A DNA stretch of 49,185 nt from Gammaproteobacteria bacterium (GTDB lineage: Bacteria; Pseudomonadota; Gammaproteobacteria; Arenicellales; Arenicellaceae), in the NCBI GenBank assembly GCA_017854775.1, contig JAFMHC010000012.1:1-49185 (forward strand), read 5' to 3'. Under the pieces are notes generated by a model that saw only the letters and a list, made by a program, of their open reading frames with translations, made no database searches and was not told where the DNA came from. Below are positions 1-49,185 of the stretch, in pieces; the first letter of the stretch is position 1, and each line of letters starts with the position of its first letter. The position numbers and the translations under genes were made by a program.

Positions 1-318
1 GAGAACCTTATTTATTACTTGAGGTTTATCGCACTCAACTATTTCGTGACTTACAATAACTCCCGAGTTATCGGTTTTTATACGTATTGTACATTTATCA
101 GTTGATGATTCTCCTTGAACTTGTTCCCAAGCATCTCCAAGCTCTTTACCTACCTGGCCCATTACTTTCGCAAAGTTTTCGGAGTCACCACAGAAGAAAA
201 GATTCTCAAATTGAGATAACTCTGTTCCATCAGCAATAATTGCAGGTACTTCTCTCTGTGGTGGTGATACGCACGATGCCATAAATAATAACGATAATAT
301 CGCAAAAGTCTTTTTCAT
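1..318 (-). CDS. Partial small lipoprotein (MKKTFAILSLLFMASCVSPPQ...), truncated by window edge; second gene cassette of the left array
   Basis: Own translation of minus strand from ATG at 318: open frame to position 1, signal peptide with lipobox-like LFMASC; lies just downstream (in cassette sense) of attC-like 334-425. Confidence 0.7.
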   Translation of the reverse strand, partial: MKKTFAILSLLFMASCVSPPQREVPAIIADGTELSQFENLFFCGDSENFAKVMGQVGKELGDAWEQVQGESSTDKCTIRIKTDNSGVIVSHEIVECDKPQVINKVL

Positions 319-333
319 GATGATTCCCTTGTA

Positions 334-425
334 CTCATAACGCCTTTGCAAGGGGCGGCGCGTTTTATCGCCGTCCCGCGCAGTGAGTGAAACGAACGTA
401 GCAAACTTTGCGAACTTGTTAGAGC
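334..425 (-). repeat. attC-like recombination site (integron cassette)
   Basis: Minus strand GCTCTAACAAGTTCGCAAAG...GGGACGGCGATAAAACGCGCCGCCCCTTGCAAAGGCGTTATGAG: terminal GTTA/TAAC core sites, imperfect palindrome, located between two small ORFs on the same strand. Confidence 0.8.
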
Positions 426-455
426 GCTGTTTCTGTGATTTCTTTGTAGTGCTTT

Positions 456-680
456 TCAACCTTTCATACCTTCGCATTCTGAGCAGTACATATTTTGATC
501 TAATTCAATTGGATGAAAATGTTTTTTCATAAGACCAATAAATATTTCACTTTTCGCCGATGCAAGTTTCTTTTCATCGTAGCCTTTATTCTGGCAAATA
601 ACGCATTGGGCAATATGGTTTATTCCATTAGCATTTGATTCTAACCAAGCTTTCTCTTGAACATTGTATTTTCTACCCAT
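456..680 (-). CDS. Small cassette-encoded hypothetical protein with two CxxC pairs (CVIC...CSEC), possible zinc-binding
   Basis: ORF track 74 aa; flanked by GTTAGAGC (418-425 and 692-699) as expected of an integron gene cassette. Confidence 0.6.
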   Translation of the reverse strand: MGRKYNVQEKAWLESNANGINHIAQCVICQNKGYDEKKLASAKSEIFIGLMKKHFHPIELDQNMYCSECEGMKG

Positions 681-691
681 GATCTATTGCC

Positions 692-852
692 GCTCTAACA
701 GCTTATTAGTATGCATGCGCGTTTTCCAGCTAGACTCGTTTTAAGGAGTCGGCCGTAACCCTCTATATTATCTACTTTTTTTATCATTTAGATCCGTTTC
801 CGTGGTGTCAAAGTGCGCATGCTTACTTTGCAGAATAGCAGCGTGGTTAGCT
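692..852 (-). repeat. Probable long (~160 bp) attC-like site at the inner end of the left array
   Basis: Inverted arms: CTAACAGCTTATTAGTATGCATGCGC (695-720) versus GCGCATGCTTACT...GTTAGC (about 821-851); ends in GTTAGAGC on the minus strand. Confidence 0.5.
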
Positions 853-968
853 AATCTCAAAAAAATCATAAACCATTGTTTTATATATAGAAAAATTATT
901 TCTTGGTTGCTAAACGTGCAGCATCCAGTAGGGTAAAGTGATCGGTTTCGTCGATTTTCAAATATATA

Positions 969-984
969 CTGTTTATATAAGCAG
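969..984. promoter_or_regulatory. LexA-box-like palindrome CTGTTTATATAAGCAG
   Basis: CTG-N10-CAG with AT-rich spacer (TACTGTTTATATAAGCAGTTA), matches the gammaproteobacterial SOS box layout. Confidence 0.35.
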
Positions 985-1243
985 TTATTGGGGGTATTTA
1001 ATATTGGGAGAAAGACTTTTTTGTCGAGTCAATTCTTAGAATACCGCGTTTAAGTGGGTATAGTATTTGCACCGAGAAATTTACCGTTTTTGGGTTAGGT
1101 TATAAATTCTCTATCATAATTAATGGCGCCTGAGGATAACGGAACTTGGCAGATTAAACCGTATAGTAATTGTGCATTTAGGTAACAATAGCGAGAATGA
1201 TTTTTCTCAAAAGACTCATACAGCCACTAGTAAACAGCCAGCA

Positions 1244-2959
1244 CTAAAGAAACTCAAAATTCGCCTTAAGTTGCTTCACAAAGCGACTCTTGCGCTTATT
1301 CTCAGGCTTGTGGTAGATATTTTCGATGACCGTTGTGATCAATTCCTTATCTTTAGGTTTAGCGTTGGCGTATAACTTTTGCAAGAACCAATTTGCTCTG
1401 TCGATGGTTTCATTGCTGTTTAAATTAACTAAATTATTGACCGCTCTCTCAGCCAATATACAGGTTTTGTAGGTGTGCCTTGGGGCGGCGTTGGCTATTG
1501 CCATTAGTGTGCTGGGGTGAACTTTGTGCTGGCTGGCTAAGGCAATGGCGTCATCGACAATGTTGTGGCTGAGGTAGATCGCGATGAGGTTTTCGGCTCG
1601 CTGGCGATTACGGGGTGTGTCTTTGCGTGCTTCGATTTTCGAATTTAGGTAACGTATGCCCTGCTGTAGATAGTCTCGTTCTTGGTGGATTTTCTCGGCT
1701 GTCTGATAGACTTCTTTTAAATCTTTGGGTTCTTCGCTTTCTTCAAAACGAGCCCATTGGGCGGCAAGCGCTTTATCGAATTCTTCTTGAGCTAGCCAAA
1801 GTTCAATTTGGTAGGTTTCAATAGCGACTACTTGGTGGCTGCGTAGGGTTTCGACTAAGCTGGCATAGTCTAACCATTTAGTGGCTTCGTCTAAGCGCTT
1901 GTATTCGATGCACTTGGCTACTAGTTTTAGGCATCGGTCGGTGTCTACTGCGCCCTTGGCTAAAATTTCGAGCTCGCGCGTTTTGTTGTTTAGCAGCTGA
2001 GCGTCTTCGAGTAGGATGTTTTCAAGCTTGGTATAAAGCCCGTGCTGGTTAGCGCCCGCTTTGTTTGGTGGCGGCATCTTGGTCCACTCTTTACTCACTG
2101 ACTCCATTAAGTCTTCGCTTTCTTTGTTGCTGATTAGTGTCAAGACACCGTTTGGCAAGTTTAGAATTTGGTAGCTGAACTTTTCATCTAGTATTAGTTT
2201 ACTCAGTAAGGCTACGCGTTCATTGCCTTGCCATTCAGGCGCGGCAAGGCTTTGGTGAAACCAGTCCTTGAGCTGGCTTTGTAAGTCGCTCTGGTAGCTG
2301 GCGCGGTCTTCAATGGTGTCGAGCGCTTTCTCAACACGCTCAATTGAATAGATAATCAGTTTGATCGCTTTACGAGCATCCAGTGCAAGTACCGCAGGCT
2401 CTAACACTTTTAACGCCAGTTGTGCCTCAGAGAAATAGTTAGCAACTTCTTGTGGTCGCCAGAGTCCAGACGGCTTGAAGGGTATTGCCTGGGTAATGCG
2501 CTTGCGTAGATCTTTACTTGATAGGTTGCCACTGGCGATTTCGGCACGCAGTAACCAATGGTCGTAAAGGCTTTGATCACGCTGGATAAGAGTATTTAAC
2601 TCTTCAATTAGCTGCGGCTTAGTGAAGGTATTTAAATAAAGTTGCAGCGTATCGGCTTTGCCAGCGTCAGCCATTTCTAGGTTGGTTTGAGTCTGGTAGT
2701 AATACGCTAGACTCACCGCAACGCAGTGCTTACAGAAATCGAAGTTGTCTGACGCTGGGCAGTCGCAACTGCCGTCAAACATTTTAGCTGTGTGATTTAA
2801 TGAGACGCGGTATTGTTTTTGGCCTTCTACGCTGGCGCTAATCTGCGTGTCATTTATGTTGAGTTGTTCTACTCGACCTTCATTGTAGTATTCAAGCCCT
2901 CGCTGATAGGCGGCCTCTCCAGCCAATGTTGCGATCACCGACTCAGAGAGAGTTTTCAT
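1244..2959 (-). CDS. SWIM zinc finger family protein
   Basis: 571 aa; N-terminal CDCPASDNFDFCKHCVA matches SWIM CxCxnCxH motif. Confidence 0.85.
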   Translation of the reverse strand: MKTLSESVIATLAGEAAYQRGLEYYNEGRVEQLNINDTQISASVEGQKQYRVSLNHTAKMFDGSCDCPASDNFDFCKHCVAVSLAYYYQTQTNLEMADAGKADTLQLYLNTFTKPQLIEELNTLIQRDQSLYDHWLLRAEIASGNLSSKDLRKRITQAIPFKPSGLWRPQEVANYFSEAQLALKVLEPAVLALDARKAIKLIIYSIERVEKALDTIEDRASYQSDLQSQLKDWFHQSLAAPEWQGNERVALLSKLILDEKFSYQILNLPNGVLTLISNKESEDLMESVSKEWTKMPPPNKAGANQHGLYTKLENILLEDAQLLNNKTRELEILAKGAVDTDRCLKLVAKCIEYKRLDEATKWLDYASLVETLRSHQVVAIETYQIELWLAQEEFDKALAAQWARFEESEEPKDLKEVYQTAEKIHQERDYLQQGIRYLNSKIEARKDTPRNRQRAENLIAIYLSHNIVDDAIALASQHKVHPSTLMAIANAAPRHTYKTCILAERAVNNLVNLNSNETIDRANWFLQKLYANAKPKDKELITTVIENIYHKPENKRKSRFVKQLKANFEFL

Positions 2960-2962
2960 GGC

Positions 2963-3781
2963 TTAGCTATTTCTATACTGGTTTATTAAATCACGCGTTT
3001 CAATCGCGACTCGACGCGCAGCGATGGCGAAATTTTCGTCGTTGCCTGCGTAAATAACAGCGCGTGAGCTATTAATCATCAGCCCCCTGCCATTGGCTGT
3101 TTGGCCAGCTTTTACTAAGGCTTCAACATCGCCGCCTTGCGCGCCGACACCCGGCACTAAGAATGGCATGTCGCCAGTGATTTCTCTTAGGCGAGCCATT
3201 TGCTCTGGCCATGTTGCGCCGACAACAATACAGCAGTTGTTATTGGCGTCCCAGTGTTGGCTAATCATGCTGGCTACTTTTTCATACAGTGGTTGGCCGT
3301 CGACCAGCAAATCTTGAATGTCGGCAGCGCCTGGATTGGATGTGCGACAGAGTAAAACGGTACCTCGATCAGCGCGATCTAAAAAAGGCTGTGCTGAGTC
3401 TCGACCCATATAAGGGTTTACCGTTACGGCGTCAGCTTTATATCGGTCGAACGCTTCTACCGCATACATCTCTGCAGTGCTGCCAATATCACCACGCTTT
3501 GAATCCAAAATAATTGGAATGTGCGGGTAAGTCGCACGAATATAATTTAGCGTTTTCTCTAGTTGGTCTTCTGCTTGTAAGCCAGAAAAATACGCTATTT
3601 GTGGTTTATAGGCACAAACCAGATCGTATGTGGCATCAACAATAGCTTTACAAAATTCAAAAATCGGCTCGGGCAAATTTTTTAAATGCGGGGGTATCTT
3701 CTGCCAGTTTGGATCCAAGCCAACGCATAAAAGTGAGTTGCTAGAAGACCAGCACTGTTCAAGTTTTTGAATAAATTTCAT
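2963..3781 (-). CDS. pyrF: Orotidine 5'-phosphate decarboxylase (type 2)
   Basis: 272 aa; [45 protein letters not shown] motifs. Confidence 0.93.
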
Positions 3782-3869
3782 ATTTAAGATTTTACCTTAT
3801 GCGGTCTGATATTTATGCAGTATTAGTTTGCTTATGACTAAAATTATCACGCTGAGGTCTCGAATAGAA

Positions 3870-4301
3870 CTATCTGGAAAATTTGGTAGATAGAATAATT
3901 GACGAGGTGGTTTTACTAATACCGTCAATATTGCCGACCAGATCAAGCACTTGGTCGAGATGTTGGGTCGATTCGGCGCTTATCAGCGCTAACATTTCAT
4001 AACTGCCATTGACCGCATGCAGGGCTTTAATCGCCGGTATCTTTTTTAAGGTTCGTACGATGTGGGCCGACGATTTTGGGTTAGAACTGATCATTACCTG
4101 TGCTTGAATTCGCCCGCGCTCGTAGTCTTGATTGAATTGAACCGTGTAGCCAGTGATCACGCCGCGTTTTTCTAAGCGCTCAATACGGCTGGTAACGGTG
4201 GTGCGAGACATGCCGAGCATACGCGCTAAATTGGCCGTGCTTTCTCGAGAATTAGTGCTCAGTAAAGCGATTAGTTCCTTGTCTTTGCCGTCGATTATCA
4301 T
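3870..4301 (-). CDS. Lrp/AsnC family transcriptional regulator
   Basis: 143 aa; AsnC-type HTH (LLSTNSRESTANLARMLGMSRTTVTSRIERLEKRGVITGYT) plus AsnC ligand-binding half. Confidence 0.9.
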   Translation of the reverse strand: MIIDGKDKELIALLSTNSRESTANLARMLGMSRTTVTSRIERLEKRGVITGYTVQFNQDYERGRIQAQVMISSNPKSSAHIVRTLKKIPAIKALHAVNGSYEMLALISAESTQHLDQVLDLVGNIDGISKTTSSIILSTKFSR

Positions 4302-4316
4302 GTTTTAATTTCCGTA

Positions 4317-5516
4317 TTAGCTAGGCGTTGAGACGGTGGGTGATCTTAGTGCCGCGAGAATAACCACCGAGCATAGTGTTACTGCTGCGGCCGCTGCACT
4401 GAGCGGCACAAGGCCTTGAGATATAAAGGGTGCCACGGCGGCTGTCCCGCCCGCGGCAATGCCAAGAATAAACAGTATTAGTAGTGCGGCTCCGCGAGAA
4501 TCATTGTCGCCAGCGGCGACAACGGCGCTATAGAATCCGGGAGGCCCACGTAAGCCAAGGCCCAGATTTACCGGCGCAAAAAGTAACCATAGCCATCTAG
4601 GGTCGCCGTCGCCGAACAGTGAAAATAAATAGATTGCTAAACAGCCAAATGCGGTCAAAACTGAACCGCTATTGATCATTAGCTCGCTACCGAAGCGCAT
4701 CACTAGGCGGTCACTTAAGTTTGCGCTAATAATAAACAGACTAATGCCGATCAATTGCATAATCACAAAGGTTGAAAGATCACTGCCCATGCTGGTAATG
4801 ATTACCGTTGGTGCGCCAAATACGAATATTAGTAGGCCGCCAAGGGTGCACGCGTGACTTAAGCCTTGGCGCATAAACTCTCGATTAGCGAATAAGGAAA
4901 AGTAGCTAGCTTGGTGTTTCTGCTGTCGCTTAATGTCTGATCGGCTACTCAGCAGCTTACCGCCAAAGAATGCGATCGCAATGGTCAACGCCAGAGCTAA
5001 TGCGGCGGTAATAAAGAATGACGCTCGCCAGTCGGCAAAGGTCAGCAACCATGCTCCGACGACCGGAGCAAAAGCCGGTGTGAGTGATTCAATACTGCCC
5101 ATTAAGCCGATGGCCTTGATGGCGCCACGCTGATCAAACATCGAACGGATCATACCGGGTGCAAAAACCGCCGGCGCCGATGATGCCAAACCTTGAAACC
5201 AACGTATTGTTACCAGTTCATTGATTGACTCAGCTTGACCGGCTAGATATGACAATGCGGCGTACAACAGCAGGCTTCCAATCAATAGCCAGCGTTGATC
5301 GAAACGGGCTCCAAGCTCACCAAAAACAAGTAATCCGATTGCCGTGCCCGCCGCAAAACTTGCCAGTACTAGTTGTGCCCTTTCAAGGCTCCCAGTTATG
5401 GCGTCAGGGAGGCTCGGAATGGCGGGAAGTACTAAATCTATTCCCGCGAGCCCCAATACGGTGCCGCAAACAAGGAGAGCGAAAGTGATTTTTGCTTGGC
5501 GTGTGGTGTGCGGCAT
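4317..5516 (-). CDS. MFS transporter, Bcr/CflA-like drug efflux type
   Basis: 399 aa multi-TM; GIDLVLPAIPSLP start, MFS loop; 15 bp from the Lrp gene, same strand. Confidence 0.8.
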   Translation of the reverse strand: MPHTTRQAKITFALLVCGTVLGLAGIDLVLPAIPSLPDAITGSLERAQLVLASFAAGTAIGLLVFGELGARFDQRWLLIGSLLLYAALSYLAGQAESINELVTIRWFQGLASSAPAVFAPGMIRSMFDQRGAIKAIGLMGSIESLTPAFAPVVGAWLLTFADWRASFFITAALALALTIAIAFFGGKLLSSRSDIKRQQKHQASYFSLFANREFMRQGLSHACTLGGLLIFVFGAPTVIITSMGSDLSTFVIMQLIGISLFIISANLSDRLVMRFGSELMINSGSVLTAFGCLAIYLFSLFGDGDPRWLWLLFAPVNLGLGLRGPPGFYSAVVAAGDNDSRGAALLILFILGIAAGGTAAVAPFISQGLVPLSAAAAAVTLCSVVILAALRSPTVSTPS

Positions 5517-5736
5517 GTAGTCAGTTTTAGGCAGTGGTTTATTGGTTTACTAGAATGCATTGTATATTACGTCATATTGACTATAAAGTTGTCGATATGA
5601 TAATTATTGTTGCGCAAAATGCACGTTTTATCACTACAAAACGCCCGATAAGCCCAATAAGCTTTAACTATATAAAATAGTGGCTATTTGGCCATCTAAC
5701 GAAGAATTTGATCACAAGATCAATAGAGGAGCAATT

Positions 5737-6825
5737 ATGAAGAACGTACTATTATTGGGCTCGGGTAAGATTGGCGCAATTATCACCGAGTTACTCACAA
5801 GCTGTGGCGATTACCATGTGACGGTAGCCGATTTGAGTGAGGACAATTTAGCGCGTTTAGGCGAGCATGAAAATCTAACGACCTTACGCTTGGACGTAAC
5901 CGATAGATCTGCGCTTGATCATGCGCTGCTAGGTAAATTTGCTGCCTTGAGTGCCTGCCCGTTCGACATAACAAAGTATGTGGCTCAAGCGTCGGCCGCC
6001 GCTGGGGTACATTATTTTGATCTTACCGAAGACGTTGCCTGTACAAATCTAGTTAAAGAGTTGGCTAAAGATTCAAAAGGAGCCTTGATGCCTCAGTGCG
6101 GCTTGGCACCCGGATTTATTACCATTGCCGCCTATGACTTAGCCAAGCAGTTTGACGAGCTACATAATGTTCACATGCGAGTCGGGGCTTTGCCAAAGTA
6201 TCCGTCGAATGGCTTGAAATACAATTTGACTTGGTCGACCGATGGTTTGATCAATGAGTATTGCAACCCGTGCGAGGCGATTGTCGAAGGTAAGTTAATG
6301 CAAGTACCACCGCTGGAAGAGCTCGAAAGCTTTTCTTTAGACGGTGTAGCTTATGAGGCGTTTAACACCTCCGGCGGGCTGGGTACGCTTTGCGACACCT
6401 TAGAGGGTCGAGTTAGAAATTTAAACTACCGAACGGTTCGTTACCCAGGGCATCGAGATATCATGAAGGTTTTGCTACAAGACCTACGCATGATGGACAA
6501 TCGCCCGCTGCTGAAAGAGATCTTCGAAAAATCGTTGCCGTTAACCTATCAAGATGTTGTGTTGGTTTTTATTAATGTCAGTGGCATCAAAAACGGCCAG
6601 TTGGTTCAAGAGACTTACGCAAATAAGGTCTATAGCAAAACCATTAATGGCAAACTTTGGAGCGCTATTCAAGTGACTACCGCATCGGGTATTTGCACAG
6701 TGCTAGACTTAATGGCCGAAGGCAAGCTAGCGCAACAGGGCTTTGTAAAACAAGAAGATGTTTCATACGACGACTTTATCAATAATCGTTTTGGCCAATA
6801 CTACAACTCTGGCACTCAAATCTAG
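5737..6825 (+). CDS. Saccharopine dehydrogenase-like / lysine dehydrogenase family protein
   Basis: MKNVLLLGSGKIGAIITELL Rossmann motif; ATG at 5737 preceded by GAGGAG RBS (the ORF track start at 5680 is an upstream GTG). Confidence 0.8.
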   Translation: MKNVLLLGSGKIGAIITELLTSCGDYHVTVADLSEDNLARLGEHENLTTLRLDVTDRSALDHALLGKFAALSACPFDITKYVAQASAAAGVHYFDLTEDVACTNLVKELAKDSKGALMPQCGLAPGFITIAAYDLAKQFDELHNVHMRVGALPKYPSNGLKYNLTWSTDGLINEYCNPCEAIVEGKLMQVPPLEELESFSLDGVAYEAFNTSGGLGTLCDTLEGRVRNLNYRTVRYPGHRDIMKVLLQDLRMMDNRPLLKEIFEKSLPLTYQDVVLVFINVSGIKNGQLVQETYANKVYSKTINGKLWSAIQVTTASGICTVLDLMAEGKLAQQGFVKQEDVSYDDFINNRFGQYYNSGTQI

Positions 6826-6845
6826 TTATTGTGTCGTGTTAGTTC

Positions 6846-6880
6846 CGGGCCAGTCTTTGCACTCAAACAAAGACGGCCCG
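6846..6880. terminator. Stem-loop between convergent genes
   Basis: CGGGCCaGTCTTTG...CAAAGACGGCCCG inverted repeat. Confidence 0.6.
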
Positions 6881-6908
6881 CGAGTTTAACGGCTTAAATG
6901 TTAAAAGA

Positions 6909-7745
6909 TTAGGGCTTCGTAGCCACATCTGGCGTTGCAACTGGCATTGGTGTAACGTTTACTAGTGGCCAAATTAATTGTTCGGCGGCGGTGGTTTCAG
7001 GTAAGTTCTCAACGCCCATCTCGGCTGGATAGCGACGTGTGATTTTAGCCGTGTCGAATAGTACGTCCCAGAAAAACAGCAGGTTACCAAAGTTGCCTTT
7101 GTAGTTGGTTACGCCGTCACTGGCATGTTTGCCATGATGTGCGCTATGCGTAGACGGTGTTGATATAGTGCGTTCAACAATCCACATGATTGGCGACAGC
7201 CATTTTATTTTATACAGCGGTGCGTCCCAACGAACATCACTGTGCGCGCCAAATATCACCGTCATTTTTATGACAATGTACGATGCATAAACCCATGCCC
7301 CACCAAGATAAATTAGCGCGCCTGAAAACCACAGGCCGGGCATTAAAAAGTAGTAGAAGATATTGTTACGGTAGACCACTCGAATGGATAAATAGTTAGC
7401 ATTGTGATGAGGGCGATGAAGTTTATAAAGCCAAGGCACCATATGCGAAATTCTATGCCACCAATATTGCGTAAGATCATCGAATATCAGGAATAAGGCA
7501 AATACACTTAAAAAGTGCCAGCTCTTGAGCACGTCTTGAGCTTCGGGCGCGACTAGCGACGCTATAGTAAAGCCTCCCAGGATAACTAACGGTTGAGTTA
7601 CCAAGGTCAGCATTAGCGTTCCGATAACCTCAACCATAGCGTCGTCTTTAGTCTGTTGGGGTTTGGCAAAAAACCGAGTGAATATAATTTCTAAAATGAT
7701 AAAGCCAATAAAGACTAGCAACACAGCGAGAAGTTCAGGTTTCAT
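6909..7745 (-). CDS. Sterol desaturase / fatty acid hydroxylase superfamily protein
   Basis: 278 aa; HRISHMVPWLYKLHRPHH and HSAHHGKH histidine motifs in a multi-TM protein. Confidence 0.88.
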   Translation of the reverse strand: MKPELLAVLLVFIGFIILEIIFTRFFAKPQQTKDDAMVEVIGTLMLTLVTQPLVILGGFTIASLVAPEAQDVLKSWHFLSVFALFLIFDDLTQYWWHRISHMVPWLYKLHRPHHNANYLSIRVVYRNNIFYYFLMPGLWFSGALIYLGGAWVYASYIVIKMTVIFGAHSDVRWDAPLYKIKWLSPIMWIVERTISTPSTHSAHHGKHASDGVTNYKGNFGNLLFFWDVLFDTAKITRRYPAEMGVENLPETTAAEQLIWPLVNVTPMPVATPDVATKP

Positions 7746-7844
7746 TTTTAAGCCCTTTTTTCTAATAATGGGTTTTCTATTAATGAATAAATCTTAGCAG
7801 CGCGTATTGAAACAAAATGATAAATATTTTACATTCCAAATGTT

Positions 7845-8522
7845 TTGTTAAATCTTCTTAAAATAACCACTCCCGCTTTTCTTGAGCTACTGCCGCCCGA
7901 GGTTGCCGATCAGCTCATTGCCGCGTCGGTATTGATGAAGTATTCCAATGGCCAGCTGATTCATACTCGCGGCAGCTTGAAACCGGGCCTATCGATTGTG
8001 CACAAGGGTGGCGCACATGTGGGGGTAAACGGAATCGACGGTACTTTCGTCATGGTTGCCGCATTAGGGCCTGGCGAATGTTTTGGCGAGTTTACCCTGT
8101 TCACACAATTGCCGAGAACACATGACATATCGTCGATTGGTGAGTCTCAGATTTATCAATTATCGCAACACAAATTTGATGTTTTGTATCAGCGTGAGCC
8201 GAGTATTTCAAAGGCGTTATTGAAAACTACGCTGATGCGAACACACGTTCTGTTGGAGATGCTGGATGCAATTCGTAGATTGCCGATTCTTGAGCGCACA
8301 GCCAAGGTGCTGTTATCAATGTCGTACAGCTTGGGCGGTTCCAATGTTCTGCGAGGTCGTCAAGACGAGCTAGCGTTTACTCTTGGCGTTACCCGAATAT
8401 CTCTAGGCAAGGCATTGAAAGAACTTAGTCATCTTGGTTTGATTGAGACCGGGTATGCAAAGATTACGATACCCGATCGTGTGCAGCTAAGCGATTGGGT
8501 TGAACTCAATTGTGGTGCTTGA
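7845..8522 (+). CDS. Crp/Fnr family transcriptional regulator
   Basis: 225 aa; cNMP-binding fold (GPGECFGEFTLFTQLPRTHD) and C-terminal HTH (RQDELAFTLGVTRISLGKALKELSHLGLIE). Confidence 0.85.
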   Translation: MLNLLKITTPAFLELLPPEVADQLIAASVLMKYSNGQLIHTRGSLKPGLSIVHKGGAHVGVNGIDGTFVMVAALGPGECFGEFTLFTQLPRTHDISSIGESQIYQLSQHKFDVLYQREPSISKALLKTTLMRTHVLLEMLDAIRRLPILERTAKVLLSMSYSLGGSNVLRGRQDELAFTLGVTRISLGKALKELSHLGLIETGYAKITIPDRVQLSDWVELNCGA

Positions 8523-8590
8523 TTGCGGTACTCAACTTTCGATCTTAGCTTGCTGTCCTGAGGAACTAAAAACTGGGTTGCTCAGCGTTA

Positions 8591-9838
8591 TTAGTCAGCG
8601 ATCAAATTTCGCAGATCGACACCGCTTGGTTTTTGAAATACGCGCAGATCAAAATCGCTTACTACTGCGAATAGGTGATCAAAAATATCCGCTTGGATAG
8701 CCTCATAGTTGACCCAGTTTTTATCGGCGCTAAAGGCATAAATTTCGATCGGTAAGCCATGTTCGGTGGGTGCTAACTGGCGAGCCATAATAGTCAAATC
8801 TTGATTGATGCTTGGGTGATGTTTTAAATACGCCAAAACATAGGCTCTGAAGGTGCCGATATTGGTGAGTCGTCGGCCATTAACACGCGATTCGCCGTCG
8901 TGGCCTGCTTTCTGATTGTGGGCTTGTAATTCATCTTTTTTGCCTTGCAGATAGCCTTTGATGTAACTAATTTTGCTGTAACGGGTGAGCGCGTCGTCAT
9001 CACAAAATTTTATAGAGTTAACGTCAATAAAAATTGAACGCTTAATACGACGCCCCGGCGATTCCTGCATGCCGCGCCAGTTTTTAAACGAGTCGTTGAT
9101 CAGGCTTTGCGTAGGAACCGTGGTAATGGTGTTGTCGAAGTTGCGCACTTTGACGGTAGTCAGTGCTATTTCCATTACGTCGCCGCTAGCACCGTGTTGA
9201 GGAATATCAACCCAATCGCCAATCGCCACCATTTGGTTCGAGCTAAGCTGTAAGCCTGCAACAAAGCCAAGTATTGGATCTTTAAAAATCAGCATTAGCA
9301 CTGCCGTCATGGCACCTAAACCGGCAAATAAGTTCAGTGGTGATTGGCCGATAACGAGGCTGGCGATCACAATAATTGCGACAAAATAGGTGATCAGTTT
9401 GGCTACTTGAGCGAAACTCTTGATTGGTATTCGCCGAGAAATTGAAAACGAGTGATATATTTCCAATAGCGAGTTGATCAGAGCGTCGATAATTAATGCG
9501 ATTATGATTACCATCGCTATCGCCGCGGTGTTTACCACGATGTTGCTTAGCCACGGATAAACCGTGAGAGCCTTGGGCGTATAGGTATAAATCAAGTAGG
9601 CCGGTACTAAGTGTGCGACACGGCTAAAAACTCGATGTTTAATTAATACGTCGTCAAGGTCTGATTTGCTCTTAGAAATGAGCATGTTGATCGTGCGAAT
9701 AAGCCCATACTTGACGATAAAAAACGAAATAGTCGCGATCAACAAAATCGCGACCATCGCTATTGCGTTAGCGCTGAGAGCTTCATAACCCTTGATGCCG
9801 GGAATGTTGCTTAACCATTGATTGATAGGTTCGATCAT
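8591..9838 (-). CDS. Mechanosensitive ion channel family protein (MscS superfamily, YbdG-like)
   Basis: 415 aa; LFAGLGAMTAVLMLIFKDPILGFVAGLQLSSNQMVAIGDWVDIPQHGASGDVMEI. Confidence 0.88.
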   Translation of the reverse strand: MIEPINQWLSNIPGIKGYEALSANAIAMVAILLIATISFFIVKYGLIRTINMLISKSKSDLDDVLIKHRVFSRVAHLVPAYLIYTYTPKALTVYPWLSNIVVNTAAIAMVIIIALIIDALINSLLEIYHSFSISRRIPIKSFAQVAKLITYFVAIIVIASLVIGQSPLNLFAGLGAMTAVLMLIFKDPILGFVAGLQLSSNQMVAIGDWVDIPQHGASGDVMEIALTTVKVRNFDNTITTVPTQSLINDSFKNWRGMQESPGRRIKRSIFIDVNSIKFCDDDALTRYSKISYIKGYLQGKKDELQAHNQKAGHDGESRVNGRRLTNIGTFRAYVLAYLKHHPSINQDLTIMARQLAPTEHGLPIEIYAFSADKNWVNYEAIQADIFDHLFAVVSDFDLRVFQKPSGVDLRNLIAD

Positions 9839-9867
9839 ATTTAGGATTGTATTGTTTGTTTGAGGCC

Positions 9868-10161
9868 TCAGCTATGCTGAAGTCTCTGTTTGGAAACCCA
9901 ACTGAAAAATTTCTCTAGCTCAGGGTTTTGTTTAATTGCGGCTAGAGTGTTCAATGTTTTGGCTAGCTGCATTTCATCAAAGCGCTTATGAATGCCCGCA
10001 TGACAGGTTCGGCAAAGCATAATGCCTTGGTTTAGATCTTGCTTGCTAAAGTTCTTTTTAAAATGCGCTCGACGATGCATTTTGCGTGGTATTAAATGGT
10101 GAAAGGTTAGCCATGTTAGGCGTTGGCAGCAGCAACAAAGCCCATGCTTAGCTGATGGCAT
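9868..10161 (-). CDS. HNH endonuclease family protein
   Basis: 97 aa; CCCCQ...FHHLIPRK...LCRTCHAGIHK. Confidence 0.75.
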   Translation of the reverse strand: MPSAKHGLCCCCQRLTWLTFHHLIPRKMHRRAHFKKNFSKQDLNQGIMLCRTCHAGIHKRFDEMQLAKTLNTLAAIKQNPELEKFFSWVSKQRLQHS

Positions 10162-10749
10162 TTAGGCGGCTTGTTTTTCCAGTAAATCTACATAGGCCAC
10201 GTCGATTAAATCACTTGCTTGAATATTCAGTTGTTGCATCAACGCCTCGGCTTCCGCTTTTGCTCGCGCTCTTGTTTCAGATGGGGCCTCGCCGCCTTGC
10301 ACTGAATCATGTTCACCGAGCACCACTTCTAATTCGATAAAGTCACCTAAATTCTCTACTGCATCAAAATGCAGTCGGGTACGACCCACCATGTAAAGGG
10401 ATCTAACTTTGTTTACTACCTGGCGAATGCCATAGGCTTTTTGTAAAACACTTTTTAGGCCGATAGCATCATCGGTTTCAGTGATGTGATATTCCGATAG
10501 CTTTGGGCCGCTGGTGTCGATGCGTCGATAAAAAATTAACTGGGCCGCCCTAGTATCAGAAACAGTATCAGAAACAGTATCGGGAGAGTCATCATGAAAT
10601 TCTCGCAGCTTCAGCCGCCCGTCAGCAACCTTAAAAAACGTATCCCGTTGCACTAAGATTTCTAAGGCTTTATCACTGATTTGCTCAGCAAGCTTTAGCT
10701 GCGAAGCAAAGTTAGTTGCTCGCGCTTTAATTTCTATGTTTTGCGCCAT
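10162..10749 (-). CDS. CYTH / class IV adenylate cyclase-like domain protein
   Basis: 195 aa; starts MAQNIEIKARATNF, QRDTFFKVADGRLKLRE, VNKVRSLYMVGRTRLHFDAVENLGDFIELEVVL. Confidence 0.85.
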   Translation of the reverse strand: MAQNIEIKARATNFASQLKLAEQISDKALEILVQRDTFFKVADGRLKLREFHDDSPDTVSDTVSDTRAAQLIFYRRIDTSGPKLSEYHITETDDAIGLKSVLQKAYGIRQVVNKVRSLYMVGRTRLHFDAVENLGDFIELEVVLGEHDSVQGGEAPSETRARAKAEAEALMQQLNIQASDLIDVAYVDLLEKQAA

Positions 10750-10774
10750 TATTAACCGTTAGAACTATTATTCG

Positions 10775-11545
10775 TTAGAACTGAAGATGCTTTACAGTCA
10801 ATGACTTGTTAATCAGCTGCTTTAAGCTGGCGATGCCTAAATCGACATGCATGTCGGCATGATTAACGGTCGCCATTGCATCGCTGGCATCGGTTTTAAC
10901 GCCATCGGGTGTCATCGGTACATCGCTAACAAGTAGCAGTGCGCCAGCTGAAAAATTGTTCTTGAAGGCGGCTGAAAATAGTGTCGCTGTTTCCATATCA
11001 ATTGCCATTGCTCGGGTGCGCTTTAAGTAACGCTTAAATTTATCATGGTGCTCCCAAACCCGGCGATTAGTGGTGTAAACGGTACCGGTCCAATAGTCTT
11101 CGCCATAGTCACGAATGGTGGTGCTAATTGCTTTTTGCAATTCAAACGCTGGCAAGGCGGGTACTTCTGGCGGCATATAGTCATTACTGGTACCTTCGCC
11201 TCGTATCGCCGCGATAGGCAAAATCAAATCGCCGACAGAGTTCTTTTTCTTTAAACCACCGCATTTACCTAAAAACAGAACGGCTTCTGGATGAATAGCG
11301 CTCAGTAAGTCGCATATAGTCGCGGTGTTCGGTGAGCCCATACCGAAGTTGATCATGGTAATGCCATCTGCTGTGGCACACGGCATCGAGCGATCAAGTC
11401 CGACGACTTTAACACCAGCCTTTTCAGCAAAAATATTTAGGTAGTTAGAAAAATTGGTGAGTAAAATGTATTTACCGAAACCGTCTAACTCCATACCTGT
11501 ATAGCGCGGTAGCCAATTTTCTACGATGTCTTTTTTTGTTTTCAT
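10775..11545 (-). CDS. amn: AMP nucleosidase (short form)
   Basis: 256 aa; INFGMGSPNTATICDLLSAIHPEAVLFLGKCGGL, AIDMETATLFSAAF. Confidence 0.85.
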   Translation of the reverse strand: MKTKKDIVENWLPRYTGMELDGFGKYILLTNFSNYLNIFAEKAGVKVVGLDRSMPCATADGITMINFGMGSPNTATICDLLSAIHPEAVLFLGKCGGLKKKNSVGDLILPIAAIRGEGTSNDYMPPEVPALPAFELQKAISTTIRDYGEDYWTGTVYTTNRRVWEHHDKFKRYLKRTRAMAIDMETATLFSAAFKNNFSAGALLLVSDVPMTPDGVKTDASDAMATVNHADMHVDLGIASLKQLINKSLTVKHLQF

Positions 11546-11623
11546 TATTCACCTTTATTGTTTTTTCTATGATAGCAAGCCCATCATCAAATTTCTTAGG
11601 CCATTGCCTAGCAATTGCTGAGA

Positions 11624-12070
11624 TTACCAACTGCCGGTTTTCGGCATTGACGCCCAAGGTTCTTTAGGTGCAAGGCTATCGCCCTTTTGTAAAAGCTCAA
11701 TTGAAATGCCGTCGGGCGAAATAATAAACGCCATGTGACCGTCAGCAGGGGGCCTGTTTATGGTAACGCCTTTGTCCATAAGCCGTTGGCATGCTTGATA
11801 TATATCATCAACTTCATAGGCTAAATGACCAAAATTACGACCACCGGAATATTCGTGCTCGTCCCAATTGTAGGTTAGCTCCAATTCAGGCGAACATTGT
11901 TCTTTAGCGCTGCTTAGGTCATGTGGGGCGGCTAAATATAGTAGCGAGAAGCGACCTTCGTCGCTGTCATAACGTTTGGTTTGAACTAAGCCAAGCTTGT
12001 CACAGAAAAAGTCGAGTGCGCTGTCTAAGTCGCCAACCCGAACCATGGTGTGTAAAAATCGTAAACTCAT
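11624..12070 (-). CDS. gloA: Lactoylglutathione lyase (glyoxalase I, VOC superfamily)
   Basis: 148 aa; FLHTMVRVGDLDSALDFFCDKLGL, YNWDEHEY, FGHLAYEVDDIYQACQRL. Confidence 0.85.
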   Translation of the reverse strand: MSLRFLHTMVRVGDLDSALDFFCDKLGLVQTKRYDSDEGRFSLLYLAAPHDLSSAKEQCSPELELTYNWDEHEYSGGRNFGHLAYEVDDIYQACQRLMDKGVTINRPPADGHMAFIISPDGISIELLQKGDSLAPKEPWASMPKTGSW

Positions 12071-13081
<1,011 letters not shown>

Positions 13082-13173
13082 TCATTAATTCGGTCCGAAT
13101 TCGAGAGGGTGTTGTTGCCAGAGTTGCTTGAAGAGTTGCTATATAGGGAGTTTGAGGTGCATCGGCTGGGTAA

Positions 13174-13932
13174 CTACAGTTCTCGCACCATTCTGCGGCC
13201 GCCGACTCGAGGCATCTGGTCCATAATGTAGTTGGCGCGTTTCTTTAGGTACTTGCTCGGCTTACCTGGGTTTGACCTAGACGGCGTTGGCAGGCTTGCG
13301 GCAATTAAGGCTGATTGTTCGGGTGTTAAGTACTTTGCATCGATGCCGAAATAATGTTGACTCGCCGCGCCGACTCCAAAAACAGATTTACCAAATTGGG
13401 CGAAATTTATATAGAGTTCTAGAATCCGTTTTTTCGGCACGATTAACTCCATCCAGATAACCAGCCAAGCTTCAAGGCCTTTGCGTAAAAAGCTACGACC
13501 TGGCCATAAGAATAGGTTTTTCACGGTCTGCTGCGAGATAGTGCTGGCTCCTCGCGATTCACCATTTTTGCGCTCTTCGAGTACCAATTTAATTTGCTTT
13601 ATATCAAAGCCATAATGGTTTGGGAATTGTTGGTCTTCAGAGGCAATTACCGCGTTCGGGAAGTAGGCAGATACGTCGTCGATTGGCACCCATTTATGCT
13701 TTATATTGGTGTTGTTATTACGCTTATTGAGTTCAATAAAGTTACTAGTAGGCGGGTCGTAGTAGCGCAAAAGCACCATTGGTAGGGCGGACACAAAACA
13801 CACCAACAGCATTAGACGAAAGCTCCATCGAAAGAAATTACGTATCGGCCCTCTTGGCTTTCTACCAAGGTTGCCGCTTGCCAGACTTTGGTGTGAAGAT
13901 CGGCGCTGTGATGGTCGCATTAGGTCACGCAT
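13174..13932 (-). CDS. mtgA: Monofunctional biosynthetic peptidoglycan transglycosylase
   Basis: 252 aa; ASEDQQFPNHYGFD, RGASTISQQTVKNLFLWPGRSFLRKGLEAWLVIWMEL, KKRILELYINFAQFG GT51 motifs. Confidence 0.92.
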   Translation of the reverse strand: MRDLMRPSQRRSSHQSLASGNLGRKPRGPIRNFFRWSFRLMLLVCFVSALPMVLLRYYDPPTSNFIELNKRNNNTNIKHKWVPIDDVSAYFPNAVIASEDQQFPNHYGFDIKQIKLVLEERKNGESRGASTISQQTVKNLFLWPGRSFLRKGLEAWLVIWMELIVPKKRILELYINFAQFGKSVFGVGAASQHYFGIDAKYLTPEQSALIAASLPTPSRSNPGKPSKYLKKRANYIMDQMPRVGGRRMVREL

Positions 13933-13935
13933 GGC

Positions 13936-15690
13936 TTACATCATAAATGGGGTCACACGCAGCACTTCGTCCATCGTGGTCAATCCCTGTGAGACTTTCT
14001 TGGCACCACTGTGGCGGAGCGTTTGCAAGCCATCCTTATCGGCCTGCTTGCGCAGCGGCTCTAGGTCAACGCCTGGTTTAATCAAAGGTTTAATGGCTTG
14101 GGTCATTTCCAGCATTTCATATAAACCTATTCGACCTAAAAACCCAGTTTGGCGGCATTCTAGGCAGCCAACTGGTTTGCACGGCGCAGTGGCCTCAACC
14201 TCGGCACCTTGAATAAATTCGGACCAGATAAGCGGATCAATGGTATCGGGTTCTTTACAGTGATGACAAAGTGTTCTGATTAAGCGTTGCGCCATTACCC
14301 CAAGGACCGTGGCGTTAATTAAATAGGCCGGAACGCCTAGTTCCTGTAATCGTGTGATGGCCGACGGGGCATCATTGGTATGCAGTGTCGAGAGCACCAA
14401 ATGACCGGTTAACGCCGCTTGGATCGCCATTTCGGCGGTTTCTAAATCGCGAATCTCACCGATCATGATGATATCGGGGTCTTGCCGTAACAAAGATTTG
14501 ACACCCGCAGAGAAGGTCAAATTAATCGCTTTGTGAACTTGAATTTGGTTAAATGAAGGTTCGACCATTTCGATAGGATCTTCGATTGTGCAAACATTAA
14601 CCTCGCTAGTGGCGAGATTTTTCAAGGTTGAGTAAAGTGTCGTAGTTTTACCTGATCCGGTTGGTCCGGTGACTAAAATGATGCCATTGGTGTGTTTGGT
14701 TTGGCGATTCCAGATATCTAACTCGCGGTCAGTCAGCCCTAACTCATTGAACGAACGTTGCAGCACCTCAGGGTCGAAAATTCGCATCACCATCTTCTCG
14801 CCCATGGCGGTCGGCACAGTCGATAGGCGTAGCTCGATCTCTTTGTTGCTTGGTGTCCGTGTCTTTAAGCGGCCATCTAACGGGCGTCTCTTTTCAGATA
14901 TATCCATGCGCGCTAGCGTCTTTAAACGTCCGACAATGGCGAGTAGCACATTGGGCGGCACCTGATAGGCGTGGTGTAGCATGCCATCAATTCTAAAACG
15001 CACTTCACCGCGCTCTTTACGTGGCTCTAGGTGAATATCACTGGCGCGCTGCTCAAATGCGTACTGCAACAGCCAATCGACCAGTTGCACGATATGATGG
15101 TCTTCAGCATCGAGCTGGCCGCTGCGGCCTAGGTCTACTAGCTGTTCGAGGTTTTGTTGTAGGCTGGCGCCGGTTCGGTCATCATTAATATTCGACTTGC
15201 TGATCGATCTAGCTAGATTGTAAAATTCGCTTACGTAGCGATCAACGTCAAGAGGGTTTGCAAAAACGATATCTATGTCTTTGCGAAGGAGCTTTTCTAA
15301 ATCGTCCTTCCATGACAGATCAAGCGGGTTTTTGACTGCTAAGGTTACTCGGTCAGGAGCCGCTTTGACCGCCAAGAAACCGTGCCTCTTAGCATAGTCA
15401 GAGGCGATTACTTTGGTCACCGCAGCGATATCAATATTAAGCGGGTCGATGTAAAAGTAGTCAACACTAATGCTTTTAGCGAACCATTCGCACAATGGTT
15501 CCAAGGTGATTTTCTCACCGGTCTCTTGGTGGGATGGTAAGCTGCGAGCTATACCGACTAATGGATGACTTGGCGCAGGATTTACGTTGAGCAAATTTGC
15601 GTCAATACGTTTAGCTTCAGCGACCGATATCATGCCGGCTTTGAACATCGCTTTTAAAATCGACTTATGGTTTAGTTTTTCAAGGCTCAT
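13936..15690 (-). CDS. GspE/PilB family type II secretion/type IV pilus-like ATPase
   Basis: 584 aa; GPTGSGKTTTLYSTL Walker A, RQDPDIIMIGEIRDLETAEMAIQAALTGHLVLSTLHTNDA, CxxC pairs (CHHC...CLEC). Confidence 0.9.
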   Translation of the reverse strand: MSLEKLNHKSILKAMFKAGMISVAEAKRIDANLLNVNPAPSHPLVGIARSLPSHQETGEKITLEPLCEWFAKSISVDYFYIDPLNIDIAAVTKVIASDYAKRHGFLAVKAAPDRVTLAVKNPLDLSWKDDLEKLLRKDIDIVFANPLDVDRYVSEFYNLARSISKSNINDDRTGASLQQNLEQLVDLGRSGQLDAEDHHIVQLVDWLLQYAFEQRASDIHLEPRKERGEVRFRIDGMLHHAYQVPPNVLLAIVGRLKTLARMDISEKRRPLDGRLKTRTPSNKEIELRLSTVPTAMGEKMVMRIFDPEVLQRSFNELGLTDRELDIWNRQTKHTNGIILVTGPTGSGKTTTLYSTLKNLATSEVNVCTIEDPIEMVEPSFNQIQVHKAINLTFSAGVKSLLRQDPDIIMIGEIRDLETAEMAIQAALTGHLVLSTLHTNDAPSAITRLQELGVPAYLINATVLGVMAQRLIRTLCHHCKEPDTIDPLIWSEFIQGAEVEATAPCKPVGCLECRQTGFLGRIGLYEMLEMTQAIKPLIKPGVDLEPLRKQADKDGLQTLRHSGAKKVSQGLTTMDEVLRVTPFMM

Positions 15691-15837
15691 GCGGTTAAGC
15701 TTATCTAGTTAGGCAAAGGTGCTTGTGGTATTTGTGCTGTGCCTTTACAAGTGTATTTATATAAGGCTGTGATGATGGTATGACATGAAGTGATATCATG
15801 CCAGTGAATTTGTTGTTAGGACTGACGGAGGTCATCG

Positions 15838-16332
15838 ATGATCCGAGTGATCATAGTATTAATTTTCTTGTTTTTGGTTTGGGTGCTGTACGCCTCGGGT
15901 TTTGAGAAGCCTCGAAAAATACGCATTTGTATTATTGCTATTGTGCTGTGCTCGATTGGTTTCTGGTTCGACGGCTACTATAAGCGTGAACTAAATAATC
16001 TGATTGACGTCAGCCAGGTGCAAGTGTGTGGAGTGACCTCAGAGTTTAGTTATCGAACTAATTATAATTTAAAAATCTGCTTACAAAATGAGGCTACTGA
16101 TGCCACCGTTAGTCGATTAAAGATGGTGGTTATAGCGTCAAACTGTGCCGAGCAGCTCTGTGTTGAAGTCCAGCGTGTTGAGCGAGACGTATTGATTAAC
16201 ATAGCACCGATATCGCGTACGACACTTGAGCAAAATTTGAGCTTCGATCGTGTTAATCCAGATCAGAACAGCATTCAATGGTCGGTCGAGGTGTTAGACA
16301 TTAAGGCAACCAGAACGAAAACCGCCGAATGA
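15838..16332 (+). CDS. Hypothetical membrane-anchored protein
   Basis: 164 aa; N-terminal hydrophobic segments; RBS-like GGAGG upstream (15826-15830). Confidence 0.6.
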   Translation: MIRVIIVLIFLFLVWVLYASGFEKPRKIRICIIAIVLCSIGFWFDGYYKRELNNLIDVSQVQVCGVTSEFSYRTNYNLKICLQNEATDATVSRLKMVVIASNCAEQLCVEVQRVERDVLINIAPISRTTLEQNLSFDRVNPDQNSIQWSVEVLDIKATRTKTAE

Positions 16333-16373
16333 CCTGTGTTGTCGGCGATTGTTTATAACTGTGGCGATTGATC

Positions 16374-16865
16374 ATGGCGATTAATAAACGCTTGGTGCTT
16401 GGTAAGCTAATAAAAGGCATGCTGATTATCTTGGTTTTGGCGTTCATATTGGTGTTGTTTCGTAGCCTCAGTGGGCCCTCGCTTACATCACCCTCAAAAG
16501 CTACTTTTGACAATGTGGTTGTCGGCCAAACGGCGCTTCGGCGCTTGGGTAGTAAGCGTGTTTGGATAACGCGCTTGAGCCAATCTCATGTGCGCCAAGC
16601 GCTAGAATTAGATGCCTCAGTGGTTAACTCAGATGCAGGCTGCGACCCATCGAGAGTGTTGTGTGTGATTTCGGCCAATTCGTCGCGCAGCGGCATTGAT
16701 ATCGTTTATCTAAATGAGGTGCCTGCGCAATTACCGACAGGTATCACATGGTACGGCGGCTTTGTTGACCCAGCCAGTGGAGCAGTGTTCGACTTTCTAG
16801 GGCGGGCGTATAAGGCTGTGCGGCCTAGTAACAAGGTCGACAGCCTCAACGTGGTTAATCATTAG
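16374..16865 (+). CDS. Membrane-anchored Rieske-fold-like protein lacking all cluster ligands (hypothetical)
   Basis: ATG at 16374 (ORF track starts at TTG 16368). One TM then VWITRLSQSHVRQAL ... VISANSSRSG ... WYGGFVDPASGAVFDFLGRAYKAVRPSNKVDSLNVV, which lines up with Rieske PVxVxxRT ... ICTHLGC ... GGFFCPCHGSxFDxxGRxxKGxxPxNLxV. Confidence 0.6.
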   Translation: MAINKRLVLGKLIKGMLIILVLAFILVLFRSLSGPSLTSPSKATFDNVVVGQTALRRLGSKRVWITRLSQSHVRQALELDASVVNSDAGCDPSRVLCVISANSSRSGIDIVYLNEVPAQLPTGITWYGGFVDPASGAVFDFLGRAYKAVRPSNKVDSLNVVNH

Positions 16866-16870
16866 ATTAA

Positions 16871-16983
16871 GGTTCTTACTTTAAACTAACTGAAGGCTTT
16901 TATTAAAACCAGCTGAAGGCTCTATTCGAACCAGCTGATGGCGTTTATTAAAACCAGCTGAAGGCTCACCCAAACCAGCTGAG
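16871..16983 (-). repeat. Five ~21-24 bp degenerate tandem units, the first being the 3' end of the kinase gene
   Basis: Minus-strand units CTCAGCTGGTTTGGGTGAGCC / TTCAGCTGGTTTTAATAAACGCC / ATCAGCTGGTTCGAATAGAGCC / TTCAGCTGGTTTTAATAAAAGCC / TTCAGTTAGTTTAAAGTAAGAACC. Confidence 0.85.
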
Positions 16984-17967
16984 AGGTTCTTCATGTAGCA
17001 AGGCGGCTTGCTCTCTTAGGCTTAGAATATGATCTTCCCAGCACCGCTGGGTGTTAAACCAAGGGAACGCTAGCTTAAATGCAGGGTCACTCCATCGCTT
17101 AGCGAGCCAGCCGTAGTAATGAATAAGACGCAGCGTTCTAAGTGCTTCAATTATGTGTAGCTCACGCGCATCAAAGTCGCAAAACTCGGTGTAGCCAGCC
17201 AATACGGCATCTAAGCCAGCGGTCCTATCTGGTCGGTCGCCTGCGAGAAACATCCAAAGGTCTTGCACTGCCGGTGCCATACGAGCGTCGTCAAAGTCAA
17301 CAATGTGAGGGCCCGAATCGGTCCAAAGTATATTGCTGGGGTGACAATCGCCATGACAGCGAAGCATCGAAATATCGCCAGCTCGGTCATAGCACTGCGC
17401 GGCTTCAATCAATAATTGCTCAGTTAATGACTGGTAGGCGTCAACTAGCTCTGGTGGAATAAAATTATTCTTCAGTACGAAATCGCGAGCTTGATAGCCA
17501 AAAGTTTGAATGGTTAGGCTTGGCCGGTGCTTAAAGCTTTGTGCCTTGCCAACTTGGTGAATACGGCCCATAAACCGGCCCATTTGCTCAAGTTGATCAA
17601 AGTTTTCTAAGTCGGGTGCTCGGCCACCACGATTTTCAAATAATGCAATTCTGAAGTGTTCAGTTTGCAGCAGCGTTTCACCGTTGAGCTCGAGCGGTGC
17701 AATAACCGGTATTTCCAGTTCAGCCAGATCTTGGGTGAATTTATGTTCTTCTAAGATCGCCTCATTGCTCCAACGGGCTGGGCGGTAGAATTTAGCAACT
17801 ACGCTTGAGCCATCATTTAAGCCTACTCGGTAGACTCGATTTTCGTAGCTATTAAGCGCCAGCAAACGGCCATCACACTCGTAGCCGAATAGTTCAATGC
17901 TATTGAGCACCTCGTCAGGAGACAATTGTGCATAGGCATGATCTAAGGGTTTTTCTGATTCATCCAA
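16966..17967 (-). CDS. srkA: Stress response serine/threonine protein kinase (SrkA/YihE-like)
   Basis: 333 aa; YENRVYRVGLNDGSSVVAKFYRPARW, RCHGDCHPSNILWTDSGPHIVDFDDARMAPAVQDLWMFL. Confidence 0.9.
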   Translation of the reverse strand: MDESEKPLDHAYAQLSPDEVLNSIELFGYECDGRLLALNSYENRVYRVGLNDGSSVVAKFYRPARWSNEAILEEHKFTQDLAELEIPVIAPLELNGETLLQTEHFRIALFENRGGRAPDLENFDQLEQMGRFMGRIHQVGKAQSFKHRPSLTIQTFGYQARDFVLKNNFIPPELVDAYQSLTEQLLIEAAQCYDRAGDISMLRCHGDCHPSNILWTDSGPHIVDFDDARMAPAVQDLWMFLAGDRPDRTAGLDAVLAGYTEFCDFDARELHIIEALRTLRLIHYYGWLAKRWSDPAFKLAFPWFNTQRCWEDHILSLREQAALLHEEPLSWFG

Positions 17968-18052
17968 TGTATTAGGCGCTAGAAGCGAATGGCTGAGTTA
18001 ATGTCGTGATGAGAATAACATGTCACCTAGAGTCAAAGGGTTTATGTTATAT

Positions 18053-18157
18053 ATAGTGAGAACTCTGCATAACTCTAGCGCAAGATAAGATGACTAATAG
18101 TTTCCAATATTTTCTCATTTTCCTTTTGCACTAGAGTTATGCAGAGGTCTCATAGTG
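18053..18157. mobile_element. MITE-like inverted repeat with candidate 6-bp target duplication
   Basis: Arms GAGAACTCTGCATAACTCTAG (18058-18078) and CTAGAGTTATGCAGAGGTCTC (18131-18151), one mismatch over 21; flanked by ATAGTG at 18053-18058 and 18152-18157. Confidence 0.45.
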
Positions 18158-18187
18158 TGTTAAAACAACTTTGGAGGACCTAGGGAG

Positions 18188-19006
18188 TTGGTTAAAATGT
18201 CAAATGTCGCAAAATTTGAGAGCACAAAAGCTGGGCACAGCGTATTAACAGCTGCGCCGCCTGTATTAGTAGCGCACCGTGGTTATTCAGGGCGTTACCC
18301 GGAATGCACTCTGCTTGCCTACGAGGCAGCCTATCAACATGGCGCACGATATATGGAGTTAGATCTGCAGTTAACGGCCGACTGCGTACCGGTGCTGCAC
18401 CACGACGCTAGTTTAAAGCGTATAGCGGGCGTTGATCTGGATATTCGAGATACCAAAGTTAAACAGGTAAAAGCGATGCACGCATCGTATCCGAGCCGTT
18501 TCGAAGACGAGTTTGCCGATAATCGGTTTACCACCTTTAAACGGTTTTGCAAGTGGATGGCTCAAAACGAGGACGTTACCTCATTCGTTGAAATTAAGCA
18601 GGAGTCAATTGATCGCTTTGGGATTCCGATGTTTATGGATCAAGTACACAAGCGCATCTTGAGTACTAATACAGAGTCGCAATGTGTGATCATCTCGTTC
18701 AATCATGAAGTTATTGAATACACTCGTAATATCTCGTCAATGCGAACAGGTTGGGTGTTACCAGCTTGGACCGATGAGTGTAAGGAAATTTTAGAAAATT
18801 TGAGGCCAGACTTTCTTTTTTCCGATGTCGCTCACTTGCCGCGTGATGACAAAGACATATGGCGTGGGAGTTGGCAATGGGCTGTTTATAATCTTGACGA
18901 CGTGAACTCCGCTATTAATATGGCAAACCGTGGTATGCAATTTCTAGAGACCAATCAGATTGGAACCTTAATGAGCAATGATGCTCTGGCAAATAGAATT
19001 AAGTGA
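18188..19006 (+). CDS. Glycerophosphodiester phosphodiesterase family protein
   Basis: 272 aa; VAHRGYSGRYPECTLLAYEAAYQHGARYMELDLQLTADCVPVLHHD. Confidence 0.9.
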   Translation: MVKMSNVAKFESTKAGHSVLTAAPPVLVAHRGYSGRYPECTLLAYEAAYQHGARYMELDLQLTADCVPVLHHDASLKRIAGVDLDIRDTKVKQVKAMHASYPSRFEDEFADNRFTTFKRFCKWMAQNEDVTSFVEIKQESIDRFGIPMFMDQVHKRILSTNTESQCVIISFNHEVIEYTRNISSMRTGWVLPAWTDECKEILENLRPDFLFSDVAHLPRDDKDIWRGSWQWAVYNLDDVNSAINMANRGMQFLETNQIGTLMSNDALANRIK

Positions 19007-19017
19007 GAATTAAAATT

Positions 19018-20172
19018 ATGTGTAGACTTGGCTGTTTTTCAACAATTGTCTTATTGCTATTAACTGGCTGCATCAGTAGCCCAAGAGACGCGCAGGATGC
19101 TCTAACGACAAGCGACCGCCTTTTGCCCGCTTTTAATCAGCGGCTATTTGAGCCACAAAAGGTGATCAGTGATGAGGAGATTTTTCACCTAAGCCAAGAA
19201 CAACGAGCTGATTTTTTTCAATTTTTAAACGACCCTAAGTTTGTATCAACACCGCGGCACGTTCGAGTTGCAACCTACATGGGACTTATTCTTGATCAGT
19301 TTACTTTTTCGGATAAAACCCTTACCACCCGAGAGTCATTGGCCAGCAAAAGCGGAAACTGTTTATCGTTAACGGTGTTAACCACGGCCTTCGCTGAATT
19401 GGCTGGCGTTGATGTGGCTTATCAATTACTTGATCAAAACCCGATCTACAGCATCGATAGAGGGCTGTTAGTCACCTCAGATCACCTTCGTGCCGTGCTT
19501 CGATCTCAACCGACTGCGGGCGATAGTTTTTCTTCCGTTTCTCGGGTGCGGATAGATTACTATCAAACCGATGGCCTTAGTTATATCGACAATATAAGTA
19601 CCAATTACCAACGGTCTTTGTTCTATAGCAATTTAGCGGTGGAGAACTTATTTAATGATGATATCGATTCGGCCTACGCCTATGCGGCTAGGGCATTGGA
19701 TATCTACAAAAGTAATGCGTCTGCACTAGTCACCATGGGCATCGTGCATCGTAAGCGAGGTGATTTGGCGAAAGCTGAAGAGATTTACCTACACGGAGCT
19801 ACGTATTTTGATAAGGCGCCGACCTTCATAGGTAACTATGTCGCCTTGTTGAACAGTCAAAATCGCGATGTTGATTTGAATCGGCTAGTCAGGGTTGGGT
19901 CTTCCAAAGTTCAAGATCACCCTTGGCAATGGATTAGAGCTGGCAAAAAGTCGTTCAACAGTGGCGACTACGATAAAGCCGTTTCGTTCTACGAGCACGC
20001 CTTAGATCTAGCTCCTGATCTGCATCAAGTTTACTTATTGGCTGGGGACGCTAGTTACGCCAATGGTAACAAGAAAGAGTCCCGTCAGTACTTAGTTCAG
20101 GCCCTTAGTGTAGCGAATCAAATGTCTGATCGTAGCGAATATAAGCGTAAGCTTGAGGCGTTTAATCGGTAG
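19018..20172 (+). CDS. Lipoprotein with transglutaminase-like and TPR regions
   Basis: LLLLTGC lipobox; SGNCLSLTVLTTAFAELAGVDVAYQLL; C-terminal TPR-like helices (SGDYDKAVSFYEHALDLAPD). Start at 19003 (track) or 19018. Confidence 0.7.
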   Translation: MCRLGCFSTIVLLLLTGCISSPRDAQDALTTSDRLLPAFNQRLFEPQKVISDEEIFHLSQEQRADFFQFLNDPKFVSTPRHVRVATYMGLILDQFTFSDKTLTTRESLASKSGNCLSLTVLTTAFAELAGVDVAYQLLDQNPIYSIDRGLLVTSDHLRAVLRSQPTAGDSFSSVSRVRIDYYQTDGLSYIDNISTNYQRSLFYSNLAVENLFNDDIDSAYAYAARALDIYKSNASALVTMGIVHRKRGDLAKAEEIYLHGATYFDKAPTFIGNYVALLNSQNRDVDLNRLVRVGSSKVQDHPWQWIRAGKKSFNSGDYDKAVSFYEHALDLAPDLHQVYLLAGDASYANGNKKESRQYLVQALSVANQMSDRSEYKRKLEAFNR

Positions 20173-20189
20173 TCCGGCGACCTTTACAG

Positions 20190-20226
20190 GCATAAAAAAA
20201 CCGCATCAGTGGATGCGGTTTTTTTA
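20190..20226. terminator. Bidirectional intrinsic terminator
   Basis: AAAAAAACCGCATCAGTGGATGCGGTTTTTTT between convergent genes. Confidence 0.9.
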
Positions 20227-20242
20227 TTTTAATCTTTACACT

Positions 20243-20668
20243 TTATTGTTTAGCTAACGCGTCTCGGATTTCGGTAAGTAGCTTAACTTCATCAGAAGGT
20301 TCGGCAGGTGCTGCTGGAGCCTCTTCTTCGGCTTGCTTGGCAGCGTTCATACCTTTGATGACCATGAACAATGCAAATGCGACAATAACAAAGGTAACCA
20401 TGGCATTAATGAATAAGCCATAATTAATCGTTACTGCGCCGGCTTCTTGGGCCGCCTGTAACGTAGCGTAGGTCGCTCCATTGCCGCCTTTGATGACCGC
20501 AAACATATTGCTGAAATCTACGCCGCCGGTGAGCACGCCAACAACCGGCATGATTATATCGTCAACCAGCGATTTAACGATGGTGCCAAAGGCTGCGCCG
20601 ATAACAATACCAACCGCCATATCGACGAAGTTGCCTTTCATCGCAAATTCTTTAAACTCTTTTAACAT
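20243..20668 (-). CDS. mscL: Large-conductance mechanosensitive channel MscL
   Basis: [54 protein letters not shown]; internal Met preferred over track start 20698. Confidence 0.95.
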
Positions 20669-20904
20669 TTTATTCTCCTGAAATTTTCTTAGTGACATCA
20701 GCCTAAGATGACCGTGTGCTAATGCATACTGGATTAAGTAGGTACTACTGTCTGCTTCAAGAGTGTAGTGTACCTCCCAAGGCTTACAAGGAGCTCTTTA
20801 AACAGTCATCATGCTCTCGTGATACGCATTCTGCCTTTTGTAGAGACTTTTGCAAGCCGTGTGACAATTGATCACAATTCAAATGCAGCGGCTAGTTCTG
20901 CAGA

Positions 20905-21708
20905 TTAGCGATAGCTGAGGCTAACTTGGTAGTAAGGGTGGTCAGAAACACCTTTTTCTAACATTTCCCCCGCTTCAACATTAAAGCCTTTGGTGAGAAT
21001 CCAATCGATGCGGTCCGCATTTTCTAGATCTAAGCCAGCTGATGAAATCGCATCTGTAATTTCGATGTCCTTCAGTGCATTGGCTAAGCTGGGCGTGTTA
21101 GCTCGGCTATTAAAATCGCCCAGTAATATGGCCCGAGGGTATTTGGCAAATTCTTGTAGCACTAGCTTAAGTTGATCTTCACGACCACCGCGGGTGTGCA
21201 AGTGAGTGTTGATAAAGTGAAAGCTCTGACCTTGCCAATGTACTTGGGCGACCGTCATATTTCGAAAGCTTTTGCCCGATTTGTCGGGTAACATTTCAAC
21301 GCGCCAGTCGCTTACCGGCACTTTACTTAAAATCGCATTGCCACGGTGCTCGCGGAACCAGCGTTGGCGTGTAGCGCTGAACAGCCAACCAAACTTGCCA
21401 ACCTTAGCTAGACGCTCGGTTTGACCCGAACTCAGGCCTAAGAAACCGTCAAAGCCGGCTGCGTACACTTCTTGAACGCCGACTAAATCAGCATTAGCCA
21501 TAACTTGGGCACTGGCAAGAAGGTTGCGTTTGCCGTCGAGACCCTTACCGGTTTGGATATTGTAGCTTGCTACTTTAAGAACCTCTGGCTGCTCCGTTTG
21601 TTGGGGCTGCGAGAGTAGCGATACGCCCGCTTTGTCAGTTGCTGGTTGAGACCGTCTAGCAACGGCGATGAGCGCGATAATCAGTGCAATAATTAGTATT
21701 TTAGCCAT
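20905..21708 (-). CDS. Endonuclease/exonuclease/phosphatase family protein
   Basis: 267 aa; VASYNIQTGKGLDG, VGVQEV, FINTHLHTRGG, LLGDFNSR, SDHPYY. Confidence 0.88.
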   Translation of the reverse strand: MAKILIIALIIALIAVARRSQPATDKAGVSLLSQPQQTEQPEVLKVASYNIQTGKGLDGKRNLLASAQVMANADLVGVQEVYAAGFDGFLGLSSGQTERLAKVGKFGWLFSATRQRWFREHRGNAILSKVPVSDWRVEMLPDKSGKSFRNMTVAQVHWQGQSFHFINTHLHTRGGREDQLKLVLQEFAKYPRAILLGDFNSRANTPSLANALKDIEITDAISSAGLDLENADRIDWILTKGFNVEAGEMLEKGVSDHPYYQVSLSYR

Positions 21709-21812
21709 CGATTTTCTTTCTTAAGTTTTTTTCTTGGTGTCACTGAGGTTTCTAGGTTTATGAAGCTTTACGATTTTTTGCTGAGTATTTGGCTTTCGCC
21801 GCTTGCTAGCGA

Positions 21813-22619
21813 CTACTTGGTAGCGACCAAGTACGCGACGTAGGACAAACAGGCTTCGCCTAATTCCGTTTTAGTGAATATACCATCGCCACTTTCGCCG
21901 TCTTCGTCGGTACCTTCCCAATAACAATCAGCGCTCTTGAAACCGGCTTCGAGCATGATGTCACGCAACTCAGGTAAGCCCCATAGTCGCCATTCATAGG
22001 TAAACGCATCGGTCATCTCGGTGCCGTCCGGGAAGCGAAAGTGAATATGCAAACGCGCATGACCGGTGATCGGGTTGATCGCATCTTGGTCCCATACATA
22101 GGTGAAGCTTTGATCCTCCATCTCGGTTTCTTCTTCGAGCTCTTGGATGCTCTCTGGGCCACCATGCAGGTCACAGACAAAAATGCCATCGGGGGCTAAG
22201 TCGGCATAAACGCGCCTAAAGTAGTCAAGCATTTCCGAGCGCTGCTTGAAGATCCAATAAGAAAAGTTTTGCGCACACCTGACATCCGGCGCGCGACGAC
22301 TTGGATTGCGCGCATCTTCCTGATATTGCAGAACACGCTTACCGGCTTTGCCTAATGGTTTTAGATTGTGTTTTAAGCCCCAGGCAAGTGGCTCAGGATC
22401 AATATCGTAAGACTCTGTTGTAAAATCATCGCCTAAGTTTGCCCAATGGCCAGACATCAAACAGGTGCCACAAAAGTCTTCACGCAGATGTTTTGGGCTT
22501 TTACCGTTGATTGACTTATAGGTATCGATTAAAAAGCTAACGTCCTGTTCTGCTGATTGAACTGCGCGTTGATATAATACGTATTTATCAGCTGTTTTAG
22601 CCGTGTAATTCTTAGCCAT
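21813..22619 (-). CDS. Class I SAM-dependent methyltransferase
   Basis: 268 aa; LREDFCGTCLMSGHW, TTESYDIDPEPLAWG, LAPDGIFVCDLHGG. Confidence 0.75.
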   Translation of the reverse strand: MAKNYTAKTADKYVLYQRAVQSAEQDVSFLIDTYKSINGKSPKHLREDFCGTCLMSGHWANLGDDFTTESYDIDPEPLAWGLKHNLKPLGKAGKRVLQYQEDARNPSRRAPDVRCAQNFSYWIFKQRSEMLDYFRRVYADLAPDGIFVCDLHGGPESIQELEEETEMEDQSFTYVWDQDAINPITGHARLHIHFRFPDGTEMTDAFTYEWRLWGLPELRDIMLEAGFKSADCYWEGTDEDGESGDGIFTKTELGEACLSYVAYLVATK

Positions 22620-22952
22620 TTTAAACTCGGTTTGATGTGCGATTGGTCGCGCTAAATTCAGTCTAAAGTGTACCGTAAAAAATACCCTCTAAATAGACAT
22701 CATCAATGCCACTAATGGCGATCTAAAAATCATTTAATAGATAGGCACATAGCCTTTGCCTTAATACAGAGATAAAGGTCACTCGCTAGAAATATAATTT
22801 GCCTTATACTCTGGTGTCAGTATTAGCTAGATTACGCCGATTAGAGTGAGAAATGTTAGCTGGCAATCTTGATCGATGTTTTCAATAATAATCGCTAACT
22901 TATTGATAAAAATAGGAACTCTGATTTTTAGTTTTTTGAGGCATAAAAATAG

Positions 22953-23148
22953 TTATACACAAATTATTTAAGTCAATAGATTTGCAATATTTATTTTTTG
23001 TGTAACATGACTGAAACATTTGATTCAATATAAGCTATTGATTTTATTGATATAATTTATTTGCATAAAAAATAGGCAATTTTTGTCAGGTCAATAAGTA
23101 TCAACTGTTACAGCCCGTTTTTCACTTTTATCAACAAAGTTATCCACA
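22953..23148. promoter_or_regulatory. AT-rich region with DnaA-box-like motifs upstream of priA
   Basis: TTATACACA (22953-22961) and perfect TTATCCACA (23140-23148), near-match TTATCAACA (23129-23137), within AT-rich intergenic DNA. Confidence 0.4.
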
Positions 23149-23205
23149 GGCTGTGTGAGTAACTTTTTATTAAAATATGACAACTTGTCCAAACCCGCAT
23201 AAACA

Positions 23206-25452
23206 ATGACTTTATCGATATTTGAGCCACGATCGGAGCACATTATTAGCGTCGCTGTGCCTGTGCCATTGAGACAAAGTTTTGACTTTTTGCTACCGAT
23301 CACCTCGCCCGAAAACGAGATCAAGCCCAGTGTCGGTGCAAGAGTGAAAGTTCCCTTCGGGTCGCGTAAATTAGTCGGCGTAATTCTATCGATTAAAAGT
23401 GACAGTGATTTTCCCGAAAATAAGCTTAAACCGGCGATCGAAATACTCGATCAATCCAACCTATTTGATGACGCGCTTTGGACTTCTTTACTTTGGTTAT
23501 CGCGTTACTATCTAGCGCCCATCGGCGAAGTGCTGGATGCCGCTTTACCGGTAGCTTTACGGCAGGCGGGTGAGCTGATGCCGAACAGTAAAAAGACCTG
23601 GGCGCTGACCGAAGTGGGTCGCAGCCGTTCGCTTGATGAACTTAATCGTGCGCCACTGCAGCTTGCTATTATCAAGTTGTTTATGAAAAATAGCTTATTA
23701 ACCGCTGACGACTTTAAAGATACGGCGACAAGTTGGCGCCAGGCGGTCAATGCCTTAGTCGAGAAGGGCTGGGTCGAAGAGACCCAAGCGCAACCAGCCC
23801 TAGCTCAACGTTCGCTTGATAAGCACGATTTTATTACCTTAACTGAGCAGCAAGCAGTGGCTGTAGAGTCGATTAACCAGAGTATTGGTCAGCAGCGCTT
23901 CTCGGCAACCTTGTTACACGGCGTTACCGGCAGCGGCAAGACCGAAGTATATTTCTCGGCGATGGAATCGGTATTGGCAATCGGTAAACAAATTTTACTC
24001 ATGGTTCCAGAGATAGGTTTAACGCCTCAGCTAATTGAGCGGGTCAAGCGTCGCTTTAGTGAGCCGCTTGTGGTGATGCACTCTGGGCTCAATGATACTG
24101 AGCGACACCTTGCTTGGTGGCATGCCAAGCAAGGCAATGCCAAGATAGTGATTGGCACGCGTTCGTCGGTATTTAGCTCGTTTGCTGATCTTGGTTTAAT
24201 TATTATTGACGAAGAGCATGACGGGTCTTTCAAGCAGCAAGATGGTGTCCGCTATCAAGCCAGAGATGTGGCGACGTATAGAGCCAAGCAGCAAAATATA
24301 GCGATTATTCTAGGTTCGGCAACACCCTCGCTCGAGACTTTCGTGAATGCCGAATCAGGCCGCTATAACTTGCTCAGCCTTACTGAGCGAGCGACTAAGG
24401 TTGCACTGCCAAGCATAGAGCTAATCGATCTTAATATGCAGCCGACTAACGATGGCTTGAGCCCTGCGATGCTTGAAGCGATAAAAGCGACATTGTCAAA
24501 AGAAAAGCAAGTTATGCTGTTTCTTAACCGGCGCGGCTATGCACCGGTGTTGTATTGCAAAGACTGTAAGCAAGCCGCTAAATGTCATCGTTGCGATTCT
24601 CACCTGACCTTGCACCGACGGGTAAATCGCATGCGTTGCCACCATTGTGGTTACGAGGGTCAATTGCAAACTCGATGTGGCAGCTGTAACTCAGCAGAAA
24701 TGGTCGATGTTGGTGAAGGTACGCAGCGAGTAGAAGACGCAATTGCCCTGCGCTTTCCTGAGTCCACGGTGTTGCGTATCGACCGCGATAGCACCAGCCG
24801 TAAGGGTGAATTGGCTGAAGTGCTCGAACAAGCACGCTCTGGTAAGGCCGACATCCTAATTGGTACTCAGTTAATAACCAAGGGCCACGATTTTCCTAAT
24901 GTGGGAATGGTTGGCATTTTAGAGGCCGACCAAGGGCTATATAGCACTGACTTCCGAGCCAGCGAAGCCTTGTTTCAACAGATTTTACAAGTCTCCGGAC
25001 GCGCTGGTCGTCGCGGTGATGTTGGCCGCGTGTTTATTCAAACCAACTTTCCTGAGAACCGGTTTTTCGAAAAAGTGATTAAACATGATTTCATCGGCTT
25101 TGCCAAAGACCTGATGGCAGAACGTAAAGCTGCACAATTCCCCCCGTTCGGTTGTTTCGCATTGATCCGAGCCGAATCACCGCATCAAGCTCAGGCTTTA
25201 CAATTTTTACGTAAAGCGAGGCATGATATTCAGCCGAGTGACGGCGTTAGGCTAATGGACGCCGTGCCCGCGCCAATGGAGCGACGCGCAGGCAGGTATC
25301 GGGCTCAGTTGTTATTATGTAGCAATCAGCGCTCCGCACTTAATCACACACTAGCCCTTTGGTTGCACTTAATTGCTACTGATAACGCGGCTAAAAAATT
25401 AGCTAATTCGGTGCGCTGGAGCTTAGATATCGACCCGCTAGATCACTTTTAA
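23206..25452 (+). CDS. priA: Primosomal protein N' (replication restart helicase PriA)
   Basis: 748 aa; LLHGVTGSGKTEVYF, IIIDEEHDGSFKQQDGVRYQARDVA, LFLNRRGYAPVLYCKDC, zinc cysteines, QVSGRAGRRGDVG. Confidence 0.97.
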   Translation: MTLSIFEPRSEHIISVAVPVPLRQSFDFLLPITSPENEIKPSVGARVKVPFGSRKLVGVILSIKSDSDFPENKLKPAIEILDQSNLFDDALWTSLLWLSRYYLAPIGEVLDAALPVALRQAGELMPNSKKTWALTEVGRSRSLDELNRAPLQLAIIKLFMKNSLLTADDFKDTATSWRQAVNALVEKGWVEETQAQPALAQRSLDKHDFITLTEQQAVAVESINQSIGQQRFSATLLHGVTGSGKTEVYFSAMESVLAIGKQILLMVPEIGLTPQLIERVKRRFSEPLVVMHSGLNDTERHLAWWHAKQGNAKIVIGTRSSVFSSFADLGLIIIDEEHDGSFKQQDGVRYQARDVATYRAKQQNIAIILGSATPSLETFVNAESGRYNLLSLTERATKVALPSIELIDLNMQPTNDGLSPAMLEAIKATLSKEKQVMLFLNRRGYAPVLYCKDCKQAAKCHRCDSHLTLHRRVNRMRCHHCGYEGQLQTRCGSCNSAEMVDVGEGTQRVEDAIALRFPESTVLRIDRDSTSRKGELAEVLEQARSGKADILIGTQLITKGHDFPNVGMVGILEADQGLYSTDFRASEALFQQILQVSGRAGRRGDVGRVFIQTNFPENRFFEKVIKHDFIGFAKDLMAERKAAQFPPFGCFALIRAESPHQAQALQFLRKARHDIQPSDGVRLMDAVPAPMERRAGRYRAQLLLCSNQRSALNHTLALWLHLIATDNAAKKLANSVRWSLDIDPLDHF

Positions 25453-25512
25453 CCCGTTCAGATTCTTGTTCGCTAGTTGGCCCAATCATTAAATCAGGTT
25501 AGTCGGCTGTGG

Positions 25513-25815
25513 TTAATTTTCCAGACGAGTCCGTTGCAGTGCCCTAGCCGCTGAATAGCTGGCGACACAATATGGGACTATATAGCTCAAAAATATCTTG
25601 ATCCAAGTTTGCCGGCTAATGTCGAGTGCGAGAATTGCACAGCCGTGATTAATAACCGCCAAAATGCTGCCGACCACGAGTGATACTTTGATTGCGTTTA
25701 TTACAACGCCGCGAGAAACGGCTAATTGAAGAAACGTGAGACGACTAGTCATTTGATAGTGTGCCGTAATTTTTGAGGTATATGTTAAAGACCGTGTGTG
25801 GAGGTATTCTCTCAC
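25513..25815 (-). CDS. NrtS-like nitrate/nitrite transporter family small membrane protein
   Basis: 100 aa; AIKVSLVVGSILAVINHGCAIL...WIKIFLSYIVPYCVASYSA resembles NrtS family. Confidence 0.6.
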   Translation of the reverse strand: MREYLHTRSLTYTSKITAHYQMTSRLTFLQLAVSRGVVINAIKVSLVVGSILAVINHGCAILALDISRQTWIKIFLSYIVPYCVASYSAARALQRTRLEN

Positions 25816-25931
25816 CCGCGACGTTTTGCAGCCGGTGATATAGTAATTGTCATATTTATAGTGGACAATAGGTCAAGAACTATGGAAGTTCATTAATAGC
25901 ACACCCTAAACCCAATTCGGAGAATCCCTAC

Positions 25932-27557
25932 ATGACCCTTAAAACCTTTCTGTTTTCCGTTGCTCTTGCCACCGCTAGCTTGAATGCGGCTGCTCAAGTC
26001 GAAAATGGCACCTTTGAAACTTGGTCTAACGGTGCCCCATCCGGTTGGACCACCATCGACTCAGGCATTCTGTTAGACCAAGTAAGCACCCCCATTGTTG
26101 ACGGCCAATATGCGCTGAAAACCACCGTGACCACGGCGTCTCAGAGTAATACCGACTTGCTGCAACAGTTCGACGTTGTCGCTAACCAAACCTATGATTT
26201 TGAAGTCTCGATCTACCACACTGAAGGCAGCGTAGCCGCACGGATCATAGCGGATGGCTATCGAGGCTATTCAGACCCGTCTATTCGTAACCAGTGGCAG
26301 CAACTTCGTTTCAGCTACCAAGCTACCAGCACTAAGACGATTAACTTAGGTCTGCGGTTTTATGATCGATCAGGCTTTGACGGCTCAGAAGTGGTGTATG
26401 TCGATAGCTTTCAACCGACATCGACAACTACCCCACCGGCGCCGACCGGTTGTCAAGACCCCACTACTACAGCTACTACTATCACAATTAATACCGATAA
26501 CTATGGTAGCGAAACCAGCTGGCAGTTAAGCACCGCAGCAGGTCAAACAATTGGAGGTGGTTCTAACTACGCTAACAACCAAAGCTTTGTAAGTGATTTC
26601 TGCCTATCCGAGGGCGATTACACCTTTGCTATCGCGGACACCTTTGGTGATGGTATTTGTTGTAGCTTTGGCAATGGAAGCTATGTCGTTGAGGCAAATG
26701 GTCAAGAACTTTTAAGTGGCGGTCAATTCGCTTCTAATGAAACGCGAAGCTTTACAATTCAAGGGTCAGGTACAACTCCGCCAGATACTGGTGATTACTA
26801 TCAAGCTGCGAATGGGCTAAGCGGATTTGCACTGAAAACTGCATTGCATAACATTATTAAGGGCCATGCGGCTCAAGGTTATGGCGCTCTATGGGGCTTT
26901 TATTCGGCCAATAGTTTAGACCTGTACTTTGAGAACGACGGCAGCATACTCGACATCTACTCGGAAAATCCTAACGGTACTGACCCCTATAACTACACCG
27001 CCATTACTAATCAGTGCGGTAGCTACAATAGTGAAGCTGATTGTTACAATCGTGAGCACTCATTTCCGAGAAGTTGGTTTGGTGGTTCAATAGAGCCGAT
27101 GAATTCAGACGTGCACTTTATCTTTGCCACCGACGGCCAAGTTAACGCCTATCGCGGTAGCTTTCCTTACGGCGAAGTCGGCACTAACGACGTTGTATCT
27201 AACAACGGTTCGGCTCGCGGATCAGCTCAGTCAGGCCTTGGCTATTCAGGTACCGTGTTCGAACCAATTGATGAATTCAAAGGTGATATGGCTCGCGCCA
27301 CCTTATACGTAGCAACTCGTTATGAAAATATAGTCGCAGGCTGGGAAAATAACAGCTCGTCCTCAGACGCCGTTCTCAATGGTAGCAATACTCAGGTATA
27401 TGAAACCTGGTATCTCAATTTGCTAAAGCAATGGCATCAACAAGACCCGGTCAGCCAAAAAGAAATTGATCGTAATAACGCAGCACATGTTTATCAAGGC
27501 AATCGAAACCCGTTTGTTGATCACCCTGAATATGTGCAGTCTATTTGGGGGAATTAG
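25932..27557 (+). CDS. Secreted endonuclease I family nuclease with N-terminal jelly-roll-like domains
   Basis: 541 aa; signal peptide; CYNREHSFPRSWFGG...MNSDVHFIFATDGQVNAYRGSFPYGEV endonuclease I core; DTFGDGICCSFGNGSY accessory domain. Confidence 0.85.
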   Translation: MTLKTFLFSVALATASLNAAAQVENGTFETWSNGAPSGWTTIDSGILLDQVSTPIVDGQYALKTTVTTASQSNTDLLQQFDVVANQTYDFEVSIYHTEGSVAARIIADGYRGYSDPSIRNQWQQLRFSYQATSTKTINLGLRFYDRSGFDGSEVVYVDSFQPTSTTTPPAPTGCQDPTTTATTITINTDNYGSETSWQLSTAAGQTIGGGSNYANNQSFVSDFCLSEGDYTFAIADTFGDGICCSFGNGSYVVEANGQELLSGGQFASNETRSFTIQGSGTTPPDTGDYYQAANGLSGFALKTALHNIIKGHAAQGYGALWGFYSANSLDLYFENDGSILDIYSENPNGTDPYNYTAITNQCGSYNSEADCYNREHSFPRSWFGGSIEPMNSDVHFIFATDGQVNAYRGSFPYGEVGTNDVVSNNGSARGSAQSGLGYSGTVFEPIDEFKGDMARATLYVATRYENIVAGWENNSSSSDAVLNGSNTQVYETWYLNLLKQWHQQDPVSQKEIDRNNAAHVYQGNRNPFVDHPEYVQSIWGN

Positions 27558-27591
27558 CTCGCGCTTTAGACTATTTAGTCGATAAAAGACC

Positions 27592-27637
27592 GAGCATTCG
27601 TGCTGTCCGTAGGGCTAGTTCGAATGCTCTTTCTCTT
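27592..27637. terminator. Stem-loop terminator downstream of the endonuclease gene
   Basis: GAGCATTCG (27592-27600) / CGAATGCTC (27621-27629) followed by TTTCTCTT. Confidence 0.6.
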
Positions 27638-27816
27638 ATCGAGTACTCTTGCACCTAAAGGTGTAATGAGAATTGTGCGTGGAGCTTATAACTACCGCAA
27701 GCAGAGTAATAGAAATGTCTTACCCCCAATTACTCGATCTAAGGTATATATTTTTTAGGTGCCCTTGGGGATACCTAGGGCTATCTTACGATAGCGTTTG
27801 GGCTAAGTGTATTCAC

Positions 27817-29388
27817 TTATTTCGATGCGGACAAATTTTCAAGTGACGCCGGGAATGCTTGCGCGTCCTCTCTAAAGTAAACTTGGTACCTTTCTTCAAA
27901 CCCAGCTCTCGGGGGGATTCGGCCGTCTAGTAATGAGGAATGGAGGCCGTCGACAAAGTACATCGCGACGTCTTGCTTGTCTTTAGTTTTGATCGCGCCT
28001 CTTGGTATGAGGTTAAACAAATCTTTTACATGCGAGCGAGATTCTTCTGAGATGTTGATGTTATTGGCTTCGCCCGACGCTTCTAATCTCGCTGCTCGAT
28101 TCACCGTGCTCCCCCAAATATCGAAGGCGAATTTTTTGATGCCTACTACGCCTGCAACGACGGGTCCCGAATGTATGCCTATGCGGATTTCCCAGTCGGG
28201 ATAGTCTTCGCGGCTGCTAAGTTGCTTTGTTATTTCGATGCACTCCATCGCCGCCAAAATCATATCGGCGCAATGTGATAAGTTACGGCTAGGAACGCCA
28301 GAAACAGCCATGTAGCAATCGCCAATAGTTTTTAGTTTCTCGACATTATATTTATCGCAAATTTTGTCAAACTCAGTGAAATATTCATTTAATACCTCAA
28401 CCAGTTTATCAACTGATAACTTCTCAGTTGAGAGAGTAAAGCCTTTAATGTCGGCAAACATCACGGTGGCCGAAGAATAGTATTGGGGTGCTACTTTGCC
28501 GTTGTCGACTAATTCATCGGCGGTAGATTTGGGTAAAATGTTCAACAATAAATGTTGTGATCTCTGACGTTGTTCATTAACAATTCTATATTGCTCATCA
28601 AGCTTGTCTCTAGCTTCAAGCAAGCGGCCGCCCATGTCGTTAAAACTTTCAGCGAGATCATGCAATTCATCTTTGGATTTGTCATTGATGCGATGATCTA
28701 AATCACCTGCACCAATTTTTTCCGCACCTAATTGGAGACCGGTTAAGCGGCTCATTAAGTCCCTAGAAAACCATATTAAGATTAGCATTAAAAATAATGT
28801 TGAGCCCAAAAACACGGATGTCGAGAGCTTATTGGTTAATGCAGACGTAGTGGCATAATTTTCTCGCGCCAGTTTGATGCGAGACTCTTCGGCTTGAATT
28901 AGGGCGGGTAAATAAATTTGCATTACCTCATTGGCTAACGGCTCGGCATTAATTGCCAGCTCCATCAATGCTTCGGTATGATCTCGACCGAAGTAAAGAT
29001 AGAAGCGACGCCATGACTTAATCAAGGCCTCATATTTGCTACTCAGCGCGGTCAGTTCCTTACTGCTCTCAGAGCCGACACTGCTAGAAATACGGGAAAT
29101 ACTTTCGGCAACTACGTTGGTTTGAGTATCAAAACGCTCGATGTCTTTCGGGTGCAGAGCTAGGTCTTCTGTGCCACTAACAAATTGGCCCATAATGGTA
29201 TTTTGTTTACTAAGGTCATTCAGGCCCCTCTGAGTTTCGCCGAGTGCGATCTGTACCTCGGTAGCAAGTCGTAACTCCTCAATGGCGTTATTACTTTTAC
29301 TTTTGCTCCAGAAATAGACAGACAGATTTGCCCCGGAAAACGCCACAACAAGCACAAAGATTAGAATCAGTTTGCCGCCGATATTCAT
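27817..29388 (-). CDS. Membrane-bound class III adenylate/guanylate cyclase with periplasmic helical domain and HAMP
   Basis: 523 aa; two TMs, HAMP (LTGLQLGAEKIGAGDLDHRI), VMFADIKGFTLSTEKLSVDKLVEVLNEYFTEFD, RIGIHSGPVVAGVVGIKKFAFDIWGSTVNRAARLE. Confidence 0.92.
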   Translation of the reverse strand: MNIGGKLILIFVLVVAFSGANLSVYFWSKSKSNNAIEELRLATEVQIALGETQRGLNDLSKQNTIMGQFVSGTEDLALHPKDIERFDTQTNVVAESISRISSSVGSESSKELTALSSKYEALIKSWRRFYLYFGRDHTEALMELAINAEPLANEVMQIYLPALIQAEESRIKLARENYATTSALTNKLSTSVFLGSTLFLMLILIWFSRDLMSRLTGLQLGAEKIGAGDLDHRINDKSKDELHDLAESFNDMGGRLLEARDKLDEQYRIVNEQRQRSQHLLLNILPKSTADELVDNGKVAPQYYSSATVMFADIKGFTLSTEKLSVDKLVEVLNEYFTEFDKICDKYNVEKLKTIGDCYMAVSGVPSRNLSHCADMILAAMECIEITKQLSSREDYPDWEIRIGIHSGPVVAGVVGIKKFAFDIWGSTVNRAARLEASGEANNINISEESRSHVKDLFNLIPRGAIKTKDKQDVAMYFVDGLHSSLLDGRIPPRAGFEERYQVYFREDAQAFPASLENLSASK

Positions 29389-29418
29389 GATTATTAGTGC
29401 AGTGTATCCGCTGAAGAG

Positions 29419-29913
29419 TTATTTAAAAACCAATGGGTAACCTTCCTCACCAGGAAGAATATTATCAACTTTTAAGACCTTGGCATCAGGCGGAACTTCA
29501 GCATCATCTACAAATGCGATTGCGCCTGGAATTCGACTAACTAATATCCCAGCCATTTCATTTGATAGAACAACTTTGGGGCCAGAGGCCGCTTCTGTCC
29601 GAAATACTTTTGATATCCAAAATTGCCGATATTGAGGCTCGCTCATTTTCATTACTTCACCGAGTACCGTATCCCGCTCCCAAGAAACGGGTGCCTGAAT
29701 GAGTAAAGTGACAAGCCCGCCGCCCTTCCAAAATCGAATGTCACCTAATAAGAGCAGTCTAAGGTCTTCAGTAGAAATGCTATCTTGTTGCACAGTCGGG
29801 TTAACGATCACTACCAAACTTCGTTTGTTGTCGGCATTAGCATCCGTCTGTGCAAAGCCTGTTGAGGCTGAGCATAGTAAAAAGAAGACTAGTAGCACTT
29901 TAAAATATTGCAT
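29419..29913 (-). CDS. Small PstS-like periplasmic substrate-binding-domain protein
   Basis: 164 aa; signal peptide; VIVNPTVQQDSISTEDLRLLLLGDIRFWKGG...FWISKVFR...IPGAIAFVDD. Confidence 0.7.
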   Translation of the reverse strand: MQYFKVLLVFFLLCSASTGFAQTDANADNKRSLVVIVNPTVQQDSISTEDLRLLLLGDIRFWKGGGLVTLLIQAPVSWERDTVLGEVMKMSEPQYRQFWISKVFRTEAASGPKVVLSNEMAGILVSRIPGAIAFVDDAEVPPDAKVLKVDNILPGEEGYPLVFK

Positions 29914-29982
29914 CGTATAACTCTCAATATGAACTAATTTTGTAAATTTTTTTGAACTCTCTATGAGCGAGCCGAATAGAGT

Positions 29983-31059
29983 TTAGAAAAAGGCCGAAAA
30001 TTGACCATGAATACTCTCGATAGAGAGGTCATCATCTTTCAAATCGTCATGCCTGATTTCAAATTTGATCGCTGAATTATCAGTAACATCGTAGCGGATG
30101 CCTAAGGTTTGGCGATCCTGTGATTGAAGGCCAGCGAACACATAGTCGTCTTCATCGATGTCTAGATAATCCAAACGGACATAAGGCCTTAACCGACCTT
30201 CCATTACAGAAAGCCTGTGACTGTACTGAAGATACGCACCATAGTTACTTGTGTTGCCACGAGCATCTTGAGAATCATGCTTTACCGCAGAAGCCTCAGC
30301 CAAAAAATCACCTGTGATGCCTGAGTATCGAAAATGAGCGGTGAAAACTTGCTCCTCAAACGTTGAGCCATCACTGCTCTTGAGATCACCAACCCAAGTC
30401 GAACCGCCATAATTGAGTTTGCGGTTTTTATTTGGTGTCACATTTATTTGCGCTACAAATGCTTCTTTACCTTTAACCGTAACCGGGCTAGAAAAATCTG
30501 GGATTATTAGATCAGCTTCTCGGCCTTGGCCTAAGCCAATATCCAAATCTATCGTTAGGCTTTCGGTACGAATTTTTCGCTCATACATGACGCCGACATA
30601 ATGAGCCGGAACAAAACCTAAGCCAAAATCGCTTTGAACGGGCCTATCTTTACTGATTTGCAGCCATCGACCGTGATGATAATACTGATTCCAATAACCT
30701 ACTGGAGCATGGTATCGGCCAGCTGAAATTTGGCTATTGTTGTCGATGTCGTACTTAACTACCCAGCGCTCTAAACTATCACTTGTATTGTCCTCGGTAA
30801 CAGTCAGTTCGGCTTCAATGAAAGTAGTGATACGTGAACTCAGGCGTGATGAGAGATGTAACGCAACCCTTGCTTCTTGAAAGCCGTCGTCGATTTGGGT
30901 GTTTTGTTGTTCTGGGAGCGAATCAAACTGAGCGACATCTATATGAGCAAAACCAATTAGGTTGACATTTCGTAGAGTATCGTCGCTTTCCCAAAGGGTC
31001 GTCGCGGTGCTTGGTAAGGAAGAGCTTACTAATGCTGCAAATACTATTTTCTTCAACAT
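29983..31059 (-). CDS. Outer-membrane porin-like protein
   Basis: Signal peptide (MLKKIVFAALVSSSLPSTA), alternating beta-strand pattern (YGAYLQYSHRLSVMEGRLRPYVRLDYLDID) ending in AFF; ATG at 31059 preferred over GTG at 31074. Confidence 0.65.
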   Translation of the reverse strand: MLKKIVFAALVSSSLPSTATTLWESDDTLRNVNLIGFAHIDVAQFDSLPEQQNTQIDDGFQEARVALHLSSRLSSRITTFIEAELTVTEDNTSDSLERWVVKYDIDNNSQISAGRYHAPVGYWNQYYHHGRWLQISKDRPVQSDFGLGFVPAHYVGVMYERKIRTESLTIDLDIGLGQGREADLIIPDFSSPVTVKGKEAFVAQINVTPNKNRKLNYGGSTWVGDLKSSDGSTFEEQVFTAHFRYSGITGDFLAEASAVKHDSQDARGNTSNYGAYLQYSHRLSVMEGRLRPYVRLDYLDIDEDDYVFAGLQSQDRQTLGIRYDVTDNSAIKFEIRHDDLKDDDLSIESIHGQFSAFF

Positions 31060-31060
31060 T

Positions 31061-31615
31061 CTATTTTTTCTCACTTAGGATGCTTAATCGTTCGACATCG
31101 GTGCTCATTTTTACAACATCTACTATGTTGCCTTGGGAATCGATAATAAATATTTTCATACGATGAAATACATGATCATCAAGGCGGGTAAATTGGTAAC
31201 CAAGCTGTTTTGCAACAGTAGCCACTTGTGGTTCTGTGCTGGTTAGGAAGTACCAGTTTTTGCTAACTAAACCTCGTTCGATTCGGTAAGCGTTTAACGC
31301 CGCTGGCGTATCATTTTTTGGATCCAGCGACATAAGTATAAAGTTCGCGGATATGCCTCTGTTCTGAAACACCTTTTCTAATTGCTTAAACTTCTCAATG
31401 GTTAAGTTGCAGGTGTTAGGGCAGTCTGTGTAAAACAAGGAAACGATACGAACGTCGCCTGCTATTGAATCGGTTAAAACTTGCTCGCCTTCATCATTAC
31501 TCCATGGTAACAAATCAGGCCTAAATTCAGCGTGAGAAGCGAAGCTCAGTGAGCTTAACATCAGGTAGAAAGCGGCAATCAGGCTATTTTTGATACCACC
31601 AATATTAATTATCAT
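31061..31615 (-). CDS. SCO1/SenC family protein
   Basis: 184 aa; VRIVSLFYTDCPNTCNLTIEKFKQLEKVF (CxxxC), LMSLDPKNDTPAALNAY, H in DDHVFHRMKIFIID. Confidence 0.85.
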   Translation of the reverse strand: MIINIGGIKNSLIAAFYLMLSSLSFASHAEFRPDLLPWSNDEGEQVLTDSIAGDVRIVSLFYTDCPNTCNLTIEKFKQLEKVFQNRGISANFILMSLDPKNDTPAALNAYRIERGLVSKNWYFLTSTEPQVATVAKQLGYQFTRLDDHVFHRMKIFIIDSQGNIVDVVKMSTDVERLSILSEKK

Positions 31616-31740
31616 CTTTTATCGTGAATTGTCAGGAATGATGCGTCTATTGCTTCATTTCAAATATTAACACAAAGTAAGATTTCTACACTATGCCATC
31701 ATCGCTAGATTAGCAAAGTAGCTACGCTTGCTGGATCAAG

Positions 31741-32262
31741 CTATTCGTCGAGCACTGACACCATCACGTCATCGGAAACACTCTCAAGAATCTCTTCCAA
31801 ATCATCTTCACTGAGGTCATCAGGCATAGCTAAAAACAAGTGTGCGCGAAAGATTGGGTAGCCCGCCATCGAAGCACTTTCAACCTCGGTATCGATGTTA
31901 TCAACATTAACGTTTTCCGCCGCCAAGGCTGAGGAAATCTCCTTGATAATACCAGGGCGATCGTTTGCTTCGACTAAAATTTGGAGGCCATTAACTTCAA
32001 TGTCGTCGGTCTTAACGCCTTCTGCTTTTTGTACGGTTACCCAAACACCGTCTTCACTCATAGCGTCGAAGTCAGCGATCAACCCGGCTTTATTACCGCT
32101 CTCCACGGCTATGTGTACAATGCCTGTGAATTGGCCGCACAAGCGCGACAGGCTACTCTCGAGCCAATTGCCTTTGTTGGCTAATACCGTATCTGATAAG
32201 GCGCGAATGATGCCTGGTCGATCTTTGGCGAATAAGGTGATGATTATTTTTTCGGTGCTCAT
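31741..32262 (-). CDS. ACT-domain protein, GcvR-like glycine cleavage repressor family
   Basis: MSTEKIIITLFAKDRPGIIRALSDTVLANKGNWLESSLSRLCGQFTGIVHI plus second ACT domain; internal Met preferred over track start 32328. Confidence 0.8.
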   Translation of the reverse strand: MSTEKIIITLFAKDRPGIIRALSDTVLANKGNWLESSLSRLCGQFTGIVHIAVESGNKAGLIADFDAMSEDGVWVTVQKAEGVKTDDIEVNGLQILVEANDRPGIIKEISSALAAENVNVDNIDTEVESASMAGYPIFRAHLFLAMPDDLSEDDLEEILESVSDDVMVSVLDE

Positions 32263-32403
32263 AAGGTGCCTACTGCAATCTAAATAGTAACAAATCGAGT
32301 ATACGCGCATAATCTTTACGCGGCTCAATCAATAAGGTAACTTTCGCGCAACTGAGCAACGCCGTTATGTCGATCGTTATCGCTTGTACCAAGAATAATA
32401 AAT

Positions 32404-33585
32404 ATGAATATCAAAACCAAGCAGCGAATTGTTAGCTTAGACCTTCTACGTGGCATTGCCGTGCTTGGAATTCTCTGGATGAATATTCAGTCATTCTCTG
32501 CACCCCTCGCATCGTATGGAAACCCGACTGCTTATGGGGATTTTAGTGGCGCAAACTTTTACGCATGGGTGATAGCCAATGTGTTTGCTGAGTTAAAATT
32601 CATGACTCTGTTTTCGATATTGTTTGGTGCCGGAATAGCAATTTTTTATAATCGAGCCAGCGAAAAAGGAGTTGATGCCCAAGCTCTGAATACGCGGCGT
32701 ATGCAGTGGCTATTGGTGTTTGGCTTGATACATGGCTATTTGATTTGGTATGGAGATATTCTCTTTATTTATGCTATCTGTGGATTAATTGCGGTTAAAT
32801 TTGTTACTGCGTCAACCAAGCGGTTGCTAGTCTCAGCCTCGTTGATGCTCATGGTTCCGGTGCTACTTACCTATTTGTTGTTGCTTTTGATAGCGACTGA
32901 CGATCCACAATTAATCACAGAACTAACACAGGACTGGGCGCCATCCCAAGCATTACTTCAGCAAGAGATTAGCGCTTTTAAAGGTTCCTGGCTTGATGCA
33001 AGGCTCGCCAGTATTCCGAACGCTATTACTATTCAATCGGCTGGGCTTTTTATTTATGGCTGGCGGGCACTGGCGGGTATGCTAATCGGCATCGCATTGC
33101 TTCGAATCGGTTTCATTACCGCCTCTATGCACGCAAGTCGCTATAAGCTGGTGGCGCTGATAACGTTGCCTTTAGGTTTGTCGGTGTCCGCATGGGGAGT
33201 GATAGAAAATATCGCTCATGATTTTTCGATGCAATTCTCCACTGGCCTCGGAACACTATTCAACTACGTTGGCAGCCTAGCCACAAGCATCGGCTACATC
33301 GCCTTAGTTATGTTGCTGTGTCAATCTCAAGCACTCGCTGGTTTAAAATCGGCGCTAAGCAATGTTGGGAAAATGGCATTTACTAACTACATCATGCAAA
33401 GCGTGATCTGTACCTTTATCTTTTATGGCTACGGCTTGAATTACTTTGCAGAATTGAGTCGTGTCGAATGTTTGGCCGTAGTGGTGAGTGTTTGGGGCAT
33501 TCAGCTAGCTTATTCGAGCTGGTGGTTATCACGCTTTAAGCAAGGCCCGCTTGAGCAGTTTTGGCGCTACCTTACTTATCGATAA
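32404..33585 (+). CDS. DUF418 family integral membrane protein
   Basis: 393 aa; RIVSLDLLRGIAVLGILWMNI, NVGKMAFTNYIMQSVICTFIFYGYGL. Confidence 0.85.
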   Translation: MNIKTKQRIVSLDLLRGIAVLGILWMNIQSFSAPLASYGNPTAYGDFSGANFYAWVIANVFAELKFMTLFSILFGAGIAIFYNRASEKGVDAQALNTRRMQWLLVFGLIHGYLIWYGDILFIYAICGLIAVKFVTASTKRLLVSASLMLMVPVLLTYLLLLLIATDDPQLITELTQDWAPSQALLQQEISAFKGSWLDARLASIPNAITIQSAGLFIYGWRALAGMLIGIALLRIGFITASMHASRYKLVALITLPLGLSVSAWGVIENIAHDFSMQFSTGLGTLFNYVGSLATSIGYIALVMLLCQSQALAGLKSALSNVGKMAFTNYIMQSVICTFIFYGYGLNYFAELSRVECLAVVVSVWGIQLAYSSWWLSRFKQGPLEQFWRYLTYR

Positions 33586-33645
33586 CTTACTTATCCAAGG
33601 ACTACTTACCCAAGGCCCATTTATCAAAGGGCCATTTATCAAAGG
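33571..33645 (+). repeat. Five exact 15-bp-period degenerate tandem units spanning the stop codon of the DUF418 gene
   Basis: CTTACTTATCGATAA / CTTACTTATCCAAGG / ACTACTTACCCAAGG / CCCATTTATCAAAGG / GCCATTTATCAAAGG. Confidence 0.9.
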
Positions 33646-33646
33646 G

Positions 33647-35218
33647 CTAAGACGAACACGACAACATAGAGCAACCTACTTTACTGCGAGCCCACTCTGG
33701 ACGTTTCTCAGCAAATTGTTCACAGCCGTCTTGCTGTTGGTAAGGCTTTCGCAAGGTGGTTAACAATTGCTCGACCATCGAATAGTCGCCAGCCTCGGCT
33801 TTATCGATCGCTAGCTGTGCGAGGTAGTTTCTAAATACGTAGAGAGGGTTAACCGAGTTCATCGCGGAAATTCGATCGGCACTATTGAGCTTATCTTGAT
33901 CTCGGCGAATCTGGTAATCATCAAGCCATTGCTGCATAGCGGATCGATAGTCATCACCATGCTGCTGCTGCTGATAATAAGCCTCTGTAAAGTTACTCGG
34001 GCTAAGATCATCATTGGCTAAACAACGATAGAAAATCGTCATATCGGTTTCGACCTGAGCGAGTAGCCGCTCGAGGCGCTCGAACAAATCTTGGTCACCT
34101 TCTAATACTTCAACTAGCCCCAGTTTAGCGGCCATCATTTCAAGCCACTGGGTGTGATAACTTTGCTGAAAGCGATTGAGCACAGCTTCAAGTGGTTCAG
34201 CCTCTTTTATCAACGGGTAAATACTATTGGCCAGTTGGTAGCAATTCCATAGTGCAATATTGGCTTGTTCGCTGTAGCGGTAGCGTTTGTTTTGCAAGTC
34301 GGTGGTGTTGGGTGTCCAGTCTGGGTTGAAATCATCTAACCAGCCATAGGGGCCATAATCAATCGTCAGGCCGAGTATCGACATGTTGTCGGTGTTCATC
34401 ACACCGTGAACAAAGCCGACACGCATCCATTCAACAATCATGCTTGCCGTGCGTTGGCAAACTTCGTCGAGCCAAGCAATGTATAGCTCTTTCGAGCCTG
34501 CGGCATGCTCATCAAGTAACTTAGAAAAGTGGTGGTCGATAGTCACGTCGAGCAACTGTTTTAGCTCATCGTGCTCATTGCGCGAGGCAAGAATTTGAAA
34601 GCTGCCAAAGCGTATAAAGCTTGGGCTTAAGCGGCAGACAACGGTGCCTGGCTCATAAGCTGGATTGCCATCGTAGAGTACATCGCGCATCACCTGCTCG
34701 CCGGTATTGATCAAACTCAAGGCGCGTGTAGTCGGCACGCCTAAATGATGCATAGCCTCGCTGCAAACAAACTCTCTGATTGATGAGCGTAATACCGCCA
34801 GCCCATCGGCGGTCCGTGAATAGGGAGTTGGCCCAGCGCCTTTAAGTTGTAAAGCCCAATAGTCGCCCTGCTGGTTTACCACCTCGCCTAGATTAATCGC
34901 CCGCCCGTCACCTAGCTGGCCCGCCCAGTTACCAAACTGGTGACCGCCGTAGCACATAGCGTAGGGCTTCATGCCGTCAAGCAATTGGTTACCGGAAAAG
35001 GTTTGTAAGAACGCGTCGCTATTGCAGTCCTGTGCAGATAAATCCAATAACTTCGCCGCCTCCTTGGAAAACGCTACTAGCGTCGGAGAGCTTACCTGAG
35101 TCGGTTCGACATAGGAGTAACAGGCCTTATAAACCTGTCGCCGAGTGTTTTCAGTAATAGGGTCAGCCGGTAAGTCACGAGTGAAGCGATTGTCAAAGGT
35201 AAGAGTTTTCAAAATCAT
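33647..35218 (-). CDS. selO: Protein adenylyltransferase SelO (YdiU/UPF0061), Cys form
   Basis: 523 aa; GHQFGNWAGQLGDGRAINLGE, LQLKGAGPTPYSRTADGLAVLRSSIREF, GVMNTDNMSILGLTIDYGPYGWLD, C-terminal CSS. Confidence 0.95.
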   Translation of the reverse strand: MILKTLTFDNRFTRDLPADPITENTRRQVYKACYSYVEPTQVSSPTLVAFSKEAAKLLDLSAQDCNSDAFLQTFSGNQLLDGMKPYAMCYGGHQFGNWAGQLGDGRAINLGEVVNQQGDYWALQLKGAGPTPYSRTADGLAVLRSSIREFVCSEAMHHLGVPTTRALSLINTGEQVMRDVLYDGNPAYEPGTVVCRLSPSFIRFGSFQILASRNEHDELKQLLDVTIDHHFSKLLDEHAAGSKELYIAWLDEVCQRTASMIVEWMRVGFVHGVMNTDNMSILGLTIDYGPYGWLDDFNPDWTPNTTDLQNKRYRYSEQANIALWNCYQLANSIYPLIKEAEPLEAVLNRFQQSYHTQWLEMMAAKLGLVEVLEGDQDLFERLERLLAQVETDMTIFYRCLANDDLSPSNFTEAYYQQQQHGDDYRSAMQQWLDDYQIRRDQDKLNSADRISAMNSVNPLYVFRNYLAQLAIDKAEAGDYSMVEQLLTTLRKPYQQQDGCEQFAEKRPEWARSKVGCSMLSCSS

Positions 35219-35385
35219 GTTTTTCCAGTTAGCATTCTAGGTTTAGAATAACAAACATGATGTCAACATGAGACCTCAATATAAGGTCGACGCACGATTA
35301 AGTGTCTAATTGTGTCCAATGCCTTGCTTGAAACAGTGGTCGGTGGTTGCTCAATGCATTCTAATTGCACATCTACTCTTACTTT

Positions 35386-35452
35386 AACTGTTAGCCTAAT
35401 AATTAGTTCAACTACTAGCCCGGCTATTTAACCCAGCTACTAACCTAACTAT
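35386..35452. repeat. Degenerate ~12-13 bp tandem repeat in intergenic DNA
   Basis: aactgttagccta/ataattagttca/actactagcccgg/ctatttaaccca/gctactaaccta/actatg. Confidence 0.45.
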
Positions 35453-35529
35453 GAAAAATACCAGACAGTGGTGCTTTTCGGCGAGTCCTATGCCGAGCCC
35501 TGAAAATTATACAAAAGGAGCGTTTTCTA

Positions 35530-37236
35530 ATGTCTAAGTTATTCGGCGTTTTATTTTGTGGCGTATTTGCCGCGGCGGGCATAGGTTTGTTTGTCTATTC
35601 TGGTCTGCCTATGATTAGTGGTTGGCTTGAGGCAAAGTCATGGCAGCAGGTGCGGGCCGAGTTGATTGATCATGATCTCGTTACCAATCGAGGAGATGAC
35701 TCGACCACTTACCAAGCGACTGCAAGCTTTCGATACGACTATTTAGGGCAACGTTTCAACAGTAGCAATGTTAGCTTCGCCAGCGGCTCGGACAATATCG
35801 GTTCGTACCATCAAGATATGAATGCTCAGCTGTCGCGAGTGGCGCGGGGGGCAACACCATTAATGGTCTGGGTTAATCCCGATAATCCCTCAGAAGCGGT
35901 GATCGACCGAGAAATGCGCTGGGGCTTATTGGCGTTTAAATCCCTTTTTCTATTTTTATTTGGTGGCATTGGCCTTGGTGGCCTATATGCAATGTATCGC
36001 TTTCGAAATCACGGTGATATTTTGCCCGATGCGCATCCGAGCAAGCCGTGGACCAACTATTCTGAATGGAATAAGGCCACATTGCTATCCAACACTCGCA
36101 TGGGTAATAAGGTGATGTTAGGCCTAGCGGTATTTTGGAACTTAATATCTTGGCCTGCCCTATTCGCCGTCGTAAAACCTGTTTCTAACGGTGAATACGG
36201 GGCATTGTTCGTGCTCATTTTTCCGATCGTGGGCGTTGGTCTTATCTGGCTTTGGTATAAGGGGCATCGGTCTTTCAAGAGAACAGGGCCAATGCCACTG
36301 GAGCTTAACCCTTACCCAGCATCCATCGGCGGCCAAGCTGGTGGGATTATCTATTTCAATAACGGTGATATCAATGAGACACTCAAGGGTGTTTCTAACT
36401 CAGCTAGAGTGACGATTGAAAACGTGCATTTTTATCAAACCGGCAGCGGCAAAGAGCGTAAGACTCGGGAAACTGTGCTGTTTGAAAAGACCATGGTGCC
36501 GTCAATCGCGATAGCTCAACAAGGGTCAGAGATTCGGTTTTGTTTTGATCTGGATGACTCGTTGCCAATTTCAGACAGACCGCTAGACTTGCCACGTAAG
36601 ACTTGGCGTATTCGTTTTACCGCGACCACCGACGACGGTTTAAAGGTGGAGAGAACGTACCAAGATGTTCCGGTATTTGCCACCGCACAACGTTCTACTA
36701 TTGCGGATAGGCAAGCTTACGCCTCGAGTTCAGTCGCCACCTTAGATGCTACGGCTGAGCTGGTTGATTCAGTGCTTGATTTAAAACCCGATGAACGTGG
36801 TCAGCAATTGTATTATCCCGCCTATCGGAATAAATCGATGTTGGTTCTTATTGTTATCGGCCTATTCTTTTTTGCAATTGGTTTAGCCATACCAGACCTT
36901 ATTTTCAACATCGTTTTCCCATTGATCGGCGGAATCCTTGCCATGGTTGGCATTTATGCTTTTGCCAACTCCTTAAAAATCAGAATTGGTGCCGAGGGCA
37001 TTAGTGCTCAGCGCAGTTTGTTTGGGTATAAATTTAAACCGCAATTTGTACCCTCATACTCGTTCAAGAGTTTCGAAAAGAAAGTTACATCCAGCTCCAC
37101 AACCGGCAATAAAACCATCACCTATTACAAAATAGTGGCGCACGGCAATGAGGGCGAAAAGGCCATCGCTGCTGAGGGCTTAGCTGGTTTACAACAAGCC
37201 GATGCGGCGATTGAAAAACTCAAGTCTTTGCTTTAA
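35530..37236 (+). CDS. DUF3592-type membrane protein
   Basis: 568 aa; N- and C-terminal TM pairs, W..V.A.LIDHDLVT...TTYQATASFRYDYLGQRFNSSNVSF...VWVNPDNPSEAVIDREMRW. Confidence 0.75.
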   Translation: MSKLFGVLFCGVFAAAGIGLFVYSGLPMISGWLEAKSWQQVRAELIDHDLVTNRGDDSTTYQATASFRYDYLGQRFNSSNVSFASGSDNIGSYHQDMNAQLSRVARGATPLMVWVNPDNPSEAVIDREMRWGLLAFKSLFLFLFGGIGLGGLYAMYRFRNHGDILPDAHPSKPWTNYSEWNKATLLSNTRMGNKVMLGLAVFWNLISWPALFAVVKPVSNGEYGALFVLIFPIVGVGLIWLWYKGHRSFKRTGPMPLELNPYPASIGGQAGGIIYFNNGDINETLKGVSNSARVTIENVHFYQTGSGKERKTRETVLFEKTMVPSIAIAQQGSEIRFCFDLDDSLPISDRPLDLPRKTWRIRFTATTDDGLKVERTYQDVPVFATAQRSTIADRQAYASSSVATLDATAELVDSVLDLKPDERGQQLYYPAYRNKSMLVLIVIGLFFFAIGLAIPDLIFNIVFPLIGGILAMVGIYAFANSLKIRIGAEGISAQRSLFGYKFKPQFVPSYSFKSFEKKVTSSSTTGNKTITYYKIVAHGNEGEKAIAAEGLAGLQQADAAIEKLKSLL

Positions 37237-37257
37237 GCAGATACCGCTTTAACGATC

Positions 37258-38814
37258 TCAGTCGGCTTTCTCAAATTCTAAACGCTTTTGCAAATAGCGA
37301 ATCAAGAAGATCACTGGCACCCCGAGTGCGCTGGCCATTATAAAGAAATTGGTATAGCCGAAGGCGTCTACATAAGTGCCTGAATAACCGCCAACAATTT
37401 TCGGGAACAAAGTCATGATCGAGCTGAAAATCGCATATTGAGTGGCCGTGAACGAAACATTAGTGAGGCTAGACATCCAGGCGATAAATGCGACCGTCGA
37501 AAAGCCTTGCACTAGATTATCGAGGGCGATCACAATTGCTAGCTCCAGTGGGAAGCTGAGCTCGCCAATCAGCGGCAAACTAAACGCGATGTCAGTATGG
37601 TTTTGCCCAACAGTGGTTAGCCAACAGAATAATAGGTTAGTGATCACTACTAGTATGGCGGCCGAATACAGTGTGCGCATAACGCCAATACGCAATGCAA
37701 TAATGCCACTGCCGAAGCTGCCTAAGATCGATACGATCAAACCGAAGGCTTTCGACATGCTGCCGATCTCGGTTTTGCTATAGCCCATATCTTGGTAGAA
37801 CACGTTGGCGATTACGCCTAGCACTAAATCAGAGATACGGTACAACAGTATCAATAGTAAAATCCATACCGCCAATTTTCCATAACGTTGGAAGAAGTCC
37901 AGTATCGGTTGGATATAACTCTCGTCGACCATTTTTTGATTAATCAGCCCGATGTTGGAGCACGCTAGAGCAAGCAATAACGCCACAACTAAAGCGACAC
38001 CCAATAAAACGCTTGAGTAGACGAATTTAAACAGTGATTGATTGCCACCATCGAATAGCTCTGGTGTGCCCGGGCTGAACCATAATACCGCGATAAAGCC
38101 GACAATTGATAAGGCAAATACGCCGACGAAGCTGACGTAATCTCGGTTCGGGTAGTCTGAATCAATCGACTTACGTTCTGGCTCTTTGATTAACAAGGTG
38201 GTGACAATGCCAATTAGCATCGCCGCCGCCATTACAAAATAGGTTTTTTGCCACGCCGCATAGCTATAATTTTCAAGTGTGCTGCCAAATTTATCAGCCA
38301 AAGATAATGCCACTGCGCCGGCTAATATCATGCCTATTCGATAGCCTGATATATAGGTGGTGGCCAACATGGCTTGCAGTTTTGGTGGGGCGGTTTCAAT
38401 ACGATATGCGTCGATCACAATATCCTGTGTGGCCGAGGCAAAGCCTAAACAAACGGCGGCTATCGCCATCGAGGTTAAGCTTGATTCCGGATCGGTGTTG
38501 GCCATTAATATGATTGAAGCGATAACCAACAGTTGCGACAGTAGAATCCAAGAACGGCGTCGACCCAGCGCGCGCGTCAAGATCAGAATCGGTATTCGAT
38601 CGACTAGCGGTGCCCATACAAATTTGAACGAGTAACCAATAATTGCCCACGAGAAAAATGTCGCGGTGGAACGGCTGACGCCGGCTTCACGCAGCCATAG
38701 TGACAGAGTGCCAAAAATCAGTAAAATCGGAATGCCGGCCGAGAAGCCAAGGAATAACATCACCCAAACTGAGCGCTCGAGATACCAGGGTTTGTTTTTT
38801 ACATCGGGTTGCAT
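37258..38814 (-). CDS. AmpG-like MFS permease (muropeptide transporter family)
   Basis: 518 aa; FLGFSAGIPILLIFGTLSLWLREAGVSRSTATFFSWAIIGYSFKFVWAPLVDRIP, FASATQDIVIDAYRIE. Confidence 0.88.
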   Translation of the reverse strand: MQPDVKNKPWYLERSVWVMLFLGFSAGIPILLIFGTLSLWLREAGVSRSTATFFSWAIIGYSFKFVWAPLVDRIPILILTRALGRRRSWILLSQLLVIASIILMANTDPESSLTSMAIAAVCLGFASATQDIVIDAYRIETAPPKLQAMLATTYISGYRIGMILAGAVALSLADKFGSTLENYSYAAWQKTYFVMAAAMLIGIVTTLLIKEPERKSIDSDYPNRDYVSFVGVFALSIVGFIAVLWFSPGTPELFDGGNQSLFKFVYSSVLLGVALVVALLLALACSNIGLINQKMVDESYIQPILDFFQRYGKLAVWILLLILLYRISDLVLGVIANVFYQDMGYSKTEIGSMSKAFGLIVSILGSFGSGIIALRIGVMRTLYSAAILVVITNLLFCWLTTVGQNHTDIAFSLPLIGELSFPLELAIVIALDNLVQGFSTVAFIAWMSSLTNVSFTATQYAIFSSIMTLFPKIVGGYSGTYVDAFGYTNFFIMASALGVPVIFLIRYLQKRLEFEKAD

Positions 38815-38841
38815 TAGCGACAGGCCGATCGGTGAATAAAG

Positions 38842-39657
38842 CTAAATATCATATTCGATGACAAGCGGCGCATGGTCTGAGAAGCGTTCGTCTTTGTAAA
38901 TCACATCAGAACCGGCTATGACCGTGTCTTTCAAATTGCTGCTAATTACATGGTAATCGATACGCCAACCGGTGTTATTAGCCCAGGCTTGGCCACGATT
39001 TGACCACCAAGTGTATTGCTCATCTTCATCGTTGATTAGGCGAAAGGCGTCGTAAAAGCCAGCATGACCACCCCGCCCTCCTTCTAATTCAGGCTCAGAT
39101 TCACCAAATAGCCAGTCCATCCATTGGCGCTCTTCCGGTAAAAAACCGGAGCGCTTTTGGTTGCCACGCCAGTTTTTTATATCGCGTTTCTTATGCACAA
39201 TATTCCAGTCGCCGCAGATAATCACCTGTCGATCCGAATCCGCTAGCTGCTGTAATTTGCCCTCGAAGCGGCCCATCATGTCAATTTTAAATTCTTGTCG
39301 TTCATCTTTACTCGATCCCGAGGGCATATACAGAGACGCGACAGTCAAGTTTCCAAAATCCGCCTGAATATATCGGCCCTCCGAATCCACGTCTTCAAAG
39401 CCAGCGCCCAGACCCATATGCACTTTGTCGGGCTTTTGTTTGGCGTAAATGCCCACGCCCGAGTAGCCTTTTTTCTCGGCCGCATGAAAATAAGTGTAGT
39501 AACCCTCTGGGTGATATGGCTCACCTTCGATTTGGTCTGGTTGCGCTTTTAGCTCTTGTAGACAGATGACATCGGCGTCGACCTTAACCAGCCATTGGTA
39601 AAATCCTTTACGGTCAGCGGCGCGAATGCCGTTTAAATTTGCTGAAATTACTTTCAT
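38842..39657 (-). CDS. xthA: Exodeoxyribonuclease III
   Basis: 271 aa; SANLNGIRAADRKGFYQWL, CLQELKAQ, CGDWNIVHKKRDIKNW, SDHAPLVIEYDI. Confidence 0.92.
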   Translation of the reverse strand: MKVISANLNGIRAADRKGFYQWLVKVDADVICLQELKAQPDQIEGEPYHPEGYYTYFHAAEKKGYSGVGIYAKQKPDKVHMGLGAGFEDVDSEGRYIQADFGNLTVASLYMPSGSSKDERQEFKIDMMGRFEGKLQQLADSDRQVIICGDWNIVHKKRDIKNWRGNQKRSGFLPEERQWMDWLFGESEPELEGGRGGHAGFYDAFRLINDEDEQYTWWSNRGQAWANNTGWRIDYHVISSNLKDTVIAGSDVIYKDERFSDHAPLVIEYDI

Positions 39658-39823
39658 GTGAGTTGACTAATTATGAGATTGTGGTGGTTGAAACTAAAGC
39701 TGTTGGCCGATTATTCGACAGGCCCATTATGCGTATTGTTGCTTACTAACGCACCCAAAATCACAGCTTGGTCACACTTTTTATCTGTGGGGGTGCGGTG
39801 GTTACTTATATCACAGCGCTAAC

Positions 39824-40399
39824 TTAATCTTTTGGTAGCGCCTTATAATAGTTGTAGGCCTCCCGCGAACCGTTGCCTGAGATCGGTATGTTAACAGTTT
39901 TATTATCGCTGCCAATTAACTTCATAGTTGCTGAACGCATACTCAAAAACGACTCTAAAAGGGCTTCGTCCAATGTTGCCTTAAAATAACAGCCGTCGGT
40001 ATAACAGTGACTTATGTTGATCGTCAGACGAGTCGAGTTATCAAATATAAGAACGGGTGAGCTTGCTAAGGGTATTCCCAAAGGCATAATAAAGACGGCT
40101 TCGGGCTTGGCACCTTGCGGATTTAGGTACAAGTCGAGTTGCAGCAGCGGCTCGTTGGTATCTTCGAAATCGACGCGTTGCGACAGGGTGCATTCGAGGC
40201 CTTGATGTTTGTCGGCATCACCAAACGAATCACAGGCTATAATCCAGGCACCGAAGGTGGCTTCATTGTGCGCGGTATCGGCTTTGGCGAATGAAATTGA
40301 GCAGCCTAAGAGTACGAGCGCGATGCTAGTTAACCGTTTTGCAAGACCCGTTTTTTCCTCAAATTGACACTTTATTACCCCTCTTATTTCCCTGTACAT
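39824..40399 (-). CDS. Invasion-associated locus B (IalB) family protein
   Basis: 191 aa; FGAWIIACDSFG...CTLSQRVDF, IFIMPLGIPLASSPVL-type core, GCYFKATLDEALL. Confidence 0.75.
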   Translation of the reverse strand: MYREIRGVIKCQFEEKTGLAKRLTSIALVLLGCSISFAKADTAHNEATFGAWIIACDSFGDADKHQGLECTLSQRVDFEDTNEPLLQLDLYLNPQGAKPEAVFIMPLGIPLASSPVLIFDNSTRLTINISHCYTDGCYFKATLDEALLESFLSMRSATMKLIGSDNKTVNIPISGNGSREAYNYYKALPKD

Positions 40400-40465
40400 C
40401 TTGCTCCGGTGTGTTTTGTGAGTATCATACTAAGCATCATCTTATAACGTTCAGAGCAAAAATTC

Positions 40466-41125
40466 ATGCTTCCCTATCAAGAACAATTTATTGAATTTGC
40501 GTTGAAAACGGGTGTACTACGGTTTGGTGAATTCACCTTGAAGTCAGGCCGCAGTAGTCCTTATTTTTTTAACACAGGCTTATTCAATAGTGGCGCGACC
40601 ATGTGTCAATTTAGCCGCTTTTTCGCTTGCAGTATCGAAAACTCCGATTTGAATTTTGATGTGCTTTTTGGCCCTGCTTATAAAGGCATCACGCTTGCCT
40701 GCGCGACGGCCATGGCATTGTCTGAGGCAACCGGCAAAGAAGTGCCGTTCGCGTTCAATCGAAAAGAGAAGAAAGATCACGGTGAAGGCGGCAACATAGT
40801 TGGTGCCGAGCTTAGCGGTGACGTCGCCATCATTGACGATGTTATTACCGCCGGCACCGCTGTTCGCGAGTCGTTTGAATTAATTACCGCGGCTGGTGCC
40901 AAACCATCAGCCGTGTTTCTGGCGCTGGATCGTCAAGAGCGGGGGCAAAAGGACGGTCAGCTAACTGACACATCGGCGATTCAGCAAGTAGAAGCCGATT
41001 TCGGTATTCCGGTTGTTGCCATTGCAACCCTGGCAGATTTGATTGAATACTTGAAACTACAGCCAGATCAAGAACAAAATTTAGAACACATGCGGGCTTA
41101 CCGCGAGCAATACGGTATTACCTAA
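40466..41125 (+). CDS. pyrE: Orotate phosphoribosyltransferase
   Basis: 219 aa; [65 protein letters not shown]. Confidence 0.96.
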
Positions 41126-41128
41126 GTT

Positions 41129-42367
41129 ATGAGTTCAGTGGCTCAAATTTACCTGGTCGGTGGGGCTGTGCGTGATCGATTGCTTGGCGTTGATGCTCCC
41201 GACCGAGATTGGGTGGTGGTTGGCTCCACGCCGCAAGCCATGGTTGATCAAGGTTATGAACCAGTCGGTAAAGATTTTCCGGTGTTCATCAACAAAACCA
41301 CGGGTGAAGAATATGCTTTGGCTAGAACCGAACGCAAAACCGCCAAAGGCTACCAAGGTTTTCAATTTAACGCGTCGTCTGAGATAACTCTGGAGCAAGA
41401 CCTAGAGCGTCGCGACCTTACTATCAATGCGATGGCAGAAGACCAGCATGGTACGCTTATTGATATGCATGGCGGCCAACAAGATTTAGCCGACGGCGTT
41501 ATACGCCATGTATCAGATGCTTTTCTAGAAGACCCAGTGCGTATCTTACGAGCGGCACGATTTGCCGCAAGGTTTGGTTTTACCATCGCCCCTGATACAT
41601 TGAAATTGATGAAAACTATGGTCAGTAATGGTGAGGTTGATGCCTTGGTGCCCGAGCGCGTGTGGGCGGAAATGAAGAAAGCGCTGATTACCGACTCACC
41701 GCAAGTTTTTTTTCAGGTGCTCAGAGACTGTGGTGCCCTTGAGCGAATTTTACCTGAGATTGAGCAGCTCTTTGGCATTCCGCAAACGGCAAAATATCAC
41801 CCCGAGATCGATACTGGTATTCATACCTTAATGGTCGTTGAGCAAGCGGCTCGTTTAACCGATGACCCTGTGGTGCGCTTCGCCGCGTTAGTGCATGATC
41901 TCGGCAAAGCAACAACACCAAGCGAAATATTACCCTCGCACCGAGGTCACGAGATCGGCGGATTGCCACTTATTAAGCAGCTGTGTGAACGGCTGCGGAT
42001 TCCGAAGAAGTATCAGTCATTGGCCTTGGCGGTATCGGAATATCATCTGCACATGCATAAAATGTTCGAGCTTAAAGCGAAAACGGTTCTCAAGATGTTG
42101 GAAAAGACTCGTAGTTTGATGGACGACCAGCGTGCGCAACAAGTGGCCTTGTGCTGTATAGCCGACGCCCGTGGCCGCACCGGCTTCGAAGATCGAGACT
42201 ATACACAGGCGGCCTTGTTCATAAAGTTTCAGCAGGCGGCTAAGAGTGTCAACGGCGGAGAAATTGCTAAACACCATACCGATGGTGCAAAAATTCAACA
42301 GGCTATTCACGATGCGCGACTAACGGAAATCAAGCGTGTACAAAAAAGTATTGAGCTAGACGCCTAG
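41129..42367 (+). CDS. cca: Multifunctional CCA tRNA nucleotidyltransferase
   Basis: 412 aa; IYLVGGAVRDRLLG, DRDWVVVGSTPQ, LERRDLTINAMA, HD-domain ALVHDLGKATTP. Confidence 0.96.
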   Translation: MSSVAQIYLVGGAVRDRLLGVDAPDRDWVVVGSTPQAMVDQGYEPVGKDFPVFINKTTGEEYALARTERKTAKGYQGFQFNASSEITLEQDLERRDLTINAMAEDQHGTLIDMHGGQQDLADGVIRHVSDAFLEDPVRILRAARFAARFGFTIAPDTLKLMKTMVSNGEVDALVPERVWAEMKKALITDSPQVFFQVLRDCGALERILPEIEQLFGIPQTAKYHPEIDTGIHTLMVVEQAARLTDDPVVRFAALVHDLGKATTPSEILPSHRGHEIGGLPLIKQLCERLRIPKKYQSLALAVSEYHLHMHKMFELKAKTVLKMLEKTRSLMDDQRAQQVALCCIADARGRTGFEDRDYTQAALFIKFQQAAKSVNGGEIAKHHTDGAKIQQAIHDARLTEIKRVQKSIELDA

Positions 42368-42413
42368 CTCAGTGCGCATTCTCCAATGCACATAATCCAA
42401 TACGACTATCATT

Positions 42414-43184
42414 ATGTTTAAAATTTTGCGTATAGTCGTTTTGTTATTCATTTTGGCATCGGTGTGGGGAACCTACCGAATGCAGCTATCGATAGCCGAA
42501 GACTGGAGTGGCGTGGTTACCATCAAAGTAATTCCGGTGATTGCCGATGACCATTTAAACACCGCAAAATTTGTTAGATCACTAAGGCCGAAAGACTTCG
42601 ATGAAGTTAGCCGATATCTAGTTCAAAGCGCTAAAGGTTACGGCCTAGAATTAAGCAATGTAATTCAAGTCGACTTAGAAGCACCGATTAACTCCGCACC
42701 ACCGAGTATTCCGCAGGCCGGAAATAGCCGATTAGATCTCATTATCTGGTCGCTGCGTTTACGTTGGTGGGCTTGGAACAATCAGTTAAGTGATCACCAA
42801 GATTATCATATTCGCCTGTTCATGCTCTATCAGAGCCCAGCCTCAGGCGTCTCGCTCAGCCACTCTACGGGGCTTAGAAACGGCTTGATTGGGCTGATTA
42901 ATGCACGTGCGTTGCGACCCAATAAGCGCTTTCATAACGTAGTATTAGTGCACGAACTGCTGCACATATTTGGCGCCACGGATAAGTACGATATTGCTAC
43001 AGGCAGACCAATTTATCCGCAGGGGTATGTGTTGCCAAATGCGAAACCTTATTGGCCCCAGCCGCATGCCGAGATTATGGGGCGAGCGCGCCAGATCAGT
43101 GCTGATAGCTTTGAGGTAGCCGAGCGCCTAAGTCAGACTAGATTGTCAGAGTTAACCGCTAGCGAGATTGGTTGGCTAAAGTGA
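42414..43184 (+). CDS. Predicted membrane-anchored metalloprotease-like protein
   Basis: 256 aa; N-terminal TM; VVLVHELLHIFGATDKYDIATG, HExxHxxG-type zinc motif. Confidence 0.6.
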   Translation: MFKILRIVVLLFILASVWGTYRMQLSIAEDWSGVVTIKVIPVIADDHLNTAKFVRSLRPKDFDEVSRYLVQSAKGYGLELSNVIQVDLEAPINSAPPSIPQAGNSRLDLIIWSLRLRWWAWNNQLSDHQDYHIRLFMLYQSPASGVSLSHSTGLRNGLIGLINARALRPNKRFHNVVLVHELLHIFGATDKYDIATGRPIYPQGYVLPNAKPYWPQPHAEIMGRARQISADSFEVAERLSQTRLSELTASEIGWLK

Positions 43185-43252
43185 GATTAAAAGGAAGATT
43201 AATCTAGCTCAAGCCGCAGCTTCTCTTATACGCGGGGGCTATCAAAAGCCAC

Positions 43253-44632
43253 TTATCGGCGTAAACACTGGCTGGTCCACGGTTTTGATGAAAAGGGTAA
43301 GTTAAAGGGCTGGCCCTCAAGCAGATTGCCTTTAGCAAAACCAGTGGTGTCCCTAATTCGATAGTTCCAGCAATAACGAGGTGATCCAGGCGGCCCATAG
43401 CTAACCTGATTATCAATGACGGTGGCATTTTTAACGTTGTTTAGCGCCAAAAAATAACCTTTTAATTTATTGCGCCGGATGTCGACATCACCCGCATCGT
43501 ACATATACATGCCGCATCCATTGCACACATTGTCATGCACGTAGGTAACGCTTGGGTTGGTGTCACGGTCGCCCGAGTATTGGATGTAGCCAAGCAAACC
43601 GTTAACCGAGCGGTCGTACATGGTAATGGTGTTATGTGCGATAACGTTATCGGTTCGCTCCCAAGTGACCAGCGGGCCATCTATGTATCGGTTGTCAAAG
43701 CCAGGCGTTCCCTGATCTAAAACATTGTCAATAATGAACACGTTCTTACCGCTGGTATTAACAATGTCACCGCCACGATTGTGATGAAAGCGATTTTTAC
43801 GGATCAATATGTCTTGATCGTTTCTCCCTGCCCCTTCTATGTCAATTCCAAATTGTGGTGATGTACCCCGTATATGGTGAATTTCGTTATTGGTAATGGC
43901 AATGCGTGTGCCGCCGACCACCGACACTCCTTGGCGCCGATTAGTGCGAATTTCATTTTTACGAATAGTTATGTCTTCGATTTCGGTAACTAGCAATAAG
44001 CCATCGCCAGTTAGCCGTTCGATCAACATATCCTCGACTAGCACTTTAGTGGTGTTGCCTTGTAGGCAAATGCCATGACCTTCATCGTGCGCAGTAGCAC
44101 CATCTCGAGCACGTGGTGTAAAGATATGGTCATCGCGGTCGCCCCGAATGGTACCACCACGAATTACTAAATTGGTCTTGCGGTTCACGGCGATAACGCA
44201 ATAGTTCCACTTGTCGTTAGCGGCCATCTCCAAGATTGTGCCAGAGCTCAGAATTAACTCGATATTACTTTCAAGTTCAATGCCCCGCTGATATATCGCG
44301 TTGCCAAATTTGCCGATTAGAAAGTGACCATTTGGGATCACAATACGATTGAAGTTTTGCTCAACAGCCCAGTCAATCGCTGCCTGTAAATTGTCAGTTG
44401 TTTTAACCGGGTTGCTGCGATTACTTGGAATGTCCCAGCGTGTCAGATCAATGATGTATTCGACCCTTTCGTCAAGCGCAGGTAGAGCCACTACGAAGTC
44501 GATAGGTCGTGGCAGCCTTTTGGCGCCCGATAAAATAGAGGGTAGTATATCGAGGATCGAACCGTCATCGGTTTGCGCGTAACTTGGTGAATGGCTAGCG
44601 AGAATGAAGACGGCCGCCATGAATGGCACCAT
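43253..44632 (-). CDS. Secreted right-handed parallel beta-helix protein
   Basis: Signal MVPFMAAVFILASHSPSYAQ at internal Met 44632 (track start 44770); repeated NxxVxxNxI / DIRRNKLKG / VIDNQ beta-helix rungs. Confidence 0.78.
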   Translation of the reverse strand: MVPFMAAVFILASHSPSYAQTDDGSILDILPSILSGAKRLPRPIDFVVALPALDERVEYIIDLTRWDIPSNRSNPVKTTDNLQAAIDWAVEQNFNRIVIPNGHFLIGKFGNAIYQRGIELESNIELILSSGTILEMAANDKWNYCVIAVNRKTNLVIRGGTIRGDRDDHIFTPRARDGATAHDEGHGICLQGNTTKVLVEDMLIERLTGDGLLLVTEIEDITIRKNEIRTNRRQGVSVVGGTRIAITNNEIHHIRGTSPQFGIDIEGAGRNDQDILIRKNRFHHNRGGDIVNTSGKNVFIIDNVLDQGTPGFDNRYIDGPLVTWERTDNVIAHNTITMYDRSVNGLLGYIQYSGDRDTNPSVTYVHDNVCNGCGMYMYDAGDVDIRRNKLKGYFLALNNVKNATVIDNQVSYGPPGSPRYCWNYRIRDTTGFAKGNLLEGQPFNLPFSSKPWTSQCLRR

Positions 44633-44882
44633 CAAATTATTTTTGCCTCGCACTCTTGGTAAACTTGCGCACAGAGTCTCGACAGACACTCTAAGCGCAG
44701 AAAAAACTTTCGATCGAAAAATGATAGTAGAAAGCACTGAGGAAAATGCCGTAAAGGTTAGGCTTCGCATGATAGGGAATCTTTTTAGCTAATATATCAT
44801 GGGCTTATATAGTATAGAGCCGATTTTTATCGAATAACTGTTAACTATATTTTTTAGTTTTTTAGAGCGTATGACCTACCCA

Positions 44883-46274
44883 CTAGTGCGGCTGAGCGCA
44901 GTCATAATCGTCAATTTGGCTGTTGAAGCACTGCATGAAATCAAATTTACCGTGCGATGAATCAATGCAACCCGCTTTAAATTTTGGCTGAGTTGAGCTG
45001 CCGAAACCTTTCTCAATATATTGTGTTTCAAATATAACTGATGAAATAAAGCCCTGCACATAGCAGCCGAACGCATCGTTGTGATTTCGAATAAAAGCCG
45101 TATCAGTTTTGATGAACTTCAGTGGATCGTACTTATCGACATCAAAATGATTGGTCTGTTTGCTCGGGTCGGTAATTCCACATTTATCTAAACTTTCCGA
45201 GCAGTTATCCATGACCCACTGTTTAGCGGTTTGATCGAACGATAAATACGCGGTACGAAATTGCTCGATATTCCCCGCAGTTGTTAGTGACAGTTGCCGC
45301 TCATCTAAAATTATATTCTTTCCTTTGATGTTACGTTTGAGCTTCTTTGGGCTTGAAGGCGATGAGACATTAGCATATTCGCCAAGTGGGAAAAAAACAC
45401 GCGTTGCAATATCACCACCACTACTTAGAATATGCATGAGTGGCGGTTGGGTCTCATCAAACACGCATCGTGCAGCGGCTTCTTTTAGCAGCACAACCTT
45501 ATTCGCTTCGATTGCCGGGTTTAGCAAAATCAAGGCATCGGCGAAGCGATTGATTTTCTTGCATGACCTTACTGTATCGCTAAACGAGGCGTTCGACGCC
45601 ACCAGATCATTGAGTAATACATCATGCAATGCGGAGAGCACAATAGCACCACCAAAGCTGTGCCCGATAATAACGTAACTATTTTTGTACAATTCTGACT
45701 TGTCTAATTCTGGTTCGCGACCTTGATCATGTGCTTGAACGACTAATATCTGGTGCAATTTAGCGAACACCTCGGTTGCACCACCAGAACCCACTTCTTC
45801 AGCTACAGACTTGCGCGCCCAGTAGGTAGTCTCTTTCAAGAAAGGGAGGGTGGTAAATGCGCCACGCCAGCCGAGGTAAAGGCCAATAACTTTGCGCTTA
45901 CCGACCACCGAGTTCTCAGCGGCTCGAGAAAGAAATTCGCGAAATTGGACTACGTTTGAATCATCATAGTCGGCGTTGTGCTTCCAGCCGTGCACGAATA
46001 CAAATACCGCCGCGCCTTCATCTGTCTCTGCTTGTTGTTTGATGTAACGTAATACGCGTTGGCTACTCGAGCGATCGTATAAGTTGCCACGCTCAGTGAA
46101 CTCGATAAAACCTAAATCATATTCCAAGTAGTGTTCAATCGCCGACTTGCTGCAATCAACTCCGCCCCATAAGCAGTTATTTTCGACAAACTCGGTGCGC
46201 AGCTGTTTGTTCGGAGTGCAGGCCGAAAGCGCGCAGATCAGAACAACTTTTCCAACAAATCGAACCAGACTCAA
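44883..46274 (-). CDS. Lipoprotein with alpha/beta hydrolase fold
   Basis: 463 aa; LICALSAC lipobox; VFVHGWKHNAD, VIIGHSFGGAIV nucleophile elbow. Confidence 0.75.
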   Translation of the reverse strand: MSLVRFVGKVVLICALSACTPNKQLRTEFVENNCLWGGVDCSKSAIEHYLEYDLGFIEFTERGNLYDRSSSQRVLRYIKQQAETDEGAAVFVFVHGWKHNADYDDSNVVQFREFLSRAAENSVVGKRKVIGLYLGWRGAFTTLPFLKETTYWARKSVAEEVGSGGATEVFAKLHQILVVQAHDQGREPELDKSELYKNSYVIIGHSFGGAIVLSALHDVLLNDLVASNASFSDTVRSCKKINRFADALILLNPAIEANKVVLLKEAAARCVFDETQPPLMHILSSGGDIATRVFFPLGEYANVSSPSSPKKLKRNIKGKNIILDERQLSLTTAGNIEQFRTAYLSFDQTAKQWVMDNCSESLDKCGITDPSKQTNHFDVDKYDPLKFIKTDTAFIRNHNDAFGCYVQGFISSVIFETQYIEKGFGSSTQPKFKAGCIDSSHGKFDFMQCFNSQIDDYDCAQPH

Positions 46275-47440
46275 TTGGGCAGGTTCTCACTCAAAAATTT
46301 GACCATATTACCGCCCATGATTTTACTAATTTGGGTCTCGGTAAAGCCCGCTTTAAGCATCTCATCGGTTAACGCAACCAGCTCACTAGTATCAAACCCA
46401 GCGGTGATAGAACCATCATAATCAGAGCCTAAGGACATATGATCCTCGCCGACTAATTCAAGACCATACTTCATTGCAGCGACTACGTCTTTAGGGCTAT
46501 CGCCACAAACCGCACCATCCCAATAACCCACCGCAATTAATCCGCCGTTGGCCGCGATTTGCTGCATCAAGCTATCAGCAATATTACGCGCCGTATCGCA
46601 ATGTCCCTTAAAGCCTGTATGACTGACCACTACCGGCTTGCTGTACAGAGTCAAGACCTCAGCGACGACCGCCTCGGAAGAATGTGACACATCTAATATT
46701 ATGTCCAGCGAGTCAATTTTATTAATCACTTGCCGTCCAAAATCGGTCAAACCCGCTTGGCTGACCCCATGTAAAGAAGCACCCAGCTTGTTATCAAAAA
46801 AGTGCTGTAAGCTCATCATCCGAAAGCCGGCATCAAACAAAGTTTGTACGTTAGCCAATTTTCCATCTAAAGCATGTGACCCCTCAGTACCCAGCAAGCC
46901 ACCGACCAAGGTAGTATTGCTAAGACGCTTAGTAATGAAATCAGCGAGATCCGTTTTTGATTTAATGATCATCAAGTCATCAGGGTTTTGCTCTTGAAAA
47001 CCATGCAGTCGATCAGCTTGATGCAAGGCACGCGCCGTTAGGCTACTCCAGGTAGCTGTCGGCCAAAGCTGAATAATCGCAAGCTTAGTAATGCTATCAG
47101 CGGCATCAGCCGAGTTCTGATCGTAATTTAAACCGCTTGGCGATTTGGTAACCGTGGTGAACATCTGCAAACTAACGTTGCCAGCCTGCAAACGCGGTAT
47201 ATCAACGTGGCCGTAATCGTAACGCTTACCCAAATCACGATTCCATAACAAACTATCTGAATGCCAATCTCCGATGGTCAGCCTAGCATGTAACTCCTTA
47301 GCCGCATCACTGACAACAAAAGGTGCATGAGGGGTAACCCCATTCAGCGATTTGTCGGTCATCCTAGGCGCAAAAGTAAAAAGCCCAATCAGCGCAAGTG
47401 CCATGACGAGAACAAAAATAATAAGGGCCTTCTTAATCAT
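46271..47440 (-). CDS. Membrane dipeptidase (renal dipeptidase, M19 family)
   Basis: 389 aa; IGDWHSDSLLWNRD, LGTEGSHALDG, LDVSHSSEAVV, VSHTGFKGHCDTARNI, GSDYDGSI; ATGA overlap with downstream hydrolase. Confidence 0.9.
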   Translation of the reverse strand: MIKKALIIFVLVMALALIGLFTFAPRMTDKSLNGVTPHAPFVVSDAAKELHARLTIGDWHSDSLLWNRDLGKRYDYGHVDIPRLQAGNVSLQMFTTVTKSPSGLNYDQNSADAADSITKLAIIQLWPTATWSSLTARALHQADRLHGFQEQNPDDLMIIKSKTDLADFITKRLSNTTLVGGLLGTEGSHALDGKLANVQTLFDAGFRMMSLQHFFDNKLGASLHGVSQAGLTDFGRQVINKIDSLDIILDVSHSSEAVVAEVLTLYSKPVVVSHTGFKGHCDTARNIADSLMQQIAANGGLIAVGYWDGAVCGDSPKDVVAAMKYGLELVGEDHMSLGSDYDGSITAGFDTSELVALTDEMLKAGFTETQISKIMGGNMVKFLSENLPN

Positions 47441-47816
47441 TATTGATACCTATTTTAGTGTTTGGTTTTATAACTTGAACTTTCTTCGTAGAATGCATGC
47501 GCCGCAACAATTAGGTGGGTCGTTTGCGTATCTGTAAAACTAAGGTTTTATACAGTATATCAAGCAAGCATGAAAAACGTCGCCCCCTTTCACGCCGCTG
47601 GCTGCGCGTTAGCATTCTAGCGCTTCAAAGAAAACGTAACAAAAATAACACTTTAAAAGAATTATTGAGAATACATACACGCACTGTTATTGTGGAAACA
47701 GAGCTGGCTCGCTTTGCCAGTCGACTAGAGAAGAAAAATAGGGAAAATTGGAATGAAAACAGAACCTTGCAGGTTGAACCTAGAATTTTACTCCGGTGGA
47801 AACCGAGCTTGCGCAG

Positions 47817-47832
47817 TAATAAGCTGTTATGG
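47817..47832 (+). other. Inner boundary of right cassette array (TAATAAGCTGTTATGG)
   Basis: GTTATGG core site at 47826; TAATAAGCTGTTA is identical to the minus-strand sequence at 696-708 at the left array boundary. Confidence 0.5.
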
Positions 47833-48105
47833 TTATTCAAAAGTAATCAGGCTGGCGTAAACGAAATCAAGATACTAATTATGCTGTCGGTTGGTCGTTA
47901 AAAACGTGCCAATTAGCAACGAAATAGCAGTAGCATTTTTTTGAAGTAACGTACTCGGCTAGTTAAAGACAACTAGTACTTTGCGGTTTAGTTCGGCAGC
48001 GACAACACCGAGAATTGTGGCTACTAAGGAAACCCTCAATTGGGTTGCTTCAAGTTAAAGCGGGTTGTGGCATACTAATCGAATGCAACAAATGAAAAAC
48101 ATAAC
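47830..48105 (+). repeat. ORF-less repeated cassette body, copy 1 (most diverged)
   Basis: Starts GGTTATTCAAAAGTAATCAG, ends ...GTTGTGGCATACTAATCG...AAAAACATAAC; homologous to copies 2 and 3. Confidence 0.85.
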
Positions 48106-48180
48106 AAGAGCCAAAACTAGCGCACACTGCGTGTGCTCGGACGGCGATAAAGCGCGCCGCCCGTTTGTCGGGCGTTATGG
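48099..48180 (+). repeat. attC-like site
   Basis: ACATAAC...CACACTGCGTGTGCTCGGACGGCGATAAAGCGCGCCGCCCGTTTGTCGGGC-GTTATGG. Confidence 0.8.
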
Positions 48181-48453
48181 TTATTCAAAACTAATCAGCC
48201 AGGTGTAGTCTCAATCGAGATACTAATTATTCTGTTGGTTGGTCGCTAACAAATAAGCGAACCAGCAACGAAATAGCGACGGGTTTTTTTGAAATAGCGT
48301 GTTCGACTAGTAAATAACCAACTCGTATTTTGTGGTTTAGGTCGGCAACGCCAACACATAGAATTGTGGCTACCACGTAAAGCCCAATAGGGTTGCTTCA
48401 AGTTAAATCAGGTTGTGGCATACTTAATTAATGAACCAAAAGAAAAACATAAC
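48179..48453 (+). repeat. ORF-less repeated cassette body, copy 2
   Basis: GGTTATTCAAAACTAATCAGCCAGG...ATACTTAATTAATGAACCAAAAGAAAAACATAAC. Confidence 0.9.
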
Positions 48454-48528
48454 AAGAGCCAAAACTAGCGCACACTGCGTGTGCTCGGACGGCGATAAAG
48501 CGCGCCGCCCGTTTGTCGGGCGTTAGTT
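48447..48528 (+). repeat. attC-like site, identical to 48099-48180 through the GTTA core
   Basis: ACATAACAAGAGCC...GTTTGTCGGGCGTTAGTT. Confidence 0.8.
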
Positions 48529-48781
48529 TGATTTTTTATTTCTTGGTGTTGATTATGAACTTCGTAGTTAGCATCAAAGAAGGCTTTACAGGTTAACTTG
48601 GTATCGGGCTACCAACCTTACTGGTTCGTGGCAAAGGATCTCGTGTGGGCTCGACCACTTAGATCAGGTTTCCTTGTTAAACAAATAGGCTTCGGGTTAT
48701 TCTGCGGCAACAACATAAGGAAGTGGTTTAGTTCAACGCACTTCGTAGAAAGTTAAAGGGTTATTCAAGTTTTGAGTTACA

Positions 48782-48860
48782 AACTAACAAGTTCAAAAAC
48801 TATCATTCGCTGCGCTCATTCGGACGCGCTATTCGCGCGCCCGTTTTAAAGGCGTTATGG
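48782..48860 (+). repeat. attC-like site of a different, short ORF-poor cassette (48523-48859)
   Basis: CTAACAAGTTCAAAAACTATCATTCGCTGCGCTCATTCGGACGCGCTATTCGCGCGCCCGTTTTAAAGGCGTTATGG. Confidence 0.8.
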
Positions 48861-49133
48861 TTATTCAAAACTAATCAGTCTGGTTTAGTCTCAATCGAAA
48901 TACTAATTATTCTGTTGGTTGGTCGTTAACAAATAAGTCAATCAGCAGCGAAATAGCGACCGTATTTTTTTGAAGTAGCGTACTCGGCTAATTAAAGCCA
49001 ACTCGCATTTTGTGGTTTAGGTCGGCAACGACAGCACATAGAATTGTGGCTACCAAGTAAACCCCAACTGGGTTACTTCAAGTTAAATCAGGTTGTGGCA
49101 TACTTAATTAATGAACCAAAAGAAAAACATAAC
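48859..49133 (+). repeat. ORF-less repeated cassette body, copy 3
   Basis: GGTTATTCAAAACTAATCAGTCTGG...ATACTTAATTAATGAACCAAAAGAAAAACATAAC. Confidence 0.9.
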
Positions 49134-49181
49134 GAATAAGGATAAGTCGTGCGCAGCCACGACTTTATCCAATTGTTGAAC
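49127..49181 (+). repeat. attC-like site of distinct, short architecture
   Basis: ACATAACGAATAAGGATAAGTCGTGCGCAGCCACGACTTTATCCAATTGTTGAAC: imperfect palindrome with bulges; GTTGAAC fits GTTRRRY. Confidence 0.65.
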
Positions 49182-49185
49182 AAGC

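Follow-up and report, generated by a model that had tools for sequence, protein, structure and literature searches.

The window, that is, the whole stretch of DNA analysed here (49,185 nucleotides), is the entire contig C272 of a draft genome that comprises 381 contigs and 4.86 Mb with 4.2% contamination. At its right end lies a short integron array, in which an attI site is followed by copy 1 of a recurrent body, copy 2, a cassette of another sequence family (cassette B), copy 3 and then the contig end, with the body copies occupying positions 1, 2 and 4. The features of this array are as follows:

47536 to 47829, forward strand: leader and attI core at which an array without integrase starts; the core AATAAGCTGTTA is at 47818-47829
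47665 to 47693, forward strand: Pc-like promoter directed into cassette 1, TTGAGA-17-TATTGT, the second hexamer preceded by TG
47827 to 48174, forward strand: gene-less cassette 1, 348 bp, made up of the body (about 47830-48105) plus attC
48101 to 48179, forward strand: attC of cassette 1, 85.5 bits, identical to the attC of cassette 2
48175 to 48522, forward strand: gene-less cassette 2, 348 bp
48449 to 48527, forward strand: attC of cassette 2, 82.5 bits
48523 to 48854, forward strand: cassette B, 332 bp, gene-less, longest sense ORF 52 aa, other sequence family
48784 to 48859, forward strand: attC of cassette B, 80.1 bits
48855 to 49175, forward strand: gene-less cassette 3, 321 bp, same body with a different attC
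49127 to 49181, forward strand: attC of cassette 3, short type, with a strong single-stranded DNA fold (z -3.8)

The original prediction had described a non-coding integron cassette in triplicate with a body of roughly 275 bp, and this description is borne out by the cassette boundaries, the attC sites and the absence of a gene, with bodies of about 276 bp at 47830-48105, 48178-48453 and 48858-49133. Each copy has the anatomy of an integron cassette, which consists of a GTTRRRY-like core at the 5' boundary and a 3' attC with palindromic arms: GTTATGG opens each of the three copies, and an attC closes each. In a search with a covariance model trained on ten attC sites, which gave 50 matches in the genome, copies 1 and 2 had attC sites of 82-86 bits in addition to recognised 5' boundaries. 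Copy 3 starts after the recognised attC of cassette B, and its own attC is of the kind found behind aadA1.

As had been claimed, neither strand has a reading frame that stays open across the body, and no short ORF is common to all three copies. The longest sense ORF is 31 aa in copies 2 and 3 and 45 aa in copy 1, where it reads through the attC. By the published definition of a gene-less cassette, which allows no ORF above 210 bp or 70 aa (PMC11014356), all four cassettes of the array are gene-less, as against 1 of the 35 other delimited cassettes in the genome (Fisher p 6e-5, a comparison in which the three copies are not independent). A frame-shifted pseudogene was considered and rejected, as six-frame Pfam scanning of copy 1, with partial coverage of copy 3 and cassette B, returned nothing above the cut-off. 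Cassette B, tried as a relative of the body, was not accepted as one (p 0.016 with copy 1, 0.23 and 0.13 with the other copies); it carries a sigma-70-like site of its own, with the -10 hexamer TATTCT at 48698. The three copies are almost certainly one gene-less cassette family in an integron array. Gene-less cassettes are an already known kind of object, and what is unusual here is their repetition and their location.

The bodies are 79% (copies 1 and 2), 82% (copies 1 and 3) and 90% (copies 2 and 3) identical. Substitutions are not clustered among the three copies (longest conserved run, p 0.45), and this even spread leaves constraint on any part of the body unproven and makes drift a strong rival explanation. 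Perhaps, then, the cassette is dead or neutral, either a former gene cassette or random DNA with an attC, drifting and copied by integrase activity. In keeping with such drift, the substitutions show no codon periodicity (chi2 p 0.79, 0.54 and 0.30), gene-less cassettes deriving from broken genes have been reported (PMC11014356), and an array without an adjacent integrase would lose its cassettes more slowly. Relatives also lack a homologue: 109 genomes of the order, a 369-genome sample of the class, phages and plasmids (the last two by blastn) yielded no full-length body, and exact body motif patterns were absent from an 84,980-species genome collection and from viral contigs. The sole class-level match (G452:C11:6843-6875, E 9e-4) was set aside as a probable chance match; the DNA around it is unrelated and rich in repeats, and has no credible attC. 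Against inert debris, indels are few (3-4 gap columns per pair) at about 20% divergence; the same body is reused in three of the four cassettes, and elsewhere in the genome (on contig C100) its 3' part has been retained next to another gene. Six-frame Pfam scans of the bodies, with no match above the cut-off, disclose no gene of origin. We regard a dead cassette as possible, with perhaps a third of our confidence behind it.

A second alternative is that the body acts as an RNA. The original prediction went further in this direction, proposing a structured RNA whose substitutions preserve pairing in two hairpins, the second of them terminator-like. The first, AACCC/GGGTT, is indeed complete in both copy 1 and copy 3. 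In copy 2, a C-to-G substitution turns pair 212-223 into G-G, and the arms pair only after a one-base slip, which means that this is not a preserved pair; the hairpin is likewise not kept in the C100 relative. The second hairpin has eight pairs in copy 3 and seven in copy 2, with three pairs maintained through one-sided G-U changes, but two of its pairs are broken in copy 1 (C-A and G-A). It encloses a 25-nt loop and falls outside the minimum-energy fold of every copy, and a terminator scan finds no site in the bodies. Pairs changed on both sides are absent from both hairpins and from a third stem taken from the fold of copy 3. Across the body, stems that vary and still pair stand at the level of column shuffles (9 vs 6.2, p 0.19; one-sided changes 10 vs 8.6, p 0.35; two-sided changes 1 vs 0.65, p 0.47), in tests that have low power with just three sequences. 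The alifold of the full body is ordinary (sense strand z = -0.6, opposite strand z = -0.55), the two hairpin regions folded copy by copy lie near the shuffle mean apart from one region of copy 2, and no Rfam family matches the body. With no covariation, an ordinary fold, no terminator and no Rfam match, neither a structured RNA nor selection on its structure is supported. The structure known to be under selection in cassettes is the single-stranded DNA fold of the attC, which lies outside the body.

The broader suggestion of a structured or trans-acting small RNA, comparable with sRNA-Xcc1 of Xanthomonas, draws on the non-coding nature of the body, on one copy 2 region that folds better than its shuffles (z -2.2), on an excess of shared invariant stems over column shuffles (18 vs 9.6, p 0.025), and on the precedent of a cassette-borne small RNA (PMC12444791). 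Set against the lack of compensatory change, the missing terminator and Rfam match, and two hairpins of which one is lost in the C100 relative and the other broken in copy 1, these points leave a small RNA unlikely.

A further feature of the array is the way in which bodies and attC sites are combined. Between copies 1 and 2, 84 bp running through the attC are the same at every position (48094-48177 vs 48442-48525) although the bodies are only 79% identical, a coincidence with a chance of about 3e-9 at the divergence of the bodies. Copies 2 and 3, conversely, have the most similar bodies and different types of attC. At about 84% identity, the attC of cassette 3 resembles the one located behind aadA1 in a mobile integron on an IncC plasmid, and the differences between the two keep the stem. 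On C100 (69463-69578), the 3' module of the body is joined to yet another attC sequence, such that the same body 3' end is found with three different attC sequences, the junction lying at or just 5' of the R'' box. This pattern suggests that body and attC may exchange as separate modules, by integrase or by homologous recombination. The short attC of cassette 3 is also unlike the attC of about 78 bp that most cassettes in the genome carry.

The 3' module is the part of the body for which a function can best be proposed. Body positions 165-281 (the last ~115 nt) recur on C100 with E 3e-15 when cassette-bearing loci are searched with a profile of the three bodies, and C100 is the one further place matched among these loci. 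There, a 131-aa ORF ends before the module and an attC follows it, and the cassette gene after that encodes a DMP19-like protein. It is otherwise much changed, with 55% invariant columns, and yet the 22 fixed letters of the motif TTCAAG-N16-TGTGGCATACT are unchanged. The richest 28-column window, which overlaps this motif, has 23 invariant columns (scan p 0.024), and the conservation of C100 against the consensus reaches p 0.05, which is weak alone. The cores of the module, each with an extended -10-like site TTCAAG-N16-TGTGGCATACT, are:

48049 to 48076, forward strand: 3' module core of copy 1
48397 to 48424, forward strand: 3' module core of copy 2
49077 to 49104, forward strand: 3' module core of copy 3

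This site is the top sense sigma-70-like site in all three copies, outscores every antisense site and points toward the next cassette, and TGTGGCATACT fits an extended -10 element. The promoter matrix approximates published sigma-70 frequencies, and rankings alone were used. The score is matched by 9-10% of shuffled cassettes (p 0.09-0.10 per cassette), equal or better scores occur somewhere in some gene-bearing cassettes, and the site goes unreported in a stricter scan for two hexamers. The motif was found in 0 of the 17 other congeneric genomes searched. Promoters of gene-less cassettes are not reliably predictable in silico (PMC11014356). Nevertheless, sense promoter activity has been measured in most of 29 gene-less cassettes tested from Vibrio (PMC11014356) and in some ORF-less cassettes of oral Treponema (PMC6557892). 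From the candidate site taken together with these measured activities, we infer that a promoter cassette is the best-supported function. The prediction of a sigma-70 promoter in the body comes from a statistically weak motif, and we rate it a little below an even chance.

If so, each body would carry a sigma-70 promoter near its 3' end, with TGTGGCATACT as the extended -10, from which RNA would start a few bases 5' of the attC and continue into the next cassette. The gene-less unit would thereby be a mobile promoter for a neighbouring captured cassette. In the array itself, a downstream gene driven by the copies is not seen: copies 1 and 2 precede gene-less cassettes, and the contig ends past copy 3.

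The place at which the array begins is of greater interest. The window array is not a complete integron with intI beside attI; no intI remnant is present at 47440-47830, and a gene for an M19 dipeptidase adjoins. The identity of the core AATAAGCTGTTA as attI follows from its consistent position 5' of intI in relatives, where it lies (as ATTAAGCTGTTA in G015 and G017) about 300 bp 5' of intI in G005, G007, G010, G013, G015 and G017, a position confirmed on sequence in G005, G007, G013 and G015. The window leader is homologous to leaders on C110 (83%) and C321 (74%) of the same genome, and many leaders keep a CTGT-N8-ACAG-like LexA box. The Pc-like promoter has 9 of 12 matches, and such sites are no more frequent in the region than in shuffles; TTGAGA-17-TATTnT or a near form stands at the same place in five of the six own-genome leaders tested and in the intI-linked attI of G007. 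With four gene-less cassettes lying directly 3' of this promoter, it might be supposed that the body is a spacer behind Pc, lowering or separating the expression of later cassettes. No sequence feature predicts such a role, which we consider very improbable.

A second, outward-pointing array occupies the left end of the window:

336 to 422, reverse strand: attC of the left array, 65.4 bits
696 to 707, reverse strand: attI core of the left array

In all, eight attI cores stand at array-like places in the genome (on C25, C110, C189, C236, C245, C321 and at both ends of C272). There is one near-complete intI frame, on C285, which has no internal stops and is cut at the contig end, and intI fragments remain on C25, C189 and C236. 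A draft with this level of contamination could mislead, and the relative G015 argues against that: in only 20 contigs, with 99% completeness and 1% contamination, it has nine attI cores (on C1, C2, C4, C5, C10 and C11) and one intI, and in the stretches fetched, six of the eight cores without an intact intI have attC matches downstream in the same orientation. In both genomes, on contigs of sufficient length, most attI cores precede attC arrays. The congener G002 has at least three attI cores (C27, C37 and C52); it gave no integron integrase family match at E 1e-30 or better, and a 38-residue intI-like fragment lies at C27.

Judged from their sequence, the orphan attI sites resemble platforms from which the integrase has been lost or was always absent. 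We hypothesize that one integrase may serve all of these attI sites in trans. The cassette-moving integrase of the window array would, similarly, presumably act from elsewhere in the genome, and we hold it an even chance that the locus is explained by the combination of a gene-less cassette family at an integrase-less attI, an integrase acting in trans and a promoter at the 3' end of the body. It is tempting to speculate further that the integron of this genus is spread over many chromosomal attI/Pc sites, most without an integrase, each starting its own array, supplied in trans by a single integrase and populated by gene-less cassettes that bring their own promoter and whose bodies and attC sites are exchanged separately. 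As a whole, this picture may well prove wrong, and we offer it tentatively.

Gene-less cassettes are a recognised class that has been little sampled, and a triplicate family with a 3' module common to a gene cassette would help to test whether they are mobile promoters or debris. The orphan attI sites matter more than the cassette family and deserve a separate study, as they make testable both the service of many dispersed platforms by one integrase in trans and the idea that some arrays filed as CALINs actually start at attI.

Among known systems, the gene-less cassettes of the Vibrio superintegron (PMC11014356) are alike in having no ORF above 70 aa, an ordinary 3' attC, a tandem arrangement in a chromosomal array and a candidate sense promoter. 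They are longer (491-666 bp vs 321-348 bp here, where the promoter is predicted only), and unlike them, the present cassettes include one sequence family in three copies within a single short array, whose starting attI has no intI beside it. The ORF-less cassettes of oral Treponema (PMC6557892) can likewise take the first position next to Pc and have a sigma-70-like promoter; they belong to another bacterial group, and one of them is active on both strands. The sRNA-Xcc1 cassette of Xanthomonas (cited in PMC12444791) also carries a non-coding function, a likeness of description, and differs in that a discrete RNA or structure is unsupported for the body studied here. Finally, the window array resembles the CALINs of IntegronFinder 2.0 (PMC9024848) as an attC array without an adjacent integrase, and differs from them in having a recognisable attI and a Pc-like promoter, with a LexA-box-like sequence in several leaders. 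IntegronFinder detects no attI outside class 1 (PMC9024848), and such sites would therefore be filed as plain CALINs.
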